Shown here piece after piece: positions 1 to 64,000 of a DNA stretch of 64,000 nt; the first letter of the stretch is position 1; each line of letters starts with the position of its first letter. The notes below the pieces were generated by a model. That model ran no database searches. It was not told where the DNA came from and saw only the letters and a list, made by a program, of their open reading frames with translations. The DNA comes from Sulfurospirillum sp. 1612 (GTDB lineage: Bacteria > Campylobacterota > Campylobacteria > Campylobacterales > Sulfurospirillaceae), in NCBI RefSeq assembly GCF_036556685.1, contig NZ_CP140614.1, forward strand, positions 1,426,001-1,490,000, in the 5' to 3' direction. Position numbers and translations under genes: made by a program.

Positions 1-940
1 AACCAAAATCTCTGTCATAATCACTCATATATTGCATCGCTGATTTTATCCCACTTCCCTCTTTTTTGACAATCGTTAGATTTGATTTTCTTGCGATATG
101 TGAAGCACTCAGCACTGAGGTAACATTGACCCCCTTAAAAAATGATTTGACATAATCGTTGGCCGGATTACTAATAATCTCTTCGGGCGTTCCGATTTGA
201 GCAATATTGGCATTTTCCATAATAGCAATACGATCTCCAATACGAATCGCTTCGTCAAGATCATGAGAGATAAAGACAATCGTGCGTTCTTGTTCATTTT
301 GCAAATTTAAAAGTTCATCTTGCATTTCGGTTCTGATCAAAGGATCAAGTGCTGAAAATGCTTCATCCATGAGCAAGATATCAGGATCATTTGCAAGCGC
401 TCGAGCAAGTCCCACGCGTTGTTGCATCCCGCCGCTGAGTTCATCAGGATAGACATCACCATAATTTTCTAACCCAACTTGTTTCAATGCGGCATTGGCT
501 TTTTCATAACGTTCAGATTTAGAAACTCCGCTCAAATCGAGTCCAAATGCCGTATTATCGAGAATATTTAAGTGTGGCATCAATGCAAAAGATTGAAAGA
601 CCATAGAGATTTTGTTTCTGCGTATATTTTGCAACTTCTTATCACTGAGATTTGTGACTTCAATATCATCGATAAAAATTTGTCCGCTTGTTGGTTCAAT
701 CAACCTATTTAAAAGTCGTACCAGAGTAGATTTGCCAGAGCCAGATAATCCCATAATGACAAAAATTTCACCTTTGTACACTTCAAATTCAGCATTCTGA
801 ACACCTATTGTCATTCCAGTTTTTCTAAATATTTCCTCTTTGTTTTGACCTTTATGTACCATTTTCATCGCTTGTTTTGGATTATCTCCAAAAACTTTAT
901 AAAGGTTTTTTACGACGAGTTTTTTTTCTCTTTCTTCGAT
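1..940 (-). CDS. proV: Glycine betaine/proline ABC transporter ATP-binding protein (ProV/OpuAA-like), 3' end outside window
   Basis: ATPase subunit of a compatible-solute importer that energises uptake of glycine betaine or proline under osmotic stress. The conceptual translation shows the ProV N-terminal region ([10 protein letters not shown]), Walker [10 protein letters not shown], a Q-loop with FQSFALMPH, signature LSGGMQQR, Walker [14 protein letters not shown] and the switch histidine in FISHDLDEA. The C-terminal part, where CBS domains are expected, starts at the window edge, so about 313 codons are visible of a usual 400 or so. No ATG, GTG or TTG lies between the upstream in-frame stop (959-961) and residue ~25. 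An AAAAGGA box six bases before an ATC at 938-940 makes that the best start. The first ATG (866-868) would remove conserved residues. The gene is divergent from a MerR-type gene. Identification is firm; the start is not. Confidence 0.9.
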
Positions 941-1099
941 ATTTTTTCCTTTTATGTGTTATTATTTGACAAAAATATTGTAAAATTATTACATGTTTTA
1001 TGTCGTTTATATTCATTATACTTGTTTAAGCATAAATTTTTATTAAAAATTTTTTGTTTATTATTACGGTATAATGAGAAAATTTTAAAGGAACAACAC
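941..1099. promoter_or_regulatory. Divergent promoter region between proV and merR-like gene
   Basis: AT-rich 159-bp spacer. On the plus strand TATAAT at 1070-1075 sits about 25 bases before the GTG of the MerR-type gene. On the minus strand TACAAT (complement of 977-982) is a fair -10 for proV and would leave a leader of about 30 bases. MerR proteins often act on their own divergent promoter; action here is inferred, not seen. Confidence 0.5.
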
Positions 1100-1441
1100 G
1101 TGGCACTATTAGACAACGATAAGAATATATTACCTATTAGTAGTATTGCAGAAATTTTAGCAACTAAGCCAAGAACACTGAAAATGTATGAAGAAAAAGG
1201 TCTATTGCCACAAGAGCGTCGACAGATCAAAAAACTTTATTCCATCAATGACATTAAATTGATTGCATTTGTACACTATCTTGCTAGTGTGAAAAAAATT
1301 AATGCGCATGGTATCAAATTTATATTAGACATGCTCTATAACAACATCGATGAACAAAACCGACAAGATTTTATCAATAAAGTAGAACTGGAAATGGAGA
1401 AGATATCTGGCAATGACGTCAAAGATATCGAAACGATGTAA
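1100..1441 (+). CDS. Small MerR-family transcriptional regulator
   Basis: Translation gives 113 residues from a GTG start preceded by AAAGGAAC. A longer in-frame extension upstream to 845 has no Shine-Dalgarno and runs through the promoter, so it was rejected. Residues ~12-80 fit a MerR winged-helix domain: helix-turn-helix (SSIAEILATKPRTLKMYEEKGLL), then a wing region (KKLYSINDIKLIAFVHYLASVKKIN). The rest is a short helix with no cysteines or effector domain, so it is not a metal sensor of the classic kind; it resembles short HspR-like regulators. It is divergent from proV, which suggests but does not prove control of that transporter. Confidence 0.8.
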   Translation: MALLDNDKNILPISSIAEILATKPRTLKMYEEKGLLPQERRQIKKLYSINDIKLIAFVHYLASVKKINAHGIKFILDMLYNNIDEQNRQDFINKVELEMEKISGNDVKDIETM

Positions 1442-1458
1442 CAAAAAGTAATCAAAAA

Positions 1459-1793
1459 GGCACGACGATAAGCCGGGTTTTGTCGCGGGTGATTATTTAT
1501 CTACTTACTATCTTGCAATAGCACTCTAGCGAATGGTATTATCATGAGACGAAACCAATCCATTCTTGCTGCAGGTTGGGTTTACATAGCAATCTAGATT
1601 ACTCTAGACTCTGGTGAGCTCTTACCTCGCCGTTTCACCTTTGCCATACCTTTTTCAAAGTATGGTAGTTTACTTTCTGTTGCACTATCCCTTGGGTTAC
1701 CCCAGTCGTCCGTTAGACGAAACCCTGTCTCAAAGCAGCCCGGACTTTCCTCTTGAATCAAAAATCCAAGCAATCACCTGTCGTACCTTTAAG
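1459..1793 (-). ncRNA. rnpB: RNase P RNA (class A)
   Basis: Catalytic RNA of ribonuclease P, which trims the 5' leader from tRNA precursors. Reading the minus strand, conserved class A blocks occur in order: GAGGAAAGTCCGGGC near the 5' end, GGGTAACCC..., the ATAGTGCAACAGAAAG-type core, GGTAAGAGCTCACC, and near the 3' end ACAAAACCCGGCTTATCG. The P1 helix closes between GGTACGAC (complement of 1780-1787) and GTCGTGCC (complement of 1459-1466), with one wobble pair. The 5' end is placed from a TATAAT box and could be a few bases off. It lies directly downstream of truD on the same strand. A spurious plus-strand reading frame at 1614-1811 is antisense to it. Confidence 0.96.
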
Positions 1794-1799
1794 GACGAG

Positions 1800-1805
1800 A
1801 TTATA
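1800..1805 (-). promoter_or_regulatory. -10 box of rnpB promoter
   Basis: TATAAT on the minus strand, about seven bases before the inferred rnpB 5' end. It immediately abuts the truD stop codon (1806-1808), so the rnpB promoter lies inside the 3' part of truD. Confidence 0.65.
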
Positions 1806-2888
1806 TCATAATTTGTGTGTTAATTCTTCGAGTACCACTGTCGCATAAGAACCTTTAGGCAAACTAAAGTGGATTTCGAGCCAATTTTCTTCTTCTTTAT
1901 AGCGCGATTCTACATCGGTTAAAAATATCCAAGCAAAACGCCGTGAACCATTCATCTGTTTTAAGTACGCTTCTGCCTCACCGTAAATCTTATCATCCAA
2001 GACTTTGGCATAGCCCTCTCCTCGCATACTTCTACTTCCGGGAAGCCATCCGGTGAGTGTGATATCATGATCAGAAAAACGCTGTGACTCTTTAGCTACA
2101 TCCTCACATAAAAATGCTTTCCCGGCAGGGTAATGATGGGCCACGTCCCCTTGAAATAATTTCAAAAATTGTTTTTGGGCACGCAGCATTTTAATCTCAT
2201 CTTTAGATAAACCAAGCAAATCCATCACTTCGGCATCTTCAAAACTGGATAACGTGTGTGAGATTTGAATACGAGAAGAGAGCCATTGATTGAAAAGATC
2301 GCTTTGATACGCGCTGATAAAGAAATTTTTCATTTTCATCCGACGCTCTTTTCGTGTCCCTTCTAAAATCGCTTTCCCAATCGCACTATTGTCGCCAGTT
2401 TTTCCAAAACGCTGATAACCAAAATAGTTTGGACATCCCTCTTTCGCCAAGGTTTTGAGTGCATTTTGTAGTTTGAGGGCATCGACTTTATTAACTTTTT
2501 TGAGTCGAATAAAAAATCGATTGCCTTTGAGATGTCCCATCCTAATTTTGTTATCATGATAGGTAGTAGAGAGAATCTTTATTTTTTCATCATGAAAATC
2601 TTTGAGTTTGGTTTCAAATTTTTTGTGTATTGAGAGGTATTGTGTGGTCATGCCATCTTTGTCTTTTAACCCAGCATAACCAAAATCTCGCACCTTAGCA
2701 CCACAAACTTCACTCAGTTTTTGAATCATATCCCACGTTGTCATATCTTTTTTACGAACATGCAAGACCAGATGCTCCCCTTGTCCTGAAAATTCATACA
2801 ATGGAAGTTCGTTGACGACAAAATCATTAGAATTTTTAGTAAATACAACATTGACAGGAGCGTGATTGAGGAAAAATAATCGTTTCAT
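1806..2888 (-). CDS. truD: tRNA pseudouridine(13) synthase TruD
   Basis: Converts U13 of tRNA-Glu to pseudouridine. The 360-residue protein matches the usual TruD length. Near residue 75 it has the family motif with the catalytic aspartate (GYAGLKDKDGMTTQ), and further on NYFGYQRFGKTGDN, the TruD signature around residues 153-168. The MRGEGY and the TVVLEELTHKL end also fit a full-length member. Start is the ATG at 2888, nine bases after GGAG. It is the only gene upstream of rnpB on this strand, and rnpB appears to have its own promoter. Confidence 0.95.
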   Translation of the reverse strand: MKRLFFLNHAPVNVVFTKNSNDFVVNELPLYEFSGQGEHLVLHVRKKDMTTWDMIQKLSEVCGAKVRDFGYAGLKDKDGMTTQYLSIHKKFETKLKDFHDEKIKILSTTYHDNKIRMGHLKGNRFFIRLKKVNKVDALKLQNALKTLAKEGCPNYFGYQRFGKTGDNSAIGKAILEGTRKERRMKMKNFFISAYQSDLFNQWLSSRIQISHTLSSFEDAEVMDLLGLSKDEIKMLRAQKQFLKLFQGDVAHHYPAGKAFLCEDVAKESQRFSDHDITLTGWLPGSRSMRGEGYAKVLDDKIYGEAEAYLKQMNGSRRFAWIFLTDVESRYKEEENWLEIHFSLPKGSYATVVLEELTHKL

Positions 2889-3067
2889 ACCAACACGCTC
2901 CTTTGTTTTGATACATCATGATTTTTCATAAATTGCTCCTTATTATCACCTATCATCAATATAATTTTGCGACATTATACTGTAAAATTTTATTTTGTTA
3001 GAGATTAAGTTAATTTAGAGTAAACTATTATCAAATTATGTATTTATCAAACAAAGGAGTAAAGAGT

Positions 3068-3703
3068 ATGGAGCTTGAACTGAGATTGAGCGTCTTTAGA
3101 TTTGATGCATCGAGTGATTATCTACCATTTTATAAGAAACATATTATAAAGATAGATAAAAGCAAGACTTTGAACAATTTATTGGCGATCATAAAAGAAG
3201 AAGACAGACTATTTGACTACCCGACAGGAAGAAATGCTGCGATTAGCATTGAGGGGAAAAATCTTTTTACAACCACAAAGATATCCGCAATCGTCGAGGC
3301 TTTTGGTGAATCGTTCACGCTCTTGCCGATGAGCCAAAAAAGAGCCAAAAAAGATCTCATCGTCAATATGGATGATTTTTATGAAACATTTGATTTGATT
3401 GATCCCTTTGTCGCTGCGACTGATAAAAAGATATTTGAAAAACTCGTTATCTATCATTATGCTTCTGATGTTTTTAAATACACCGATGATTTTCAAGGTG
3501 ATGCACTGTTTCTTTTTGCTCATGAGATGGTCAAAAAATATCCTGATCAAGCACAGCATATCTTTAAGATTATCGATAATGATGAAACAGGCATATGGCT
3601 TCATACTAATATCTGCAATAAAGTCTTCCCCTATGATTTTGATGTAGAAAATAAAATCTCTAGTATTCAAGATGAAATAGTAAGAGCAAGGAGCCAAAAG
3701 TGA
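3068..3703 (+). CDS. SdhB/FrdB-like ferredoxin-fold protein lacking the iron-sulfur cysteines
   Basis: The start at 3068 follows AAAGGAG with good spacing; a start 30 bases upstream has no such site. The 211-residue product aligns by eye with the iron-sulfur subunit of succinate dehydrogenase/fumarate reductase: LSVFRFDASSDYLPFYKKH at the N-terminus, AAISIEGKNLFTTTK in the [2Fe-2S] loop region, DLIVNMDDFYE (the RDLVVDMDxFY motif of SdhB) at residues ~107-117, and ICNKVFPYDFD where SdhB has CxxxCPxGID. Only one cysteine remains, so clusters cannot be bound in the usual way. It overlaps the next gene by 4 bp. Function unknown; a scaffold or regulatory paralogue of MfrB/SdhB is possible. I believe a Campylobacterota-specific domain family of unknown function covers this. 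Confidence 0.7.
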   Translation: MELELRLSVFRFDASSDYLPFYKKHIIKIDKSKTLNNLLAIIKEEDRLFDYPTGRNAAISIEGKNLFTTTKISAIVEAFGESFTLLPMSQKRAKKDLIVNMDDFYETFDLIDPFVAATDKKIFEKLVIYHYASDVFKYTDDFQGDALFLFAHEMVKKYPDQAQHIFKIIDNDETGIWLHTNICNKVFPYDFDVENKISSIQDEIVRARSQK

Positions 3704-4545
3704 AAAAATACGTCTTATTTGATAATATCATCGATATCAATGCAACAGAACCAATCGCTATATCTACCCGAGAATTACTCAAATTTTTAAAAGTCGAAAC
3801 ACTCACCATCAAAGAGTTGTCACGTGATCTTGGAAGTCATGATATGGGATATGATAAAAAAGGCTTTTATGTTGCCAATGCAAAAAATCTCGCTCTCGCT
3901 AACAAAGAAGGTGGCGCTATTATTTGTGCTGAAGATAGTGTATTTCTTTCGATACAACTTACAATCCAAGCGTTGAGAAATGATGCCGCACTCAAATCAG
4001 AAATTGACACCCTTTTAAAAGAGCAAGATTTGGAACTCGATTTGGATATTCAAATCAACACCTTAGCAGATTTTCTCGTCGAAGAAATAGGACTATCAAA
4101 AATCTCAAAACTCGTTAAAAATAATTTTGGAGCCTTTAATGCCGCCATTTATCTTGGCTCTAGTCAATGTCAACTCAGTCAATTTAGCACACTAGGTTCC
4201 TACACGGACATCTTAAAAACTTTGGGAGCCCAATGCATATCCTATGACTTGGCAGACCAAAGTAGTGGATATGAGATTAAAGAAATCAAACAAGAATTGG
4301 CTTTTAAAATGTCAGGTAGTTTGATGTTGGATATGTTTGATAATGCTGCTGATTTCGTACTCGTCAATGATGCACGAAGTTTCGTCATGTTTGACCAACA
4401 CCAAAGAGAACTCGAAAAAACAGTCGGAAGGGAAATCGATTTGAGTATCTTTTCTTTGGCTCAATTGGTACTCTTGGCCTTTGGGGAGACAAATAGAGAA
4501 GTTTTGGGTCTTAAATACCATAAAATTCAAACCAAAATAATATAA
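3700..4545 (+). CDS. SdhE/HdrB-like protein with degenerate CCG motifs
   Basis: A GTG start overlaps the preceding stop (GTGA), with AAGGAG six bases before it, so the pair is translationally coupled. The 281-residue product resembles the HdrB/SdhE (MfrE) family, which normally carries two CCG motifs that bind a non-cubane iron-sulfur cluster. Here AIYLGSSQCQLSQ stands where the family has a GCH motif, and DQSSGYE stands where CCG is expected; three cysteines remain in all. What is seen is the paired order and the substituted motifs. Homology to SdhE is inferred from pattern. Together with the upstream SdhB-like protein it looks like a cluster-less copy of a fumarate reductase/succinate dehydrogenase module. 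Confidence 0.65.
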   Translation: MKKYVLFDNIIDINATEPIAISTRELLKFLKVETLTIKELSRDLGSHDMGYDKKGFYVANAKNLALANKEGGAIICAEDSVFLSIQLTIQALRNDAALKSEIDTLLKEQDLELDLDIQINTLADFLVEEIGLSKISKLVKNNFGAFNAAIYLGSSQCQLSQFSTLGSYTDILKTLGAQCISYDLADQSSGYEIKEIKQELAFKMSGSLMLDMFDNAADFVLVNDARSFVMFDQHQRELEKTVGREIDLSIFSLAQLVLLAFGETNREVLGLKYHKIQTKII

Positions 4546-4572
4546 ATAAGACTAATTTAATCCTATTTGTAA

Positions 4573-4578
4573 TATAAT
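4573..4578 (+). promoter_or_regulatory. -10 box for the superoxide-reductase-like gene
   Basis: TATAAT in the 64-bp gap, about 31 bases before the ATG at 4610, which itself has AAAGGAG. This suggests the gene is transcribed separately from the SdhB/SdhE-like pair upstream. Confidence 0.5.
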
Positions 4579-4609
4579 GACAATATAAAAACAAAATAAA
4601 GGAGTTTTA

Positions 4610-4996
4610 ATGCCAACCATTAATCGTTATGTCGATATCGACACCGTAGAGAGAGAATCAAAAAAAGATTACATCGATAGACACTCACCATTTATTCACT
4701 GTGCTAGTGAAGCCAAAAAAGGTGAAATCTTTCAAGTCACTGTAAAAATGGGAAATGAATACACCCACCCTGATGACTTTGATCATTATATTGCTAACAT
4801 TGCACTATATAATGGCGAAACATTACTAGCAAGAGCAGATTTTGTTGCCGGAACACTCGGTAATGAAAAATCTCATACTGAAGTCACTTTTAATATCAGA
4901 CCGATGGGAAGAAAACTCAAATTAGTCGCACATGCATACTGTACAAAACACGGACTATGGGAATCTACTCCTGTAGAAGTAGCCGTAACTGAATAA
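4610..4996 (+). CDS. Class II superoxide reductase-like (neelaredoxin) protein
   Basis: Superoxide reductases reduce superoxide to peroxide at a mononuclear iron held by four histidines and one cysteine. All five candidate ligands are present in this 128-residue protein: His in YIDRHSPFI (~25), the two His of THPDDFDHY (~48 and ~54), and Cys and His of YCTKHGLWES (~109-112), the last being the family hallmark. There is no N-terminal desulforedoxin domain, so it is of the one-iron class. The lysine near the first ligand that helps catalysis is arginine here. No signal peptide is visible, so it is cytoplasmic. It probably serves oxygen tolerance in a microaerophile or anaerobe. Confidence 0.88.
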   Translation: MPTINRYVDIDTVERESKKDYIDRHSPFIHCASEAKKGEIFQVTVKMGNEYTHPDDFDHYIANIALYNGETLLARADFVAGTLGNEKSHTEVTFNIRPMGRKLKLVAHAYCTKHGLWESTPVEVAVTE

Positions 4997-5005
4997 TTTT
5001 TTATC

Positions 5006-5037
5006 ATGAAGAAGCCTGAATCAAAAGGCCTCTTCAT
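5006..5037. terminator. Hairpin between convergent SOR and chemoreceptor genes
   Basis: ATGAAGAAGCC and GGCCTCTTCAT pair over 11 positions with one mismatch around a 10-base loop. It lies in the 63-bp gap between two genes that converge. On the minus strand it is followed by an A/T-rich run (TAAAAAATT), so it fits a terminator mainly for the minus-strand chemoreceptor transcript. Confidence 0.5.
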
Positions 5038-5059
5038 CTCACGCCCACATCCCCTTCTA

Positions 5060-7003
5060 TCACGTCCTAAACTCACTCAATTTATTATTTAATGTCTCTG
5101 TCATCGTATTGAGATGTTCTGCTGCACTGGCAATCTCTTCGGTACTTCGTGCATTGTGTGTAGAGATTTCATTGATTTTAGAGACTTGATTAAAGATTTC
5201 ATCAACATCTTTTTGTGTTTCATTATAACTGTGTTCAATGGAATCAGATGTTTGAGTGGCGGCTTTATTGATAATACTTGCCATATCATTGATAGTAGTC
5301 TCAACTTCAGTGGCTCTTGTTGCTAGAGCTTCTACTTTTTTGGAGTTGGTATTCATCTCTTCACTGCTTTGGACAATAGATTGGACAATCACATTAATCG
5401 TCGCATTAATCTCAGTGAGTGATTTTTGGGTACGTTCTGCTAATTTTCTCACTTCATCAGCAACCACAGCAAAACCTCTTCCATGCTCACCTGCCCTTGC
5501 CGCTTCAATCGCAGCATTTAATGCCAAGAGATTGGTTTGATCAGCAATATCACTAATGACCGTCAAGATATCTTTGACTTGTGTCGCATCATGACTGAGC
5601 TGTTGAATCTTAGCGGAGAGTTCTACCTCCATCGCGGCACTTTGTTGAATATCCTTGGCTAAAGCTAAAATAGCACTATTAGCTTCTAACATATTTTGAT
5701 TGACTTGTTCTAATTCACTCCGTGCTACTTTGGCATCTTGAACGGAGACTTCTAGTTTACTTTTAATCTCTTTGGTTTTATCATTAGCTACATGAGTGGT
5801 TTGTGTGGAGTTCTCGACTAATTTCCCAACTTCTAATGCGGTGGAGGAGAGTTCATTGGCAATTGACGAATTCTCATGAGAGATATGTTTGGCTTCATCT
5901 GTGATAATACGAACTTTTTCAATAAAATGATTAATCTCAACACTCGCTTGTGCTATCTCATCTTTGCCTTTGACTTCTAGTTTCTTCGTCAAGTCTCCAT
6001 CACCACTTGAGAGCTCTTTAGCGCGTTTGGTGAGGTTGGAAAGAGGTATAAGAACCGCCTTGTGAATAATCAAGTATAAAATAGCCATGACGATTATATA
6101 GGCCACCAAAATAGCAATAATTTGGTTTAATACATTATTCATCGCGCTATCAATCACTGCATTGACAACCTTTTTGTTTTGTCCTACAAGCGCATAAGCG
6201 ACAGTATTACCACTGAAATCTTTCATAGGAATCGAGACAAAGATATAATTTTTACTCTCCAAGAGTGTATTGTTTTGTCTCAAGTCGATACCTTTGAGTT
6301 CATGAAAAAAATTCATATTGGCAGTTTTTTCATCAACGGCCAAGGCATAATCTCCAACTGTGACAGATTTCTTGAGTAGCGTAGCGATATTTAGGTATTG
6401 TTTTTTTAGTACAATAAGCACATCTTTTCGTTCCGCAGCACCATCGTGTACAAATGAATTAAATCCTTGCATAAATTCAACAGACCCCAAATAGGTATGG
6501 TCTTCGATAATAGGGGCAACCCCTCGCAAGACCAATCCTGCCCGTCCTAATTCTATTGCTACTAATGGTTTTTTTGTCTCTTTAACTTTTACAAGTGTTT
6601 TGCGAAACGAAGAGAGATCATCGCCAAATTTATTAGGAGCCCACACCCGTAGCATACTATGAATACTCGAATCGTGAATATGGATTTTGATGTTTTTCAA
6701 AGAGGTATTTTTTTTGAACTCTTCTAGCAAATGGGTTAAGCCTTTTTCTGTATATCCCCGAGATCCATCTAGCATCAAAGACGTCACATACTCATTACCA
6801 CTTAACATAATCGCATTGGTCAGACCAAAGTCTTTTTTCTTTTGATACTCTTTATTGAAAAATATGGTGTATTGTTTCAATTCATCTTTGTAAACCGAAG
6901 CTTTTTCGCGTGAGATGGCGTAATAATAATTGACAACTAAAGATACGATAAATACCACAATAAGAATCATTAATGGAAGAAAAATTTTCTTTTTAATGCT
7001 CAT
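5060..7003 (-). CDS. Methyl-accepting chemotaxis protein with periplasmic Cache-type sensor
   Basis: Transmembrane chemoreceptor of 647 residues that signals through CheA/CheW. TM1 is at about residues 8-29. A periplasmic domain of about 260 residues follows, with a double-Cache-like stretch ([25 protein letters not shown]). TM2 is at about 293-313, then a HAMP domain. The conserved signalling tip is present ([33 protein letters not shown]; cut here into its known parts [12 protein letters not shown] and [16 protein letters not shown]). The ligand is unknown. The C-terminus ends LSEFRT with no CheR/CheB-binding pentapeptide. It is transcribed alone. Confidence 0.93.
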
Positions 7004-7037
7004 AGATACATCTCCTGATTTTTTGTATTGAATGGAT

Positions 7038-7337
7038 TTAAAACACCGTATCCAATACTTGATTTTTAAATTTAATATATTCTACTTTTTGTTTCAAAAA
7101 TCTATTTTCTTCTTGCAGTACGGAGTATTCGCTGGAGAGTTTGCTAATATCTCGACTCGTATAATAAATCTCATTTTTTATATAGATATTAGGTAAAATG
7201 ACAAGTAATCCCACAAAAATACTCAAATAAACCACCAATAGTAGTTTAAAATCTAGATTTTTTTCTTCGTGTATAGTATCGTCAATTTCATGTAAGAGTT
7301 GATCTTTGCCGCGATTTTCATCATATTTTTGCGTCAT
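7038..7337 (-). CDS. FtsL-like small bitopic membrane protein
   Basis: A 99-residue protein whose ATG overlaps the rsmH stop codon (ATGA). It has a cytoplasmic N-terminus of about 30 residues, one membrane segment ([19 protein letters not shown], ~32-51) and a leucine/heptad-rich extracytoplasmic stretch ([19 protein letters not shown]). This is the layout of FtsL/DivIC divisome proteins, and ftsL lies directly after rsmH (mraW) in many bacteria. Sequence identity to FtsL cannot be judged by eye because the family is very divergent; the call rests on topology and position. Confidence 0.65.
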
Positions 7338-8245
7338 GATATTTGAAATACTCGCATTTTTGAACTTCGGCTCCTTGGATTGAGATGAATCTCTTCATCC
7401 GTTGGAACGATGGGACGTTTGGTCAGTATCTGACCCAGTGAGTGGTCGTTGCCACATGTGCATTTCATAACACCATCGGGGCAAATACAGCTTTTTGAAA
7501 ACTCTTTGAAGACTCTTTTTACAATCCTATCTTCAAGTGAATGAAATGAAATAATGGTGACCGTACAATCATGTAGCTTGGCCGCTTCAATACTCCCTAA
7601 TAATTCACCTAATTCTCCCAATTCATCATTTACCTCAATACGAATCGCTTGAAAAATCAGTGTGGCAGGGTGGATACCTTTTTTTGAAGGAAATTTTCTA
7701 AAAAGGCTACTCAGCTCTTTAGCACTTTCAATCGGTTTTGTTTTCCGATATTCGCAGATGATTTTAGCAGCTTTTTTAAAATCTCGCACCTCACCGTAAT
7801 CTCGAAATATCGTCTCCAACTCCTCTTTCGTGTAGTGATTCACCACCTCAAAAGCACTCAATTTGTTGTGAATATTCATCCGCATATCCAAGTTGTCACT
7901 TTGAAAACCAAAACCTCTCTCTTCTTGGTCTAATTGCAACGATGAGACGCCAATATCTGCTAAAATACCTCGAATGGGATACGTTTTATATTTGGAGATG
8001 ATAGTCGAAAATTTTGCATTTTCAAATGTCACACGATCCGCATAAGGTGCCAATCTTTTTTTGCTAAACTGAATCGAAGTGTCATCTTGATCACAGCAAA
8101 TCAATTGGATGTTTTTGTTTTGTTCTAACAGCGCTTCACTGTGTCCACCATATCCTACGGTGCAATCGATAATATAACCACTTTTTATATCAGAAAAAAC
8201 TTCTTTGACTTCTGACAAAAGGACAGGGATATGAGGTGATTTCAC
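7334..8245 (-). CDS. rsmH: 16S rRNA (cytosine(1402)-N(4))-methyltransferase
   Basis: Methylates N4 of C1402 in the decoding centre of 16S rRNA using S-adenosylmethionine. The 303-residue protein starts with the family motif HIPVLLSEV. It has the SAM-binding loop DCTVGYGGHSEALL (~27-40), then GILADIGVSSLQLD, ERGFGFQSDNLDMRM and ISFHSLEDRIVKR, and ends with the RSRSSKMRVF tail: all are RsmH signatures. It is the first gene of a two-gene unit with the FtsL-like gene, away from any visible dcw cluster. Confidence 0.96.
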   Translation of the reverse strand: MKSPHIPVLLSEVKEVFSDIKSGYIIDCTVGYGGHSEALLEQNKNIQLICCDQDDTSIQFSKKRLAPYADRVTFENAKFSTIISKYKTYPIRGILADIGVSSLQLDQEERGFGFQSDNLDMRMNIHNKLSAFEVVNHYTKEELETIFRDYGEVRDFKKAAKIICEYRKTKPIESAKELSSLFRKFPSKKGIHPATLIFQAIRIEVNDELGELGELLGSIEAAKLHDCTVTIISFHSLEDRIVKRVFKEFSKSCICPDGVMKCTCGNDHSLGQILTKRPIVPTDEEIHLNPRSRSSKMRVFQIS

Positions 8246-8348
8246 GTTATTTACCTTTATTTTCTTTATAGTATCATAGCAAATAATGCATTAGAGAGTA
8301 CTTTACTAACAACTAACGCATCTCAAGTCTCATTTTGATACTGTTCTC

Positions 8349-8432
8349 ATGATAAAAAAGATTAAAAGTACGCTTTTCAAGGTTTCACTGGCTTTTTTAT
8401 GGCTTAGCGCCCTTGTCCTTAGCGTTATTTAA
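8349..8432 (+). CDS. Possible 27-residue membrane microprotein
   Basis: Open frame MIKKIKSTLF... with a lysine-rich N-terminus followed by one hydrophobic helix (SLAFLWLSALVLSVI). It lies in the 251-bp gap between rsmH and the PpiD-like gene. No convincing Shine-Dalgarno precedes it, so it may be chance. Nothing else is seen in the gap except AT-rich promoter sequence. Confidence 0.25.
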   Translation: MIKKIKSTLFKVSLAFLWLSALVLSVI

Positions 8433-8496
8433 TAACTTTAAAGGTAGAATTATAGCAAATTTATAGTGTTCTTTAAGCACTAACAGAAGGAAGAGA

Positions 8497-9957
8497 ATGA
8501 TTACTTGGATGCAACACCGCAAAAAGTACTTAGTAATAACCATATGGATTGCCACAATAGCCTTTATTGGTGCTGGTTTTGTTGGCTGGGGCGCTTATGA
8601 TATGAATACAAACAGAGCCAAATCAGTCGCAAAAGTTGGAAACCGAAATATCAGTGTTGAAGAGTTTCAACAAGCATATGCCAACAATTTTAATTACTAC
8701 AATCAACAATTAGGCGGAAAACTAACACAAGAAGAAGCCGATAAAATGGGACTTGACAAAGTCGTAATGCAAAATATCATCAATGAAGCGTTGCTTTTAA
8801 ATTTTGCTAATGACATGGGCTTTATTGTTCTAAAAAAAGATATCGAAAATGCCTTGATTCAAGACAAAAACTTTCAAACTGATGGCGTTTTTGATAAAAA
8901 TAAATATTACAGTCTTCTCAAAGCACAAAGAATGACGCCAAAAGAGTATGAAAATAGTCTCAAAAAAGAGCTCTTGCTCAATAAACTTCAAGCGGTGTTA
9001 AACCTACCTATCTCCAAACAAGAAATCGAGGTTTTTGGGTCATCAATCTTCATGCAAGACAAATTAAATGTCTCTGTATTGTCCATCAATCCACGTGATA
9101 TTGTTATTAAAACAGAGGCCTTGAAAAAATTCTGGGAACAACATAAACAAGCGTATATGACAAAGAAAAAATACATTCTTGATACTATCAAAGTCGCTCT
9201 TGATCCTGCAGCACCAGATACAGAGGCCTTGAAAAAATTCTGGGAAAGCAAAAAATATCTCTACAAAGATAAAGAGGGAAAATTACTCAGTTTTGAAGAT
9301 GCTAACGCAAAAGTAACGATTGATTTTAAACTCAAAGCAAGTAAACAAAAAGCGCTTGAAACTTACTTGAAACTCAAAAAAGGAGAAATCACCCCTACTG
9401 GCACAAAAACAGTATATGACGATGATACAGCGTTTCCATTAAAAACATTACGCGTATTAAACCAAGGACAGGTCATGAAACCAATCGCGATGTCTGATGG
9501 TTATTTGATTGCCAAATTAAAACAAGTATTAATGCCAAGAGAGATGACCTTTGAAGAAGCAAACGCACAAGTGACTAAAGATTATCGACAAACACTGCTA
9601 AAATCTGAATTAGAAAAAAAGGCAACTGCGAGACTTGACCTCTTTAATGGACAAAATACTGGTTTTGTTAGTAGAGACTCACAAGTGTCTATAAATGGCC
9701 TCAACAGCACGCAGAGCAGTCAATTCATCAATTTTATTTTTGATCAAGCACAAACAAAAGGTTATAAAGTTTTTGGTAATAAAGTAGCAATGTATCGAGT
9801 TTTGGAACAAAAGTTGCTTAATCAAGAGAAGTTAAAGTTATATAAAAATATAATAACAAACAGTATAACACAAAACAAAAAAGCGGAACTCTACAAGAAT
9901 TTGTTAGCAACGCTTAGAACCATGTACAAGACAGAACAGTATTATAAAGGAAAGTAG
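8497..9957 (+). CDS. PpiD-like periplasmic peptidyl-prolyl isomerase/chaperone
   Basis: An inner-membrane-anchored folding factor for exported proteins. One N-terminal membrane helix (~14-34) follows a positively charged start, then a SurA/PpiD N-terminal domain (VAKVGNRNISVEEFQQAY, ending near residue 170) and a parvulin-like region (~210-350) with DGYLIAKLKQV. In place of a clear catalytic rotamase signature there is a tandem 36-residue repeat (TEALKKFWE twice), so activity may be weak or absent. Length 486 is short of E. coli PpiD (623). Start follows GAAGGAAGAG. It abuts ftsA with no gap, an order seen widely in this phylum, and is probably co-transcribed with ftsA and ftsZ. Confidence 0.85.
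   Translation: MITWMQHRKKYLVITIWIATIAFIGAGFVGWGAYDMNTNRAKSVAKVGNRNISVEEFQQAYANNFNYYNQQLGGKLTQEEADKMGLDKVVMQNIINEALLLNFANDMGFIVLKKDIENALIQDKNFQTDGVFDKNKYYSLLKAQRMTPKEYENSLKKELLLNKLQAVLNLPISKQEIEVFGSSIFMQDKLNVSVLSINPRDIVIKTEALKKFWEQHKQAYMTKKKYILDTIKVALDPAAPDTEALKKFWESKKYLYKDKEGKLLSFEDANAKVTIDFKLKASKQKALETYLKLKKGEITPTGTKTVYDDDTAFPLKTLRVLNQGQVMKPIAMSDGYLIAKLKQVLMPREMTFEEANAQVTKDYRQTLLKSELEKKATARLDLFNGQNTGFVSRDSQVSINGLNSTQSSQFINFIFDQAQTKGYKVFGNKVAMYRVLEQKLLNQEKLKLYKNIITNSITQNKKAELYKNLLATLRTMYKTEQYYKGK
9112..9246 (+). repeat. Two 27-bp direct repeats inside the PpiD-like gene
   Basis: Identical 27-base copies at 9112-9138 and 9220-9246, encoding TEALKKFWE, start 108 bases (36 codons) apart. The period is in frame, so the repeat duplicates a short parvulin-linker segment rather than breaking the gene. 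Confidence 0.85.
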
Positions 9958-11322
9958 TTGAGCACAACAATATTAGGTATTGATATCGGATCCACTAAAA
10001 TTTGCGCAATCATAGCAGAAAAGAATAGTGATGGCGATATCAAAATCCTAGGAGCCGGCATTGCAAAATCTCAAGGCTTAAAAAAAGGGATTATTACAAA
10101 TATAGATCTCGCTTCCAACTCCATAAAAAATGCCTTAAATGATGCCAAAAGAGTAGCGGGAACTCAGTATGAAACTGTCATCGTCTCGATTTCAGGCGCT
10201 TACACAAAAAGCGTCGAGAGTACTGGAGTGGTCAATATACCCAATCATGATATCGGAATCAAAGAGATTAGCAGAGCGATGCAGATGGCTGATCACAACG
10301 CAAATATTCCTAACGAATATGAAAAACTCCACATCTTGCCATTTAATTTCAAAGTAGATGATCAAGAATTTATTGACGACCCACTTGGTATGAATGGATC
10401 ACGCCTTGAAGTACATGCCCATATTATCACCGTACAAAAATCTTCCATCAGCAATCTCGCCAAAGCAGCAAAATTAGCCGGTGTGAAAATCGACAATATC
10501 GTACTATCGGGTTATGCCTCAGCCATTGCAGTAGTCAATGAAGATGAAAGAGAATTGGGCGTTGTCGTCATTGATATGGGTGGCGCAACATGTGATATGA
10601 TTATTCATGCGGGTAATTCACTCCGATATAATGATTATCTAGGAGTGGGTTCTAACAACATCACCAATGATCTCTCCACCGCACTTCACACGCCACTAAC
10701 AGCGGCTGAAAAGATGAAAATAAAATATGGCACTTTAGATAATAATTCCAGCGAACTCATAGAACTTCCGGTAATCGGAGATGATGGTTCCACACATGAA
10801 GTTTCACTAGATATTATCTCAAATGTTATCTATGTCAGAGTTGAAGAGACATTGATGATACTGGCTAAGATGTTAGAAGACAGCGGCTATAAAGACCAAG
10901 TTGGCGCGGGTATCGTGCTAACAGGTGGGCTCACAAAAATTGCCAACATCAGAGAATTAGCCACAGCTATCTTTGATAATCTACCGACAAGAGTCGCCAA
11001 GCCAAGAGAGATGGATGGCTTATTTGAAACACTTCGAGATCCAAGCTATTCAACAGCACTAGGATTGGTATTATATGGTGGTGGTCATTTTACACCATAC
11101 GAAATTGATTCAAATAAAAATCTAAGATACAAAGATGAAATCATTGACTCAGAAAAAAATATACAAAATGTACTATTTGAAGAAGAGCCTGAGGTCATCA
11201 AAAAAAGTGATGAAATGTTGAGTGCAAAAGACAAACTGGCAAATATCGCCAAAATCAATGAAAAAAATGAAAAAAATGGTTTCTTTACTAGTTTATGGAA
11301 CCGATTAACACAACTATTTTAA
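9958..11322 (+). CDS. ftsA: Cell division protein FtsA
   Basis: Actin-like protein that tethers FtsZ rings to the membrane. The TTG start follows directly on the preceding stop, with GGAAAG as ribosome site inside the upstream gene. The 454-residue protein has phosphate-1 motif ILGIDIGSTKICAI at the N-terminus, the SHS2-type inserted domain, phosphate-2 VVVIDMGGATCDM (~196-208) and the adenosine motif GIVLTGGLTKI (~320). The C-terminus ends in an amphipathic helix (GFFTSLWNRLTQLF), the expected membrane anchor. Directly followed by ftsZ. Confidence 0.96.
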   Translation: MSTTILGIDIGSTKICAIIAEKNSDGDIKILGAGIAKSQGLKKGIITNIDLASNSIKNALNDAKRVAGTQYETVIVSISGAYTKSVESTGVVNIPNHDIGIKEISRAMQMADHNANIPNEYEKLHILPFNFKVDDQEFIDDPLGMNGSRLEVHAHIITVQKSSISNLAKAAKLAGVKIDNIVLSGYASAIAVVNEDERELGVVVIDMGGATCDMIIHAGNSLRYNDYLGVGSNNITNDLSTALHTPLTAAEKMKIKYGTLDNNSSELIELPVIGDDGSTHEVSLDIISNVIYVRVEETLMILAKMLEDSGYKDQVGAGIVLTGGLTKIANIRELATAIFDNLPTRVAKPREMDGLFETLRDPSYSTALGLVLYGGGHFTPYEIDSNKNLRYKDEIIDSEKNIQNVLFEEEPEVIKKSDEMLSAKDKLANIAKINEKNEKNGFFTSLWNRLTQLF

Positions 11323-11335
11323 GAGGAGCAAAGAT

Positions 11336-12463
11336 ATGAGCGGCTTTAGCATAGAAGAATCAAAATACACATACGGGGCAAAAATAAAAGTAATAGGTGT
11401 CGGTGGTGGTGGCGGTAATATGATTAACCACATGGTCCGCGAAGGCATCGGTGGTATTGACTTAATTGCAGCCAATACAGACGCTCAGGCACTCGATAGC
11501 TCATTAGCAACAATCAAAATACAATTGGGTGAAAAAAAGACAAAAGGACTCGGTGCGGGTATGATTCCTGAAGTCGGCAAAGAGTCTGCACTAGAGAGTT
11601 ATGAAGAAATCAAAAGTGCTTTGGAAAACTCAGATATTGTTTTTATTGCCTCTGGATTTGGTGGTGGTACGGGAACCGGCGCAGCTCCTATCATAGCGCA
11701 AGCAGCCAAAGAGATGGGTGCATTGACCGTTTCAGTAGTCACAAGACCATTTATGTTCGAAGGAAAAAGAAGAGCAAAACTCGCTGAAATTGGTCTCGGA
11801 GAGCTCAAAAAAGAGAGTGATTCAATCGTAGTGATTCCAAATGATAAATTACTCTCTATCGTTGATAAAAGCCTCGGAATAAAAGACAGTTTTAAAATCG
11901 TTGATGATGTGTTGAGCCGTGCAGTCAGTGGGATGAGTTTAGTTGTGTTATCATCCGGACAAAGCGATATTAATCTGGATTTTGCCGACGTTCAAACCGT
12001 CATGAGTCATCGCGGTATGGCACTTATGGGTGTGGGTGAGTGTACAGGAGAAGGATCCGCAGTAGAAGCCATCAAAAGTGCCATCGAATCTCCTCTTCTT
12101 GATAATATGTCTATAGATGGCGCGTTGGGTGTATTGGTACATTTCCACATATCTCCAAATTGCCCTATTTCTGACATCAGTGATGCCATGAGTATCGTAC
12201 ATGAAAGTGCAGATGAAGATGCTGATGTCATCTTTGGAACGACTACGGATGAAAAGATGGAAGACAATAGAGTCAAAGTGACTATCGTGGCCACAGGTTT
12301 TGATAGTAAATTAGAAGAAACAAAAGAATTAAAATTACTTGATCCAACACAAGAAGCAATCAAAAAAGAACGTATCAATAGAATGAAAAAAGTCAGTGGT
12401 GGGTATGAAAGCCAAGAAGACTATTTAGAAATACCAACCTATATCCGTCATCAAATGGATTAA
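11336..12463 (+). CDS. ftsZ: Cell division GTPase FtsZ
   Basis: Tubulin homologue that forms the division ring. The 375-residue protein has the glycine-rich GVGGGGGNMINHM loop, AANTDAQAL, the tubulin signature GGGTGTGAAPIIA (~107-119), RPFMFEGKRR and NLDFADVQTVM with the T7-loop aspartate. The C-terminus is a short conserved peptide (LEIPTYIRHQ) like those that bind FtsA. Start follows AAGAGGAG. Last gene of the ppiD-like/ftsA/ftsZ unit, followed by a hairpin. Confidence 0.98.
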   Translation: MSGFSIEESKYTYGAKIKVIGVGGGGGNMINHMVREGIGGIDLIAANTDAQALDSSLATIKIQLGEKKTKGLGAGMIPEVGKESALESYEEIKSALENSDIVFIASGFGGGTGTGAAPIIAQAAKEMGALTVSVVTRPFMFEGKRRAKLAEIGLGELKKESDSIVVIPNDKLLSIVDKSLGIKDSFKIVDDVLSRAVSGMSLVVLSSGQSDINLDFADVQTVMSHRGMALMGVGECTGEGSAVEAIKSAIESPLLDNMSIDGALGVLVHFHISPNCPISDISDAMSIVHESADEDADVIFGTTTDEKMEDNRVKVTIVATGFDSKLEETKELKLLDPTQEAIKKERINRMKKVSGGYESQEDYLEIPTYIRHQMD

Positions 12464-12472
12464 AACCAATCA

Positions 12473-12493
12473 AAGGGAGTGTCACGCTCCCTT
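12473..12493. terminator. Hairpin between ftsZ and prmC
   Basis: AAGGGAG and CTCCCTT pair, extendable by a G-T and a G-C pair to nine pairs around a three-base loop. It lies between convergent genes and can serve both. On the minus strand it is followed by TTTGATTGGTTTT; on the plus strand there is no clear T-run. Confidence 0.5.
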
Positions 12494-12497
12494 ATGA

Positions 12498-13313
12498 TCA
12501 CCCTTCCAATAAAAATCCTCGATCAAAATCAGAATAATCCTTATAAAATGTTGCTTTGGCATTCAAAGTGTGTAGATAATTTGTAATTTTTTCTCTTTGG
12601 TCATATCCCATCTCACAAGCCAAAAGTGCAATCTTTCGCTTATGTGCAATGTCAATAATCTCTTTCAATATCTCATCGCCCTCTTCTCCGCCAAATAAAG
12701 CAAGAGAGGGTTCATAAGAGAGATTTTTGTCTAAAATAGCATCTTTTTTGATATAAGGAGGATTTGAAACAAGCACATCAATGGGCACATTCACATCATC
12801 AAGTAAATGACCATGCACGAAGGTAATGTTCTGACTCACACCATGTTTTATGGCATTGATTTGCGCCACTTCAAGAGCCTCTTTTGAAAGATCCACGGCA
12901 ATCAAACGTGCTTGTGGTAAAAAATGTGCTAGCATGATCGAGATAATCCCACTACCCGTACCGATTTCAGCGATGGTAAGGCTCTGGTGCTCCTTTACCC
13001 AACCGAGTACGTGATCCACTAAGAGTTCGGTTTCAGGACGGGGTATCAAGACACGCTCATCTACATAAAATTCACGCGAATAAAAAGAGGCTTGCTTTAA
13101 GATATATTCTAAAGGTACAGATTTTTTTCTTTGTTCAATATGGTCTAAAAAATCTTGAGGTGTTTCGATTGTATCATCATCATGAGCCATAATCCACAGC
13201 AATTCTTTGCCTAAAGCATGCGAGAGCATCGTGCGTACCTCTTTTTGAGGATTCTCGCAGATGCCTTGCAATACTTGTGATGCTTCAGCAATCATCTCTT
13301 TTATTCGTGGCAA
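12498..13313 (-). CDS. prmC: Peptide chain release factor N5-glutamine methyltransferase
   Basis: Methylates the GGQ glutamine of release factors RF1 and RF2. The 271-residue protein has an N-terminal helical domain, the linker RVLIPRPETELLVD, SAM motif IAEIGTGSGIISIML and catalytic loop VSNPPYIK, all typical of PrmC/HemK. Its ATG overlaps the end of the upstream M48 protease gene by 13 bases, so the two are likely co-transcribed. Confidence 0.96.
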   Translation of the reverse strand: MPRIKEMIAEASQVLQGICENPQKEVRTMLSHALGKELLWIMAHDDDTIETPQDFLDHIEQRKKSVPLEYILKQASFYSREFYVDERVLIPRPETELLVDHVLGWVKEHQSLTIAEIGTGSGIISIMLAHFLPQARLIAVDLSKEALEVAQINAIKHGVSQNITFVHGHLLDDVNVPIDVLVSNPPYIKKDAILDKNLSYEPSLALFGGEEGDEILKEIIDIAHKRKIALLACEMGYDQREKITNYLHTLNAKATFYKDYSDFDRGFLLEG

Positions 13314-14539
13314 TGCTCTTCCATAAAACGCTTATCTTCATTCACATCAACACCCAAATGTTTGAGTCGCGTAACCAATGGTGGATGTGTAAAATATAAT
13401 GCAATCGTGAGGGGATGAGAATAAGGAAAACTTTTGTTGGCATCTGCCAATTTCATCAAAGCAGACGCCAGTGCTTCTTTGCTTTCACACTCACTTCCAT
13501 AAGCATCCGCTGCATACTCATTTTTACGGCTAAGAAAACTAAAAAATGGCATAAAGAGAAACGAAAGCACCGGAGAAAAAAGCAAGAAAAAGACCAATGT
13601 CATGTAGCTTCCATTGCTTACCCCTAATTGCAAAAAGATATCACTAGGAAGATTTCCAAATATCGCGAACATAATCAATAACATCAAGCCACTAGAGAAA
13701 ATATTTTTGATAATATCTTTATGTTTAAAATGTCCCAGTTCATGACCTAAAACCGCCAAAAGTTCTGTTTTGTCGAGTTTGGCAATCAACGTATCAAAAA
13801 GCACGACGCGCTTTGACTTACCCAACCCTCCAAAATACGCATTCAATCGATTGTCTCTTTTGCTCGCATCCAAACTAAAAACGCCACTACTTTTCAAACC
13901 GGCTTTTTGCAGCAGTGCTTCGATAGCGTTTTTGAGATCTTCATCTTGCAATGGCGTAAATTTGTTGAACAATGGAGCAATCCATGTCGGATAGACCATA
14001 TTAATAAACAGAAGAATTAAAAATACTACTCCAAATCCCCAAATCCACCAATTTGGCAATACTAAAATGATCCAAGACAATAGCGCAATAACCAGTGAAC
14101 CAAAGACTAAAAAGAGCACAGATGCTTTGAGTTGGTCCATCAAATACATTTTAAAATCCATATTTGAAAAACCAAATTTTTTATCCAAAGAAAAGGTTTT
14201 GTACCAATCAAAAGGCAGACCTAAGAAATAATTAATCGCGATAAATAGATCCACAAATACAACCGCATGTAGAATCTCATTATCAATCACAATGGCGCGA
14301 TCTAAAAAATTCAATCCAAAATCAAACCACCAAAAGAAAATTAGCAAATCATAAAGAATTTGAAGCAACTCCATTTTTGTAGTGGCGATTTTGTAATTTC
14401 CTGCCTTTATAAAATTACTAGCACTTAAAATGACCGGCTGTGCCCTTTTTGCTTTTAGCACAAAACCAATCTCCATCACGGCGGCGTAAAATCGCACCAA
14501 CGCATATACTGTATATATCAAACTAATCCAAATTAACAT
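13301..14539 (-). CDS. M48-family membrane metalloprotease (Ste24/CAAX-protease-like)
   Basis: Integral-membrane zinc protease of 412 residues. The zinc motif HELGH sits near residue 266 (VLGHELGHFKHKD), with the third ligand in NEYAADAYG near 343. Several hydrophobic segments surround it (start, ~60-120, ~150-190, ~285-330), and NRLNAYFGGLGKSKRVVLFDTL just before the motif is typical of Ste24-type enzymes. In bacteria the substrate is usually unknown, and the name CAAX protease does not imply prenylation. An in-frame TTG one codon upstream is possible; ATG at 14539 after AAGGTATC is preferred. Confidence 0.9.
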   Translation of the reverse strand: MLIWISLIYTVYALVRFYAAVMEIGFVLKAKRAQPVILSASNFIKAGNYKIATTKMELLQILYDLLIFFWWFDFGLNFLDRAIVIDNEILHAVVFVDLFIAINYFLGLPFDWYKTFSLDKKFGFSNMDFKMYLMDQLKASVLFLVFGSLVIALLSWIILVLPNWWIWGFGVVFLILLFINMVYPTWIAPLFNKFTPLQDEDLKNAIEALLQKAGLKSSGVFSLDASKRDNRLNAYFGGLGKSKRVVLFDTLIAKLDKTELLAVLGHELGHFKHKDIIKNIFSSGLMLLIMFAIFGNLPSDIFLQLGVSNGSYMTLVFFLLFSPVLSFLFMPFFSFLSRKNEYAADAYGSECESKEALASALMKLADANKSFPYSHPLTIALYFTHPPLVTRLKHLGVDVNEDKRFMEEHCHE

Positions 14540-14607
14540 CAAAGATACCTTGTTTTTTACGCAATTGTAGCAAAAATGTGTTAAAAAGAGATTGATTCTG
14601 TCTTAAT

Positions 14608-15075
14608 TTATTTTAATTTGCACACATCCACCCAGCGCAGCGCTCCAGAAATCTCATACAATTGATCATGTGTTAATTTAATCGCAGAATTAGAACTCCC
14701 ACATGCAGGATAAATAAAATCGTACTGTTTTAATGAAACATCAAGATAAATATCTACATCCTCATTCACACCAAAAGGACACACGCCACCCACATCATGA
14801 CCAATTAATGTACCGACTTGATCAAATGAAAGCATTTTGGCTTTGGTGCCAAATTCTTGTTTATATTTTTTGTTATCAATCTTCACTTCACCACTGGTCA
14901 CCACTAAAATTGCTCGATCATTAAGCATAAAAGAGAGGGATTTTGCTATCCGTGATTCTTCAGTTCCTAACGCTTTGGCGGCGAGTTCCACCGTGGCACT
15001 TGATACGTCAAATTCTATAATATCTTTCTCTTTGTTCCATCCTTGTAAATGAGCGCGTGCTTGTTCTATCCCCAA
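14608..15075 (-). CDS. YbaK/ProX-type aminoacyl-tRNA deacylase
   Basis: Member of the YbaK/EbsC family, whose enzymes hydrolyse mischarged tRNA such as Cys-tRNA(Pro) or Ala-tRNA(Pro). The 155-residue length is standard. Visible are AKSLSFML with the catalytic-lysine region, VVTSGEVKIDNKKYKQEFGTKAK interrupted here into VVTSGEVKIDNKK and KAKMLSF, and VGGVCPFGV, the GGxxPFG motif that lines the active site. The start is TTG, seven bases after AAAGGAG. Substrate specificity cannot be told from sequence. Transcribed alone. Confidence 0.9.
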   Translation of the reverse strand: MGIEQARAHLQGWNKEKDIIEFDVSSATVELAAKALGTEESRIAKSLSFMLNDRAILVVTSGEVKIDNKKYKQEFGTKAKMLSFDQVGTLIGHDVGGVCPFGVNEDVDIYLDVSLKQYDFIYPACGSSNSAIKLTHDQLYEISGALRWVDVCKLK

Positions 15076-15184
15076 AGTAATCTCCTTTATTTGTTGTTCT
15101 GAATGTTTTTATTTTATCAAAAATATTGTAAAAAGAGAATTTTAGATAAAATATCACCTCTAAAACTTTGATATAGGAATCACA

Positions 15185-17122
15185 TTGGCATTATTAGATA
15201 TTTTGGAAGTTAGCAAATCATACGAATCACAACAGATACTGAACAAAGTCAGCCTCTCCATCAACAAAGGAGAACGCATTTGTATCATCGGTAAAAACGG
15301 TGGTGGCAAGTCGACCCTGATGAAAATCATCAACGGTACCTTAGACGTTGATGAGGGCCGACGTATTATCCAAAATCAAATTAAAGTCGATATGCTAGAC
15401 CAAACCCCTCTTTTTGAAGAGAATCTTAGTGTCAAAGAGACAATTGCACAGGGACTCAAAGAGTTGATTGATGCCAAAGCAGAATATGAAACAACCCTGC
15501 AACGCTTATCTCAAGATTTTGAAAATCCGGAACTTTTAAAAAAACAGGATGAATTATTGAGCTTTTTGGATGCTCATGATGCTTGGAGTTTAGATGATAA
15601 AGTCGAGCGTGTTTTGCAAAAACTCAATCTCAAAGAGTATGAAGACACCAATATCAATCTTCTCAGCGGTGGAGAACAGCGACGCGTCACCTTGGCGGGA
15701 TTGATACTCAAAAAACCCGATATTTTACTCTTAGATGAGCCGACTAACCATCTTGATGTTTATATGGTTGAATTTTTAGAAGAGATGCTTATCAAAGAAC
15801 AATTTACCTTGGTTTTTATCTCTCATGATCGTTATTTTATTGACAATCTGGCCACAAAAACACTCGAAATTGATAACACCAAGCTTCTCTCTTTTAGCGG
15901 AGGGTATCAAGATTATCTACGAGCCAAAGAGTTACTATTACACTCCATGAACCAAGAGCATGAAAATTTACTCAAACTCCTTAAAAGAGAAGAAGCATGG
16001 CTAAGGCGTGGTGTCAAAGCCAGACTCAAACGAAATGAAGGCAGAAAACAGAGAGTTTTTGATCTCAAAGAAAAAGCCAAGACCAATCCAGCGGCCATCA
16101 ATAAAATCAAACTAGAACTCGAGCGCGAACAAAAAAACTTCAATCAAAGTGCTTCTGTCAATAAACAAAAAATGCTTTTTGAGATGTATGATATTTGCAA
16201 AACGCTTGGACATAAGAGACTCATCGAAAATTTTTCAACGCGTATTTTACAAAAAGACAGAATCGCCATCGTAGGGAAAAATGGCTCAGGCAAATCAACG
16301 TTTTTGAAGATTTTGCTCCAAGATATCCCCATTGATAGTGGGATTTTAAAGATGGGAGAGTTAAAAATCGGCTACTTTGACCAACAACGAGAGATGCTCG
16401 ATGATACTAAAGATATCCTAGAGACCTTCTGCCCAAATGGAGGTGATCGCATCGATGTAAAGGGTCGTAATCTGCATGTTTTTGGATATTTGAAAAATTT
16501 CCTCTTTCCCAAAGAGCATCTCAACAAAAAAATCGGCGTCTTAAGTGGTGGGGAAAAGAATCGAATCGCACTGGCACTTCTGTTTACTAAAGAGGTCGAT
16601 TGTCTCATCCTCGATGAGCCGACTAACGACTTAGATATCCCAACTATTAATATTTTAGAAGAGTATATTCTAAACTTTCAAGGAGCCGTGATTTTTGTCA
16701 GTCATGATCGCTACTTTGTCGATAAAATTGCCAAAAAACTTTTTATTTTCAAAGGCGATGGCGTTATTGAAGAGAGTTTTCAAGAATACAGTGAATATCT
16801 CAGTATCGAAAAAGAGATTGCCTCCTTAGACCAATGGAGCACTGAAGAAAAAAAAGAGAGTGGCAAAAAGGACAAAACACAGAATCAGCGTCCTTCAAAA
16901 CTCAGCTATAAAGAGAAGCAAGATTATGAAACCTTGCCAAAACAAATCGAAATTTTAGAAGATGAGATTAAAAGCATCAATGCCTGTTTACAAGACCCAA
17001 AATGCTATGAAACGATTAGTTTTGCAGAAGTCAGTCAAGAACTCAGTAAAAAAGAACAACAATTAGAGATCATGATAGAACGTTTTTTAGAATTAGAAGA
17101 AAAGGCCGAAGCCTTCTCTTGA
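15185..17122 (+). CDS. ABC-F family ATPase (Uup/EttA-like)
   Basis: Soluble tandem ATPase without membrane domains; ABC-F proteins act on the ribosome in translation control or stalling rescue. Two cassettes are seen: Walker A GKNGGGKST (~38) and GKNGSGKST (~364), signatures LSGGEQRR and LSGGEKNR, Walker B ILLLDEPTNHLD and CLILDEPTNDLD. The linker between them (~240-320) is rich in charged helix, and the C-terminus (~545-645) is a coiled coil, the layout of Uup. The TTG start follows ATAGGAATCACA. It converges with purH, leaving 4 bases between the genes. Confidence 0.93.
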   Translation: MALLDILEVSKSYESQQILNKVSLSINKGERICIIGKNGGGKSTLMKIINGTLDVDEGRRIIQNQIKVDMLDQTPLFEENLSVKETIAQGLKELIDAKAEYETTLQRLSQDFENPELLKKQDELLSFLDAHDAWSLDDKVERVLQKLNLKEYEDTNINLLSGGEQRRVTLAGLILKKPDILLLDEPTNHLDVYMVEFLEEMLIKEQFTLVFISHDRYFIDNLATKTLEIDNTKLLSFSGGYQDYLRAKELLLHSMNQEHENLLKLLKREEAWLRRGVKARLKRNEGRKQRVFDLKEKAKTNPAAINKIKLELEREQKNFNQSASVNKQKMLFEMYDICKTLGHKRLIENFSTRILQKDRIAIVGKNGSGKSTFLKILLQDIPIDSGILKMGELKIGYFDQQREMLDDTKDILETFCPNGGDRIDVKGRNLHVFGYLKNFLFPKEHLNKKIGVLSGGEKNRIALALLFTKEVDCLILDEPTNDLDIPTINILEEYILNFQGAVIFVSHDRYFVDKIAKKLFIFKGDGVIEESFQEYSEYLSIEKEIASLDQWSTEEKKESGKKDKTQNQRPSKLSYKEKQDYETLPKQIEILEDEIKSINACLQDPKCYETISFAEVSQELSKKEQQLEIMIERFLELEEKAEAFS

Positions 17123-17126
17123 TATC

Positions 17127-18659
17127 TTAATGTAAAAAGTGTCGGGTACCACTAAAATAAAGTGCCATTTTGTGTTCATTAGCCGCTTGGATGACCTCAT
17201 CATCACGGATACTGCCACCGGGTTCGATGATAGATTTGACGCCCGCTTGTGCTGCGGCATCAATACTATCTCGAAATGGGAAAAATGCTTCGCTCGCCAT
17301 CGCGCAACCGGTGACATCTAGGCCTAAATCTTTGGCTTTTAACAGTGCACATTTAGCCGCATCCACACGACTAGTCATCCCCATACCGATGCCAACCATC
17401 GCAGCATCTTTGACATAAACGACACAATTTGATTTTGTCAAAGAAGCAACTTTGTAAGCAATCTCAAGATCATGCATCTCATGAGCACTCGCAGTACGTT
17501 CGCTCACGCATTTTGATTTTTCAACCTCATCGTTTGCAACGCGATCGCTATTTTGATACACAAATCCGCCATCAACATGCTTGAAATCATACGCATCTTC
17601 ATTTTGGACAAGATATTTACTCTCTTGTGTGAAGATTTTGATACGTTTTTTAGAAGCAAATACTTCCAGTGCATCCGCATCAACATTGGCCGCGATAATC
17701 ACCTCGACAAAAATCTCATTGATTTTATTGGCCAATGCGACATCCAAAGTACCATTGATAGCAACCACACCACCATAAGCAGAAATCGGGTCACATTGTA
17801 ATGCTTTCGTATAAGAATCCAACACATTTGCTCCAATTGCAAAACCACAAGGATTGGCATGTTTGATGATAGAAACTGCCGGTGCTTCCCCAAAAGAGGC
17901 TGCGATTTTAAGCGCCCCATTGATATCGGTTAAGTTATTAAAACTTGCCTCGCCTTTGAGGGTTTTAAAATTATTACTAAAGAAGTAATCAAACTCATAC
18001 AAAGCGCCTTTTTGATGTGGATTTTCGCCATATCTTGTATCAAATGCTTTTGAGCCCACGATAAATTGCTGTGCCCCAAAACCATCATGAAATTTTTTGT
18101 TCATGTAGTTGGCAATCATACTATCATATGCTGCGGTATGTTCAAACGCTTTGATCATAAAATCACGTCTGAAATCGACATCATTTTTGCCCTCTTTTAT
18201 CGCTTCAATCACACGATCATAATCATTGACATCAGTCACAATCAAGACATCATTGAAGTTTTTAGCAGCACTTCGTACCATCGCTGGACCGCCAATATCG
18301 ATATTTTCAATAATCTCATCAAAATCATCGGTTTTTGTTATCGTCTCTTTAAAAGGATAAAGATTGACACACACCAAATCAATCCCTTTGATATCATGTT
18401 CTTGTGCCATTTGGACATGAGATTCAAGATCTCTACGATGCAAAATTCCTCCGTGAATGTAAGGGTTTAGAGTTTTTACCCTACCATCAAACATCTCAGG
18501 AAATTTTGTCACTTCGCTGATTTCAATCGCTTGAATTCCTGCCTCTTTTAAAAGTCTAAAAGTCCCACCTGTTGACACGATTTCGTAACCTAAAGATTCT
18601 AACTCTTTAGCAAACGAAGCGATGCCCTCTTTGTCGCTGACGCTAATCAATGCTCTCAT
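17127..18659 (-). CDS. purH: Bifunctional AICAR formyltransferase/IMP cyclohydrolase
   Basis: Carries out the last two steps of purine synthesis: formylation of AICAR and ring closure to IMP. The 510-residue protein has an N-terminal MGS-like cyclohydrolase domain ([49 protein letters not shown]) and a C-terminal transformylase domain with the catalytic KHANPCG (~264). It ends with [17 protein letters not shown] and GTRHFLH, both diagnostic. It has its own short promoter region opposite the aminotransferase gene. Confidence 0.97.
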
Positions 18660-18724
18660 TGTAATCCTTATTTTATATTAAAGCGTTTATTATATAATAA
18701 CGCAGTTTTAATAAGGATAAAAAA

Positions 18725-19864
18725 ATGACCGGCTTTGACCAACAAATCAATAGAATAGATACTAATTGCGAAAAATGGAATAAATATAAAGACCAAGATA
18801 TCATCCCAGCTTGGGTTGCTGATATGGATTTTCAATCCCCTCCTTCACTTATCCAAGCACTCACAGAAAGAGTCGAACATGGAATATTTGGTTATACAGG
18901 CATGGACGATGCTACGATTGAAGCGACGATTGCTTTTGTAAAAAGACAACACAATTGGGACATTAAAAAAGAGTGGATTGTGTGGACTCATGGTGTGGTT
19001 GTGAGCATGAACCTCGTATGTCGTATGCTCGCAGCAGATGAAGAGGTCATCACCACAACACCTATCTATCCACACTTTGTCAAAGCACCTCATAATGCGA
19101 AGAAAACACTCACACAAGTACCCTTGAAAAATATCGATAACCGATGGACCATCGATTTTGATACCTTTGAATCATCGATTACGCCCTCATGCAAACTCAT
19201 GTTACTGTGCAACCCTTATAATCCAGGGGGTACGGTCTTTACACGAGAGGAATTAGAGCGTTTGAGTGCGATATGTATTGCTCATGATCTCATAATTTGC
19301 TCTGATGAAATTCACGCAGACCTCGTCATCAATCCTGCGGCAAAACATATTCCGATTGCGTCACTAAACTCAGATATCCAAAAGAGAAGTATCACGCTCA
19401 TGGCACCTAGTAAGACTTTTAATATCGCAGGACTTCAAAGTTCTTTTGTTATTATCCCAGACAAAGAACTCAGAGTGCGTTTTCAAAAAGAACTCAGAGG
19501 ACTTGGCGGAGATATCAATGTGCTAGCCATCACTGCTACCCGTGTGGCTTATCAAGATGGCGATACGTGGTTGGCAGATTTAAAATCTTATCTTTTAGAA
19601 AACTTCAAAATGATTCAAGCATTTGTCGAACACAATAAAAATCTAAAAATGCTCCATCATGATGCCACATTTTTAGCATGGATTGATTGCTCACAACTCA
19701 ATACGCCCCATCCTTATGAACTCTTTTTGAAATACGGTGTAGGGCTTAGTGATGGCTCGGGATTTGGAGACAAAAATTTTGTCAGACTGAATTTTGGAAC
19801 GGATAAAAAAACATTAACACAAATCTTATCGCGAATGCAACACGCTCTAAATTCCCTAAAATAG
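18725..19864 (+). CDS. MalY/PatB-family pyridoxal-phosphate enzyme (putative C-S beta-lyase)
   Basis: Fold-type I PLP enzyme of 379 residues. MalY/PatB members cleave cystathionine and related thioethers. The family start is present (FDQQINRIDTNCEKWNKY, then IPAWVADMDF). Later come NPYNPGGTVF, CSDEIHADLV and the PLP lysine in MAPSKTFNIAGLQSS (~231). It ends with RLNFGTDKKTL. Start follows TAAGGATAAAAA. The gene is divergent from purH and convergent with the cytochrome gene. A true aminotransferase function cannot be excluded. Confidence 0.9.
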   Translation: MTGFDQQINRIDTNCEKWNKYKDQDIIPAWVADMDFQSPPSLIQALTERVEHGIFGYTGMDDATIEATIAFVKRQHNWDIKKEWIVWTHGVVVSMNLVCRMLAADEEVITTTPIYPHFVKAPHNAKKTLTQVPLKNIDNRWTIDFDTFESSITPSCKLMLLCNPYNPGGTVFTREELERLSAICIAHDLIICSDEIHADLVINPAAKHIPIASLNSDIQKRSITLMAPSKTFNIAGLQSSFVIIPDKELRVRFQKELRGLGGDINVLAITATRVAYQDGDTWLADLKSYLLENFKMIQAFVEHNKNLKMLHHDATFLAWIDCSQLNTPHPYELFLKYGVGLSDGSGFGDKNFVRLNFGTDKKTLTQILSRMQHALNSLK

Positions 19865-19868
19865 AATT

Positions 19869-20201
19869 CTAATGTGCCGCTTCGCTTCTCACATAAAAGA
19901 ATAAAATATCCATTTCTTGTTGGGTCAAGAAATAGGTTGGCATGACTTTATGTGTGCTGCGAAGTGCCTCAAAAAATACCTCTTTTTTCAAATCATTGAT
20001 CGGAGGTGCCTTCAAGACGCGCGGTTTGCCTTTGACTTTATAATGAGCGATAATCTTACCCTCGCCTTTTTTACCGTGACATTCATCGCATCCGATGCCT
20101 CTTGGGTTCACATAAAGCATCTTGGCATACTCCATTTTTGTGATAAAATCTTCGCCAAAAACAGACACACACAATAAAAAAACCAGAAAAAATATTCTCA
20201 T
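19869..20201 (-). CDS. Monohaem c-type cytochrome, periplasmic
   Basis: Electron carrier with a signal peptide (MRIFFLVFLLCVSVFG) and one haem-binding site CDECH (CxxCH) near residue 38. A methionine in KVMPTYFLTQQEMDILFFYV near residue 88 is the likely sixth ligand. The 110-residue size fits class I cytochromes. ATG at 20201 is chosen over a GTG three codons upstream because it gives a normal signal peptide. Its redox partner is not evident from the neighbours. Confidence 0.88.
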   Translation of the reverse strand: MRIFFLVFLLCVSVFGEDFITKMEYAKMLYVNPRGIGCDECHGKKGEGKIIAHYKVKGKPRVLKAPPINDLKKEVFFEALRSTHKVMPTYFLTQQEMDILFFYVRSEAAH

Positions 20202-20276
20202 AACACTCACTTTATCAACTATTTAATACTAATTTGTTATGATACTGAATATTTATTAAAAGAGAGTAAAAAGTCC

Positions 20277-21137
20277 ATGAAGATTTTAGATGGTAAAGCA
20301 TTATCTAGTAAAATACGAGCCCAAATCAAAGATGAAATCGATGATTTGAAAAAGAGCAATATCACTCCCGGTCTTGCTGTTATTTTGGTAGGAGACAATC
20401 CTGCGAGTAAGACGTATGTTGGCATGAAAGAAAAAGCCTGTGAAGAGACAGGAGTCTATTCTATCGTTCATAAAATGCCCAATTCTATCTCCCAAGAAAA
20501 GATTCTTGAAACCATTAAGATGATCAATGAAAATGACAATATTGATGGGGTATTAGTCCAATTGCCACTCCCAAAACAGATTGATACAGAGAAGATTTTG
20601 GAATCTCTCAATCCTGATAAAGATGTTGATGGGTTTCATCCTTTTAATGTCGGTAGATTGGTGGCTGGACTTGATAGTTTCGTGCCATGTACACCACTGG
20701 GGGTCATGCGACTTTTGGAAGAGTATCACATCAATGTCCAAGGCTTAGATGTCTGTATTGTCGGGGCGAGTAATATCGTCGGCAAACCGATGATGAATCT
20801 GATGCTCAACGCCGGTGCGACGGTCGATATCTGCCATATTTTTACAAAAAACCTCAAAGACCATACAAGCAAAGCTGATATCGTGGTTGTGGGCGTCGGC
20901 AAAGCCGGACTCATTACAGAAGATATGGTAAAAGAAGGGGCGATTGTGATTGATATTGGTATTAACCGACTTGAAAATGGTAAATTAGTCGGTGATGTTG
21001 ATTATGATGCTACCGCACCAAAATGCTCTTATATTACACCCGTACCTGGTGGCGTGGGTCCGATGACCATTGCGATGCTACTACGCAATACCCTCAAAGC
21101 TGCGAAAAAAAGAAAAGGATCATCTATTGAATCATGA
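20277..21137 (+). CDS. folD: Methylenetetrahydrofolate dehydrogenase/cyclohydrolase
   Basis: Interconverts 5,10-methylene- and 10-formyl-tetrahydrofolate with NADP, feeding purine and fMet synthesis. The 286-residue protein shows the catalytic lysine region SKTYVGMKEKAC (~50-58), the substrate motifs GVLVQLPLP and DKDVDGFHP, a nucleotide-binding GASNIVGKPM and the C-terminal signature TPVPGGVGPMTIAML. Start follows AGAGAG. It leads a run of plus-strand genes (folD, lepB, M50 protease). Confidence 0.97.
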   Translation: MKILDGKALSSKIRAQIKDEIDDLKKSNITPGLAVILVGDNPASKTYVGMKEKACEETGVYSIVHKMPNSISQEKILETIKMINENDNIDGVLVQLPLPKQIDTEKILESLNPDKDVDGFHPFNVGRLVAGLDSFVPCTPLGVMRLLEEYHINVQGLDVCIVGASNIVGKPMMNLMLNAGATVDICHIFTKNLKDHTSKADIVVVGVGKAGLITEDMVKEGAIVIDIGINRLENGKLVGDVDYDATAPKCSYITPVPGGVGPMTIAMLLRNTLKAAKKRKGSSIES

Positions 21138-21194
21138 GATACAACATAAGACAACAGCTTCTGTGAATATACGTCAAAGCAGAGGAATCACACA

Positions 21195-22025
21195 ATGAGC
21201 AAATTAAAAAAACTTTATAAATTTTCAAACAGTTGGACGGGTACGGTTATTATCGTATTACTTGTCATATTTTTTGTAGCACAAGCTTTTGTAATCCCAA
21301 GTGGTAGTATGAAAAACACCCTCCTCATAGGGGATCATCTTTTTGTCAAAAAATTCTCTTATGGTGTGCCGGTGCCACATATTCCTTGGATTGAGGTTCC
21401 CGTATTGCCAGATTTTAGAGGCAATGGTCACTTAATCGATGCAGAGGGTCCACGACGTGGTGATATTGTCGTCTTTAGATATCCTAAAAATGTCAAAGTA
21501 CATTATGTCAAACGTTGTGTTGCCTTAGGTGGCGATGAGATACTCTATGCCAATAAAACGCTCTATCTCAGATTTCATGAAGGCGATGCATACATGCAAA
21601 AAAACTACCCGAATCAAATCGTATCCTTAGGCGGAAAAATCTGGGTAAAAAACCCCTATCTCAAGAAATATCCGGGTATTCATTATGACCCTACGGTCAA
21701 TATCTTTCAACAAATGGGTCTCTATATGGGCGTGAATCAACTGGCCATGCAGCCAGCTCTCATCCCTGAGCTTCCTAAAAAAGATGGACTTCTTTATAAT
21801 GCCTTTTACAAAAAAGTACCCAAAAATGAATACTTCATGATGGGTGATAATCGTGACCATTCAAATGATAGTAGATTTTGGGGTAGTGTCCCTTATTCTC
21901 TTGTGGTAGGAAAACCTTGGTTTATCTACTTTTCTTGGGACAAAGATTATAAAATACGTTGGAATCGCATTGGTAGATTTATCAATAGTATGCAACTTGA
22001 TAAGAGTTTTTTAAATGACAAATGA
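21195..22025 (+). CDS. lepB: Signal peptidase I
   Basis: Membrane serine protease that removes Sec signal peptides. One N-terminal membrane helix (~16-33) precedes the catalytic serine in IPSGSMKNTL (~37) and the catalytic lysine in YVKRCVALGGDE (~103). The conserved GDNRDHSNDSRFWG box is near 218. 276 residues is normal for the family. The 3' end overlaps the next gene by 11 bases, so the two are coupled. Confidence 0.97.
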   Translation: MSKLKKLYKFSNSWTGTVIIVLLVIFFVAQAFVIPSGSMKNTLLIGDHLFVKKFSYGVPVPHIPWIEVPVLPDFRGNGHLIDAEGPRRGDIVVFRYPKNVKVHYVKRCVALGGDEILYANKTLYLRFHEGDAYMQKNYPNQIVSLGGKIWVKNPYLKKYPGIHYDPTVNIFQQMGLYMGVNQLAMQPALIPELPKKDGLLYNAFYKKVPKNEYFMMGDNRDHSNDSRFWGSVPYSLVVGKPWFIYFSWDKDYKIRWNRIGRFINSMQLDKSFLNDK

Positions 22026-22668
22026 AGAATATATCAATATTATCACTAAAATATTAGCCCTCATGATCGCCATCATCGGTCATGAGATTATGCATGGATA
22101 TGTGGCGTATCGCTATGGGGATAATACCGCCAAAAATGCGGGACGTCTGAGTATCAATCCCATCAAGCATGTCGATTTAGTCGGTACCATCATCTTACCA
22201 GCACTGCTGTTTGTCTCCCATGCACCCTTTTTATTTGGTTGGGCCAAACCGGTTCCTATCAATATGCGAGAGGTCATGAATAATGGCGGTTACAAAGCGG
22301 CGATTTTCGTCTCATTGGCGGGTATTGCTTATAACTTTACATTGGCAATTGCGGCAACGGTGATTTTGAGTCAATTGAGCACACCAGAAACTATATTTGG
22401 TATCTTTTTCGCGTATTTGATGATTCAAACGATGATTTATAATGTGGTGTTAGGAGTCTTTAATCTCTACCCGATTCCACCTCTTGATGGCTCACATGCG
22501 CTCGCATATTTGGCGGCATCAAAAGGGTGGTATGGTATTATGAGATTTTTTGATTCGATTCAACGATATGGCATCATTATCTTGCTTCTATTTATCGCCA
22601 CACCGCTTTCAAATTACTTTTTTGCCCCGATTGGGTATATTATCAATTATCTTATGAAGCTAGTGTAA
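22015..22668 (+). CDS. M50-family site-2-type membrane protease
   Basis: Multi-spanning zinc protease of 217 residues that probably cleaves within membranes. The zinc motif is HEIMH (~22-26) in the first helix, and the third ligand motif is NLYPIPPLDGSHAL (~147), where the aspartate completes the site. SINPIKHVDLVGTIILPALL is typical of this compact subgroup, which lacks a PDZ domain. The substrate is unknown; co-transcription with lepB might point to clearing leftover signal peptides, which is an inference. Confidence 0.9.
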   Translation: MTNEEYINIITKILALMIAIIGHEIMHGYVAYRYGDNTAKNAGRLSINPIKHVDLVGTIILPALLFVSHAPFLFGWAKPVPINMREVMNNGGYKAAIFVSLAGIAYNFTLAIAATVILSQLSTPETIFGIFFAYLMIQTMIYNVVLGVFNLYPIPPLDGSHALAYLAASKGWYGIMRFFDSIQRYGIIILLLFIATPLSNYFFAPIGYIINYLMKLV

Positions 22669-22672
22669 TCTC

Positions 22673-23314
22673 TTACACTAGCGCTTCAAACATATCTTTG
22701 GTCACAAGATGCAACTCTTGCGCGCCATCAATCGGAGCAAAGATTCCTAAATCTTTATAAAAATCAATCAACGGTGCAGTTTGCGCATGATAGGCTTCGA
22801 GTCTATTTTTGACCGTATCAACATTGTCATCTTTTCTAATAATCAAAGCATCCCCACAATAATCACAAACATCTTCCTTCTTTGGCGGATTGAATTGAAC
22901 GTGAAAAGAAGCACCACATTTTGGACACACTCTTCTGCCTGCGATTCGCTCGATAATTTGACTATCAGGAACATCAAAAGAGAGTACTTTATCTAATTTT
23001 TTGCCACTGTCATCTAATAATTTTTGCAAGGCTTGTGCTTGCTTTAAAGTTCGTGGAAAACCATCAAGTACAAAACCGTTGGCACAATCATCTTGTGCTA
23101 ATCGATCTTGGATGATTCCTATTATTGTCGAGTCTGGGACTAATTTACCTGCGTCCATATACTTTTTTGCTTCCATACCCATGGCGGTTTCATCTGCGAT
23201 GGCCGCTCGTAATATGTCTCCGGTTGAGATTTGTGGAATATTGTATCGCTCGGTTAAAAATTTAGCTTGCGTTCCTTTTCCGGCTCCGGGTGCACCAAAT
23301 ACCATAAGATTCAT
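22673..23314 (-). CDS. adk: Adenylate kinase, long zinc-type LID
   Basis: Converts ATP and AMP into two ADP. P-loop GAPGAGKGTQ starts at residue ~7; the AMP-binding STGDILR and DGFPRT motifs follow. The LID domain (~123-160) has four cysteines in CPKCG and CDYCG, so it should bind zinc, and the length is 213 residues. ATG at 23314 has AGAGGAGA in front and is chosen over an upstream in-frame start. A second adenylate kinase of the short-LID type lies at 36861-37433, so this copy is probably the extra one in this phylum. Confidence 0.93.
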   Translation of the reverse strand: MNLMVFGAPGAGKGTQAKFLTERYNIPQISTGDILRAAIADETAMGMEAKKYMDAGKLVPDSTIIGIIQDRLAQDDCANGFVLDGFPRTLKQAQALQKLLDDSGKKLDKVLSFDVPDSQIIERIAGRRVCPKCGASFHVQFNPPKKEDVCDYCGDALIIRKDDNVDTVKNRLEAYHAQTAPLIDFYKDLGIFAPIDGAQELHLVTKDMFEALV

Positions 23315-23428
23315 ATAATCTTCTCCTCTAAATTGTTTCACATATGATATAGTATTTTATTTTAATAAAACCTTTTTATAATAATCCTTATGGTATAATC
23401 TCTAAAATTAATTTAGAAGAGAGAAAAC

Positions 23429-23860
23429 GTGAAATTTTTTATAGCAACAGATCATGCGGGTGTTGCAATCAAACCCGACATTATCAAAATATTACAAAAT
23501 ATGGGGCATGACGTCATCGATTTAGGCCCTATGGATGACAGTCGGGTAGATTATCCCGATTATGCTCATAAACTGTGTTTGGAAGTCTTAGCGGACACCC
23601 AAGGGGCACACGGTATCTTGATTTGTGGTACGGGTATTGGTATGAGTTTGAGTGCCAATAAGCATGTAGGAATCCGAGCAGCATTGTGTCATGATGCCTA
23701 TACCGCATCCATGTCACGCGCTCATAATGATGCCAATGTGTTGTGCTTTGGCCAACGCGTTGTCGGACTTGGTGTTGCAGAATCTATACTTCAAGCCTGG
23801 TGTGAAACACCGTTTGAAGGTGGACGACATGCCACGAGAGTTGAAAAGATAGAGCTTTAA
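23429..23860 (+). CDS. rpiB: Ribose-5-phosphate isomerase B
   Basis: Interconverts ribose 5-phosphate and ribulose 5-phosphate. The 143-residue protein matches RpiB throughout: FFIATDHAGVAIK at the start, DLGPMDDSRVDYPDYAHK, the catalytic cysteine in ILICGTGIGMSLSANK (~69) and GIRAALCHDAYTASMSRAHNDANVLCFG split here as AALCHDAYTA and NDANVLCFG. Start follows AGAAGAGAG. It begins a plus-strand unit continuing to apt and trpB. Confidence 0.95.
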   Translation: MKFFIATDHAGVAIKPDIIKILQNMGHDVIDLGPMDDSRVDYPDYAHKLCLEVLADTQGAHGILICGTGIGMSLSANKHVGIRAALCHDAYTASMSRAHNDANVLCFGQRVVGLGVAESILQAWCETPFEGGRHATRVEKIEL

Positions 23861-23862
23861 GC

Positions 23863-24192
23863 ATGACAACTTGGCTTATAACAACCATCCTCTCATCCCT
23901 ATGTATCTATTTGCTTATTATGGTTTTTTATTACAAAACCTTGCTCAAAAAAGAGAAGCAAGGTAGTGTGTTTATCAAAGAAACTTTAGGGGATGCAGAA
24001 GTTGTTATCAGAAAGTACCAAGTTCAACTTCAACGATCATTAGGAAATATGGATATCTTAAGTGATGAACTGAGCAAAGTCAAAAATGATTTAAAATCAC
24101 TAAGAGCCAGAAATTCACAATATCGGATGGAGAGCGATAAACTAAGAGATAAGATAAAAGAGCTTGAAAGTAAAATCGAGGCACTCCTCTAA
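23863..24192 (+). CDS. Small membrane-anchored coiled-coil protein of unknown function
   Basis: A 109-residue protein starting two bases after the rpiB stop. One N-terminal membrane segment (LITTILSSLCIYLLIMVFYY) is followed by a long charged helix with heptads from about residue 45 to the end (SDELSKVKNDLKSLRARN, KLRDKIKELESKIEALL). No enzyme motif is seen and I do not recognise a family. Co-transcribed with rpiB and apt by position. Confidence 0.7.
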   Translation: MTTWLITTILSSLCIYLLIMVFYYKTLLKKEKQGSVFIKETLGDAEVVIRKYQVQLQRSLGNMDILSDELSKVKNDLKSLRARNSQYRMESDKLRDKIKELESKIEALL

Positions 24193-24272
24193 TGTCCACC
24201 CTTATCGCCTACTCTTCCGTATTATTCATCACCGCGATATTTTTATATATCAAAGTAAAACTTTTTAAATAA
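24192..24272 (+). CDS. Candidate 26-residue single-span membrane microprotein
   Basis: An ATG overlaps the preceding stop codon (TAATG), and the frame closes just before the ribosome site of apt. The product begins MSTLIAYSS and is almost entirely one hydrophobic helix ending in KVKLFK, a positive-inside tail. The TAATG junction is the same as at three other gene joints nearby (apt/trpB, pepA/ychF), which argues for a real gene. No homologue is known to me. Confidence 0.45.
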   Translation: MSTLIAYSSVLFITAIFLYIKVKLFK

Positions 24273-24282
24273 AGGTTAGAAT

Positions 24283-24837
24283 ATGAAAAAACTCAGCCAA
24301 AAAGAAAAAGATTTTTTATTGCATTCAATTCGCACAGTAGAAAATTTTCCAAAACCCGGTATCAGCTTTAAAGACATCAGCACCCTTTTGGGGAATGAGA
24401 AAGCATTTGGCTTTTTGATGGACCATCTTGTTGATCGATATGAGAGTATGGACATCGACTATATTGCGGGTATTGAGAGTCGGGGCTTTATCTTTGGCGC
24501 AGCCCTTGCAGCGAGACTTCATAGCAAATTTGTACCCATAAGAAAACCAGGAAAACTTCCCTATACTACCATCAGTGAAAAATACTCTTTGGAATATGGA
24601 GTTGACGAAGTACAGATTCATATCGATGCATTTGAGTGTGACAAAACCAAACCCAATGTCTTGTTGATTGATGATTTGATTGCCACAGGTGGCACAGCCA
24701 ACGCTTCGGTCAATCTTATCAATAAAGCGGGTGCTACTTGTATTGAGAGTTGTTTTATCATCAATCTTAAATCACTTTGTGGTGATGCTGAGATTAGAAA
24801 AACTACGCCGGTCTATTCGGTATTGGAGATTGATTAA
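24283..24837 (+). CDS. apt: Adenine phosphoribosyltransferase
   Basis: Salvages adenine to AMP using PRPP. Visible motifs in the 184 residues are [31 protein letters not shown] and the PRPP loop [14 protein letters not shown] (~127-140). Start follows AAAGGTTAGA. The stop overlaps the trpB start by one base (TAATG). Confidence 0.96.
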
Positions 24838-26060
24838 TGTACATACCAAAAGCGTCAAAATATGACCCAGATAGCGATGGGCATTTCGGAAACTTCGAAA
24901 ACGATGGATTTTCCTATGGTGGTAGATACGTCCCTGAAACGCTGATGCCTGCCTTGCTTGAATTAGATGCTGCTTACAAAGAAGTGCGATTTGATCAAGA
25001 TTTTTGGAAAGAAGTGAATTATTATCTGAGTGAATATGTAGGCAGACCCTCGCCACTTTTTTATGCGGAAAATCTCTCCAAAGAATTAAACGCAACCATC
25101 TACCTCAAACGAGAAGATCTCAATCATACGGGCGCTCACAAAGTCAACAATACCATCGCGCAAGGCTTACTGGCAAAACGACTTGGCAAAAAGCGCGTCA
25201 TCGCAGAAACAGGAGCAGGACAGCATGGTGTTGCCACAGCTACCGTTGCGGCACTTTTAGGTTTGGAATGTGATGTCTTTATGGGTGAACTTGATGTGCA
25301 AAGACAAGAATTGAATGTCTTTAGGATGAAACTCTTAGGCGCGCGTGTCCACTCCGTCAAAAGCGGGAGTCGTACACTAAAAGATGCCATGAATGAAGCC
25401 ATCAGATATTGGGTCACCAATGCACGTGATACCTTCTATATCATCGGCACTGTTGCCGGCCCGCATCCTTATCCTATGATGGTGCGAGATTTTCAATCAA
25501 TCATTGGATATGAAGCCAAAGCGCAAATTCTCAAAAAAGAGGGAAAACTTCCTGATTTTGTCATCGCTTGTATTGGCGGAGGAAGCAATGCTATTGGTAT
25601 TTTTAACCACTTTTTAGAGGATGCCTCTGTCACATGCATAGGCATAGAAGCGGGTGGTATGGGAATAGACACCCAAGAACACGGATGCAGTTTAGCCAAA
25701 GGAAAACCAGGCGTGCTTCATGGACAGATGAGTTATTTACTACAAGATGAAGATGGACAAGTACAAGAAGCTTACTCCATCTCAGCCGGACTTGATTATC
25801 CCGGCATTGGACCAGAACATGCGTATTTGAAAGATATCAAAAAAGCGCGATATGAAAATATTACCGACCAAGAAGCACTGGATGCTTTTGTATGGCTCAG
25901 CCAAAAAGAGGGAATTATTCCTGCATTTGAGAGTGCTCATGCTATCGCGTATCTTAAAAAAATGAAACAAGAAGAGTTAGACAACAAACTTATCATCATA
26001 AATCTATCCGGCAGAGGCGATAAAGATATGATACAAGCCAAATCCATACTCAAATTTTAA
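24837..26060 (+). CDS. trpB: Tryptophan synthase beta chain
   Basis: Joins indole and serine to form tryptophan, with PLP. The 407-residue protein begins with the [22 protein letters not shown] stretch (seen in parts as FGGRYVPET-like [11 protein letters not shown]), and has the PLP lysine in [10 protein letters not shown] (~99), the [11 protein letters not shown] loop and the phosphate-binding GGGSNAIG (~243). It is a TrpB1-type chain, but no trpA or other trp gene is adjacent; it sits between apt and dedA. Start is coupled to the apt stop. Confidence 0.95.
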
Positions 26061-26072
26061 CAGGAAAAAAAC

Positions 26073-26657
26073 TTGGAAGCCTATTTAATCGAACTGCTAC
26101 AACACTATGGCTATATCATACTCTATTTTTGGAGTATTTTAGAAGGTGAGATGGGACTCATCATGGCAGGAATCATGTCACATACAGGACATATGAACCT
26201 AGCCATTGCTATATTTGTCGCAGGTCTGGGAGGATTTACGGGAGATCAAATCTACTTTTTTATCGGTAGACACAATAAAAAATATGTCTACAAAAAGTTC
26301 AAAGGACAAAGAAGAAAATTTGCTTTAGCACATATTTTGTTAAAGAAAAACGGATGGCCCATCATCTTTTCACAACGCTATATGTATGGTATGAGAACTA
26401 TTATCCCTATTTCCATAGGATTGACCAGGTATAGTGCGAAAAAATTCGCATTTATCAATCTACTGAGCGCATGGTGCTGGGCAACCGTCACCATAACACC
26501 CGCGTGGTTTTTTGGAGAAGAGATACTAGTGGTCATCCATTGGGCCAAAGCACATTGGTACTTAGCACTGCCACTTGCGGCGATTTTAGCCGGTGGTATC
26601 TATTACTATTTTCACAAAGCAACTGAGAAAAAAATCAAACAAGAGGTAAAAATATGA
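26073..26657 (+). CDS. DedA-family membrane protein
   Basis: Multi-spanning inner-membrane protein of 194 residues; DedA proteins are linked to lipid-carrier flipping and membrane homeostasis. Seen are an N-terminal acidic helix with LYFWSILEGEMGLIMAG, the family glycine motif GGFTGDQIYFFIGR (~49-62) and the basic RYMYGMRTIIPISIGLTRY segment (~107). The TTG start follows CAGGAAAAAAAC. It precedes pepA and ychF, a conserved trio in Campylobacterota. Confidence 0.9.
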   Translation: MEAYLIELLQHYGYIILYFWSILEGEMGLIMAGIMSHTGHMNLAIAIFVAGLGGFTGDQIYFFIGRHNKKYVYKKFKGQRRKFALAHILLKKNGWPIIFSQRYMYGMRTIIPISIGLTRYSAKKFAFINLLSAWCWATVTITPAWFFGEEILVVIHWAKAHWYLALPLAAILAGGIYYYFHKATEKKIKQEVKI

Positions 26658-28105
26658 ATTTTAAATTAATCGAAGATCAACTTAAAAACATCAAAGCAGA
26701 TTGCGAAATTATCTTGGTACTCAATCAAGATATGACGCACAAATGGGTTCAAGATAGCGTTTTATTAGAACAAACTGATTTTCACGCTAAAAGTGACGAA
26801 GTTGTCTATTTAGCTTCACTTCAACGTGTATATGCCACACTAGAATCATTAGATCATGATGCCATCAGATTGGCTGTTGCCAATGCATATAAATGTATCA
26901 AAAACAACAAATTTGAAACATTAAAACTTGGCATCTATGGTGATACACAAAGTGTGAGTGCTTTGGTTGAAGGTTTTGTTTTAGGTGATTATGCTTTTGA
27001 CAAATATAAAACTCAAAAAGCCACACACAACATCCATACAGTATTGATTGCCAGTGAGACTTATGACAACCAAAAGATTGACATCCAAGAGGCCAATACC
27101 GCCATCGCACGTGCTCAAATCATTGCTAATGCGACCAATGAAGCCAAAGAGATTGTCAATACGGCACCTTATGAAATGACTCCCGTCAAACTGGCTGAGT
27201 ATGCAAAAAATCTTGCCGATTCCACTGAGGGGATTGAGTGTTTTATCGGGGATGAAACCTTTTTGGAAAAAGAGCAAATGGGAGCATTTCTAGCAGTAGC
27301 GAGAGCCAGCAGTGAAAAACCAAGACTCATTCATCTCAGCTATAAGCCTGCCAATGCAAAAAAACGATTTGTTTTTATTGGCAAAGGATTGACATATGAT
27401 AGTGGTGGACTCAGTCTCAAACCAAGCGAGCATATGGTCAGCATGAAATCAGATAAAAGTGGTGCTTCAGCGGCACTTCATATCATCAAAGCAGCAGCAC
27501 TTTTGAAACTTCCTTTTGAAGTTCATGCTGTCATTGGCGCGGCTGAGAATATGATTGGGGGAAATGCTTATAAACCTGATGATGTTTTAATCGCACGAAA
27601 TGGCAAGAGTATTGAAGTGAGAAACACCGATGCAGAGGGAAGATTGGTTTTGGCAGATTGTTTGGATTATGCACAAGATCTCAATCCTGATGCGATGTTT
27701 GATCTCGCAACCTTGACCGGTGCGTGTGTTGTTGCACTGGGTGAATACACCAGTGTCGTCATGGGACACAGCAAAGATTTAAAAGAGAGTTTTTTATGCG
27801 CCGCGGAGCAAAGTGGTGAACTGGCTGCAACGCTTCCTTTTAACAACTATCTCAAAAAACTTTTAAAAAGTAATGTCGCCGATCTCTCCAATATCTCCAG
27901 TTCACGTTACGGTGGTGCCATCACGGCTGGATTATTTTTAGATCACTTCATCAAAGATGAATTTAAAGACAAATGGCTTCATCTTGACATTGCAGGACCG
28001 GCTTACATCGAAAAAGATTGGGGTTATAACCAATGTGGTGCCAGTGGTGCAGGTGTGAGAATGTGTACATATTGGATGATTAAAGCAGCAAAGGAAGATG
28101 CATAA
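26654..28105 (+). CDS. pepA: Leucyl aminopeptidase
   Basis: M17 metallopeptidase, normally a cytosolic hexamer that removes N-terminal residues from peptides. The 483-residue protein has a variable N-terminal domain and a C-terminal catalytic domain with GKGLTYDSGGLSLKPS (~248), MKSDKSGAS (metal ligands) and the signature NTDAEGRLVL (~329). Its start overlaps the dedA stop by four bases, and its stop shares one base with the ychF start. Confidence 0.96.
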   Translation: MNFKLIEDQLKNIKADCEIILVLNQDMTHKWVQDSVLLEQTDFHAKSDEVVYLASLQRVYATLESLDHDAIRLAVANAYKCIKNNKFETLKLGIYGDTQSVSALVEGFVLGDYAFDKYKTQKATHNIHTVLIASETYDNQKIDIQEANTAIARAQIIANATNEAKEIVNTAPYEMTPVKLAEYAKNLADSTEGIECFIGDETFLEKEQMGAFLAVARASSEKPRLIHLSYKPANAKKRFVFIGKGLTYDSGGLSLKPSEHMVSMKSDKSGASAALHIIKAAALLKLPFEVHAVIGAAENMIGGNAYKPDDVLIARNGKSIEVRNTDAEGRLVLADCLDYAQDLNPDAMFDLATLTGACVVALGEYTSVVMGHSKDLKESFLCAAEQSGELAATLPFNNYLKKLLKSNVADLSNISSSRYGGAITAGLFLDHFIKDEFKDKWLHLDIAGPAYIEKDWGYNQCGASGAGVRMCTYWMIKAAKEDA

Positions 28106-29205
28106 TGGGTTTAGGTGTCGGAATTGTAGGACTTCCAAATATCGGTAAATCAACAACGTTTAATGCCCTCACAAAGGCACAAAATGCTCAAAGCGAAAAT
28201 TACCCTTTTTGTACTATTGAGCCCAATAAAGCAGTGGTACCTGTACCTGATCCTAGACTCTCTGAACTTGCGAAAATCGTCAATCCCGAAAGATTGCAAT
28301 ATTCTACGGTAGATTTTGTTGATATTGCAGGACTTGTCAAGGGGGCGAGCAAGGGAGAAGGATTAGGAAATAAATTTCTCTCCAACATCAGAGAAGTCGA
28401 AGTGATTCTTCATATGGTCCGCTGTTTTGTTGATGAAAATGTCGTCCACGTAGAGGGAGATGTCAATCCACTGCGAGATATTGAAATTATAGAAACCGAA
28501 CTGATTTTGGCAGATGTGGAACAACTTGACAAAAAGATTGATAAACTCAATCGTCAAGCCAAATTTGACAAAGCAGCCAAAGCGACACTTGAAATTGCCC
28601 TAGAACTCAAAGCACATTTAGATGAACTACAACCGGTTAGTAATTTTGCAAAAAAAGAAGATGACCTGTTTATAGAATTAAACAAAGAGCTTAGATTCTT
28701 ATCGGGCAAAGCCATCATTTATGGTGCTAATGTTGATGAAGATTCGCTCCTTGAAGACAATGAATTAGTAAAAATTGTAAAACAACATGCCCAAGAAGTT
28801 GGTGCTGAAGTCATCACACTCTGTGCCAAAATCGAAGAAGAATTAGTCACGCTTGAAGAAGAGGAAGCAGCAGAGTTCCTAGCAGATCTTGGCGTCGAAG
28901 AATCGGGACTCAATAAAATTATCCATACTGCTTTTGCAAAGCTGAATTTGATTAGCTATTTTACAGCCGGTGTCAAAGAAGTCCGAGCATGGACCATCAA
29001 CAAAGGATGGAAAGCGCCAAAGGCCGCATCAGTCATTCACAATGATTTCGAAAAAGGCTTTATTCGTGCTGAAGTTATCAGCTATGAAGATTTTATCGCC
29101 TGTCATGGTGAAAATGGTGCGAAAGAAGCTGGAAAGATGCGATTAGAAGGTAAAGACTACGTCGTACAAGACGGTGATGTCATGCATTTTAGATTTAATG
29201 TATAG
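28105..29205 (+). CDS. ychF: Redox-regulated ribosome-associated ATPase YchF
   Basis: Obg-related P-loop protein (OLA1 family) that prefers ATP and binds ribosomes. The 366-residue protein starts MGLGVGIVGLPNIGKST with the P-loop, followed by ENYPFCTIEPN, DIAGLVKGASKGEGLGN (~68-84), a coiled-coil insert (~130-190) and a C-terminal TGS domain ending GDVMHFRFNV. Translation is coupled to pepA through TAATG. Confidence 0.97.
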   Translation: MGLGVGIVGLPNIGKSTTFNALTKAQNAQSENYPFCTIEPNKAVVPVPDPRLSELAKIVNPERLQYSTVDFVDIAGLVKGASKGEGLGNKFLSNIREVEVILHMVRCFVDENVVHVEGDVNPLRDIEIIETELILADVEQLDKKIDKLNRQAKFDKAAKATLEIALELKAHLDELQPVSNFAKKEDDLFIELNKELRFLSGKAIIYGANVDEDSLLEDNELVKIVKQHAQEVGAEVITLCAKIEEELVTLEEEEAAEFLADLGVEESGLNKIIHTAFAKLNLISYFTAGVKEVRAWTINKGWKAPKAASVIHNDFEKGFIRAEVISYEDFIACHGENGAKEAGKMRLEGKDYVVQDGDVMHFRFNV

Positions 29206-29262
29206 TATTTATCAAATATTTATCTTCTCACTATATGATATGAAAAAAATTAAAGGATAAAG

Positions 29263-29778
29263 ATGAAAAAATTGTTAATCATTGTGATGATTATGTGTTT
29301 GGGTATCAGTTTACAAGCTGAAGATATTATCAAGACGTATAATATCAAAGATGCAAAAGGAAATATGGTTTCATTAGAGACAAAAGGGAGTGGTGTCAAT
29401 TTTCCAGAATTTAAAGGCAAAGTTGTCTTGCTTGCGTTCTTTGGTAGATATTGTCCTCCTTGTATCGCAGAGATTCCTGAGTTGGTCAAACTCCAAAAAG
29501 AGTACGGCAAAAATTTTCAAATCGTCGCCATGCACGTCCAACAAAAGATGTCAGATACAGAGTTGCAAGATTTTGTAAGCTCACATAAAATAAACTATAC
29601 CGTACTTCCTGCCACCGATCAAGTATTTGATTTTGCAAATTTCATATCACAAAGAACCGGATGGAAGGGTCAAATCCCCTACTCTATTCTTTTTGATAAA
29701 AATGGAAATGCCATCAAAACATATCTAGGAATGCAAAAAGAAGAGACGCTGACTAAAGACATCACTGATCTTTTTTAA
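29263..29778 (+). CDS. TlpA/thioredoxin-like periplasmic protein
   Basis: A signal peptide (MKKLLIIVMIMCLGISLQA) precedes a thioredoxin-fold domain of the TlpA type. The redox motif is CPPC in FFGRYCPPCIAEIPEL (~65-68), and a cis-proline lies in GQIPYSILFDKNG (~145). The 171-residue length is typical. Such proteins reduce or mature cysteines in the periplasm, including for cytochrome c assembly. Start follows AAAGGATAAAG. The globin gene follows after 12 bases. Confidence 0.88.
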   Translation: MKKLLIIVMIMCLGISLQAEDIIKTYNIKDAKGNMVSLETKGSGVNFPEFKGKVVLLAFFGRYCPPCIAEIPELVKLQKEYGKNFQIVAMHVQQKMSDTELQDFVSSHKINYTVLPATDQVFDFANFISQRTGWKGQIPYSILFDKNGNAIKTYLGMQKEETLTKDITDLF

Positions 29779-29790
29779 TAAAGGAAAAAA

Positions 29791-30222
29791 ATGCAATATA
29801 CCATCACTCAAGCACTTCCGGGGGCCAGACCTCCGGTACAAATCCCAAATCCGAAAGTGTTGCAAACGCTGGGAGAAGACGGTATGCGCCAACTGGTTTC
29901 AGAACACTATGAAATTCTAAAAATCAGTAGCATCAAACACCTTTTCCCTACTACGGATAAGGGGCTTGAGATGGCTAAAAAACATGCTGCAGATTTTTTC
30001 ATTCAAATTTGTGGCGGTCCAAAATATTTTAATGAATCACGAGGAGCGCCTAAGATGGGGCAACGTCATGCCCCTTTCAAAATCACACCCACTGCGAGAA
30101 AAATCTGGCTTGAATCTTACATGATAGTTCTCAAAGATGTTGATTTAGAAGATAGTTTAAAACAATCATTTTGGAATTATCTTGATATCTTTTCAATTTG
30201 GATGATCAATACTCCAGAATAA
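29791..30222 (+). CDS. Truncated haemoglobin
   Basis: Small globin of 143 residues that would bind O2 or NO through haem. The truncated-globin pattern is visible: a helical N-terminus, FFIQICGGPKYFNESRGAPKMGQRH with the glycine-rich EF loop (shown in parts: ICGGPKYF and GAPKMGQRH), and the proximal histidine of GQRHAPFKI (~91), then W in RKIWLESY. The GG-P-Y-x-RG-P pattern resembles group II. Start follows AAAGGAAAAA. It is probably co-transcribed with the TlpA-like gene. Confidence 0.85.
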   Translation: MQYTITQALPGARPPVQIPNPKVLQTLGEDGMRQLVSEHYEILKISSIKHLFPTTDKGLEMAKKHAADFFIQICGGPKYFNESRGAPKMGQRHAPFKITPTARKIWLESYMIVLKDVDLEDSLKQSFWNYLDIFSIWMINTPE

Positions 30223-30229
30223 ACACCTC

Positions 30230-30261
30230 GGTCATGTTACCTCATTACTCAAAACATGACC
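30230..30261. terminator. Hairpin after the globin gene
   Basis: GGTCATGTT (30230-30238) and AACATGACC (30253-30261) form a nine-pair stem with a 14-base loop, seven bases after the globin stop. No T-run follows directly, so termination may be factor dependent. Confidence 0.4.
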
Positions 30262-30607
30262 CACGTCCCTCTTATCACATTACTTTTAGACAAGAATTTT
30301 AATAAAATTTCATGATTATAATTATAAAAAGACTCTTTACGGTCGCTTTTTTATCATTCTAAAATATTTAATACATTTTTAACACTCATATAATAGAATT
30401 TTGCTGTTTTTAGCATAATAATACTGATTGCATTGACATGAAGTTTAAAATTTGTGGGCCAAATCAAAACTTGATGTCACAATAGTAGTAGAAAAATATG
30501 AGTAAATTTGTCATGATAATTTTGGTGGAAATCGAAATCATTTGACACAAATTTAACACAATTTTTGTACTATTGCAAACACTAAAACGATAATAAGGAG
30601 CGTGGGT
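30262..30607 (+). promoter_or_regulatory. Long upstream region of the TonB-dependent receptor operon
   Basis: 346 bases without a gene. It holds a perfect 12-base palindrome TTATAATTATAA at 30316-30327, which resembles AT-rich Fur sites of this phylum; a TATAAT at 30389-30394; and close to the gene TTGACA (30542-30547) with TACTAT (30568-30573). The last pair, with a 20-base spacer, is the likeliest promoter for the receptor. Iron control is inferred from the operon's function. The earlier TATAAT could start a long leader or a small RNA, but I see no clear structure. Confidence 0.35.
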
Positions 30608-32608
30608 ATGAATAAGAAGGTATGTATCTCAGTCATGTGTGCATTATGCATCAATGCGTATGCAACAGATTTGGGCAAGATTGAAGTGACAGATTTCAAA
30701 ACGAGTAAAGTCGTAGAACATGTCAATCAAGAAGAGGTAAAAAGTGCGGATTTGGCAGAATCACTCTCACGAGTGGTACCGAGTATTTCACTGCAAAGAC
30801 GTAGTGGTATTGCTAATGACATCATTCTAAGAGGTCAGAGAAAAGATGATATTAATGTTCTCATTGATGATGGTAAGATTTATGGAGCCTGCCCTAATAG
30901 AATGGATCCTCCAACATCACATGTCTTGACCAATAACATCGAAAAAGTAGAAGTGATTGAAGGGCCTTATGATGTCACAAACTTTGGAACACTCAGTGGT
31001 GTGGTAAAAGTAACAACAAGTAAACCAACCAAAGAAACTCATGGGGATGTCAATCTCAACGTCGGTAGTTGGGGCTATAAGAAGGCGTCTGCCTCTGTGA
31101 GTGGGGGGACTGATAAAGTGCGCGTCTTAATAGGTGCCTCAACAGAGCAAGGAGGGCAATATAAAGATGGCAATGGCAATACCTTAGCAGAACAACTCAA
31201 ACTTGCCACCGATGGAACATCAGATGCTCCAAAACAATACAAACCAAGTGAGTTTGACAGAGACGCATACAAAAAGACATCATTTATGGGTAAATTGTAT
31301 ATTGATGTCACGGAGAATCAAGAGTTACAACTTGGCTATACCGGTAATAGAAGTGATAATATCCTCTATCCTTCTACTCCGATGGATGCCATCTCAGATG
31401 ATTCAGATTTGTACAATGTCAAATATATCATTAAAAATCTCAACCAATACTCTGATCGATTGAATTTTGAGTATTATTACTCCACAGTTGACCATCCAAT
31501 GACCACGCAGTATAGAAAAGCAAGTGATACTGCGATGGGAACCATGGCTAATGTCATGAGCTCCACCATCTATGGAGGAAAAATCAGCAATGACTTTCAT
31601 ATCGATGATGCCAAAATCTCTTATGGTATTGATGCGAGCAAGCGAAATTGGGATGGAAGGTATTGGAAAAATTACACCTCCGCCACACCGATTCCATCAT
31701 TTAAAAGTATCCCGGATGTTGATACAACCAATGTTGCGCTCTTTACTAAAGGAAAGAAAAGTTACGGTAAATATGATCTAGAAGGTGGTTTGAGATACGA
31801 TCATACAAAAATAGAAGCCGGCAATAGTGATCCAAGCAAAACCTATGATGATCTTAGTGGATATATCTTGGCCTATTATAACCAAAGTGATGCACTTAAA
31901 TATTTTGCAGGCATCGGAAAATCCATCCGAGTCCCTGATGGCAAAGAGTCACACGACCGTGACAAAAGCAATGCATTGATTGGAAATCCAAATTTAAATG
32001 AAACCAAAAACTATGAAGCCGATCTTGGATTTGAAGTTCATCAAGATAATGCCGCCGTCAAAGTCAAACTCTTTTATAGTATCTTGAAAGATTTTATTAT
32101 TTTCAACAAATCAGACAACCAATATCAAAATGTTGATGCTACACTTTATGGAGCAGAATTAAGTGGTACCTATTTTGCAACCGATTCGATCTACTTTGAT
32201 TTTGGAGTCGCCTATCAAAGAGGTGAAAAAGATGAACCATTGGCAAATCAAACCAACACCAATCTACCATCAATTCCACCAATCAAAGCCAATATTGGTA
32301 TCAACTATGATTATGATCCAACACTCTCTTTCAAAGCCGAAATCGTCGCTTCTGGCAAATGGTCTGATTATGATGCGGACAATGGCGAACAAGAGATCGA
32401 TAGTTGGAGTATTGTCAATCTAAAAGCGAGCAAAGATTTCTATAAACGATTCAATATTACAGTGGGAATTAACAATATCTTTGACAAAGCATATGCGATT
32501 TCCAACACCTATAGCGATTTGACTTTAGTATCGGGAACCGCTAGTAATGTGATGCTATTAAATGAGCCAGGTCGATATTATTATATGAATCTAAAATATA
32601 AATTTTAG
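30608..32608 (+). CDS. TonB-dependent outer-membrane receptor
   Basis: Imports iron complexes or similar ligands across the outer membrane. ATG at 30608 follows AAGGAG; a GTG two codons earlier lies too close. A signal peptide (~20 residues, ending AYA) precedes the plug domain (~35-140: IILRGQRKDDINVLIDDG, IEKVEVIEGPYDVTNFGT in parts) and a beta-barrel. The last residues YYYMNLKYKF end in phenylalanine, the recognition signal of the barrel-assembly machine. 666 residues. Ligand not determinable; the barrel is of the catecholate-siderophore/haem receptor size. First gene of an operon with exbB, exbD and tonB. Confidence 0.93.
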   Translation: MNKKVCISVMCALCINAYATDLGKIEVTDFKTSKVVEHVNQEEVKSADLAESLSRVVPSISLQRRSGIANDIILRGQRKDDINVLIDDGKIYGACPNRMDPPTSHVLTNNIEKVEVIEGPYDVTNFGTLSGVVKVTTSKPTKETHGDVNLNVGSWGYKKASASVSGGTDKVRVLIGASTEQGGQYKDGNGNTLAEQLKLATDGTSDAPKQYKPSEFDRDAYKKTSFMGKLYIDVTENQELQLGYTGNRSDNILYPSTPMDAISDDSDLYNVKYIIKNLNQYSDRLNFEYYYSTVDHPMTTQYRKASDTAMGTMANVMSSTIYGGKISNDFHIDDAKISYGIDASKRNWDGRYWKNYTSATPIPSFKSIPDVDTTNVALFTKGKKSYGKYDLEGGLRYDHTKIEAGNSDPSKTYDDLSGYILAYYNQSDALKYFAGIGKSIRVPDGKESHDRDKSNALIGNPNLNETKNYEADLGFEVHQDNAAVKVKLFYSILKDFIIFNKSDNQYQNVDATLYGAELSGTYFATDSIYFDFGVAYQRGEKDEPLANQTNTNLPSIPPIKANIGINYDYDPTLSFKAEIVASGKWSDYDADNGEQEIDSWSIVNLKASKDFYKRFNITVGINNIFDKAYAISNTYSDLTLVSGTASNVMLLNEPGRYYYMNLKYKF

Positions 32609-32616
32609 AAGATATA

Positions 32617-33045
32617 ATGGATATTGAACTTCTAAAAAATCTTGTTGATTATGGGATTTTAGGCATATTGGGGTTGATGAGCTTTTTGGCGGTTTGGTTT
32701 TATATCGAGCGTTTGCTATTTTTTAGGCAGATTAAGATTGAACACTATCAACAAAAAGAGGCATTAGAGATTGATTTGACGAATAACATCACCATTCTCT
32801 CTACTTTTGGTTCAAATGCCCCTTATGTCGGGCTTCTTGGTACTGTTTTTGGTATCATCATCACCTTTTATGCGATGGGTCAAAGTGGGAATATGGATAT
32901 CAAAACCATCATGACCTCTTTGGCATTAGCCCTAAAAGCAACCGCTATGGGATTAGCGGTTGCCATCCCATCGGTGATATTTTACAACCATCTCACAAGA
33001 AAAATCGAAGTCCTTTTGACACAATGGGATATACAAAATAAATGA
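32617..33045 (+). CDS. exbB: ExbB-like proton-channel subunit
   Basis: With ExbD it uses the proton gradient to energise TonB. The 142-residue protein has three membrane helices: ~12-30 (LGILGLMSFLAVWFYI), ~63-85 (SNAPYVGLLGTVFGIIITFYAM) and ~100-122 (LALALKATAMGLAVAIPSVIFY). The GLLGTVFGII and KATAMGLAVAIP motifs are family hallmarks. It lies eight bases after the receptor, and its end overlaps exbD by four bases. Confidence 0.94.
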   Translation: MDIELLKNLVDYGILGILGLMSFLAVWFYIERLLFFRQIKIEHYQQKEALEIDLTNNITILSTFGSNAPYVGLLGTVFGIIITFYAMGQSGNMDIKTIMTSLALALKATAMGLAVAIPSVIFYNHLTRKIEVLLTQWDIQNK

Positions 33046-33422
33046 AAATACAGAAATTTGACTCCATTAATGTCGTGCCTTTTATCGATATTATTTTGGT
33101 TTTGCTTGTGATTGTACTCACCACCGCAACTTTTATGGCCAATGGAGTCATCCCTGTAGATCTTAGCCAAAGCAAGAGTGCCATCCAAGATAAAAAACCG
33201 AAGATTTTGGTCATTACTATCAAAGAGCATGGAGATATTTTTCTAAATACACAAAAAGCCAATAAAGCTGATTTTGAGGCCCTACTCTCGCGCTATCCCA
33301 TAAAGACACCCATCCATCTCAATTGCGATAAATCGACCAAATTTGACAATTTTATCTTCGTTTTGGATATTTTGAAACAAAAAGGCTACGAAAACTTAGG
33401 CATCATCACCAAACATGAATAG
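33042..33422 (+). CDS. exbD: ExbD-like energy-transducing protein
   Basis: A single membrane helix near the N-terminus carries the essential aspartate in [15 protein letters not shown] (~18), preceded by the short cytoplasmic KFDSIN. A periplasmic domain follows (~45-126) ending NLGIITKHE. At 126 residues it is of normal size. Its end overlaps tonB by eight bases. Confidence 0.94.
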
Positions 33423-34182
33423 ATACTTGATTTCATTTGCGCTTACAAGTGTGTTATATCTCTTCCTCATTTTTGCTCTATTTTTTTATTTTTCTGAGCC
33501 CATCGTTTTAAAAAAAGAGTCGAAAGAGTGCATCACGAAATTTAAGATTATCGAAGCAAAACCGGCTCCTAAACCGAAGCTAAAACCAAAACCTATTCCA
33601 AAGCCTGTGGTACAACCTAAGCCAAAGCCAAAGCCTAAACCTAAACCTAAACCTAAACCTAAACCAAAGCCGAAACCTAAACCTAAGCCGAAGCCCATTA
33701 TTAAACCCAAACCCAAGTTAGCACCAAAGCCCATTCCTAAGCCAAAGCCGGAGCCAACACCAGCGATTGTACACCCTATTAAAGAACCCGTGGTTAAAAA
33801 ACCTCAGGAAGTTGTACAAGAGCACATTTCAAAACCAATCGTGACGAAAACCACCAACAAGATAATCAAACAAGACCAGCAAGAAGATAGCATCAAGGAG
33901 CAAAAACGTTTGCGTTTCATTATCAAACTACGAGAGCGCATCAATCACAATAAATTTTATCCAAATCGTGCCATCAAGATGGGAATAGAAGGAAGTGTTG
34001 CTGTTGAATTTATGTTAAATGAAGATGGTAGCATCACGAATATTCATGTACTTTCAGGTCAAAAAGTTTTTCGAAATTCAGCATGCAAGGCTATCGAAGA
34101 TAGTGCCCCGATTCACGTAGAAGCAGGACTTTTTGATTTTCCAAAGCAATTTAAAGTGACGCTTGTTTATGATCTTCAATAG
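33415..34182 (+). CDS. tonB: TonB energy transducer with long KP-rich linker
   Basis: Spans the periplasm and contacts the receptor's TonB box. One N-terminal membrane helix (~5-25) precedes a lysine-proline linker (~48-115) of nearly uninterrupted KP dipeptides, then the C-terminal domain (~165-255) with [18 protein letters not shown] and [22 protein letters not shown] (seen in parts). The order receptor/exbB/exbD/tonB makes this a self-contained uptake operon. Its 3' end overlaps the convergent psd gene by 32 bases. Confidence 0.94.
33565..33757 (+). repeat. In-frame KP-coding repeat tract of tonB
   Basis: About 190 bases of six-base units of the form CCNAAR (CCTAAA, CCAAAG, CCGAAG), coding Lys-Pro. 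A run of four CCTAAA units lies near 33632-33661. Because the unit is six bases, slippage would change linker length without shifting the frame. Confidence 0.85.
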
Positions 34183-34984
34183 AGGCTAAAACTTCACCAA
34201 ATTTGATATGTTTTTTGCTATCACATGCGAGTGTAACTAAATCTTTTTCAAAAAACATGACGATAGTAGATCCCATCTCAAAGCGTCCCAATTCTGTTCC
34301 TTTTGCGAGAAAAAGATCACGATATTTATAGACACTGACCTCTTGGGCATCAATATTGGTCTGGATATTTTCATCAAATATAAAGCTGATTTTCCCCACA
34401 TTAAGGGCACCAACGAATACCATATAAAAAATCTTGTCTTCCATCGTTTTACACTCAAGTATCACCCGTTCATTTTCGACAAAAAGTTGGGGCACTTTGT
34501 GCAACCATTTGAGATTGACAGGATATAATTTACCGGGGATATGGACAGCTTTTTGGATTTTCATATCAATAGGAGTATGGTATCTATGATAATCACTCGG
34601 TGAGAGATAGAGGTTGACAAAATCTCCGCCATTGATTCTTTTTTGAGATCGGGTATCGATTTTTTTACTCAGCAATTCATGAACATTATATTTAAATCCC
34701 TTAATTTGCAATGCAGTATATTGATCTACCCTACCATATTCGCTAATCATACTGTCGCTTGGAGAGATAAAATTATCAGCATCATGATTAAATTCCCGCG
34801 TCTTTATAAATGCTCTCGTAAACAGTGCATTTAAACTTTCATATTTCGAGCTATCATAAAATTCACTCAAATCCACTTTCATCATTTTTACATAACACAA
34901 GTTAATAATTTTTTGAAAAAATGGAGGGAATTTCGTCGATGCAAATCTACCAAAAACCCTAGAAACCGCTGACGTTGTTATCAT
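34151..34984 (-). CDS. psd: Phosphatidylserine decarboxylase proenzyme
   Basis: Makes phosphatidylethanolamine at the inner membrane. The 277-residue proenzyme cleaves itself at a glycine-serine bond to form a pyruvoyl group; here the motif is MGST in [16 protein letters not shown] (~245), a conservative variant of LGST. Other family motifs are [13 protein letters not shown] and [14 protein letters not shown] (~133-146) with the active-site histidine. It has an AT-rich upstream region shared with aspS. Its last 32 bases overlap the tail of tonB on the other strand. Confidence 0.94.
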
Positions 34985-35106
34985 ATATACAATCCTATAA
35001 CTATGAGATAATCTCTATTTTAGCGATAAATTAATTAATATAAAGTGAAGTGAAGTTATTTTTTGGTAAAATAATTGGCTTAAAAATGGATAAGAAGGAA
35101 TAAAAT

Positions 35107-36864
35107 TTGAGAAGTCATTATTGCACAGAATTAGATGAGAAAAATATAGGCGAGATCGTAGAAGTATGCGGATGGAGCAATAACAGCAGAGACCATGGTG
35201 GCGTCATATTTATAGATTTGAGAGATAAAAGCGGATTAGTACAATTAGTCTGTGATCCAACCGATAGTACTACAGCACATGAAACAGCCAATAAAGTCAG
35301 AGACGAGTACGTGCTCAAAGCCAAAGGAAAAGTCAGAGCTAGAGGTGAAGGCCTTGAAAATCCCAATCTCAAAACGGGTAAGATAGAGATTGTCGTAGAA
35401 GATTTGATTATTGAAAATATTAGCGAGCCCGTACCTTTTGTCATCGGCGATAATAATGTCGGTGAAGATGTGAGATTAAAATACCGATATTTAGATTTAA
35501 GAAATAAAAAATCCTATGATATTTTCAAGCTCCGAAGTAAAGCAACGATTGCGGCAAGAAACCTACTCGATCAAGAAGGATTTTTAGAAGTAGAAACGCC
35601 TATTTTAACCAAATCCACACCAGAAGGTGCGCGAGATTATTTGGTCCCTAGTCGTGTTCACAATGGTGAATTTTTCGCATTGCCTCAATCCCCACAACTC
35701 TTTAAACAACTTTTAATGTGTTCTGGATTTGATCGATATTTTCAAATTGCTAAATGCTTTAGAGATGAAGATTTAAGAGCAGACAGGCAACCTGAATTTA
35801 CACAAATCGACTTAGAGATGAGCTTTTGTACACAAGAAGATATTATCAGAGTCACCGAATCCCTACTCCAAGAAATCTTCAAAGCGTGTGGTCATGATAT
35901 CCAAATTCCTTTTAATAGATTGCGATATAAAGATGCGATGGAAAAATATGGTAGTGACAAACCAGACCTTCGCTACGATTTATCGATGATTGACGTCATT
36001 GATATCTTTGCACGCTCTAGCAATGAAATCTTTAGCTCCATTGCGAAAGATAAGAAAAACAACCGAATCAAAGCACTCAAAGTGCCAAATGGCGACAATA
36101 TCTTTTCAAAAAGACAAATGAAGGGTTTTGAAGATTATGTCAGAAAATTTGGTGCCTCCGGTCTGGGATACTTTCAAATGAAAGAAGATGGACTCAAAGG
36201 TCCATTGACGAAATTTTTCACAGAAGAAGACCTCAATGAAATTATTGCCATCAGTGACTTAAAAGTCGGCGATGTCATCTTCTTTGGTGCGGGAGATAAA
36301 AAAATTGTACTTGATTATATGGGACGATTTAGAATCTACTTGGCTGAATTGATGGAGATTATTCCAAAAGATCGATTTGAATTTGTCTGGGTTGTTGACT
36401 TTGATATGTTTGAGGTCGAAGGAGAAGAAGTCAAAGCACTGCATCACCCATTTACCATGCCAAAAAATCTTGATGCTCCTGTTGAAGAGATGGAATCAAT
36501 CGCTTATGACATCGTGCTCAATGGTGTAGAACTTGGCGGTGGAAGTATCAGGATTCATAAAAAAGAGATTCAAGAAAAAGTCTTTAAACTCTTGGGTATC
36601 AGTGATGAAGAAGCCAATGAAAAATTTGAATTTTTACTCGATGCACTTAAATTTGGTGCGCCACCACATGGTGGATTGGCCATCGGTTTGGATCGACTTA
36701 TCATGCTCTTGACAAATTCAAGCAGCATCCGAGATGTCATTGCATTTCCTAAAACTCAAAAAGCACAATGTCTCCTAACCCAAGCCCCAAGTGCGGTAGA
36801 TAATACACAACTACGAGAACTTGGCATCAGACTTCGAGAAACACCTGCTAATAAAGTACTATGA
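35107..36864 (+). CDS. aspS: Aspartyl-tRNA synthetase
   Basis: Class II synthetase of 585 residues of the bacterial type. An N-terminal OB-fold ([24 protein letters not shown] in parts) binds the anticodon. Motif 2 is seen in [18 protein letters not shown], the bacterial GAD insert lies at ~300-400, and motif 3 in [13 protein letters not shown]. In Campylobacterota this enzyme usually also charges tRNA-Asn, with GatCAB correcting the product; that cannot be told here. The TTG start follows AAGGAATAAAA. The next gene, adk, overlaps its end by four bases. Confidence 0.95.
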
Positions 36865-37433
36865 AAAAAATATTTTTAATCATCGGCGCTCCGGGAAGTG
36901 GCAAGACGACCGATGCAGAAATTATTGCAAAAAATCATCCCGATAAGGTAGCTCATTTTTCAACCGGTGAGCTTCTTCGAGAAGAGATTCAAACCGGGAG
37001 TGAATTGGGAAAAGAGATTGCCAATATCATCAACAAAGGCAATATCGTCTCAGCTAAAATAGCCGTACAAACGATTCTCAAAGCAGCCAAAGAAGCTTCA
37101 CAAGAGATTATTCTCATCGACGGTTATCCACGCTCCATTGAGCAACTTGAGACCTTACATGAGCGACTTCTAACACAAAATGATATCGCATTACATCATG
37201 TCATCGAAGTGAGTGTCTCTTATGATGTGGCAAAAGCCAGAGTACTCGCACGATCTCGAGGTGTTGATGATGATGAGGCTATCTTTGAAAATCGAATCAA
37301 AGTCTATCAAGAACCCCTCGCCGCTATCGAAACATTTTATCAAAAAGAAAATCTACTGACTAAAATCAATGGAGAATATGACATCGATACTGTTGTCAAA
37401 AATATGGAAGATACGATACATGCAAACTTATAA
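36861..37433 (+). CDS. adk: Adenylate kinase, short-LID type
   Basis: P-loop [10 protein letters not shown] near residue 8, AMP-site motif [17 protein letters not shown], and a short LID ([10 protein letters not shown]) without cysteines; 190 residues. This is the form next to aspS in Campylobacterota, so it is likely the essential housekeeping enzyme. A second, zinc-LID adenylate kinase lies at 22673-23314. The start overlaps the aspS stop (ATGA) and the end overlaps the next gene by 14 bases. Confidence 0.92.
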
Positions 37434-38169
37434 TTTTTATAGTGTTGTTATTGGCACCGAATTGATGAATGGCAGACGAGAAGATAAGCATTTTAATTTT
37501 ATCAACAAAGCACTGAGAGATCGAGGTTTCAAACATTTTGCAAACTTCATGATTGTGGATGATGTCATCTTGATGGAGCGTGTTTTTGAAATGATCAAAA
37601 ATGACCCTCACTCTATCATGTTTTGCTTTGGAGGTATCGGCTCAACTCCTGATGATTACACACGAGAAATAGCCGCCAAAGTATTTACCAATAATCAATC
37701 ACAAACCCATCCAGAAGCGCTTCGACTCATTCTTGAAACCTTTCAAGACGAGGCCTATCCTCATCGTGTCAAAATGGCAAATTTACCACTAGGCGCATCA
37801 CTTTTGGACAATGTCGTCAACAAAGTTCCTGGATTTTCACTAGAAGAGCGATTTTTCTTTGCGCCGGGCTTTCCATCGATGGCTTGGCCAATGTTTTCTA
37901 ATATCCTTACAACGAAATTTAAGCCGCAACAGCAACACTATGCCTGTAGCTTTTTTGTCGAAGCCTCAGAAAATGACCTTATTGATATTATGGAAGCACT
38001 TCCTCATGATATTGAACTTTCATCACTACCAAAAATCGAAAATAACAAAAAAAGTGTCGAAATCTATCTCGCTTCAAAAGAGCAAGACTACCTCCATACC
38101 TGGTGCCAATTTTTTCAAAATGAGATGAAAAAACTCAACATTACTTTTCGACATCTTAAAACGATTTAA
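37420..38169 (+). CDS. MoaB/CinA-type molybdopterin-binding-fold protein
   Basis: The 249-residue protein from the ATG at 37420 has the MoCF fold of MoaB/MogA and the CinA N-terminus: SVVIGTELMNGRREDKHFNF at the start (GTELxxGRxxD type), MFCFGGIGSTPDDYTREI (~61-78, GGxGxTxDDxT) and PGFPSMAWPMF. It lacks the CinA amidohydrolase domain. An in-frame start 51 bases upstream lies deep in adk with no ribosome site. The role could be molybdopterin handling or pyrophosphatase/nicotinamide salvage chemistry; the sequence alone does not decide. Confidence 0.8.
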   Translation: MQTYNFYSVVIGTELMNGRREDKHFNFINKALRDRGFKHFANFMIVDDVILMERVFEMIKNDPHSIMFCFGGIGSTPDDYTREIAAKVFTNNQSQTHPEALRLILETFQDEAYPHRVKMANLPLGASLLDNVVNKVPGFSLEERFFFAPGFPSMAWPMFSNILTTKFKPQQQHYACSFFVEASENDLIDIMEALPHDIELSSLPKIENNKKSVEIYLASKEQDYLHTWCQFFQNEMKKLNITFRHLKTI

Positions 38170-39617
38170 TTTTTTAGAAAATAGTTATCCACACCATCAG
38201 CAATGCCCTTTGCAATCAAGTTTTGGTAGTAAAAACTAAAGAGTCTTGTCCCTTCTGTAGGATTGGTGATATAACCCGTCTCAATCAAAATGGCCGGCAT
38301 TTGTGCACCAACTAAAACCCAAAAGGGTGCTTTTCTGACGCCCCCATCTACGATATGGTATTTTTTTCTAACATTTTGTAAAATGCCCTGTTGCACATCT
38401 AAGGCCATTTTATTAGCTTGGACAATCTTTTCTCGGTTAATAAGATTTAAAAAAGTGTTTTTTGAATAATAATCCATATCTTCTAAATCTACGCGGTTTT
38501 CAAGCGCAGCAACACGTTTGCTTCTCGCACTCCTAGCCGGTGAGAGAAAAAAGGTCTCAAGCCCTTTTGCACTATAATATTGACTCTTTTTAGGCGCAGC
38601 ATTGGCATGGATTGAGATAAAGAGATCCGCTCGCTTTTGATTTGCGAAGCGTGTACGATTTCGTAATTTCACAAAATAATCACCACGACGGGTCATATAG
38701 ACACGATAGCCTCTTTTTTTGAGTTCTTTATAGGTTTTTAACGCGATACTTAATACCGCATTTTTTTCATAGCGCCTTTTATAACCAATGGCACCTGAAT
38801 CTTTTCCGCCATGTCCGGGGTCAAGTACGATAATTTTATTTCTTGGGTTAAAAGTGAGAAAATTTGTCTTTTTCACTGCTTTTTTAGTGACTTTTGGTGT
38901 CGGTTTTTTGCTACTCTTCTTGGTGATTTTTTTATGGCTTGAGAGCGGTGGTGTATAATAGATATGTATTTTTGACGCATGAATACTGAAACGATAACGT
39001 ATGACTTTAGTACTCACAAGCACCATCCGCACGGTATTTTTATTGTACCATGCAATGCGTATCTCTTTCAGTCCTCGAGGCGTTTTGAGTTTGCCTAAGG
39101 TTGATAATCTGGCATGAAAATCAAAAACTTTTTTGTATTCATGCTTGCCGTTAATCGCAAAGGTATTGATAGCCTTTTTTGCAATATTTTTATTAAAATA
39201 GAGTGTCACATCATGATCTCCGATTACAACGCGTTGCAATAGAGGGAAGTTATCATTTGCAGGTATCTGTTTTTTGCGTCCCCCAGAGGGTTTGCTTTTG
39301 GGATGTATTTTCGGTTTTATTGTATCATGAGAGGTAAGCGTACGCAATTCATTCTCATAATTTTTCGGACTTAATTTCAATATTTTCGAACTCTTGATGA
39401 GTCGTTTTAAGGTTTCTCTTTTTAGTGTCGTGTCATTGTTAATAATTGATTTGATATAAATATTTTGCAAAGAATGAAATATTCGAAACATCTCATTCTT
39501 ATCGGCCTGTTCTATCTTTTTGTCATAAGAATAGACCTGTTTGAGATACGGTGAGCTTGCAAAAAGCATCACTGAAATAGAGATTAAAAGTGTTAAGGTT
39601 CTAACTATTTTCGCCAT
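38166..39617 (-). CDS. N-acetylmuramoyl-L-alanine amidase, AmiC-like
   Basis: Periplasmic zinc amidase that splits daughter-cell peptidoglycan. A signal peptide (IVRTLTLLISISVMLFASS) is followed by a lysine-rich region, an AMIN-like beta domain (~150-240: VVIGDHDVTLYFNKNI) and the Amidase_3 domain (~265-483) with LDPGHGGKDSGAIG, SIHANA and ILIETGYITNPTEG. 483 residues. The start at 39617 overlaps the previous gene's end by 17 bases. The EnvC-like activator at 45256-46461 is a plausible partner. Confidence 0.92.
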   Translation of the reverse strand: MAKIVRTLTLLISISVMLFASSPYLKQVYSYDKKIEQADKNEMFRIFHSLQNIYIKSIINNDTTLKRETLKRLIKSSKILKLSPKNYENELRTLTSHDTIKPKIHPKSKPSGGRKKQIPANDNFPLLQRVVIGDHDVTLYFNKNIAKKAINTFAINGKHEYKKVFDFHARLSTLGKLKTPRGLKEIRIAWYNKNTVRMVLVSTKVIRYRFSIHASKIHIYYTPPLSSHKKITKKSSKKPTPKVTKKAVKKTNFLTFNPRNKIIVLDPGHGGKDSGAIGYKRRYEKNAVLSIALKTYKELKKRGYRVYMTRRGDYFVKLRNRTRFANQKRADLFISIHANAAPKKSQYYSAKGLETFFLSPARSARSKRVAALENRVDLEDMDYYSKNTFLNLINREKIVQANKMALDVQQGILQNVRKKYHIVDGGVRKAPFWVLVGAQMPAILIETGYITNPTEGTRLFSFYYQNLIAKGIADGVDNYFLKN

Positions 39618-40701
39618 GCACCAACTTGTTAATAAGTTCTTTAACACTTATAATTTCACGGAGCTTATAACCGTTTGCTCCCGTGAAGAACAAGCCTGTT
39701 TCGGTTTTGCCCAAATAAGCATCAGACAATCGATCTGCGATACAATATCCCACTGCTTTGGCTTCTTGTCCCCTGTGACATGGGCTCACACAATTACTGA
39801 TACATTTGATTTTCGGACCTTCTCTTTTATCCACCATCTCAATCAGATTGGTGCGCACTCCACGTGCGGGATATCCCACAGGGGATTTCAACAATTGAAT
39901 ATCCTCTTCTTTAGAATCTAAAATTACTTTTTTAAAATTATCACTCGCATCACATTCATGGGTTCCAATAAATCGTGTTCCCATTTGAACACCATCAGCT
40001 CCCAATTCAATCATCTTCAAGATATCATCATGATCCCAAACACCACCAGCAGCAATGAGTGGAAAATCTCCCCATTTTTTTATCTCTTCTTTGACCGGTT
40101 TTATCAAATTTTCAAGCTGATACTCTTCTTTAAAGCATTGCTCATAGGTAAATCCTTGATGCCCGCCACTTTTTGGTCCTTCAACGACTACAGCATCAGG
40201 GAGCCTATCATAGCGTTGTTTCCATCTTTTGCAAATGATTTTAAGCGCCTTAGCAGAAGAGACTATCGGCACTAAAGCCACATCGGGATACCCTTCTGTA
40301 AATTCGGGCATATTCGTAGGAAGACCCGCCCCTGTGATGATGATATCCACACCCAATTCACAAGCATCTCGAGCAACCCTACCATAATCATTGATAGCAT
40401 ACAAGATATTTGCAGCTATGGGTTTGCCATTGGCAATTTTTCGAGTATTGTTAATAATTGCTTTAAAACTCTCTCTAGAATAAAAATTTTCTGCCTCAAA
40501 AGGTCGCTCACTGATCTCTTTTTTGATGTATCGTTTGTCTTTGTAATATCCTGTTCCTACAGAGCTTATGACGCCTAAGCCTCCTTCAAGACTTACATTC
40601 CCGGCAAGTTTGTCCCAACTAATACCAAGGCCCATACCTCCTTGAATAATAGGATATTCTATAGTATATTTACCAATCTTAAGAGCTTTTAATGCCATCA
40701 T
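39601..40701 (-). CDS. Nitronate monooxygenase-family flavoprotein
   Basis: TIM-barrel FMN enzyme of 366 residues related to nitronate monooxygenases and FabK-type enoyl reductases. Motifs: YPIIQGGMGLGIS at the start, PIAANILYA, IITGAGLPT, VVEGPKSGGHQG (~170) and FPLIAAGGVWDHDDI with GADGVQMGTRFIGTHEC (~225-255). Near the C-terminus a cysteine cluster (CISNCVSPC then YC eleven residues on) is unusual for flavin-only enzymes. Physiological substrate unknown. Start overlaps the tyrS stop (ATGA type) and is either of two adjacent ATGs. Confidence 0.87.
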   Translation of the reverse strand: MMALKALKIGKYTIEYPIIQGGMGLGISWDKLAGNVSLEGGLGVISSVGTGYYKDKRYIKKEISERPFEAENFYSRESFKAIINNTRKIANGKPIAANILYAINDYGRVARDACELGVDIIITGAGLPTNMPEFTEGYPDVALVPIVSSAKALKIICKRWKQRYDRLPDAVVVEGPKSGGHQGFTYEQCFKEEYQLENLIKPVKEEIKKWGDFPLIAAGGVWDHDDILKMIELGADGVQMGTRFIGTHECDASDNFKKVILDSKEEDIQLLKSPVGYPARGVRTNLIEMVDKREGPKIKCISNCVSPCHRGQEAKAVGYCIADRLSDAYLGKTETGLFFTGANGYKLREIISVKELINKLVHGENS

Positions 40702-41897
40702 GTTGCCTTTAGTTTTACAAATTTTCTCTTCCCTACTTGGAGTATATACTCACCTTGTTCTAATTGCATTTGAACATCATTGACTTTGACTTGATTCACA
40801 CTTAGTGCATTTTGTTTGATATCTCTTCGTGCTTGAGAGGTTGAAGGCTCTAATCCACAATCAACCAAAGCTTGGGCAATCCAAATAGGAGCGTGACACT
40901 CATAAGTCTCCATGTCGCTTGGAAGTTGATTTTTTGAATGTACCTTATCAAACTCTTCTTTTGCTTGCACCGCCGCTTCTTCACTGTGATAGCGTGCTAC
41001 TATCTCATGGGCTAGGTTTTCTTTGACGCGTTTTGGATGGATGATTCCATCTTTAACTTTTTGTTTCAATGCATCAATCTTATCAATAGAGAGCGCACTA
41101 AGTAACTCATAATAACGCCACATCAAATCATCACTAATGCTGAGCATTTTGCCAAACATTTCATTAGGCTCATCTGTTACGCCGATGTAATTCCCCAATG
41201 ATTTGCTCATCTTATTGACGCCATCTAAGCCTTCAAGGAGTGGCATCATGATAACGGCTTGTTCTTTTCCAATATTATAAGCGCGTTGCAAATGTCTTCC
41301 CATCAATAGGTTGAACTTTTGATCCGTCCCGCCCATCTCGATATCTGATTTTTTAGCCACACTATCGTATCCCTGCAATAAAGGATACAAAAATTCGCTG
41401 ATTGATATTGGTGCACCGGATTTGTATCTTTTATCAAAATCTTCACGCTCCAGCATTCTAGCGACATTAAAAGTCGTCGTTAACTCGAGCATACCACTCG
41501 CGCCTAGGGCTTCAATCCAGCTTGAATTAAATAAAATTTCTGTTTTACTACGATCTAATACTTTAAATACTTGCTCTTCATAACTTTTAGCATTAGCTAG
41601 AACCTGTTCTTTGTCTAACTTTTTTCGTGTTTCATTTTTGCCTGTAGGATCACCAATCATTCCGGTAAAATCGCCAATAATAAATTGCACGATGGCACCA
41701 TATTTTTGGAACATGGCCATTTTTTGTAACAAAACGGTATGTCCAAGGTGTAAATCCGGTGCCGTAGGGTCAAACCCTGCTTTGACATAATAAGTCTGTC
41801 CTTTTTCAAAATAATTTTTTAACAGTGTTACAACTCTTTCTTCATCTATAATCTCACTAACACCGCGTTTTATCTCTATTAAAGCAGATTCTATCAT
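40698..41897 (-). CDS. tyrS: Tyrosyl-tRNA synthetase
   Basis: Class I synthetase. From the ATG at 41897, which has AGAAGGA, the protein is 399 residues. HIGH-type motif PDLHLGHT (~47), KMSKS (~231) and a C-terminal S4 RNA-binding domain (ARRDIKQNALSVNQVKVND) mark a TyrRS of the TyrZ-like bacterial branch. It lies 10 bases after the SpoT/RelA gene on the same strand and overlaps the next gene by four bases. Confidence 0.96.
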   Translation of the reverse strand: MIESALIEIKRGVSEIIDEERVVTLLKNYFEKGQTYYVKAGFDPTAPDLHLGHTVLLQKMAMFQKYGAIVQFIIGDFTGMIGDPTGKNETRKKLDKEQVLANAKSYEEQVFKVLDRSKTEILFNSSWIEALGASGMLELTTTFNVARMLEREDFDKRYKSGAPISISEFLYPLLQGYDSVAKKSDIEMGGTDQKFNLLMGRHLQRAYNIGKEQAVIMMPLLEGLDGVNKMSKSLGNYIGVTDEPNEMFGKMLSISDDLMWRYYELLSALSIDKIDALKQKVKDGIIHPKRVKENLAHEIVARYHSEEAAVQAKEEFDKVHSKNQLPSDMETYECHAPIWIAQALVDCGLEPSTSQARRDIKQNALSVNQVKVNDVQMQLEQGEYILQVGKRKFVKLKAT

Positions 41898-41907
41898 CGT
41901 TATCCTT

Positions 41908-44070
41908 CTAATGTTTATATGCATCTGAAACGGAGACAAATTCTATGATATTAAATCGTGATTTTAAATTGTCTCGTATTGATTTTATAGGCTTATCCGG
42001 AATTTCAACAATCATGTCAAAATAATCCGCATGTCCCTCTTCTAACTTACCTAATTCTATTGTCACTAGGTTGATTTGCATTTTAGCCAAATAAAATAAA
42101 AAATTTGCTAAAGATCCCTTTTTATTTTCGATACTAACAAGCAATTTATACCTATCTGGTGCCTCTTTCGTCCATTTGACGAAGATAGCTGTCTCGCCAG
42201 CATCAAGTTGTTGATTGGCTTTTTTACAGAGTTTATGATGCACAAAAACATCATTGCCTTTTTTGAATCCTATGATATCATCACCCCGTTTTGGATGACA
42301 ACAATAATCAAAGAAGACATCATTGATATTTTGATTTGAATACACCACAATATTTTCAAATTTTTGTTTTTTAACTTTATAACGATCGATTTTTAACAGA
42401 GGAAAAATTAATTTGTCAGTTTTAGAGTGTTTCTTCAGCAAGTTGACAACTTCTAAAAGATAAACAGAATCAATTGCAATTCTAGAGACTTTTTTGACAA
42501 TATTTTCACGCTCTAGCCATTCGCTAATCTTTTTTTCACCAACATTGAAAATATAAGTCAAGATTCTCATCGCTATTTTATGATTAATCTCTCGTATTTT
42601 TTGACTGCAATTAACACGGATGGCATTACGTGCTTTTCCGGTTTTGACATTGTTAATCCAACTACATCTTAGTTGTGGCACATCGGTTGTGATGATACGC
42701 ACAATATCACCGTTGTTCAGCTCACTCAGTAATGGTGTCTTTTGTTTGTTAACATAAGCATGACTGGCAAATAAACCAATTTCTGTATGGACTTCATACG
42801 CAAAATCTAAAACAGTCGCACCTCTTGGAAGCGTAAAAATATCACCTTTTGGAGAAAAGACAGCAATATCTTCACTGTAAAGATTATCTTTAGCAATCTC
42901 ATAAAATTCTTCAATATTGTCAATTTGTTCATTTTGCGCTTTGAGATCATTGAGCCAATCCAAACTTGGATTTAAACCACCGGTTTTATATTTCCAATGG
43001 GCGGCAAGTCCAAACTCTGCGGTTCTATCCATATCGTAGGTTCTAATTTGTGATTCGATGATAGATTTATCATTAAAGACTGTCGTATGAATGGTCTGAT
43101 AGCCATTTTCTTTGGAAATAGCAATATAATCTTTAAATCGTGATATCAAAGGATTAAACTCTTGATGGATAATACCTAGAACCTTGTAGCAGTCTAATGT
43201 CCTTTTTACAATCACACGAATCGCCAACAAATCGAGAACTTCTTCTAAAGAGATTCCTTTTCGTTGCATCTTTAAATAGATAGAATAATGATGTTTGACC
43301 CTTTTGATAATCGTAAATTCATCTTCGTTAAATCCATTTTTTATCATGAGGGTTCGAATCTTTGAGGCAAAATGATTTAATCTCAGTTGAAACTGTTGTT
43401 TGTGTTCATTGATAAAATCATCAATCTTCTTGTATTCTTGTGGCATGACATAATAAAAACTAGTATCTTCTAGATAGTTTTTAATTGAGGCGATACCCAA
43501 ACGATGTGCAATAGGAGCATAAACAACAACAGTTTCTTCGCTAATGCGTTTTTGTTTGGCCTCTGGTAGTCCGTGGAGCGTCATCATATTGTGAAGTCGG
43601 TCACATAATTTAATCACCAATACCCGAACATCACTAATAGATGCCAACAGCATTTTTCTAAAAGTGAGTGCAGATGCGATAATCTTATCACTGGAACTTG
43701 AAGGGATTAATTCATTGCCCCTGATTTCCATAATCTTGGTCAATCCCTCAACCAAGCCTCCAATCTCTTTAGTAAAGAGTTGATCTATGGTTTTGATATC
43801 GCAATCAGTATCTTCCACCACATCGTGTAGCAAACCCGCTACAATCACCGCCTCATCACCACCATAATACGCGACTAAAGCCGCAGTTAAGATGGGATGA
43901 TTGACATACTCTTCACCACTTTTTCGATATTGCCCTTGGTGCTGTTGAATCGAAAAATCAATCGCTTTTTGAATCAACGGTGTGATTTCTGTAAAACGCC
44001 TCAAAATCGATATAGAAGTCTCCACATCTTTTGAAGCTTTAAAGTCTAATGATAATTCTTCTAGTGTCAT
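41908..44070 (-). CDS. spoT: Bifunctional (p)ppGpp synthetase/hydrolase
   Basis: Stringent-response enzyme; usually the single RelA/SpoT homologue in this phylum. The 720-residue protein has the HD hydrolase domain (~40-190) with HHPILTAALVAYYGG-type start and AGLLHDVVEDTDCD, the synthetase domain (~230-350) with RVKHHYSIYLKM and YIAISKENGYQTIHTTV, a TGS domain (~395-455; VFSPKGDIFTLPRGATVLDFAY in parts) and a C-terminal ACT domain (~645-715). Both catalytic halves look intact. Its start overlaps the rpoZ stop by four bases, so rpoZ, spoT and tyrS form one unit. Confidence 0.96.
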   Translation of the reverse strand: MTLEELSLDFKASKDVETSISILRRFTEITPLIQKAIDFSIQQHQGQYRKSGEEYVNHPILTAALVAYYGGDEAVIVAGLLHDVVEDTDCDIKTIDQLFTKEIGGLVEGLTKIMEIRGNELIPSSSSDKIIASALTFRKMLLASISDVRVLVIKLCDRLHNMMTLHGLPEAKQKRISEETVVVYAPIAHRLGIASIKNYLEDTSFYYVMPQEYKKIDDFINEHKQQFQLRLNHFASKIRTLMIKNGFNEDEFTIIKRVKHHYSIYLKMQRKGISLEEVLDLLAIRVIVKRTLDCYKVLGIIHQEFNPLISRFKDYIAISKENGYQTIHTTVFNDKSIIESQIRTYDMDRTAEFGLAAHWKYKTGGLNPSLDWLNDLKAQNEQIDNIEEFYEIAKDNLYSEDIAVFSPKGDIFTLPRGATVLDFAYEVHTEIGLFASHAYVNKQKTPLLSELNNGDIVRIITTDVPQLRCSWINNVKTGKARNAIRVNCSQKIREINHKIAMRILTYIFNVGEKKISEWLERENIVKKVSRIAIDSVYLLEVVNLLKKHSKTDKLIFPLLKIDRYKVKKQKFENIVVYSNQNINDVFFDYCCHPKRGDDIIGFKKGNDVFVHHKLCKKANQQLDAGETAIFVKWTKEAPDRYKLLVSIENKKGSLANFLFYLAKMQINLVTIELGKLEEGHADYFDMIVEIPDKPIKSIRDNLKSRFNIIEFVSVSDAYKH

Positions 44071-44285
44071 TTTAAATCAATTATTGAATCCAAAATAATT
44101 TGTCCTTCAGCAATCTCTTTCAAAGCAATATCAGTAAATTTTTCTTTATCAGTACTTGCTTTAACCAAAGGTTGTGCACCATTTGCTAATTGTTCTGCTC
44201 TTTTTGATACCATAATAGAGAGTAAATATCTATCGCTATCTACTTTTTTTAAAGCTTCTGCAATTACTTGTTCTGTTCTTATCAT
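44067..44285 (-). CDS. rpoZ: RNA polymerase omega subunit
   Basis: Small RNA polymerase subunit that helps assembly and forms part of a ppGpp site in other bacteria. The 72-residue protein begins MIRTEQVIAEALKKVDSDRYLLSIMVSKRAEQLANGA (seen in parts), with the RYLLSxxVSKRAEQL pattern of omega. Start follows AAAAAGGAAAAATA. It is followed by spoT, the classical rpoZ/spoT pairing. Confidence 0.94.
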   Translation of the reverse strand: MIRTEQVIAEALKKVDSDRYLLSIMVSKRAEQLANGAQPLVKASTDKEKFTDIALKEIAEGQIILDSIIDLK

Positions 44286-44306
44286 TATTTTTCCTTTTTT
44301 ATTTTA

Positions 44307-44438
44307 TTGTCATCTTTTTCAGGAGCCAAGCCCCTGAAAAATTCACACGCTACTAAAGCTTCGACTCTCGTCGAGATTTCTCTTTGTCATCTCTTTCAGG
44401 AGCCAAGCCCCTGAAAAATTCACACGCTACTAAAGCTT
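44307..44438 (-). repeat. Two tandem 55-bp hairpin repeats between pyrH and rpoZ
   Basis: Copies at 44307-44361 and 44384-44438 differ at one base and start 77 bases apart. Each contains TTCAGG...CCTGAA arms that, with an inner G-U and two G-C pairs, fold to a stem of about ten pairs with a three-base loop. The 22-base spacer has its own small hairpin (TCTCG/CGAGA). No T-run follows, so these are not ordinary terminators. They fill most of the 161-base gap and would be in the pyrH-to-rpoZ transcript. Confidence 0.9.
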
Positions 44439-44446
44439 TTTAAGCC

Positions 44447-45184
<738 letters not shown>

Positions 45185-45255
45185 CTACCCTTTAAAATTA
45201 GAGGCCATCTTTAATAACCTTTGATAATTTACCCAAAAATAGCTAAAAAACTGAT

Positions 45256-46461
45256 TTAATGCTTTAAAGCAATCAAATCTAGCGGATTTATGTGGTAATT
45301 TTTCTGAGTGACTTCAAAAGTCAATTCATCTTTAACTCTGCCGATAATGTACCCTTTTAGTATTTTTTTCCCTACTCTAATCGTCGGTGCAATTTGACTG
45401 AGATGTGCATATATCGTATGAATTCCGTGACTATTTTCAACAATCACTACCTTGTCTAATACCGCCGTATCTCTGGCAAACACCACTTTCCCATTCAAAA
45501 CATTTTTAACTTTTGCATTACGAATATTGGACTCCATGACGATGGATTCATTGAATATTTTTATCTTATATATCGGATCAATATAATTTCCAAATTTTCG
45601 TTTGATGACAAAACTATCCAAAGGGGCAATCGTTTTTCTTCCACGATAACGCCTAACATTGGCACTTTGATACGAAGAGCCTATTTGTCTGACTTTGAGT
45701 GTTTTTTGATTTTTTGTAAGACGCTTTTGACGACGTGCTCTTGAAATTTCTTGTTTTTTTAATATCTTCAAGCGCTCCAAAGTCGCACGAATGCTTTGTT
45801 TTTCTTTGTCTAAGCGTACCAATCTTTTTTTATATCTTTTTTTCTCACTTGCCAAAGATTTTATCGCAGATTCTCGTCTTGCGATTAATCGTATTAACTC
45901 TTGTTTTTTTGATTTTAAATCCGAGATGTCCGCGCGTAATTTTTTGATTTTATTTTGGTGTGATGCGATATTTTTATTAATTTTTTCATAATTTTTTGCC
46001 AACTGGGCAAACTCTTTTTTCATGATGACATTCATTTTTTTGATTATTTCATCAATCAAAATCGAATTTTGAGTCTCAACATAATCCTTATCGCTGATAA
46101 GATAATAAGAAAAATCCTTGGCGATAATACGAATCAACTTGGCTTCGAGCGCTTTTTTTTCTTGGAGTAATTCTTTGTTATTATTTAGTAATTTACTCAG
46201 CGTACTCTTTTTGGTTTTGATATCTTTCTGACCAATTGATATGCTTTTATCTAGGGTGTTGATTTTCTTTTTTAATATTTCTAAATTTTTCATTTGAGTC
46301 AAAATTTGGCTGGCCAAACTTTTGAATTTTTTGTTGAGACTTTTCTCTTGTCTGCTTTTACTGCTAAGCGCACTCACTTTATTTTTGATTTCTTTATCAG
46401 TATTGGCTTCAAGCACCGTAAAGGTATAGCAAAGCAGCACGATGGCATATAATAACTTCAT
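45256..46461 (-). CDS. EnvC-like murein hydrolase activator with degenerate LytM domain
   Basis: Signal peptide (KLLYAIVLLCYTFTVLEA), then a long coiled coil (~30-250), then an M23/LytM-like domain (~280-400). In the domain only HTIYAHLS is kept: the HxH of HLHFEV reads ELTFEV, and the first zinc motif is absent (NESIVMES). It therefore should not hydrolyse peptidoglycan, as in E. coli EnvC, which activates amidases under FtsEX control. The gene directly follows ftsX, and the amidase at 38166-39617 is the likely target. ATG at 46461 is preferred to a TTG three codons upstream. Confidence 0.88.
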   Translation of the reverse strand: MKLLYAIVLLCYTFTVLEANTDKEIKNKVSALSSKSRQEKSLNKKFKSLASQILTQMKNLEILKKKINTLDKSISIGQKDIKTKKSTLSKLLNNNKELLQEKKALEAKLIRIIAKDFSYYLISDKDYVETQNSILIDEIIKKMNVIMKKEFAQLAKNYEKINKNIASHQNKIKKLRADISDLKSKKQELIRLIARRESAIKSLASEKKRYKKRLVRLDKEKQSIRATLERLKILKKQEISRARRQKRLTKNQKTLKVRQIGSSYQSANVRRYRGRKTIAPLDSFVIKRKFGNYIDPIYKIKIFNESIVMESNIRNAKVKNVLNGKVVFARDTAVLDKVVIVENSHGIHTIYAHLSQIAPTIRVGKKILKGYIIGRVKDELTFEVTQKNYHINPLDLIALKH

Positions 46462-46466
46462 ACCAA

Positions 46467-47273
46467 TCAATCACTCATCTTCATAGAAACAAAGGTCACA
46501 ATCACCAATGAAAAAACCAATGAAATGGCAAATAAAAGACCACCATCATGAAGCATGGAAAAAGATGGAAAATCAATATCCAACATGCTCAATTGCAGAC
46601 GTACCGTCGTGCTACGCTGTAGGAGTTCAAAACAGCCTACTACAAAAACAGAACTAATCAAAGAATCAATCAAAACCAGCTTATACAAAAAGGCACTTTT
46701 CATCCAAAAAGTTGCACCAAAATAACTCATAATTTGCATCTTTTCTTCATGTTCTAAAATCCAAATCCGTATTTGTTTAAACAAAAGTAAAATCGAAATC
46801 AAAATAATAATACCCGAAAAGGCATAAGTAATCAGCTGTAAAATACGTAACACTTGAAATATATTTTCATAAGTCTTCGAGAACACTTCAACCTTAGAAA
46901 TCGATTTTGAAGATAGCAACACTTTTTTTATCCTCTCGAGTCGATCTTTGGTTGGTAACACATTGAGTTTGAGAGAATAAAAATGCGGTAGTGCAATCTT
47001 TAGCAGTGCCAGATTATCAGCTGTCATGTCGTTTTTTAATTTATCCAATATTTTTTCAGAACTGATGGTGCTGATGGAAGCAACCTCAGACACTTGCTTT
47101 TGAATGTCATCCAGTTGCAACGTTTTGTTCGAAACAACAACAATCGAATAACTTGAAAGCATTTTTTTATCTTGACCTTTAATAATCTTATCAATCACAA
47201 TACTAGATTCAACACTTAAAAGCAATACAAATAAAGAGAGGATGACTGAAATATGGTTTTTAAGGGACTTCAT
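46467..47273 (-). CDS. ftsX: FtsX-like divisome permease
   Basis: Four-helix membrane protein of 268 residues: TM1 ~8-27, a periplasmic loop of ~130 residues, then three helices (~150-175, ~195-220, ~240-262). This is the FtsX topology; ftsE precedes it with a 14-base overlap and the EnvC-like gene follows. The loop would bind the EnvC coiled coil. Primary sequence is divergent, as is usual for FtsX, so the call leans on context. Confidence 0.85.
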   Translation of the reverse strand: MKSLKNHISVILSLFVLLLSVESSIVIDKIIKGQDKKMLSSYSIVVVSNKTLQLDDIQKQVSEVASISTISSEKILDKLKNDMTADNLALLKIALPHFYSLKLNVLPTKDRLERIKKVLLSSKSISKVEVFSKTYENIFQVLRILQLITYAFSGIIILISILLLFKQIRIWILEHEEKMQIMSYFGATFWMKSAFLYKLVLIDSLISSVFVVGCFELLQRSTTVRLQLSMLDIDFPSFSMLHDGGLLFAISLVFSLVIVTFVSMKMSD

Positions 47274-47931
47274 GTAAAATGCCTTTATCTAAAAAAAGAT
47301 GTTTATAATCAATGCCAATGGTTGAGGGAATATGATGGGTGACGACCACAACTGTCGTACCTAAATGCTCTCTCGCATTTTTTAATAATCCCCAAATCAC
47401 TTCGCTGGAATAATCATCTAAATTACCAGTGGGTTCATCTGCTAAAATCAAAATTGGATTGTGTGCCAAAGCTCTGGCAATCGCAACACGCTGCTGTTCT
47501 CCACCACTGAGCTCAAGAGGATATTTACCAATCTTATGCGTCAACTTAACATGCCTTAAAAGCTTGACAGCCTGTGCTTCGCAAACCGATTTTGAAAAGC
47601 CTCCAATCATGAGTGGCAACATAATATTTTTTTCAATCGTCCATGAGGGGATGAGTTTGTAATCTTGAAAAATAATCCCAAGATAACGTCGCAATAAATT
47701 AAGTTTGTTATTACCGATTTTTTGCATATTAATACCACAAATCTCTAAGATGCCTTTTTGGGCTGCTAATTCGCCATAAAAAGACTTGAGAAGTGTCGAT
47801 TTGCCACTACCACTTTTGCCGGTGATAAATACAAAATCATGAGAGTGTACCCCCAAGGACGCTTCTGTGATGACCGGCTCTTCACGATCATAATTGATTG
47901 ATAAATCTTGGGCGTGTATCACGTATTCCAT
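47260..47931 (-). CDS. ftsE: FtsE-like ABC ATPase
   Basis: ATPase of the FtsEX complex. Starting at ATG 47931 (AAGGAG six bases before) the protein has 223 residues, with Walker [11 protein letters not shown]-loop [12 protein letters not shown], signature [15 protein letters not shown], Walker [13 protein letters not shown] and switch [25 protein letters not shown] is close to FtsE. It is the first gene of an FtsE/FtsX/EnvC-like set that couples septum formation to cell-wall cleavage. Confidence 0.9.
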
Positions 47932-47958
47932 CAAAGACTCCTTGAGCATACTACTGGG

Positions 47959-49131
47959 TTATTTTTGAATTTCATTGAGCCACTCTTTCATAGAGTCATG
48001 AGCTTTTTGATTGGCTTTGGTTGCCAAAACATTATCCGGAAAATATTGTGTTTTATCAGAAGAAAGATAAATAAAAGCCCGTTCATTTTTAAAACTTGAA
48101 CCAAAAGAGACTTTGATAATCCCCTCATGCGTATCAATCTGATACATTTTCTCAATATGCAAAAAGTAGCTATCATCTTTGCGAAGTGTTGGTACAAAAT
48201 TTTTATTGATTGTCGCAAAATCATACCCCTTTTCAAAAGCTAATTTCCCAATTTTTTCTTTTGCTTCATCACTATCATGATGTGTGAGTGTCAAATCATA
48301 AATATCTTTTTCTTGTCGCTTCCATCGATCTTCATACTTGCTACTGATGGCCAGTTCTTGATTCTTCTTAATAGAAAGCGTGGCTTTATTGAGCCGTAAA
48401 AATTCTCCCAACGAATAATGAAAATATTTGTCGCTATCAGTACGCAACTCAAGCGTCCCCTCAGGTTTCAAAATCCGAAGCGATTCTTGTATAAAATCTT
48501 GAGAGATAACTCTCCGGTGAGGTTTTTCATCCCAAGGTACCGGAAAATGCACAAAAATTCTACCCACACTATTTGAGGCTAAAAATTCAAAGAAAATACG
48601 CGCATCAAAATCAAGAAGTGCAATATTATTGATTTCTTGTAATTCACACTGTTTGGCCACTTGTTCAATAGAAGGCTTGTGAATCTCTAAACCGACAAAC
48701 TGAATATCAGGATGCGCCTTTGCTTGATGCAACAAGTGCCTACCGCTCCCAAATCCGACCTCAACCCAAAGCTCTTTGTCGTATTGAAATGCATCAACAA
48801 AATAACTGATACTTTTTAGCGCAGCATAACTTTTCAATGTTTTGTACTTGTGCGAGTCGATATTGGAAAACAACACTTCACAACCACACAAATCCCTAAA
48901 ATCTCGCATGGCTTGATGCACAAAAACCACTTGAGACGGTCGGGTAATTTTATCGGCTTTGATGAGATACGTGCCATTTTTTTCTCTTATCTGGATAAAA
49001 AATTCATAAGTTTTATGAATCACTTTGACGAGTTTTTCATGGTCGCTTGAGGCGACGAAACAGAAATGACTCTCTCCAAAAGTAGCAGGAAAATTAGGCA
49101 TAGTGAGATTTTTGGTTTTTATGTTTGGCAT
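47959..49131 (-). CDS. trmB: tRNA (guanine-N7)-methyltransferase, extended form
   Basis: Adds the m7G46 modification to tRNA. At 390 residues it is much longer than the E. coli enzyme (~240). The core (~130-290) has WVEVGFGSGRHLLHQAK (SAM loop), VGLEIHKPSIEQV, VHFPVPWDEKPHRRVISQDF in parts and LRTDSDKYFHY. About 120 N-terminal and 100 C-terminal residues are extra; similar extensions occur in Campylobacterota TrmB. No clear ribosome site; start lies just after the FN3 gene's stop. Confidence 0.92.
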   Translation of the reverse strand: MPNIKTKNLTMPNFPATFGESHFCFVASSDHEKLVKVIHKTYEFFIQIREKNGTYLIKADKITRPSQVVFVHQAMRDFRDLCGCEVLFSNIDSHKYKTLKSYAALKSISYFVDAFQYDKELWVEVGFGSGRHLLHQAKAHPDIQFVGLEIHKPSIEQVAKQCELQEINNIALLDFDARIFFEFLASNSVGRIFVHFPVPWDEKPHRRVISQDFIQESLRILKPEGTLELRTDSDKYFHYSLGEFLRLNKATLSIKKNQELAISSKYEDRWKRQEKDIYDLTLTHHDSDEAKEKIGKLAFEKGYDFATINKNFVPTLRKDDSYFLHIEKMYQIDTHEGIIKVSFGSSFKNERAFIYLSSDKTQYFPDNVLATKANQKAHDSMKEWLNEIQK

Positions 49132-49136
49132 ATTTT

Positions 49137-50375
49137 TTACTGATCTTTTGGTATGGTAACGACGATAGATTCAGAGGGTTTTGATTCCAAACCGTATTTG
49201 TCAAGCTCAACAACACTGTATTTATAATCGACTCCTGGAATAACATCATGATCTTGATAGCTAAACGAGGTGATACCGGTCAGATTGACTTTTTTAGAAC
49301 CATACTCTTTGATAATATTATAAGAAGCCGCACGATTATCATAGCTAGCCCATGTTAACATGATACTTTTGCCATCTTGCTTGGCTGATGTGATAGAAAC
49401 CTCTTCTGGTATGCCAAGGGTACTACCCGCAACAGGGGAATCTTGACGTAATGATTCTAATACATCTTTATCCACGGCTGTGACTTTATAGTAATAGGTT
49501 TTACCATTATCATTGATCAAATCTTCAAATTTATTATCTTTTGTTTTGGCATAATAGCTATAAAATAAGATGGGATTGATAGTGCGATACACCTTGTAAT
49601 ATGAAAAATCAGGAATCGTACTCGCATCCCAACTCAAGACTATCTTTTTAGGCGCATTATTCGTCGCTCTAAGATTTTCTACCATAGGAGGCAAAGGCTT
49701 GGTATGCGCTTCGACAATCTGGCTTGGGTGTGAAATAATGCCATTGCACGTTTTTACTTTGATACGGTATCGATACAGATAATTATCTTTTAATCCCGCA
49801 TCGATATACTCTGCACTCAAGCGCCCTTTTACTTCGGCAATTTGTTTCCATTCTGGGGAACTTAAATCATTTCTCTCTATAATATAAGATTCCACACTAG
49901 GATACTCTTGCGGTCTCCAAATCACTTTGACTCTATTGGGTAACCCTACAATGGCTTGAATAAAAGCAACAGAAGGAATCATTTTTTGAGTATCTACGGT
50001 AATCATTTCACTAGGAACAGATTCTCGACCCTCTTTTGAATAGGTGGAAAATCGGTAGTAATATTTAGTTTCTGGAGTGAGTTTTGTATCGACAAAATGG
50101 GTACTGTATCTATCTTTGACGGTCGCAATACGCTGCAACTTGGTGGAGGTCACTTTAGGATTAGATCGGTACACATAATAACCCGCAACACGCTCATCAT
50201 AATTTGCCTTCCACTCAAAACCAACTTCTGTCATATCAGACAATGACTTGATTTGGGTCACCGTCGGCAAGGTCGAATCAATCTGAGGCTTTTTGGGAGC
50301 AAGCGGTGTCGTCTGACAGCCACTAAAAACGATGATGGAAGTGATTGATAATGTTATCAATTTTAATAGTTTCAT
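49137..50375 (-). CDS. Lipoprotein with fibronectin type III repeats
   Basis: A lipoprotein signal peptide with lipobox IVFSGC (cysteine ~20) precedes about four fibronectin type III domains of ~90 residues each (for example EVGFEWKANYDERVAGYYVYR, PNRVKVIWRPQEYPSVESYI and KIVLSWDASTIPDFSYYKVYR in parts). Such domains mediate protein or polysaccharide contact at the cell surface; no enzyme domain is present. ATG at 50375 follows AAGGATAAG. It overlaps the end of the pseudouridine synthase gene by 53 bases in another frame. The 412-residue protein's partner is unknown. Confidence 0.87.
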   Translation of the reverse strand: MKLLKLITLSITSIIVFSGCQTTPLAPKKPQIDSTLPTVTQIKSLSDMTEVGFEWKANYDERVAGYYVYRSNPKVTSTKLQRIATVKDRYSTHFVDTKLTPETKYYYRFSTYSKEGRESVPSEMITVDTQKMIPSVAFIQAIVGLPNRVKVIWRPQEYPSVESYIIERNDLSSPEWKQIAEVKGRLSAEYIDAGLKDNYLYRYRIKVKTCNGIISHPSQIVEAHTKPLPPMVENLRATNNAPKKIVLSWDASTIPDFSYYKVYRTINPILFYSYYAKTKDNKFEDLINDNGKTYYYKVTAVDKDVLESLRQDSPVAGSTLGIPEEVSITSAKQDGKSIMLTWASYDNRAASYNIIKEYGSKKVNLTGITSFSYQDHDVIPGVDYKYSVVELDKYGLESKPSESIVVTIPKDQ

Positions 50376-51282
50376 GTATCTTATCCTTATCAAAATATTT
50401 ATCTAGTACGTTTATAAAATCATCAAAAAGTGGTGCAAAAATCTGCATTGGCTCACCACTTGATGGATGCCTTAAATAGAGTATATATGCGTGCAACATA
50501 ACTCTATTTATTTTAGCATTTTGGCTCTTAAACCCATATAAACTATCGCCTAAAATATGTCGGGAGAGGGAATTTAGATGGATTCGTATCTGATGGGTTC
50601 TACCCGTGTATAATTTTGCACCAATCAATTCAAATTTTTCGTTTTGTGAGAGTGCTATTTTAGAAAATGAACTTTTAGCATATTTACCCCCCTCCACTAT
50701 CGCCATCTGGAGTCTATTTTTAGGATTTCTCGCTATTGGTTTTTCCACATCTTGATCTTCTTTTAGCGGTAAATCAATCACAGCAAGATAATAACGCCCC
50801 ATACTTTTATCTTCCAATTGTTTAGATAACGCCACGTGAGCTTTGTTATTTTTGGCAACCACAAGCGCCCCACTCGTCTCTTTATCGATACGATGCACAA
50901 TCCCATGACGCGCTTCTCCACTGATTGTCGAGAGTGAGATTCCTCTAAGTTTTAGCCAATCTACCAACGTGGCTTCTTTGACACTCGGTGCTCCATGCAC
51001 GGTGAGAAATGGTGGCTTATTGACAATCAACATATCATCATCTTCATACAAAATATCAACATCAAAATCTACTTCATATTCGCTTTTCTCTTCATGCATC
51101 TCTTTGAATTCATACATCACTACATCACCGCTAGTAATCTTAAATCCCGGTTTTGTTATCTTTTTTTGATTAATATAAACACCGACATTTTTGATAAACT
51201 TTTCTACTTGAGAACGCGAGATATTTATCTCATGACTCAAGGCGATGTCAATTCGCGAATCTTCTTTGGCTTTAAAGGTCAT
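50323..51282 (-). CDS. RluA-family 23S rRNA/tRNA pseudouridine synthase
   Basis: Makes pseudouridine in rRNA or tRNA. From ATG 51282 (AGAGGAAAA before it) the protein has 319 residues: an N-terminal S4 domain (SRSQVEKFIKNVGVYINQKKI in parts), then the catalytic domain with GIVHRIDKETSGALVVAKN, containing the catalytic aspartate (~135), and LYTGRTHQIRIHL (~230). It is most like RluD by layout, but the target position cannot be assigned. Confidence 0.92.
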   Translation of the reverse strand: MTFKAKEDSRIDIALSHEINISRSQVEKFIKNVGVYINQKKITKPGFKITSGDVVMYEFKEMHEEKSEYEVDFDVDILYEDDDMLIVNKPPFLTVHGAPSVKEATLVDWLKLRGISLSTISGEARHGIVHRIDKETSGALVVAKNNKAHVALSKQLEDKSMGRYYLAVIDLPLKEDQDVEKPIARNPKNRLQMAIVEGGKYAKSSFSKIALSQNEKFELIGAKLYTGRTHQIRIHLNSLSRHILGDSLYGFKSQNAKINRVMLHAYILYLRHPSSGEPMQIFAPLFDDFINVLDKYFDKDKIHETIKIDNIINHFHHRF

Positions 51283-51336
51283 TTTTCCTCTTTTTTTGAT
51301 ATAATAAATCACTATCTTAAAATTTCAAGGGTTACT

Positions 51337-52437
51337 TTGCTACAAATAGACAGAAGAATACTCAGTCATTTCGACATCTTACTACCTATCTTAGTCTTGC
51401 CCATCATCATGATGTCCTATTATCTCATTTCTGAGATTAGTACGACTCTGGCAGACAAACAATTGATATATTTTAGCATAGGATTGATGTCTTTTGTATT
51501 TTTTTTCTTAATTCCCATCAAAAGACTTGAGTGGCTCATTCCCCTGTTTTATTGGCTAACGATTATATTATTGGCCAGTGTCGACTTCTTTGGAGTCTCT
51601 AAATTGGGAGCAAAAAGATGGCTTGATATCCCTTTTATTCACTTCACGCTCCAACCCTCAGAAATCTTCAAACCGATGTTTATCTTAATGCTCGCCTACT
51701 TAATCAAACAAAATCCTCCAGATCGCGATGGCTATGGATGGGCAAGTTTCACCAAGATTAGTTTTTATATCTTATTGCCCTTCTTTCTCATAGCCAAAGA
51801 GCCCGATCTTGGGACGGCTTTAGTCTTATTACTCGTTGGTTATGGCACATTATTTATCGTGGGAGTGAATAAAAAAATATGGATTACGTTGATTGTGTTA
51901 ATATCAGCAAGTACCCCATTTTTGTACCATTCCTTGCACGATTACCAAAAAAAGAGAATTATGGATTTTGTCAGTGAAAAACCAAGCTACCACGTCAAGC
52001 AATCTATCATCGCCATTGGTTCAGGCGGATTAAATGGCAAACCAAAAGAAGAAGCAACGCAAACGCATTATAAATTTCTACCGATTGCAACGAGTGATTT
52101 TATCTTTGCTTATTATGTTGAACGTTTTGGTTTTTGGGGCGCTTGCGCATTGATTTTTCTCTATGCTTTTTTAATCATCCACCTCATTACACTGAATTTA
52201 AAATTACGAAAAGATTACTTTGCTCAAGTTATTACTACGGGAATTGGTCTATTATTATTTGTTTATTCAAGCGTTAATATTGCCATGACCATAGGTCTCG
52301 CTCCAGTTGTAGGAGTCCCTTTGCCATTTTTCAGTTATGGAGGGAGTAGTTTTATCACTTTTATGATATTTTTCGGGATTTTAGAAAACACTATAGCCTT
52401 CCGCTTTGACCCCTCTCATAGGATGGTGAAATATTAG
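51337..52437 (+). CDS. rodA: Peptidoglycan glycosyltransferase RodA
   Basis: SEDS-family membrane enzyme that polymerises lipid II during elongation. The 366-residue protein from TTG 51337 (AAGGGTTAC before it) has about ten membrane helices. Motifs: FGVSKLGAKRWLDI, FTLQPSEIFKPMFI (~100-113), AKEPDLGTALVLLLVGYG in parts, and the C-terminal GVPLPFFSYGGSSFI. The longer upstream frame is antisense to the pseudouridine synthase and was not used. FtsW is the alternative; size and the short N-terminus favour RodA. Confidence 0.93.
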   Translation: MLQIDRRILSHFDILLPILVLPIIMMSYYLISEISTTLADKQLIYFSIGLMSFVFFFLIPIKRLEWLIPLFYWLTIILLASVDFFGVSKLGAKRWLDIPFIHFTLQPSEIFKPMFILMLAYLIKQNPPDRDGYGWASFTKISFYILLPFFLIAKEPDLGTALVLLLVGYGTLFIVGVNKKIWITLIVLISASTPFLYHSLHDYQKKRIMDFVSEKPSYHVKQSIIAIGSGGLNGKPKEEATQTHYKFLPIATSDFIFAYYVERFGFWGACALIFLYAFLIIHLITLNLKLRKDYFAQVITTGIGLLLFVYSSVNIAMTIGLAPVVGVPLPFFSYGGSSFITFMIFFGILENTIAFRFDPSHRMVKY

Positions 52438-52503
52438 ATGACGCTTTTGAGTTTTATCTGGTTTTAATTTATAACACAGTAAAATGTCACTCTTAAAAAT
52501 GAT

Positions 52504-52580
52504 GGGTTCTTAGCTCAGTTGGTTAGAGCTCCCGGCTCATAACCGGGCGGTCGAGTGTTCGAGTCACTCAGAACCCACCA
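52504..52580 (+). tRNA. tRNA-Met (anticodon CAT)
   Basis: Acceptor arms GGGTTCT and AGAACCC pair perfectly, D-arm TTAGCTCAGTTGGTTAGAGC, anticodon stem CCCGG/CCGGG with loop CTCATAA, T-arm with GTTCGAGTC and encoded CCA. A G1-C72 pair argues against the initiator, so it is an elongator Met or, less likely, an Ile2 tRNA with lysidine. An integrated element begins directly at its 3' end. Confidence 0.95.
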
Positions 52581-52651
52581 TCTCAAAACCCCTTCATATA
52601 GGCAATTAGAATACATTTTGCAACATTTTACAAGCTTCACATAAAATATAC

Positions 52652-52672
52652 TTTCCACCCTATTTCCACCCT
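52652..52672. repeat. Two direct copies of TTTCCACCCT near the left attachment end
   Basis: TTTCCACCCT occurs at 52652-52661 and 52663-52672, about 75 bases inside the element. Paired short direct repeats near an attachment site are the form of integrase arm-binding sites; this role is inferred. Confidence 0.5.
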
Positions 52673-52759
52673 AAAAAAATATTAAAATAACTCCTCATGA
52701 AATCAACTGAGATAATTTATAAGTGGATCATACTTCTTTTAAATATCCATATCTACTAT

Positions 52760-53110
52760 TTATGCGATATTTAATTTTTTACTAACTGAAATTATTTTAT
52801 GAAATTCAATGTTCATTTCGATAATTTTGGAAAGCTCTATTGATAGTGTGCTATATGCCTTTGCATCAATTGGTATAAATTGTACAATCTTTTTGTCGAT
52901 ATCTCTAAAATATACCCGGATAAGACTCTCTCCATCTATTTTACAATGAACGAGATCTCCATTTTGAATAATTGCATTGCAATCACAAATACAGTCATCG
53001 CCAGGGTTTATTTCTGGTAACATGCTACTGTCTGCTGCTGTGATACAATAAAATTCTGATCCATGTAAAGTTTCTTCTATATTATCTCTTGATAAGTCTA
53101 ATTTTTTCAT
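52760..53110 (-). CDS. S24-type repressor C-terminal domain protein lacking HTH
   Basis: A 116-residue protein that matches only the C-terminal, LexA/CI-like half of phage repressors: ADSSMLPEINPGDDCICDCNAIIQNGDLVHCKIDGESLIRVYFRD (seen in parts), where S-M-x-P holds the nucleophilic serine (~29). The position of the catalytic lysine appears to be arginine (LIRVYF). No DNA-binding domain is present. Start follows AAAGGAGATAAA. The separate divergent HTH gene at 53361 might supply DNA binding. It could also be a decayed repressor. Confidence 0.7.
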   Translation of the reverse strand: MKKLDLSRDNIEETLHGSEFYCITAADSSMLPEINPGDDCICDCNAIIQNGDLVHCKIDGESLIRVYFRDIDKKIVQFIPIDAKAYSTLSIELSKIIEMNIEFHKIISVSKKLNIA

Positions 53111-53128
53111 TTTATCTCCTTTAAAAGC

Positions 53129-53191
53129 CTAAAACGAGGCTTTATGCTCAGTCTCACTCATTTGGAATAAGAAAGTCGATTGTAGGGCCAT
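53129..53191 (-). CDS. Possible 20-residue leader peptide
   Basis: A frame starting MALQSTFLFQ with AAGGTGG five bases before it, ending inside a hairpin (AAAGCCT/AGGCTTT, 53124-53143) that precedes the ribosome site of the S24 gene. A leader/attenuator role is possible but speculative. Confidence 0.25.
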   Translation of the reverse strand: MALQSTFLFQMSETEHKASF

Positions 53192-53243
53192 TTAGACCAC
53201 CTTTTTATATCTCTTGTTTTTTTACCTCCTTGTTAATCCAAAA

Positions 53244-53267
53244 TGTATATTTATCAAAAATTATACA
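53244..53267. promoter_or_regulatory. Candidate operator palindrome
   Basis: TGTATA (53244-53249) and TATACA (53262-53267) form perfect half-sites separated by 12 bases in the 250-base gap between the two divergent regulatory genes, the expected place for a repressor operator. No second copy was seen nearby. Confidence 0.4.
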
Positions 53268-53329
53268 CTTTTAATGTAGAAAAGTCAATAAAATATTAAC
53301 ATATTTCATGAATAATTAATATTTTATGC

Positions 53330-53335
53330 TATAAT
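53330..53335 (+). promoter_or_regulatory. -10 box of the HTH gene
   Basis: TATAAT 25 bases before the ATG at 53361, leaving a leader of about 20 bases with AGGGTG as ribosome site. No good -35 is seen, as is common in this phylum. Confidence 0.5.
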
Positions 53336-53360
53336 TATAAAAAAAGCATTAGGGTGTTTT

Positions 53361-53576
53361 ATGACGAATGAAGAATTTGAGAAATTACTGATGATTGCAA
53401 AACTAAGTAAAAAAACATTTAGTGATCTTGTGGGTCTTAATTATCATAGTGTAGGAAATTGGAAGCAATCAAATAAAATACCAATATGGGTTAAATCTTG
53501 GTTAAATCTATATATAGAAAATAAATTTAGCCGGGAACTCAAAGAGCTTATAAAAAAAAGTGGTTTATGCCAATAA
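53361..53576 (+). CDS. Small helix-turn-helix protein, Cro-like
   Basis: A 71-residue protein with a helix-turn-helix at ~15-45 (KKTFSDLVGLNYHSVGNWKQSNKIP, in parts FSDLVGLNYHSVGNW), of the short XRE-like type frequent in Campylobacterota mobile elements. The C-terminal half is a charged helix. It is divergent from the S24 gene and is followed two bases later by another small gene. A Cro or excision-control role is inferred from position. Confidence 0.7.
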   Translation: MTNEEFEKLLMIAKLSKKTFSDLVGLNYHSVGNWKQSNKIPIWVKSWLNLYIENKFSRELKELIKKSGLCQ

Positions 53577-53577
53577 A

Positions 53578-53739
53578 ATGAAGACTTTTATCGATTCTCA
53601 TATTGGTCTTATTAATGTTTTTGATTCACTTGAAATATATAATTTTATTGACAAAATTGAAACTACTTTAAATGGTGATGTTTTAACACCAGGTGTCAAA
53701 ACTAATTTAAATAATTTTGTTAATGGTTTTTGGAAATAA
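53578..53739 (+). CDS. Hypothetical 53-residue protein
   Basis: Frame MKTFIDSHIGLINVFDSLEI... starting one base after the HTH gene's stop codon and ending TAATG at the next frame. Mixed polar and hydrophobic composition with no recognised motif. Close spacing after the HTH gene supports co-translation; there is no Shine-Dalgarno of its own. Confidence 0.45.
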   Translation: MKTFIDSHIGLINVFDSLEIYNFIDKIETTLNGDVLTPGVKTNLNNFVNGFWK

Positions 53740-53861
53740 TGTCTTTTAAAAAATATGCTGATTTATATCTTCAATTTTTTTCAATGTCATTTCCATTAAG
53801 ACAGCCCCATATTTACTTCCTTTCCACTTTATTTTTGGAAACACCGACAGAAGGGACATAG
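53739..53861 (+). CDS. Possible 40-residue protein
   Basis: Frame MSFKKYADLYLQFF... whose ATG overlaps the previous stop codon. No motif; may be chance or the remains of a longer gene. Confidence 0.22.
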   Translation: MSFKKYADLYLQFFSMSFPLRQPHIYFLSTLFLETPTEGT

Positions 53862-54109
53862 CGCTTAAACTATACATTTTTATTTTTTTTGTTAGCCCAG
53901 GTGTGAGATACTTCAAATTCTTTCACTATTGAGCAGATAGAGCAGGACTTCCTTCAGCCTTTAATTTTATCTTTTGTTTATGTATCATTTAACCCTACCC
54001 CCTAATATAGGTTTTTGTAAAAATTTGGGAGGAGTGTCGGTGTATGGACATTGCATCTGTGAGTTTTTAACCCCGCCCCTCCCCATGAAGTTTAGTACGA
54101 CTGAGAAAA
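53862..54109. other. Non-coding stretch of the element
   Basis: About 250 bases with no convincing gene on either strand. ACACCGACA (53841-53849) and TGTCGGTGT (54035-54043) are perfect inverted copies about 185 bases apart, and GGGAGG (54028-54033) can pair with CCTCCC just upstream of 54084. This may mean a structured RNA, or terminators for the genes converging here; nothing firmer is seen. Confidence 0.4.
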
Positions 54110-54358
54110 TCATCCATGTAATTCTCTTCTAAACAATTCCCTGTTCTCTTCAATTTTCAAAGGATCTATAGCATACAAGTAATATAACTTACCAGGGACT
54201 GGAGTAGTTATTATATCAAACCCAATTTCTTTCAATTTTGTAACTCTTGATCTTAGATTATTACTGATATAGACTTGACATGCTTCTGCAGCAGTTATGG
54301 GCCCTTTGTTCAATAGATGCCTAATGATGCGATAATTTTCAGTATTGCTCCTAATCAT
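54110..54358 (-). CDS. Winged-helix DNA-binding protein
   Basis: An 82-residue protein of phage-type winged-helix form: ENYRIIRHLLNKGPITAAEAC (first helices), SNNLRSRVTKLKEIGFDI (recognition region) and a hairpin (TPVPGKLYYLYAID). Such proteins serve as small transcription regulators in prophages. It is the last gene of the minus-strand block. Start follows AAGGAG. Confidence 0.65.
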   Translation of the reverse strand: MIRSNTENYRIIRHLLNKGPITAAEACQVYISNNLRSRVTKLKEIGFDIITTPVPGKLYYLYAIDPLKIEENRELFRRELHG

Positions 54359-54367
54359 TTTAACTCC

Positions 54368-54598
54368 TTATGAATTATAAATACTGTTTAAGAATTTATC
54401 AAACTCTTTAATCCAAGTATTTGAGGTAGCAGTGCTTACACCCCAATTACTTGCATAATATCTTTGACTATTATACTTCTGTTGCCCATAAACACAATCA
54501 TGCTGTATGTCGCTATAATAGTCTAAAAATGCCATTCCTTTTTTAAAATTTTTAACCTTTAGCATTTTTGTATAATTAACGATACTATCTTTTTCCAT
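54368..54598 (-). CDS. Small putative HTH protein
   Basis: A 76-residue protein from ATG 54598, which has AAGGGG before it. The stretch YNSQRYYASNWGVSTATSNTWIKEF looks like a helix-turn-helix with a wing (seen here as YYASNWGVSTATSNTW). No family recognised with certainty. It lies ten bases before the winged-helix gene, in the same direction. Confidence 0.5.
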   Translation of the reverse strand: MEKDSIVNYTKMLKVKNFKKGMAFLDYYSDIQHDCVYGQQKYNSQRYYASNWGVSTATSNTWIKEFDKFLNSIYNS

Positions 54599-54627
54599 AT
54601 TGTCCCCTTGAGTAATGTGCAATTAAT

Positions 54628-55188
54628 CTATCTATGACTAATTATAAACTCAATTTTTCCTAATGATAAATACACTGTGTCATAAATAGTTCCTGCTCTG
54701 TGATATGGTGCAATATCTTCTAACTCTTTCTTTATCTTTTGTATAATAGGGAGTGACCTATCTAGAATAGCGGCGGCTTTCTCATAAGCTTTTGTTCTAT
54801 CTTTATCAGATTGTATCATCGGCTCACAATATAGGTTAATCATATCTACTACAAGATTAAAATTTTCACTTAACTTTTCACCAATATAATATCGGCAAGC
54901 ATTTTCAAATAATGCCCACTGGTCATATATTATGCTTCCATTAATTACACTTGATATGATTCTTCTATCGATACCTTTTTCTCTCAGTAAATGTTCTGCT
55001 CCAAGTTGTTGCAGATGTGAAGAGTAGTTTGCAGGTGTGCTACCATGCTTCCATAATTCAATGAATGATTCAGGTATCTCGTCGAATTTATATCCTATAC
55101 CCTCCATCGCCTCAAGAACCGGTTCAAAAGTATCTCTTATTGTCTCTCTTGTCTCATTCGTGCGTGATGCAATTGCTCTATAGTTCAT
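54628..55188 (-). CDS. Hypothetical protein of the element
   Basis: A 186-residue, mainly helical, soluble protein. The N-terminus (AIASRTNETRETIRDTFEPV) could be a helix-turn-helix by pattern, but the rest (YDQWALFENACRYYIGEKL and later helices) matches nothing I know. Its start overlaps the upstream gene by 11 bases, so it is coupled to it. Start follows AAGGAG. Confidence 0.6.
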   Translation of the reverse strand: MNYRAIASRTNETRETIRDTFEPVLEAMEGIGYKFDEIPESFIELWKHGSTPANYSSHLQQLGAEHLLREKGIDRRIISSVINGSIIYDQWALFENACRYYIGEKLSENFNLVVDMINLYCEPMIQSDKDRTKAYEKAAAILDRSLPIIQKIKKELEDIAPYHRAGTIYDTVYLSLGKIEFIISHR

Positions 55189-55621
55189 TATAACTCCTTA
55201 AAAATTTTTCTAGATTTTTTATCTTTTCTTTATCCAACAAATCTGTAAGACTTGTAAAATTCTTTTGCATCGTAATAATATCTAGACGCATTAGCTGATC
55301 TAAAAAAGTTTTATTTTCTTTTTTAGTAGTGTATTTTCCTACGATTTTTTCTAAGTTTTTTCTACCCCTAGTAATATATGATGCTGCATTAAAATCAGCA
55401 TTACACTCTTGTAAGTGAAATAACCCAGAATAAATTCTACTATATAGTTTAGTTGATTCGCTGCTACCTGCTTCAAATTCTAGAATTTTTACCATATAGG
55501 CAAATGGAGATAAAGTCTTTTTTATATCTCTTGTACCAGATAATGATGCCTCATATTTTGAGTATTCATTGCTCAGCTGTGGTATCTTTTTGAGAGCATT
55601 TATAATTTCAGCATGCTTCAT
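55178..55621 (-). CDS. Hypothetical protein with a decayed paralogue upstream
   Basis: A 147-residue helical, charged protein (KHAEIINALKKIPQLSNEY at the start, LLDKEKIKNLEKFLRSYNEL at the end). The DNA of its first ~50 bases recurs almost exactly at the start of the pseudogene 55721-56165. Start follows AAGGAATAAAAA. Function unknown; it lies in the tail-gene transcription direction but after the tape measure gene. Confidence 0.65.
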   Translation of the reverse strand: MKHAEIINALKKIPQLSNEYSKYEASLSGTRDIKKTLSPFAYMVKILEFEAGSSESTKLYSRIYSGLFHLQECNADFNAASYITRGRKNLEKIVGKYTTKKENKTFLDQLMRLDIITMQKNFTSLTDLLDKEKIKNLEKFLRSYNEL

Positions 55622-55651
55622 TTTTTATTCCTTCTCTTTATTTTTTATATT

Positions 55652-55720
55652 TTATATTTTCTCATTTGTTTTTAAATATTTTGGGCCCAATAGCATAGGT
55701 TCTATTAAAAAGGTGCAATT
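55652..55720 (-). pseudogene. Remnant of a copy of the 60378-60632 gene
   Basis: The frame reads ...PMLLGPKYLKTNEKI then stop, matching the C-terminal FDLGPNYLKTNEKI of the gene at 60378-60632. At DNA level the stretch ATTTTCTCATTTGTTTTTAA and the following TTTGGGCCCAA are shared by both places. Only the last 20 or so codons survive. Confidence 0.7.
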
Positions 55721-56165
55721 TTATAAACATTTAGCTAGATCCTCATAAATATTTAATAGCGATTGTAAGTGCTTTATTTTTCCCTTATCAACAAGGCTGG
55801 AATAATTGTTAAATTGATCTTTCATCTCAACTATTTGAAGAGCTACCATTTGATGTAAAACTGATGGTGGTACTTTATCTATCCCCAATTTTGCAACAAT
55901 TTGGTTACATGTTCTAAGACATTTTTTATTCTCAAAATCTATGCGCTCTTTTGTATATAAGCTATTGAATACAGTATTTATTTTTTTCCCAGATCCTTTG
56001 AATCTCTTTGTCTACTCTCATTTAGCAAAACTTGAAGTATATGTGTATTTGGTCTTCTCTTTTTGCTTTAAAATCTGTATTGGCCAATGATGCCTTATAT
56101 TTTAAGTATTCATTGCTCAGCTGTGGTATCTTTTTGAGAGCATTTATAATTTCAGAATTTTTCAT
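55721..56165 (-). pseudogene. Frameshifted paralogue of the 55178-55621 gene
   Basis: The 5' part (KNSEIINALKKIPQLSNEYLKYKASL) matches the neighbour's start and stops at codon ~48. The 3' part continues in another frame (KKINTVFNSLY... through SLVDKGKIKHLQSLL to stop at 55721) and matches the neighbour's end. An internal deletion or shift near 56020 separates them. The first ~50 bases are nearly identical between copies, showing a recent local duplication or conversion. Confidence 0.8.
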
Positions 56166-56179
56166 GTTAGTTACCTCTT

Positions 56180-56362
56180 TTATTTTATATTGTATGATTT
56201 TTTATAAATATTCTTAATCCAAGCATTGCATTTTTGTACATAGTATTTAATCTCAAAAACTTTATACTCTATGATAAATTTAACTCTTTGAAACATTATA
56301 CATAGGTAAAACAATGAAACCCAAATAGTCCAAAAAAAGATGACTACCCATAGTCTAAGCAT
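56180..56362 (-). CDS. Possible small membrane protein
   Basis: A 60-residue frame with one N-terminal hydrophobic segment (LWVVIFFWTIWVSLFYLCIMF) and a lysine-rich tail. No ribosome site is evident. It follows the tape measure gene by 36 bases on the same strand. A holin-like or chance frame are both possible. Confidence 0.3.
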   Translation of the reverse strand: MLRLWVVIFFWTIWVSLFYLCIMFQRVKFIIEYKVFEIKYYVQKCNAWIKNIYKKSYNIK

Positions 56363-56398
56363 TGATTTTCCATCTTAAACTACCATATGTTGGGAAAC

Positions 56399-59300
56399 TC
56401 ATCTAACCCCCTTTATCGCATTTCTCATATCAGGGTTTCTCTCTATTGCATTCATGACGATTTGGATTGTCTTATCCCCGTTTTGGTTTATGACTTGGCT
56501 CACTTGTTTCATATCTATTGGAGTGCCTGATTTATTCTCTACATTGATGATGACATTGCCACTAGGAACAGTTCCCGTGTTATTCATATGATTTAGATTG
56601 CTTACTCCAATTGCATTTGTCGCTTGTTTGTTTAGGATATACTCACCGCCCATAGCAAAGATATTACTGCCACTTGCGCTGCCTAAATATAAATCATCTC
56701 TAACACCACTACCCCCAGTTAAAAGTCCGCCGGTTGCATAAGCCTTTGCAGGTATCATGCCGCCATTTGCTCCAAAAAGAGACATTATCCCAGTACCTAT
56801 GCTGCCAAATACTCCACTCATCCCAGAAGAAGCGCCTACAAGTGCTTTTTTTATCTGTATCCGGACAAGATCTGCAATCATAGAGTCTGCTAAATCTTTA
56901 AAACTTAGTTTTCCCGTTTTGACAAAGTTCACAAAAGCATCTTCTACCCCTTGCAACCCATCTACCATTAATTTTGTACCGGTTTGAAAATCTGTCGGTA
57001 TATTTTTGGCATAGGTGTCATAGGCATCCTTCATGCCTTCAAATGTGCTTCCAGTTAGCACTAGATTTGCTCTTTCTTTATCATATCTTGCTTGTAATAC
57101 GCTATTAATATCTTTTTCTTTTGTTAGTCTTGCTTGCGCTTGTGCGCTTCTGTTGTTTAATAATGCCGTATCAAATATATCATGATCAGTTTTATCCTTT
57201 ACTGCTTGTTTGATTTTATCTTCTATTTTTTGTTCTTCATTTTTTAATCTTATAATATTTTCTTTATCAGCTTTTTGCTTATCAAGAGCATTTAAATAAT
57301 CATTAGCTGTTATTAGTGATTTTGTTTCACTTTCACTATATTCTTTTCCTATCAATGTCCTATCTCTCAAGGTCTTATTTATAGAGTTTTGTATGTTATT
57401 TTGTTCTTTGAGAGAAGGTGAAATTTGTTTTAATCCTTTTAACCATTCTTCCTGCGCAGACTTTGTCCTGGTGGTAGGCTTGAATGTCTTGGAGTAAGCA
57501 TCTTTAAACCTAGTAATATAATTAGTAAAATCTTTTCCCTTTAACCCTAAAGCATCTGCTGTACTGTATGCTTTGGTTCTAGTTAGACTTACTAGCCACG
57601 CTGTCCTGGCATCCCCAATCCCCTTATAATAATCTTCCCAATCTGATTGACTTGCCCCTAAAGTATAGTTTATTTTTTTTATTGTAGGAGTGATATCTTT
57701 TAATCCAAGATATGATTGCGCGTCGAATGTTGTTTTTGGAGCAAGCGTTTGGACACTTGGAGCTAAAAGTCCGTTGATTTCTTTTTGGATATTTCTAATT
57801 TTTTCTAACGCGATTTTTTTATCATCAAGGATAGCTAAGTTTCTTTTTTGCTCATCATCGCTTCCATTTTTTTTGGATGCAGCTATATAGGCAATATTAA
57901 AGTCTTTTATCGCATTCATCTCTGCTTCATTTAACAACACTTTTTGATATTCAAGTTGATGTTTCGTCAGTTTTTTTAAACTATCCATACTCCTTTGCGC
58001 TGCTTCATTTAATTCATCTGCATGATGTGCTGATGACAAAAATGCATCACCGATTCCATATATGGTTGCAGCAATACCAATAAATGGCAATGATTTCATA
58101 GCAAGAGATAAAGCTTTTGTAGAAACTGTTGTTAAAACAATAGCTCTATTTACTCCACCATATGCCCCTCCATATATGGTTGCAGCATTTGTAGCAAGTG
58201 CCACAATAGAGGAAAAAGATCTTAGAGCGATTTTGGCTCCGACAACACTACTGGCCATTAATGTTATTTGCCCACCTAAAGATTTTATAACACTTTTATT
58301 ATCTGTCAAATATTTAGAAAGTTCAACCAAAACACTTGAAACTTCCATTATAGGACTTTTCAAGTCTTCTCCATAGGATGCCGCTAATATTTTTAAAGAA
58401 GAGGATAGTTTTGTATTCTGTGCCTGAAGTCCTTGAGATGCAGCTACATACTCATTCTGTATTGAAGTTCCCCTGGTATATTCATCATTGGATATTTTTA
58501 AATCTTCTGATAATGTTTTTGTTGAGGAGGAAAGCTTGAGTAATACCCCAGATGTACGAATTTCGCCCAAACCAAGATTAGATAAAAAATTTATCTTATC
58601 ACTTGAACTTAATTTACTCATTACATCGAAAAACTCATTGAGAGCTTTTATCGGTTTATCTCTCATATCATTTGCAAATTCTTGTGCATTGACACCCATT
58701 TGTTTTGCAAAATTATTAGTATTAGCAGACATTAACATTAGAGTCTTTGATATAGCACTACCCCCTACTTCATAATTAATTCCAAGATCTGTTAATGCTG
58801 CTGATATCCCTGCTATATCAGCAGTTGTTAATCCTACAGTTTTTCCTGCTCCTACAATCTGACTAGAAAACATAAGTAAATCTCTAACGGTCGCAGTTGT
58901 TCTATTTGATAGCTCATTGAATACACTAGCTAATTTGCTAATATTGCTTATTGGCTCTCCCATTTGGTTTGATAGCTTTGCAAATGCTGTTCCTGCCTCT
59001 TGAGCCGACAAGTCTGTTGTCAGCCCAATCATAGATATTACTTTAGAAAAATTTGCAATATTATCAACACCTCTAATACCAAGTTGCCCAGCTGCTTCAG
59101 ATATAGAGTAAAGAGAGTCAAGGTTTAATCCCGCCATTGTTGTGCTCATCTTCTTTAGTTCACTATCTAAAGCTTTAAAACTTTGACCAGATAATCCCGT
59201 CGTCTTTTTTACAGCAATCTGTGCATTTTCTAAGCTTATAAATGAATTTGTAACTTTATTAATCCCCTCAAATCCAGCATATGCTGATACTAGACTGAGA

Positions 59301-59422
59301 ATCGTTTGCTTCATTTGTTTTACACTTTTTGTAACTGATGATTCTGCCTTGTCCATACCTGATATAAGTTTAGCGGTATCTGCTTTTATATCGATAAGAA
59401 CTGTTCCAATTGTTGTACTCAT
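56399..59422 (-). CDS. Phage tail tape measure protein
   Basis: Sets tail length in siphophage- or myophage-type tails. The 1007-residue protein has the TP901-type core at ~60-290 (SEAAGQLGIRGVDNI, LTTDLSAQEAGTAFAKLSNQ and TTADIAGISAALTDLGINYE in parts), hydrophobic segments at ~375-460 as expected for a membrane-penetrating tail tip, a coiled-coil region, and a lambda-type C-terminus (VKTGKLSFKDLADSMIADLVRIQIKK in parts, then glycine-rich). It follows the tail tube and chaperone-like genes, the standard order. At ~1.5 Å of tail per residue this would mean a tail near 150 nm, from the known family rule. Confidence 0.93.
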   Translation of the reverse strand: MSTTIGTVLIDIKADTAKLISGMDKAESSVTKSVKQMKQTILSLVSAYAGFEGINKVTNSFISLENAQIAVKKTTGLSGQSFKALDSELKKMSTTMAGLNLDSLYSISEAAGQLGIRGVDNIANFSKVISMIGLTTDLSAQEAGTAFAKLSNQMGEPISNISKLASVFNELSNRTTATVRDLLMFSSQIVGAGKTVGLTTADIAGISAALTDLGINYEVGGSAISKTLMLMSANTNNFAKQMGVNAQEFANDMRDKPIKALNEFFDVMSKLSSSDKINFLSNLGLGEIRTSGVLLKLSSSTKTLSEDLKISNDEYTRGTSIQNEYVAASQGLQAQNTKLSSSLKILAASYGEDLKSPIMEVSSVLVELSKYLTDNKSVIKSLGGQITLMASSVVGAKIALRSFSSIVALATNAATIYGGAYGGVNRAIVLTTVSTKALSLAMKSLPFIGIAATIYGIGDAFLSSAHHADELNEAAQRSMDSLKKLTKHQLEYQKVLLNEAEMNAIKDFNIAYIAASKKNGSDDEQKRNLAILDDKKIALEKIRNIQKEINGLLAPSVQTLAPKTTFDAQSYLGLKDITPTIKKINYTLGASQSDWEDYYKGIGDARTAWLVSLTRTKAYSTADALGLKGKDFTNYITRFKDAYSKTFKPTTRTKSAQEEWLKGLKQISPSLKEQNNIQNSINKTLRDRTLIGKEYSESETKSLITANDYLNALDKQKADKENIIRLKNEEQKIEDKIKQAVKDKTDHDIFDTALLNNRSAQAQARLTKEKDINSVLQARYDKERANLVLTGSTFEGMKDAYDTYAKNIPTDFQTGTKLMVDGLQGVEDAFVNFVKTGKLSFKDLADSMIADLVRIQIKKALVGASSGMSGVFGSIGTGIMSLFGANGGMIPAKAYATGGLLTGGSGVRDDLYLGSASGSNIFAMGGEYILNKQATNAIGVSNLNHMNNTGTVPSGNVIINVENKSGTPIDMKQVSQVINQNGDKTIQIVMNAIERNPDMRNAIKGVR

Positions 59423-59453
59423 TTATAACCCCTCTAAAAATATTTATTGAAAA

Positions 59454-59933
59454 TTAATCTTGTATGGACAAACTTTTTTCAATGTTACCTTTTTCTTTAT
59501 CAATCGCACTCAAAATCATCTTATATGATGTTCGTTCTGCATATTCACGAAGTTTATCTTTGTCTTCCCCAAATATCAACATGTCAAATCTTTTTTTAGC
59601 CATTGTTTCCTCAAAATCATCACCTCTTAGCTTTTCAATCTCTATATTTAGATCTTCTGCATCTATAGTAAGCTGATCCATCTCTTCAGATATTTCGAAA
59701 GCTCTTTCAAATTTTTGCATTTTTTTAAGAAGCTCAAATTTTTTGCTTAAAATACTTTCTTTTTGTTCTAGCTTGTTTGCCCTTATAAAAAGTTTTTTGA
59801 AATCAGCTGTTAATGTATCAATTTCTTCTTTTTCTTTAAGTGTATAATCTCTATAAAATACCACCAAACTTTCTTGTTTTTCTCCATTTTGGGTAATCTC
59901 TATTGGGATTTTAACATCAAGACTTATTTTCAT
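59454..59933 (-). CDS. Putative tail assembly chaperone
   Basis: A 159-residue acidic, coiled-coil-rich protein (SLDVKIPIEITQNGE start, then long helices to residue ~110). It lies between the tail tube and tape measure genes, the position of the tail assembly chaperone (lambda gpG). No second frame for a frameshift product (gpGT) fits in the 31 bases before the tape measure gene. The call is by position. Confidence 0.6.
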   Translation of the reverse strand: MKISLDVKIPIEITQNGEKQESLVVFYRDYTLKEKEEIDTLTADFKKLFIRANKLEQKESILSKKFELLKKMQKFERAFEISEEMDQLTIDAEDLNIEIEKLRGDDFEETMAKKRFDMLIFGEDKDKLREYAERTSYKMILSAIDKEKGNIEKSLSIQD

Positions 59934-59934
59934 T

Positions 59935-60381
59935 TTACACCGCCGCTGTAACTACTGGTTTACTCGTCATTTCCAAACTTGTTGAACTCTTCATAAAACC
60001 ATTTTTTTCTAAGCCAGAAAGCTTATAACTTGGGACAATCGCATCAAATGTAAATAAAGTACCGGTTCCTGATGCTGTTGCAGGATTTGGAAGTTCTATT
60101 TGTACCTTAATTGGTGTTGTAGTTGTAGCATCAAAAGCAGCTTTTATAACTCCATTCCCGTTAGGTTCATCTGGGTCATAGGTGTAACTTAGATCAAGTG
60201 AGCCAAGTTTTAACGTGCCGAGGACCTTATCAATAATTTCTGAGTCTAACGAATCTATCGTAATTACATCTTTTGCCCCAAAATCAATATCTCCGATAGT
60301 TTGTATTGCCCCTACCTTGTTATATGTAGTTCCACTGTCACTACTCACACTAAGTGTCGTATTTTGCGCCTGTATAGTCAT
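59935..60381 (-). CDS. Phage tail tube protein
   Basis: A 148-residue beta-rich protein with the siphophage tube pattern: short N-terminal strand (TTLSVSSDSGTTYNKVGAI), DVITIDSLDSEIID, then GSLDLSYTYDPDEPNG and FDAIVPSYKLSGLEKNGF, followed by a typical SLEMTSKPVVT end. Tube subunits form the tail's hexameric rings. It overlaps the following upstream gene by four bases. Confidence 0.8.
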   Translation of the reverse strand: MTIQAQNTTLSVSSDSGTTYNKVGAIQTIGDIDFGAKDVITIDSLDSEIIDKVLGTLKLGSLDLSYTYDPDEPNGNGVIKAAFDATTTTPIKVQIELPNPATASGTGTLFTFDAIVPSYKLSGLEKNGFMKSSTSLEMTSKPVVTAAV

Positions 60382-60632
60382 TTTTTTCTCCTTATAGTTT
60401 TTTGATTTTGTATTTTCTCATTTGTTTTTAAATAATTTGGGCCCAAATCAAAGGCACTCTTTAATTCTTCTGGCGTCATATTGTAATAAGACTCTAATAA
60501 ATCATCAAATCTTTCACTATCAAAGAGAAATGAAGTGAAAAGAACGCCATATGACTTACCGGTTGCTTCATGCAAGGTTTCAAAAAAAACAGTGATATTG
60601 GCGTCTAGATAAGGTCTGATTCTAGAGTTCAT
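60378..60632 (-). CDS. Hypothetical 84-residue protein of the element
   Basis: Helical protein (RIRPYLDANITVFFETLHEAT, MTPEELKSAFDLGPNYL), ending in KTIRRKK. Its start overlaps the initiator gene by 11 bases and its end overlaps the tail tube start by four, so it bridges replication and tail genes in one transcript. A remnant of a second copy lies at 55652-55720. Function unknown. Confidence 0.65.
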   Translation of the reverse strand: MNSRIRPYLDANITVFFETLHEATGKSYGVLFTSFLFDSERFDDLLESYYNMTPEELKSAFDLGPNYLKTNEKIQNQKTIRRKK

Positions 60633-61434
60633 TTTTATCTCCTTTATCTTCTAATGACATTACAAACTTTCTTAACTCATAGATCGTTTTAAAAGTAATG
60701 TTTTGCTTAGAATCTGTAGTTTTATCGATAAAAGACAAATAAAACTTTATATTTAGTGCACTTTCTTTTACACTGTAGTATGGCAATAATTTTAGTTTTG
60801 TCATGTTCTCAAAGCTTTTATCTTGATACCGAATGTTAAATATTTCACATTTGATATCAAGATAATATCGCTCAAACTCTTCCAAAGTTCCTAAATCCTT
60901 TTTTTTGAATTTATTTCTAATTGATACTTGAAAGGACTTTTTATTTCTAATATTTGATGATTCATTGATCACATGCTGTATATAAGCTTCTACTGCTTCA
61001 GAGATATCATCACCCAGGAGAGAAAAATATATATTCTCTCTCTCTTTTTGTATTATTTTATTTTGTGTGTTCGTGTGGCGAACCACCCCTTGTTCGTGTG
61101 GCGAACTAGGGTTGTCCGTGTGGCGAACTACCTTTTTACCAAAATTTTCGGAATTTAAACTATATCTTGTGTAACTATTTGAGCCAGATTTTGTTTTTTG
61201 CTTAGAAGCTATGATAATTTGTTTATCTTTCAAGCTTTTTAGTGAACTGATCACCTTTGTTTTTCCTATTCCCGTGAGTTCGGAAAACTGGCTAAAGCTG
61301 ATACCGTCACTTTTTTTATTAAAGCCAATAGTTTTTCTGACAATAACTGACAATATTGCAAATTCATAAGTGTCAAATACGCTAATATTATCAAGTATGT
61401 CATTTGGAAATTGTGTAAAATTTGCATTGTCCAT
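60622..61434 (-). CDS. Replication initiator, lambda O-like
   Basis: The 270-residue protein has an N-terminal winged-helix domain of the phage replication O type (~1-95): FTQFPNDILDNISVFDTYEFAIL, VIVRKTIGFNKKSDGISFSQFSELTGIGKTKV in parts, SLKSLKDKQII. A linker (~97-125) contains the repeated peptide VVRHT twice, encoded by DNA iterons (see 61069-61128). The C-terminal part (~130-270) is helical and would be expected to recruit a helicase. No helicase or loader is encoded in the visible element, so host DnaB would be used. Confidence 0.82.
   Translation of the reverse strand: MDNANFTQFPNDILDNISVFDTYEFAILSVIVRKTIGFNKKSDGISFSQFSELTGIGKTKVISSLKSLKDKQIIIASKQKTKSGSNSYTRYSLNSENFGKKVVRHTDNPSSPHEQGVVRHTNTQNKIIQKERENIYFSLLGDDISEAVEAYIQHVINESSNIRNKKSFQVSIRNKFKKKDLGTLEEFERYYLDIKCEIFNIRYQDKSFENMTKLKLLPYYSVKESALNIKFYLSFIDKTTDSKQNITFKTIYELRKFVMSLEDKGDKNEL
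61021..61128. other. Putative replication origin: three dyad iterons and an AT-rich tract
   Basis: Three 15-base iterons, GTTCGTGTGGCGAAC at 61069-61083 and 61092-61106 and GTCCGTGTGGCGAAC at 61114-61128, start 23 and 22 bases apart, about two helix turns. Each has inverted arms GTTCG/CGAAC around TGTGG. Next to them, 61021-61068 is AT-rich and strand-asymmetric. All lies inside the initiator gene's linker, as in lambda O/ori. Confidence 0.75.
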
Positions 61435-61448
61435 ACATATTGCATTTA

Positions 61449-61706
61449 CTAAGCTGTTTGTATGTTGTCAAAATAATATCTGGCAATTTCACTGATAGGG
61501 AACATCACTCGTCCGTTGTTTGTCCTGCTATTTGTAACAATCTTTTTATGCTTGAGGCCTACACCAAGATTACACATCCGGTCTAATGTTTGAGTAGATA
61601 CACCTAAAATTGTCGCAGTTTCAATCTTTGTATAGATTAACTTTGTTTTGATTCCCATACCGTTAATAACTGGCATGATTTCTTTGATTTGCTCTTGTAT
61701 TGTCAT
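61449..61706 (-). CDS. Excisionase/MerR-like HTH protein
   Basis: An 85-residue protein with a winged HTH_17 pattern: KIETATILGVSTQTLDRMCNLGVG (~27-50) and then a wing (NGRVMFPISEIARYYFDN). This is the form of excisionases and AlpA-like regulators. It lies 14 bases before the initiator gene. The region before it holds AT-rich promoter-like sequence. Whether it drives excision or controls replication genes is unknown. Confidence 0.65.
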   Translation of the reverse strand: MTIQEQIKEIMPVINGMGIKTKLIYTKIETATILGVSTQTLDRMCNLGVGLKHKKIVTNSRTNNGRVMFPISEIARYYFDNIQTA

Positions 61707-61968
61707 TTTGTCTCCCTTGTATTTTTATTTAACTTGGGATAATTTTATAATATTGTTTAAAGATAGAGTTGTCTCATAATATTGTGTTTAAGGTATGTGG
61801 AAACTATAATTAATTAAATTTATAATTTATTTTTTATTGATATTGGAATATAGTATGATTATTTAAGGATATAGGAGCAATTTCATAGAGTATCGTTTTT
61901 TAACACAGATACCCCTAAAAATTAGACTTTTGATTTTGCATTGTGATGGGATAAGATAATAAAAAAAT
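61707..61968. promoter_or_regulatory. AT-rich gap before the excisionase/initiator genes
   Basis: 262 bases with no gene. Just upstream of the ATG at 61706 the minus strand has AAGGGAGA and further up ATTATAAAAT, a likely -10 for the replication/tail transcript. The middle (61800-61860) is almost pure A/T. No iterons or clear hairpins seen. Confidence 0.4.
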
Positions 61969-62598
61969 CTATAAAAATTTAATCCAATGCTGCTCTGATA
62001 CGATTGATAAACCGGTTTGTTTCTGATCTCTTAGAAATATTGCCTTTTCAATTTTCCGCCCAAAAGAGGAGTGGGCCCATTGTTCACTTCCTATGCCCCC
62101 AATAACTAGATAGTTTGTATCATTTTTCATAGATTTATGCATAATCCCGCCTAAGTCACAGATAATCTCTTCGCATTGTTTTCTAGCCCCAATAGTAAAA
62201 ATTCCGGTAAAGACAAATGAATTATCAGGGATAATGATATCAGGTAGTGGATCATTAAGAGGCAATGTTGTGCTTCCTTGTATTGTATTTTGGTGTTTAT
62301 TTTTATCTCCATTTAAATTTTTGATAATCTCAATAAGTTCTGCAGCTTCTTGATCATCAAGGATATCATCTTGAAGCATTTCCTTAAGTCTATTATAGAG
62401 TACATTAAAAGGATAAATATTGACGTATTCTCTATGATCATCAATCCATTTTAATAAATATTTTGCTTCTAGTTCATTTATAATGCCATCAAAAGTAATG
62501 CCTTTACAGATACCTAAAAGTTCATCTATATTTCTATCCGTCATAGCATCTATATTAAACTTTATGATAGGTTGCCCTTGGTCGTCAATATACTGCAC
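61969..62598 (-). CDS. BRCT-domain protein of the element
   Basis: A 209-residue protein. Residues ~1-105 are helical and unrecognised. Residues ~125-209 form a BRCT domain: FVFTGIFTIGARKQCEEIICDLGG, then NDTNYLVIGG, GRKIEKAIFLRD and the late tryptophan in EQHWIKFL, as in the C-terminus of NAD-dependent DNA ligases and related phage proteins. BRCT domains bind DNA ends or phosphoproteins. No ligase or nuclease domain is fused. Start follows AAGGAGATAAA. Confidence 0.75.
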   Translation of the reverse strand: MQYIDDQGQPIIKFNIDAMTDRNIDELLGICKGITFDGIINELEAKYLLKWIDDHREYVNIYPFNVLYNRLKEMLQDDILDDQEAAELIEIIKNLNGDKNKHQNTIQGSTTLPLNDPLPDIIIPDNSFVFTGIFTIGARKQCEEIICDLGGIMHKSMKNDTNYLVIGGIGSEQWAHSSFGRKIEKAIFLRDQKQTGLSIVSEQHWIKFL

Positions 62599-62693
62599 TT
62601 TATCTCCTTATATCATATTTTATATCACTCTATTGAAGATATTAGAGACATAATATCTTTAGAACCTTAACATAATTTTAAATACTATATAAT

Positions 62694-63221
62694 TTATTGT
62701 TCTATTTTAAAATCTAAACTTTCTATAAAATCATTAATTTTTTTGCTTTTGCGCTCATAATATTTTTGATTAAAAAATTCTTTAATTGTGTCTCTTTTAG
62801 GTTTTACATCTGTTTTTCTTATAAAATATTTATCTGGATCTTCCAAAAAATTATATAATAAATCATTTAAATCACTAGCATCCTTTGTCATAAGTCCATT
62901 ATAGGTCAAAATTTCACTTAAATATTTAGCATGATTCACAGCTTTTTGTTTTAATTCTGGGATACCTCTCGTCCGATTCTCTTTAAAAAGATCATTCAGT
63001 CCATCCTTATAGTTTTTTTGTGATTTTCTATAAGAATTTATTAAGAGCAAAAAAGTAGTAATCGATAAATCTGGAAGTGGACAATTTTCAAAAATATCAA
63101 TATAATTTTCAATTAAAAAGATATCGTCTTTATCTATTTTGACACCATCTTCTTTAATCTTTTTTTCTGCTTTTAAAAGTAAGTTTTTTAGAGCAATATT
63201 ATCCATTTTTGAACCTATCAA
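62694..63221 (-). CDS. Hypothetical protein next to the integrase
   Basis: A 175-residue charged, helical protein (IALKNLLLKAEKKIKEDG at the start). Its ATG overlaps the integrase 3' end by 23 bases. No motif recognised. The 95 bases after it hold no gene. Confidence 0.55.
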   Translation of the reverse strand: MIGSKMDNIALKNLLLKAEKKIKEDGVKIDKDDIFLIENYIDIFENCPLPDLSITTFLLLINSYRKSQKNYKDGLNDLFKENRTRGIPELKQKAVNHAKYLSEILTYNGLMTKDASDLNDLLYNFLEDPDKYFIRKTDVKPKRDTIKEFFNQKYYERKSKKINDFIESLDFKIEQ

Positions 63222-64000
63222 AGACCTTTTGTGCGATATTATGTCTTTGATTTGGTATCAGGTGTGAGTATCTCAAAGTCATATCTAGCTTTTTATGTCC
63301 CAATTGTTCTTTGATCTGCAAGATATCGGCTCCCTCAAGGGCCATCCATGATGCGTGCGTGTGCCTCAGATTATGTGTAGTAATCCTATATTTTCCATTG
63401 ATCGTTTTATTTTCTGGGATAAGTTCATCCACTATGGTTTGCCATTGCTTTGGCATCTCATGCATTACCGTTCCAAGTCTTGAAGGGATTACTAAGGTAT
63501 TTGTTTTGGGTAAACTCTGCAGCACTTTTTTTACTTCATCCACTATGGTGATGTACCTTGCATTTCCATTCTTAGAGCTTTTAAAATATATCAAGTTCGT
63601 TTCAAAGTTTATATCACTCCAGGTAAGTCCTGCTATTTCACTAAATCTAGCGCCAGTGAAAAGCAATAATACAGTTAAATTATACATGGTAGGACTTTTC
63701 TTGGCTTTGAGGGTATCAAGTAATTTAGACGCCTGATCATATGTCAAAAATCCTAATTTTGCATTGTCGACAACCGGCATCCTTACTCTTCCATTGGCAA
63801 TTGGATTTATATATGACTTCACATAATTATTTTTAATACAATAGTTGATCATATGTCTAGCTGCTCCCAGGATACCAACTACAGTTTTCGGCTTATACCC
63901 CTCTTTGAGTTTTAATTGCTTAATCTTTTCAAAATCTTCTGTAGTAATCGTGATAAGTTCTTTTTTGCCAAGAAAGGGTTTAATATGTTTGATATACACG
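63199..64000 (-). CDS. Tyrosine recombinase/integrase, 5' end outside window
   Basis: Phage-type site-specific integrase. Visible are the core-binding domain (~1-80 of the visible part; ITTEDFEKIKQLKLKEGY) and the catalytic domain with all expected residues: R in FTGARFSEIAGL, the beta-hairpin lysine in KNGNARYI, HNLRHTHASW (H-x-x-R), GHKKLDMT (second H) and the nucleophile in TLRYSH. About 267 residues are seen; the N-terminal arm-binding part lies beyond 64000. The GTG at the very edge is not its real start. Likely responsible for insertion at the tRNA-Met gene. Confidence 0.93.
   Translation of the reverse strand, partial: VYIKHIKPFLGKKELITITTEDFEKIKQLKLKEGYKPKTVVGILGAARHMINYCIKNNYVKSYINPIANGRVRMPVVDNAKLGFLTYDQASKLLDTLKAKKSPTMYNLTVLLLFTGARFSEIAGLTWSDINFETNLIYFKSSKNGNARYITIVDEVKKVLQSLPKTNTLVIPSRLGTVMHEMPKQWQTIVDELIPENKTINGKYRITTHNLRHTHASWMALEGADILQIKEQLGHKKLDMTLRYSHLIPNQRHNIAQKVFDRFKNG

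Follow-up and report, generated by a model that had tools for sequence, protein, structure and literature searches.

Two overlapping genes in the window, a stretch of 64,000 nucleotides from Sulfurospirillum sp. 1612 (NZ_CP140614.1, positions 1,426,001 to 1,490,000), belong to the DUF5644 and HdrB-like_C family, and together they are almost certainly a cluster-free paralogue of SdhB and SdhE. A conserved family with a solved Helicobacter pylori structure thereby gains a clear origin, namely a module of complex II that has lost its clusters and kept its shape.

The first gene, gene A (3068..3703, + strand, 211 aa), starts at an ATG at 3068 behind AAAGGAG, with a further mechanical in-frame start at 3038, and its stop lies at 3703. 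It is the SdhB paralogue and consists of an N-terminal beta-grasp domain, with a shortened 2Fe-2S loop whose ligands are gone, and a C-terminal domain that corresponds to DUF5644, a degenerate form of the 4Fe-4S domain of SdhB. Gene B (3700..4545, + strand, 281 aa), the SdhE/HdrB paralogue with an HdrB-like_C domain, begins with a GTG at 3700 that lies inside the stop of gene A, and the two genes are therefore probably translationally coupled. Both frames are open to their ends, as had been claimed for them in the initial annotation. A divergent gene on the opposite strand (1806..2888, −), which we take to be truD and whose homologues adjoin A in relatives, marks the locus, and a superoxide reductase gene of the desulfoferrodoxin/neelaredoxin type (4610..4996, + strand; PF01880, 91.4 bits) follows the pair. 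Promoter-like sites numbered 11, compared with 8.7 (sd 3.0) in shuffled sequences, and thus gave nothing usable, and the search for terminators found none.

The family assignment rests on Pfam matches above the curated cut-offs: PF18712 (DUF5644) matches the C-terminal half of A with 43.5 bits (cut-off 25 bits) and PF22196 (HdrB-like_C) matches B with 58.9 bits (cut-off 33.4 bits). The models for canonical subunits score below theirs, with the N-terminal half of A reaching 21.4 of the 27 bits set for Fer2_3 and A reaching 35.9 of the 88 bits set for NCBIfam dhsB; the NCBIfam SdhB and HdrB models match the pair far below their cut-offs. Sequence comparison relates A to 3KWL (4.4e-16) and Escherichia coli SdhB (7.8e-4), and B to HdrB (6.4e-13) and TIGR03288 (1.3e-18), and by these values the homology of A to SdhB and of B to HdrB exceeds chance. 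One relative from an f14 genome (L033) carries both Pfam domains in a single frame of 496 aa. At the thresholds used, neither Pfam nor NCBIfam models match a fused form from Sulfurovum (L139:6001-7053), so databases may leave some members of the family unannotated.

The H. pylori chain 3KWL is one fused polypeptide, whereas the window holds two overlapping genes; A aligns with its residues 23-221 and B with 301-511, and the structural matches reach Z 15.7 and 29.3, respectively. The 3KWL protein is very probably HP0468. 3KWL is tabulated with unknown function (PMC3397514). A study of flagellum stability (PMC9570263) tabulates HP0468 as a DUF5644 protein, and another paper describes this gene as having a gastric-cancer association signal and unknown function, and as being upregulated by molecular hydrogen (PMC6090961). 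A search of the mainly open-access literature for 3KWL, DUF5644 and HP0468 found no functional study of the pair.

The window proteins, together with cluster-free relatives (52 sequences for A, 33 for B), were modelled with AlphaFold, which gave a mean pLDDT of 96.1 for A and 93.4 for B. Foldseek placed 3KWL first for the A model, followed by SdhB/FrdB chains, and HdrB chains and 3KWL on top for the B model, and VIA-align agreed in both cases. The best match of A to a complex II iron-sulfur subunit is 6awf_F (Z 17.9, rmsd 2.8, 200 residues). B matches HdrB best (Z 32.7, rmsd 2.2, 278 residues) and shares its whole fold, with further matches to 3KWL, a LutA model (Z 22.7) and EtfD (Z 18.9); a likeness of B to Asp/Glu racemases, with Z up to 9.5, was rejected as too loose at an rmsd above 6. 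The SdhB-like and SdhE/HdrB-like folds originally proposed from motifs are thus borne out, and the structure check set beforehand returned relatives of SdhB and HdrB rather than unrelated folds.

What the pair lacks is the cysteines. We took as reference the 12 cysteine columns common to 23 canonical SdhB sequences and the 10 that are universal in 20 canonical SdhE sequences; window A keeps 0 of the 12 and window B 0 of the 10. The DQSSG of B aligns with the K/N/S-CCG of canonical forms, and the DLIVNMDDFYE of A aligns with an SdhB segment of the type KDMIIDKADFW. The ICNKVFP of A falls at the motif of the second cluster, where the ligand columns of window A hold H179, N184, F187 and one gap; the cysteine of ICNKVFP, residue 183, lies outside any ligand column. 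The replacement of cluster cysteines at DQSSG and ICNKVFP had been noted from the window alone, and the proposed check across relatives extends it: no ligand cysteine is kept in 118 of 128 distinct A sequences, in 55 of 66 B sequences from two-gene forms and in 48 of 60 fused C-terminal parts, the remainder (10, 11 and 12 sequences) keep one, and none of these sequences has two or more. Across the 128 A sequences, three columns of the first 4Fe-4S site are mostly Tyr, Phe, Leu or Ile and the fourth is Ser, Thr or Asn, and the second site has one column of mostly His or Phe, one gap, one mixed column and one of mostly Tyr or Phe. It follows from these alignments that A and B cannot serve as the electron path of an SdhB/HdrB cluster chain, and their job is probably free of electron carrying.

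In B the CCG-type cysteines of HdrB and SdhE have been replaced largely by Asp, Glu and Ser, and the former cluster sites could conceivably have become a polar or hard-metal site, which we consider unlikely. Among the 66 split B sequences, D stands at position 43 in 46, E or D at 78 in 64, S at 81 in 50, S at 188 in 39, D at 189 in 34, D at 224 in 45 and S at 227 in 39, and the fused forms that have the columns keep D43 in 23 of 26 and E/D78 in 27 of 30. However, these N-terminal columns are missing altogether in 34 and 30 of the 60 fused forms, and window B itself has V81 and S189.

That the pair is a decaying relic of sdhB and sdhE, as the loss of the ligands might suggest, is barely credible in view of its conservation. 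Many Helicobacter, Campylobacter and allied bacteria carry intact relatives (128 distinct open frames), the predicted folds are confident, and 16 fused genes of the Helicobacter type have a median dN/dS of 0.121 over 89 pairs (those with 0.05 < dS < 1.5, the remaining pairs being dropped), in line with the earlier suggestion that the proteins are under selection. In nine pairs of loci the dN of the cluster-free gene is 2 to 10 times that of the adjoining sdhA, sdhB or sdhE, and its dN/dS lies between 0.10 and 0.28 in eight pairs and reaches 0.54 in the ninth (L144/L145, Arcobacter-type), values made uncertain by a dS above 1 in many of these pairs; in one Sulfurovum pair, A is 70% identical and sdhB 91%. 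By these estimates from the Helicobacter-type genes and the nine locus pairs, the cluster-free gene is constrained, and less so than the catalytic subunits.

On phylogenetic grounds, the pair belongs to an old clade of SdhB-SdhE paralogues whose nearest relative is the succinate dehydrogenase of SdhABE type found in Campylobacterota. A tree of 68 sequences was built by a quick method with SH-aLRT support and no bootstrap; in it, the 45 cluster-free A sequences make up one clade (SH-aLRT 100), which joins 18 SdhABE-type SdhB sequences of the same phylum in one group (support 93). These SdhB proteins share with A the fold and the conserved N-terminal motif and differ from it in the cluster ligands and the full-length 2Fe-2S loop. 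The SdhB of 8-methylmenaquinol:fumarate reductase (MFR), another SdhB and FrdB fall outside this group. For B, the 18 cluster-free rows likewise group with one another (support 100), although many long branches were flagged and these joins may be false. Because families within the A clade largely keep together, its descent appears to have been mostly vertical.

The initial annotation had regarded the genes as possible paralogues of the MFR subunits. The paralogy to SdhB and SdhE holds, whereas the relation to MFR, in which MfrB and MfrE are distant homologues of A and B, does not. The MFR models give 14.9 of 600 bits for A (NF042952) and 45.2 of 500 bits for B (NF042965), far under the curated cut-offs, and A sits on a separate branch. 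The suggested co-occurrence check went the same way. Across 71 genomes of the class, we assigned gene A by hand, as A5 matches minus strong Fer2_3 matches, and SdhE by an NF042965 match above 90 bits, which leaves out weak matches in G000, G011, G076 and G089. Gene A was present in 36 genomes and SdhE in 28, with both in 7; SdhE was lacking from 29 of the 36 A-bearing genomes and gene A from 21 of the 28 SdhE-bearing ones (Fisher p 0.0006, a descriptive value, as it treats related genomes as independent). In the window genome, the SdhE model matches gene B alone. Gene A thus neither requires nor accompanies MFR, and scores, tree position and co-occurrence together lead us to reject an MFR origin of the pair.

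The surroundings of the genes were compared in 100 loci (L062-L101 and L105-L164), some genomes appearing twice; gene A was found in 94. The contig scan for relatives used two peptide patterns, misses distant forms and yielded 60 loci under Campylobacterota or broad (Proteobacteria) titles, six of which (L152-L155, L158 and L163) hold canonical SdhB only and one of which (L164) is a 95-aa fragment. The phylum-level sample of 61 genomes consists of a single order and has no bearing on reach beyond it. The neighbour labels thiL, pepF, flgI, UDG and methylase are names that we presumed by eye, and those of the small flanking genes, HP0467-like and HP0469-like, are likewise assumed. A thiL or truD gene lies within 1.5 kb of A in 60 loci, a superoxide reductase gene within 1.5 kb in 27 and an HP0469-like gene within 1 kb in 16. 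An sdhA gene lies within 1 kb of A in 18 of the 94 loci, all with the fused form, and sdhABE is also near A in L146 and L159. Several Arcobacter-type and Sulfurovum loci read thiL, cluster-free fused gene, sdhA, sdhB, sdhE, and fused forms also precede sdhA in several f15 and f6 loci; in Sulfurimonas the fused gene is divergent from sdhABE or lies behind it, and in the Arcobacter-type loci L134-L136 no sdhABE was found near it. Sulfurospirillum loci run thiL, A, B and mostly then the superoxide reductase gene, without sdhBE, and the window has truD, A, B and superoxide reductase; in both, sdhABE is missing beside the pair, which remains near thiL/truD. A adjoins thiL-truD in Campylobacter-like loci, and most Helicobacter-type loci read pepF, HP0469-like, A, B, HP0467-like. 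The simplest reading is that the pair arose by duplication at an sdhABE locus and stayed behind when sdhABE was lost; independent rearrangements may instead account for these patterns.

As both parts often form one polypeptide in relatives, A and B very probably act as one heterodimer. The regulatory or scaffold role first suggested for them is compatible with the sequence data, and our tentative preference, a guess that we place somewhat short of an even chance, is a protein-binding scaffold with the SdhA/FrdA flavoprotein as the likeliest partner. On this view the pair, probably born of a duplication at sdhABE, would imitate the SdhB-SdhE module without its clusters and act by binding proteins, its partner being SdhA in genomes that have sdhABE and FrdA in the others; FrdA and FrdB are encoded near 608-610 kb in the window genome. 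It might hold the flavoprotein while FAD is being loaded or assembly proceeds, and then give way to the genuine iron-sulfur subunit. The proximity of sdhA in 18 of 94 loci argues for such a partner, as does the retention of SdhB residues: F10, R11, F12, D17, P20, Y22, P87, D96, G144 and G175 of A are identical in canonical SdhB, and F10-R11-F12, D17, P20 and Y22 are kept in 82-100% of the 128 A sequences and in 23 of 23 canonical SdhB. An assembly role is consistent with the absence of the Sdh5 flavinylation factor (PF03937) from all 71 genomes, in a search with positive E. coli and Caulobacter controls, while a Fer2_3 iron-sulfur subunit is present in 71 of 71. Some organisms, however, can attach FAD covalently with no Sdh5 factor. 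Against a flavoprotein partner stand the 35 of 71 genomes that have the Fer2_3 subunit without gene A, the lack of A from most SdhE-bearing genomes, the faster evolution of A relative to sdhB seen in the Sulfurovum pair and in the single dN/dS of 0.54, and the fact that A keeps an SdhABE-type rather than FrdB-type hairpin in lineages free of SdhABE; the adjacency to sdhABE may also be inherited and not functional. If the flavoprotein is bound, the pair would represent a novel type of factor for the assembly or control of complex II, in genomes where Sdh5 was not found.

A new role of an unrelated kind is almost as probable as a flavoprotein scaffold. We hold it quite possible, without preferring it, that the pair has left complex II as a cytosolic scaffold or regulator of SdhB-HdrB shape with unrelated partners, standing beside sdhABE in some lineages only through its birthplace. 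The many A-bearing genomes without SdhE fit this, as do the thiL/truD genes that flank loci with and without sdhABE, the pepF-centred arrangement of most Helicobacter-type loci and the reported upregulation of HP0468 by hydrogen (PMC6090961); the residues shared with SdhB are nevertheless among the best kept of A, and fused forms have remained ahead of sdhA in several loci. Were the flavoprotein not bound, the pair would be a clear example of an electron-transfer module put to another use.

Two further readings also involve the flavoprotein. In one, which we think unlikely, the cluster-free mimic docks on the flavoprotein and either shuts the electron exit or shields the flavin during FAD loading; if true, the pair would be a decoy iron-sulfur subunit, present in bacteria ranging from vent dwellers to H. 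pylori, that helps to control or assemble complex II in a phylum in which Sdh5 was not found. In the other, which appears improbable, the module acts as a plug or inhibitor that would dock at the place of SdhB and disconnect the flavoprotein from the quinone pool. An SdhB/HdrB shape without clusters would suit a plug, and the superoxide reductase gene that often adjoins would fit the limiting of stray flavin oxidation, but gene A is absent from 35 of the 71 genomes.

A solitary SdhA-like flavoprotein was considered as a general partner and rejected: at E 1e-100, a threshold of our own choice, it matched in 0 of 26 f14 (Helicobacteraceae) genomes, though 17 of the 26 carry A. Such a gene does lie a few kb from the pair in several Sulfurospirillaceae loci. 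One example, without an adjoining iron-sulfur partner (L115:10626-12260, −), falls below the cut-offs of the SdhA/FrdA and L-aspartate oxidase models; another, in the window genome (G000:C1:1039780-1041348, 41% identical), also lacks an adjoining iron-sulfur partner and is followed by a frame that is presumably ferrochelatase-like.

Several small neighbours were recorded alongside the pair. In Helicobacter-type loci, the HP0467-like and HP0469-like genes (L042:2706-3011 and L042:606-1118) flank it; neither has a Pfam match, and the HP0467-like gene has only a weak NCBIfam match below the cut-off. One Campylobacter-type locus has a frame of 131 aa (L066:2227-2619) that separates B from a methylase-like gene and matches no Pfam or NCBIfam model. 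The superoxide reductase gene, recognized by similarity to that of the window, often adjoins the pair in Sulfurospirillaceae loci, and in five loci of the Arcobacter/Sulfurovum type (L139, L141, L145, L149 and L162) such a gene comes after sdhE.

Follow-up and report, generated by a model that had tools for sequence, protein, structure and literature searches.

The analyzed window, a stretch of 64,000 nucleotides (G000:C1:1426001-1490000 on a single 2.38-Mb contig), carries a complete mobile element of 11,987 bp integrated at tRNA-Met, which is likely a cos-type phage satellite that would make chimeric tails together with a helper siphophage. The element boundaries, the gene content with its missing head, tip and lysis genes, a packaging-like site, the kinship of the tail genes to one phage family and a second element in another genome are all directly visible. 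An earlier note on this DNA had listed, among its hypotheses, a satellite that brings a tail tube and a length ruler of its own. This is the best-supported reading, and it is strengthened by the complete att-bounded structure, the divergent second element, the retained cos-like site and the sharing of the tip end of the tape measure protein (TMP) in genome G118.

Sequence read beyond the window revealed 50-bp direct att copies at both ends of the element. The attL site (52533-52582) is the 3' half of the tRNA-Met gene (52504..52580, plus strand, ARAGORN) and is repeated exactly in attR (64520-64569, past the window), a second copy of this 3' half located about 200 bp past the integrase start and followed by the host genes trkA and trkH. 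The 5' end of the integrase is the sole gene content between 64000 and attR; terminase, portal and capsid genes, whose presence there would have refuted the reading in the earlier note, are absent from this part. In five same-genus genomes (G002, G003, G006, G007 and G008) rodA, tRNA-Met and trkA are contiguous, and the integration site is therefore empty. The single contig, the exact att pair and the empty sites in relatives rule out an assembly error. The GC content of the element is 31.8%, compared with 37.3% in the rest of the window.

On the minus strand, the gene order from the integrase is int, a 175-aa gene, BRCT, xis-like, repO, k84, tube, chaperone and TMP, continuing with a 147-aa, a 186-aa and an 84-aa gene and HTH_39; an S24 gene and a divergent HTH gene lie near the tRNA. 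The tyrosine integrase (374 aa, 63199-64323, window part 63199..64000, minus strand; PF00589, 1.1e-27) is overlapped at its end by the gene-called 175-aa protein (62694..63221, minus), which has no significant homology to its positional counterpart in the G118 element. Further along the minus strand, a BRCT-domain phage protein (61969..62598; phrog_3989) shows 49% identity to a protein of Sulfurimonas phage SNW-1, an excisionase-like HTH_17 protein (61449..61706; family match) shows 33% to the xis-like gene of an element in genome G065, and a lambda O-like replication initiator, repO (60622..61434), matches Phage_rep_O (PF04492, 1.5e-13) and phrog_678; a single-protein homology scan of IMG/VR with repO gave no match. 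At the other end, an S24 (LexA/CI C-terminal) protein without HTH (52760..53110, minus; PF00717, 1.3e-9), with 38–40% identity to phage homologues, is probably one half of a split repressor. Divergent from it lies a small HTH regulator (53361..53576, plus; phrog_8898, 8e-16) with homologues in Campylobacterota prophages. All genes that the earlier note had named are present, namely integrase, excisionase-like, lambda O-like initiator, tube, chaperone-like, tape measure and repressor/HTH genes.

The element is att-bounded, belongs to the ~7–20 kb class and carries int, xis and repO, as is general for satellites. Genes for TerL, portal, capsid, tail tip or lysis were not found in the complete element by family matches of the encoded proteins, a few of which match no family; the absence of portal, capsid, tail-tip and lysis genes had been noted before and holds up to the right att site. 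Without TerL, portal and capsid, the element would be unable to form a virion alone. A reading as a tailocin was ruled out, as the element has no tip or lysis genes.

The tail block is headed by the 84-aa protein k84 (60378..60632, minus), which shows about 30% identity to a protein of the G118 element. It is followed, all on the minus strand, by the major tail (tube) protein (59935..60381; phrog_158, 6e-16), a tail assembly chaperone that is gpG-like by position (59454..59933; 50–51% to phage homologues) and a TMP of 1007 aa (56399..59422; PF10145, PF09718). The genes are tightly packed: repO and k84 overlap by 11 bases and k84 and tube by 4 bases, and 1 base separates tube and chaperone and 31 bases chaperone and TMP. 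As a sequence search of the PDB with the tube protein found nothing, we used a fold comparison, in which the tube model (pLDDT 71) matched the lambda and YDC107 tail tubes first (Foldseek E 1e-6, TM 0.67); the tube is thus of the lambda gpV-like kind. Tube and TMP as single-protein queries gave no match in IMG/VR. The frames of int, xis, repO, tube, chaperone and TMP are all unbroken, and in the tail genes dN is far under dS (tube dN 0.22 with saturated dS; chaperone dN 0.41–0.43 and dS 1.8–2.1).

The closest relatives of these genes belong to HK97-type siphophages of Campylobacterota, with which the element shares tube, chaperone, TMP N-terminus, HTH39, the 84-aa region and the cos-like site. 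For example, comparison with a 36-kb phage contig (L135/L154, IMGVR_UViG_3300026512_000040) gave 72% identity for the tube, 51% for the chaperone and 57% for HTH39, with a near-identical cos core; similarly, the tube of a phage fragment in a MAG (L053) is 69% identical. The N-terminus of the TMP shows 57–61% identity to these helper-type phages and its C-terminal third 42% to phage G191; kinship of the TMP to any single helper is patchy. The HTH_39 winged-helix protein (54110..54358, minus; PF14090) has a counterpart in the helper-type phages at 57.5% identity, and the neighbouring 84-aa protein (54368..54622, minus) aligns at 36–38% with a segment of a 265-aa phage protein that adjoins HNH/terS on the upstream side. 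The phages differ from the element in their head and tip gene sets, in a small ORF of 46–94 aa that stands between chaperone and TMP in most phage loci and is absent in both satellites, and in gene order. From the replication region, the phage order is HTH39-dnaB-265aa-HNH-cos-terS-terL-portal-capsid-connectors-tube-chaperone-small ORF-TMP, whereas the element has repO-k84-tube-chaperone-TMP-147-186-84-HTH39-cos; here the tail block precedes the cos block, and genes specific to the satellites separate the two. Among the other TMP loci of the order examined with flanks, the satellite layout is absent, and the fully flanked ones are ordinary phages with tip genes after the TMP.

Among the genes in between, the 186-aa protein g186 (54628..55188, minus) is helical and satellite-specific; its sole homologue was found in the second element (35%). 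Its structure model is helical with low confidence, and a fold search with this model gave nothing; homology scans of IMG/VR and GTDB contigs with g186 yielded no match, and weak matches in genomes G138, G188 and G342 were judged false. The 147-aa protein (55178..55621, minus) occupies the same position as a 133-aa gene of the second element, to which it has no significant homology, and a broken duplicate of it, not noticed in the earlier note, lies at approximately 55721..56165 (minus).

Downstream of HTH_39, a relic of the 5' end of the small terminase gene terS (53816..53989, minus) shows 58% identity over 53 codons to TerS of phi7, a complete same-genus prophage (G007 contig C178, also IMG/VR 3300005096_000522). 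Stops and a frameshift disrupt the reading frame of the relic, and of HNH only the last part remains. At the nucleotide level, positions 53817-54027 align with the HNH-stop/terS-start junction of phi7 over a 212-nt stretch at 70% identity. Next to the relic lies a cos-like packaging site (53984..54086, minus), composed of blocks that are shared in the alignment, namely a G-rich block, CACCG, TTTTTACAAA and a second G-rich block. The window contains the pattern CACCG-N10..18-TTTTTACAAA-N8..18-GGGG at a single place, versus 0.00 expected from shuffles. We found it in 20 IMG/VR contigs, half of which (10/20) have it at an HNH/TerS junction; all ten of these show a terS start 52–65 nt downstream, followed by terL, plus the left G-rich run. 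The remaining ten have neither the terS/terL arrangement nor the left G-rich run and look like chance occurrences. The site likewise precedes TerS in three prophages, including those of G191 and G282, and in the G065 element. In HK97-type phages, cos sits between HNH and terS, and based on position and conservation 53984-54086 is a candidate cos site. Compared with L135, it appears better conserved than the adjacent terS relic, which is only suggestive (49/60 versus 96/139 identities, p 0.08). The earlier claim that terminase is absent is thus correct for TerL, but a broken terS 5' remnant and the cos-like site remain (53816-54086).

A second element was identified in G118, a genome of the same order and another family. 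This 15.3-kb element lies between 55-bp repeats at tRNA-Arg and starts with int, a 262-aa gene, HTH, two unknowns, a helicase and another unknown gene. The second part comprises a k84 homologue, a chaperone-like gene, a TMP (609 aa), two small genes and a g186 homologue (35% identity, 8e-20), and the last part an intact HNH, an intact TerS (PF05119, 2e-19), SRAP and small genes; TerL, portal, capsid and tube were not found in it. The earlier note had suggested searching for the same gene order at tRNA-Met elsewhere: the layout does recur, but at tRNA-Arg. A search of about 400 genomes from this order yielded only two elements with this tail-block plan. With its intact HNH-terS, the G118 element may still move.

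The TMP of the G118 element is a composite. Residues 3-386 show 46% identity to the L053 phage TMP, and the C-terminal 171 residues (433-603) show 82% to the TMP of a complete co-resident prophage (41 kb, G118:C1 about 973.7–1014.8 kb, 24-bp terminal repeats), the compared stretch of which is 100% identical to IMG/VR 2929491376_000001. The sole DNA common to element and prophage is 403 bp at 90.3% identity inside this TMP C-terminal region; for the shared end, dN is 0.12 and dS 0.59, and the satellite TMP is 67 aa shorter than that of the prophage. In lambda, the TMP C-terminus is located in the tail tip (PMC10721106). The simplest reading would be that the G118 ruler gained or swapped a docking end fitting the neighbouring prophage. 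The small terminase candidate of this prophage has no match to the satellite TerS, which consequently does not derive from it, and the packaging partner could be another phage.

Taken together, we infer that the window element depends on a helper siphophage. It would excise through Int/Xis and replicate from its own O-like initiator, and the helper terminase (TerL/TerS) would package the element DNA at the carried cos-like site; as the element has no head genes, we propose that the capsids of the helper are used. The cos-like site and the helper-type tail genes lend indirect support to induction and transfer by a helper. During assembly, the element would contribute three proteins that it encodes itself, namely tail tube, tail assembly chaperone and tape measure. 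The tube would be laid on the satellite ruler and the C-terminus of the ruler would dock on the helper tail tip, resulting in a chimeric tail. Weighing against this reading are the broken terS and 147-aa duplicate, the negative searches for a helper prophage in the host, the small number of such elements, the merely suggestive conservation of the cos-like site and the patchy TMP kinship.

The state of this copy deserves consideration. The earlier note took the intact overlapping frames as an argument against simple decay; the tail and replication frames are indeed intact, but terS is broken, which leaves room for decay. Based on the broken terS and the broken 147-aa duplicate, the window copy may be decaying. 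An unlikely extension of this would be a satellite of the same kind that is now dead, having once been mobile with an intact HNH-terS and decaying in its host. The stops and the frameshift in the terS remnant, the reduction of HNH to its last part and the broken 147-aa duplicate fit such a fate, as does the fact that no resident helper was seen in the host in searches for phrog_2 TerL, phi7-type TerL and portal PF04860. However, the att sites are identical, the int, xis, repO and tail frames are intact and the cos-like site is retained despite the loss of the surrounding gene; in addition, many satellites lack their own TerS.

We regard it as very improbable that the element is a defective prophage derived by deletion, that is, a siphophage minus its head, tip and lysis genes and without satellite function. 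One phage family does account for the tail genes and HTH39, and likewise for the 84-aa gene, cos and the terS relic, but the gene order is not collinear with that of the phages apart from deletions, so that plain deletion cannot explain the element. Moreover, k84 and the 186-aa gene are absent from helper-type phages and recur in the same order in G118, and this parallel also argues against a deletion prophage. Improbable as well is an anti-phage element, in which surplus tube, chaperone and TMP would act as decoys spoiling siphophage tails, for host benefit over transfer. A tail module without the remaining phage genes would suit this role, and tail assembly is a known defence target (PMC10884400, PMC11364771), but the full int/xis/rep set and the cos-like site point to transfer, and the TMP C-terminus of the G118 element matches a helper, as productive docking would need. 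A PADLOC search gave no convincing match. Anti-phage and transfer roles can, however, coexist.

The reading as a satellite making chimeric tails has a precedent. Satellites were long thought to take whole tails from their helpers, a rule overturned in 2026 by PLEs for one contractile phage. The chimeric-tail principle is already published for V. cholerae PLEs (March 2026), and the idea in the earlier note of a reverse of capsid-forming satellites thus stands in that tail genes occur without head genes, but not as a novelty. PLEs encode TMP and TAC, the TMP is incorporated into satellite virions, chimeric tails were shown and transfer drops by 96–99.9% without tmp (PMC12987554). PLE11, which takes its tail tube from ICP1, has a TMP differing from that of ICP1 by 95 aa and tails ~10 nm shorter (PMC12987554). 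This has a parallel in the 67 aa by which the G118 TMP is shorter than that of its co-resident prophage. The same study presents PLEs as the first family known to supply tail proteins in this way, and names PLE-like elements and some cf-PICIs as carrying a putative tmp (PMC12987554, Extended Data Fig. 10). Like PLE1, PLE4 and PLE11, the window element encodes a TMP and a tail assembly chaperone without a full head gene set. It differs in its siphophage instead of contractile type, in its own tail tube, in having no baseplate hub, and in its Campylobacterota host and cos-like site instead of a Vibrio host and the ICP1 helper. The chaperone profile, run against the PDB set with E values up to 5 allowed, did not match the solved structure of the PLE1 chaperone (PDB 5IR0).

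Given the PLE precedent, the window element represents a variant that occurs in a different host and lineage and brings a tail tube of its own; no report on phage satellites in Campylobacterota was found in the literature searched. The gene content of the present elements suggests the same solution in another phylum and for non-contractile phages, extended to the tube. Tentatively, they may represent tail-building satellites that form a class apart from PLEs; its members would build their own tube on their own ruler, keep only the cos of the helper and exchange the tip-docking TMP C-terminus with a resident helper. The elements also offer a natural test of how the TMP is divided between an end that has to match the helper (the C-terminal tip-docking part) and a ruler free to vary.

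Other satellite types share parts of this design. The cf-PICIs produce heads and packaging proteins themselves and rely on borrowed tails; they too have structural genes on the satellite, some with a putative tmp, but the window element carries no capsid, portal or other head genes. TerS-carrying cos PICIs are resembled by the G118 and G065 elements, which have an intact TerS but no TerL, carry integrase, xis and initiator genes and measure 10–15 kb, whereas in the window element terS is a broken 5' remnant and a tail block is present. The G065 element is located at the same tRNA-Met and carries an O-like initiator, xis, RecT, a RecE-like exonuclease and TerS; tail and head genes were not found in it. 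The occurrence of this tail-less, TerS-bearing element at the same site points to an exchange of assembly modules among such satellites. The integrase that probably belongs to it (52%) sits at the end of a different contig, and the link between the two is putative. Further integrase relatives in G097, G098, G027, G031 and G037 accompany unrelated cargo.

Downstream of the tape measure gene, the gene encoding a 147-aa protein is tandemly duplicated in the window element, with one of the copies being broken (window 55721-56165). The element also encodes a BRCT-domain protein (window 61969-62598; phrog_3989), which shares 49% identity with its counterpart in Sulfurimonas phage SNW-1 and has relatives in phages of Pseudomonas and in K139-like phages of Vibrio.

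The same tRNA-Met is used by an element of genome G065 (loci L098 and L043), which carries TerS and also encodes RecT, a RecE-like exonuclease and an O-like initiator; it has neither tail nor head genes, and its likely integrase sits on a separate contig end. Furthermore, rodA and tRNA-Met are separated by ~6-8 kb on G010:C21 and G017:C6, and both genomes contain additional att-like fragments on other contigs. Together, the spacing and the fragments possibly reflect other elements at this site.

The host genome harbors a further element (L096, G000:C1 about 100.1-107.4 kb) adjoining a five-tRNA-gene cluster. It carries a repO-like gene, and a second gene, of 1317 aa, shows similarity to relaxases at its start.

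In the G118 element, a candidate satellite at tRNA-Arg (L022), 38-bp tandem repeats (95% identical) and a related 27-bp copy, at L022:5926-6044, directly precede the helicase gene and might represent replication-origin iterons. This element also contains a SRAP (YedK-like) gene (L022:13971-14684).
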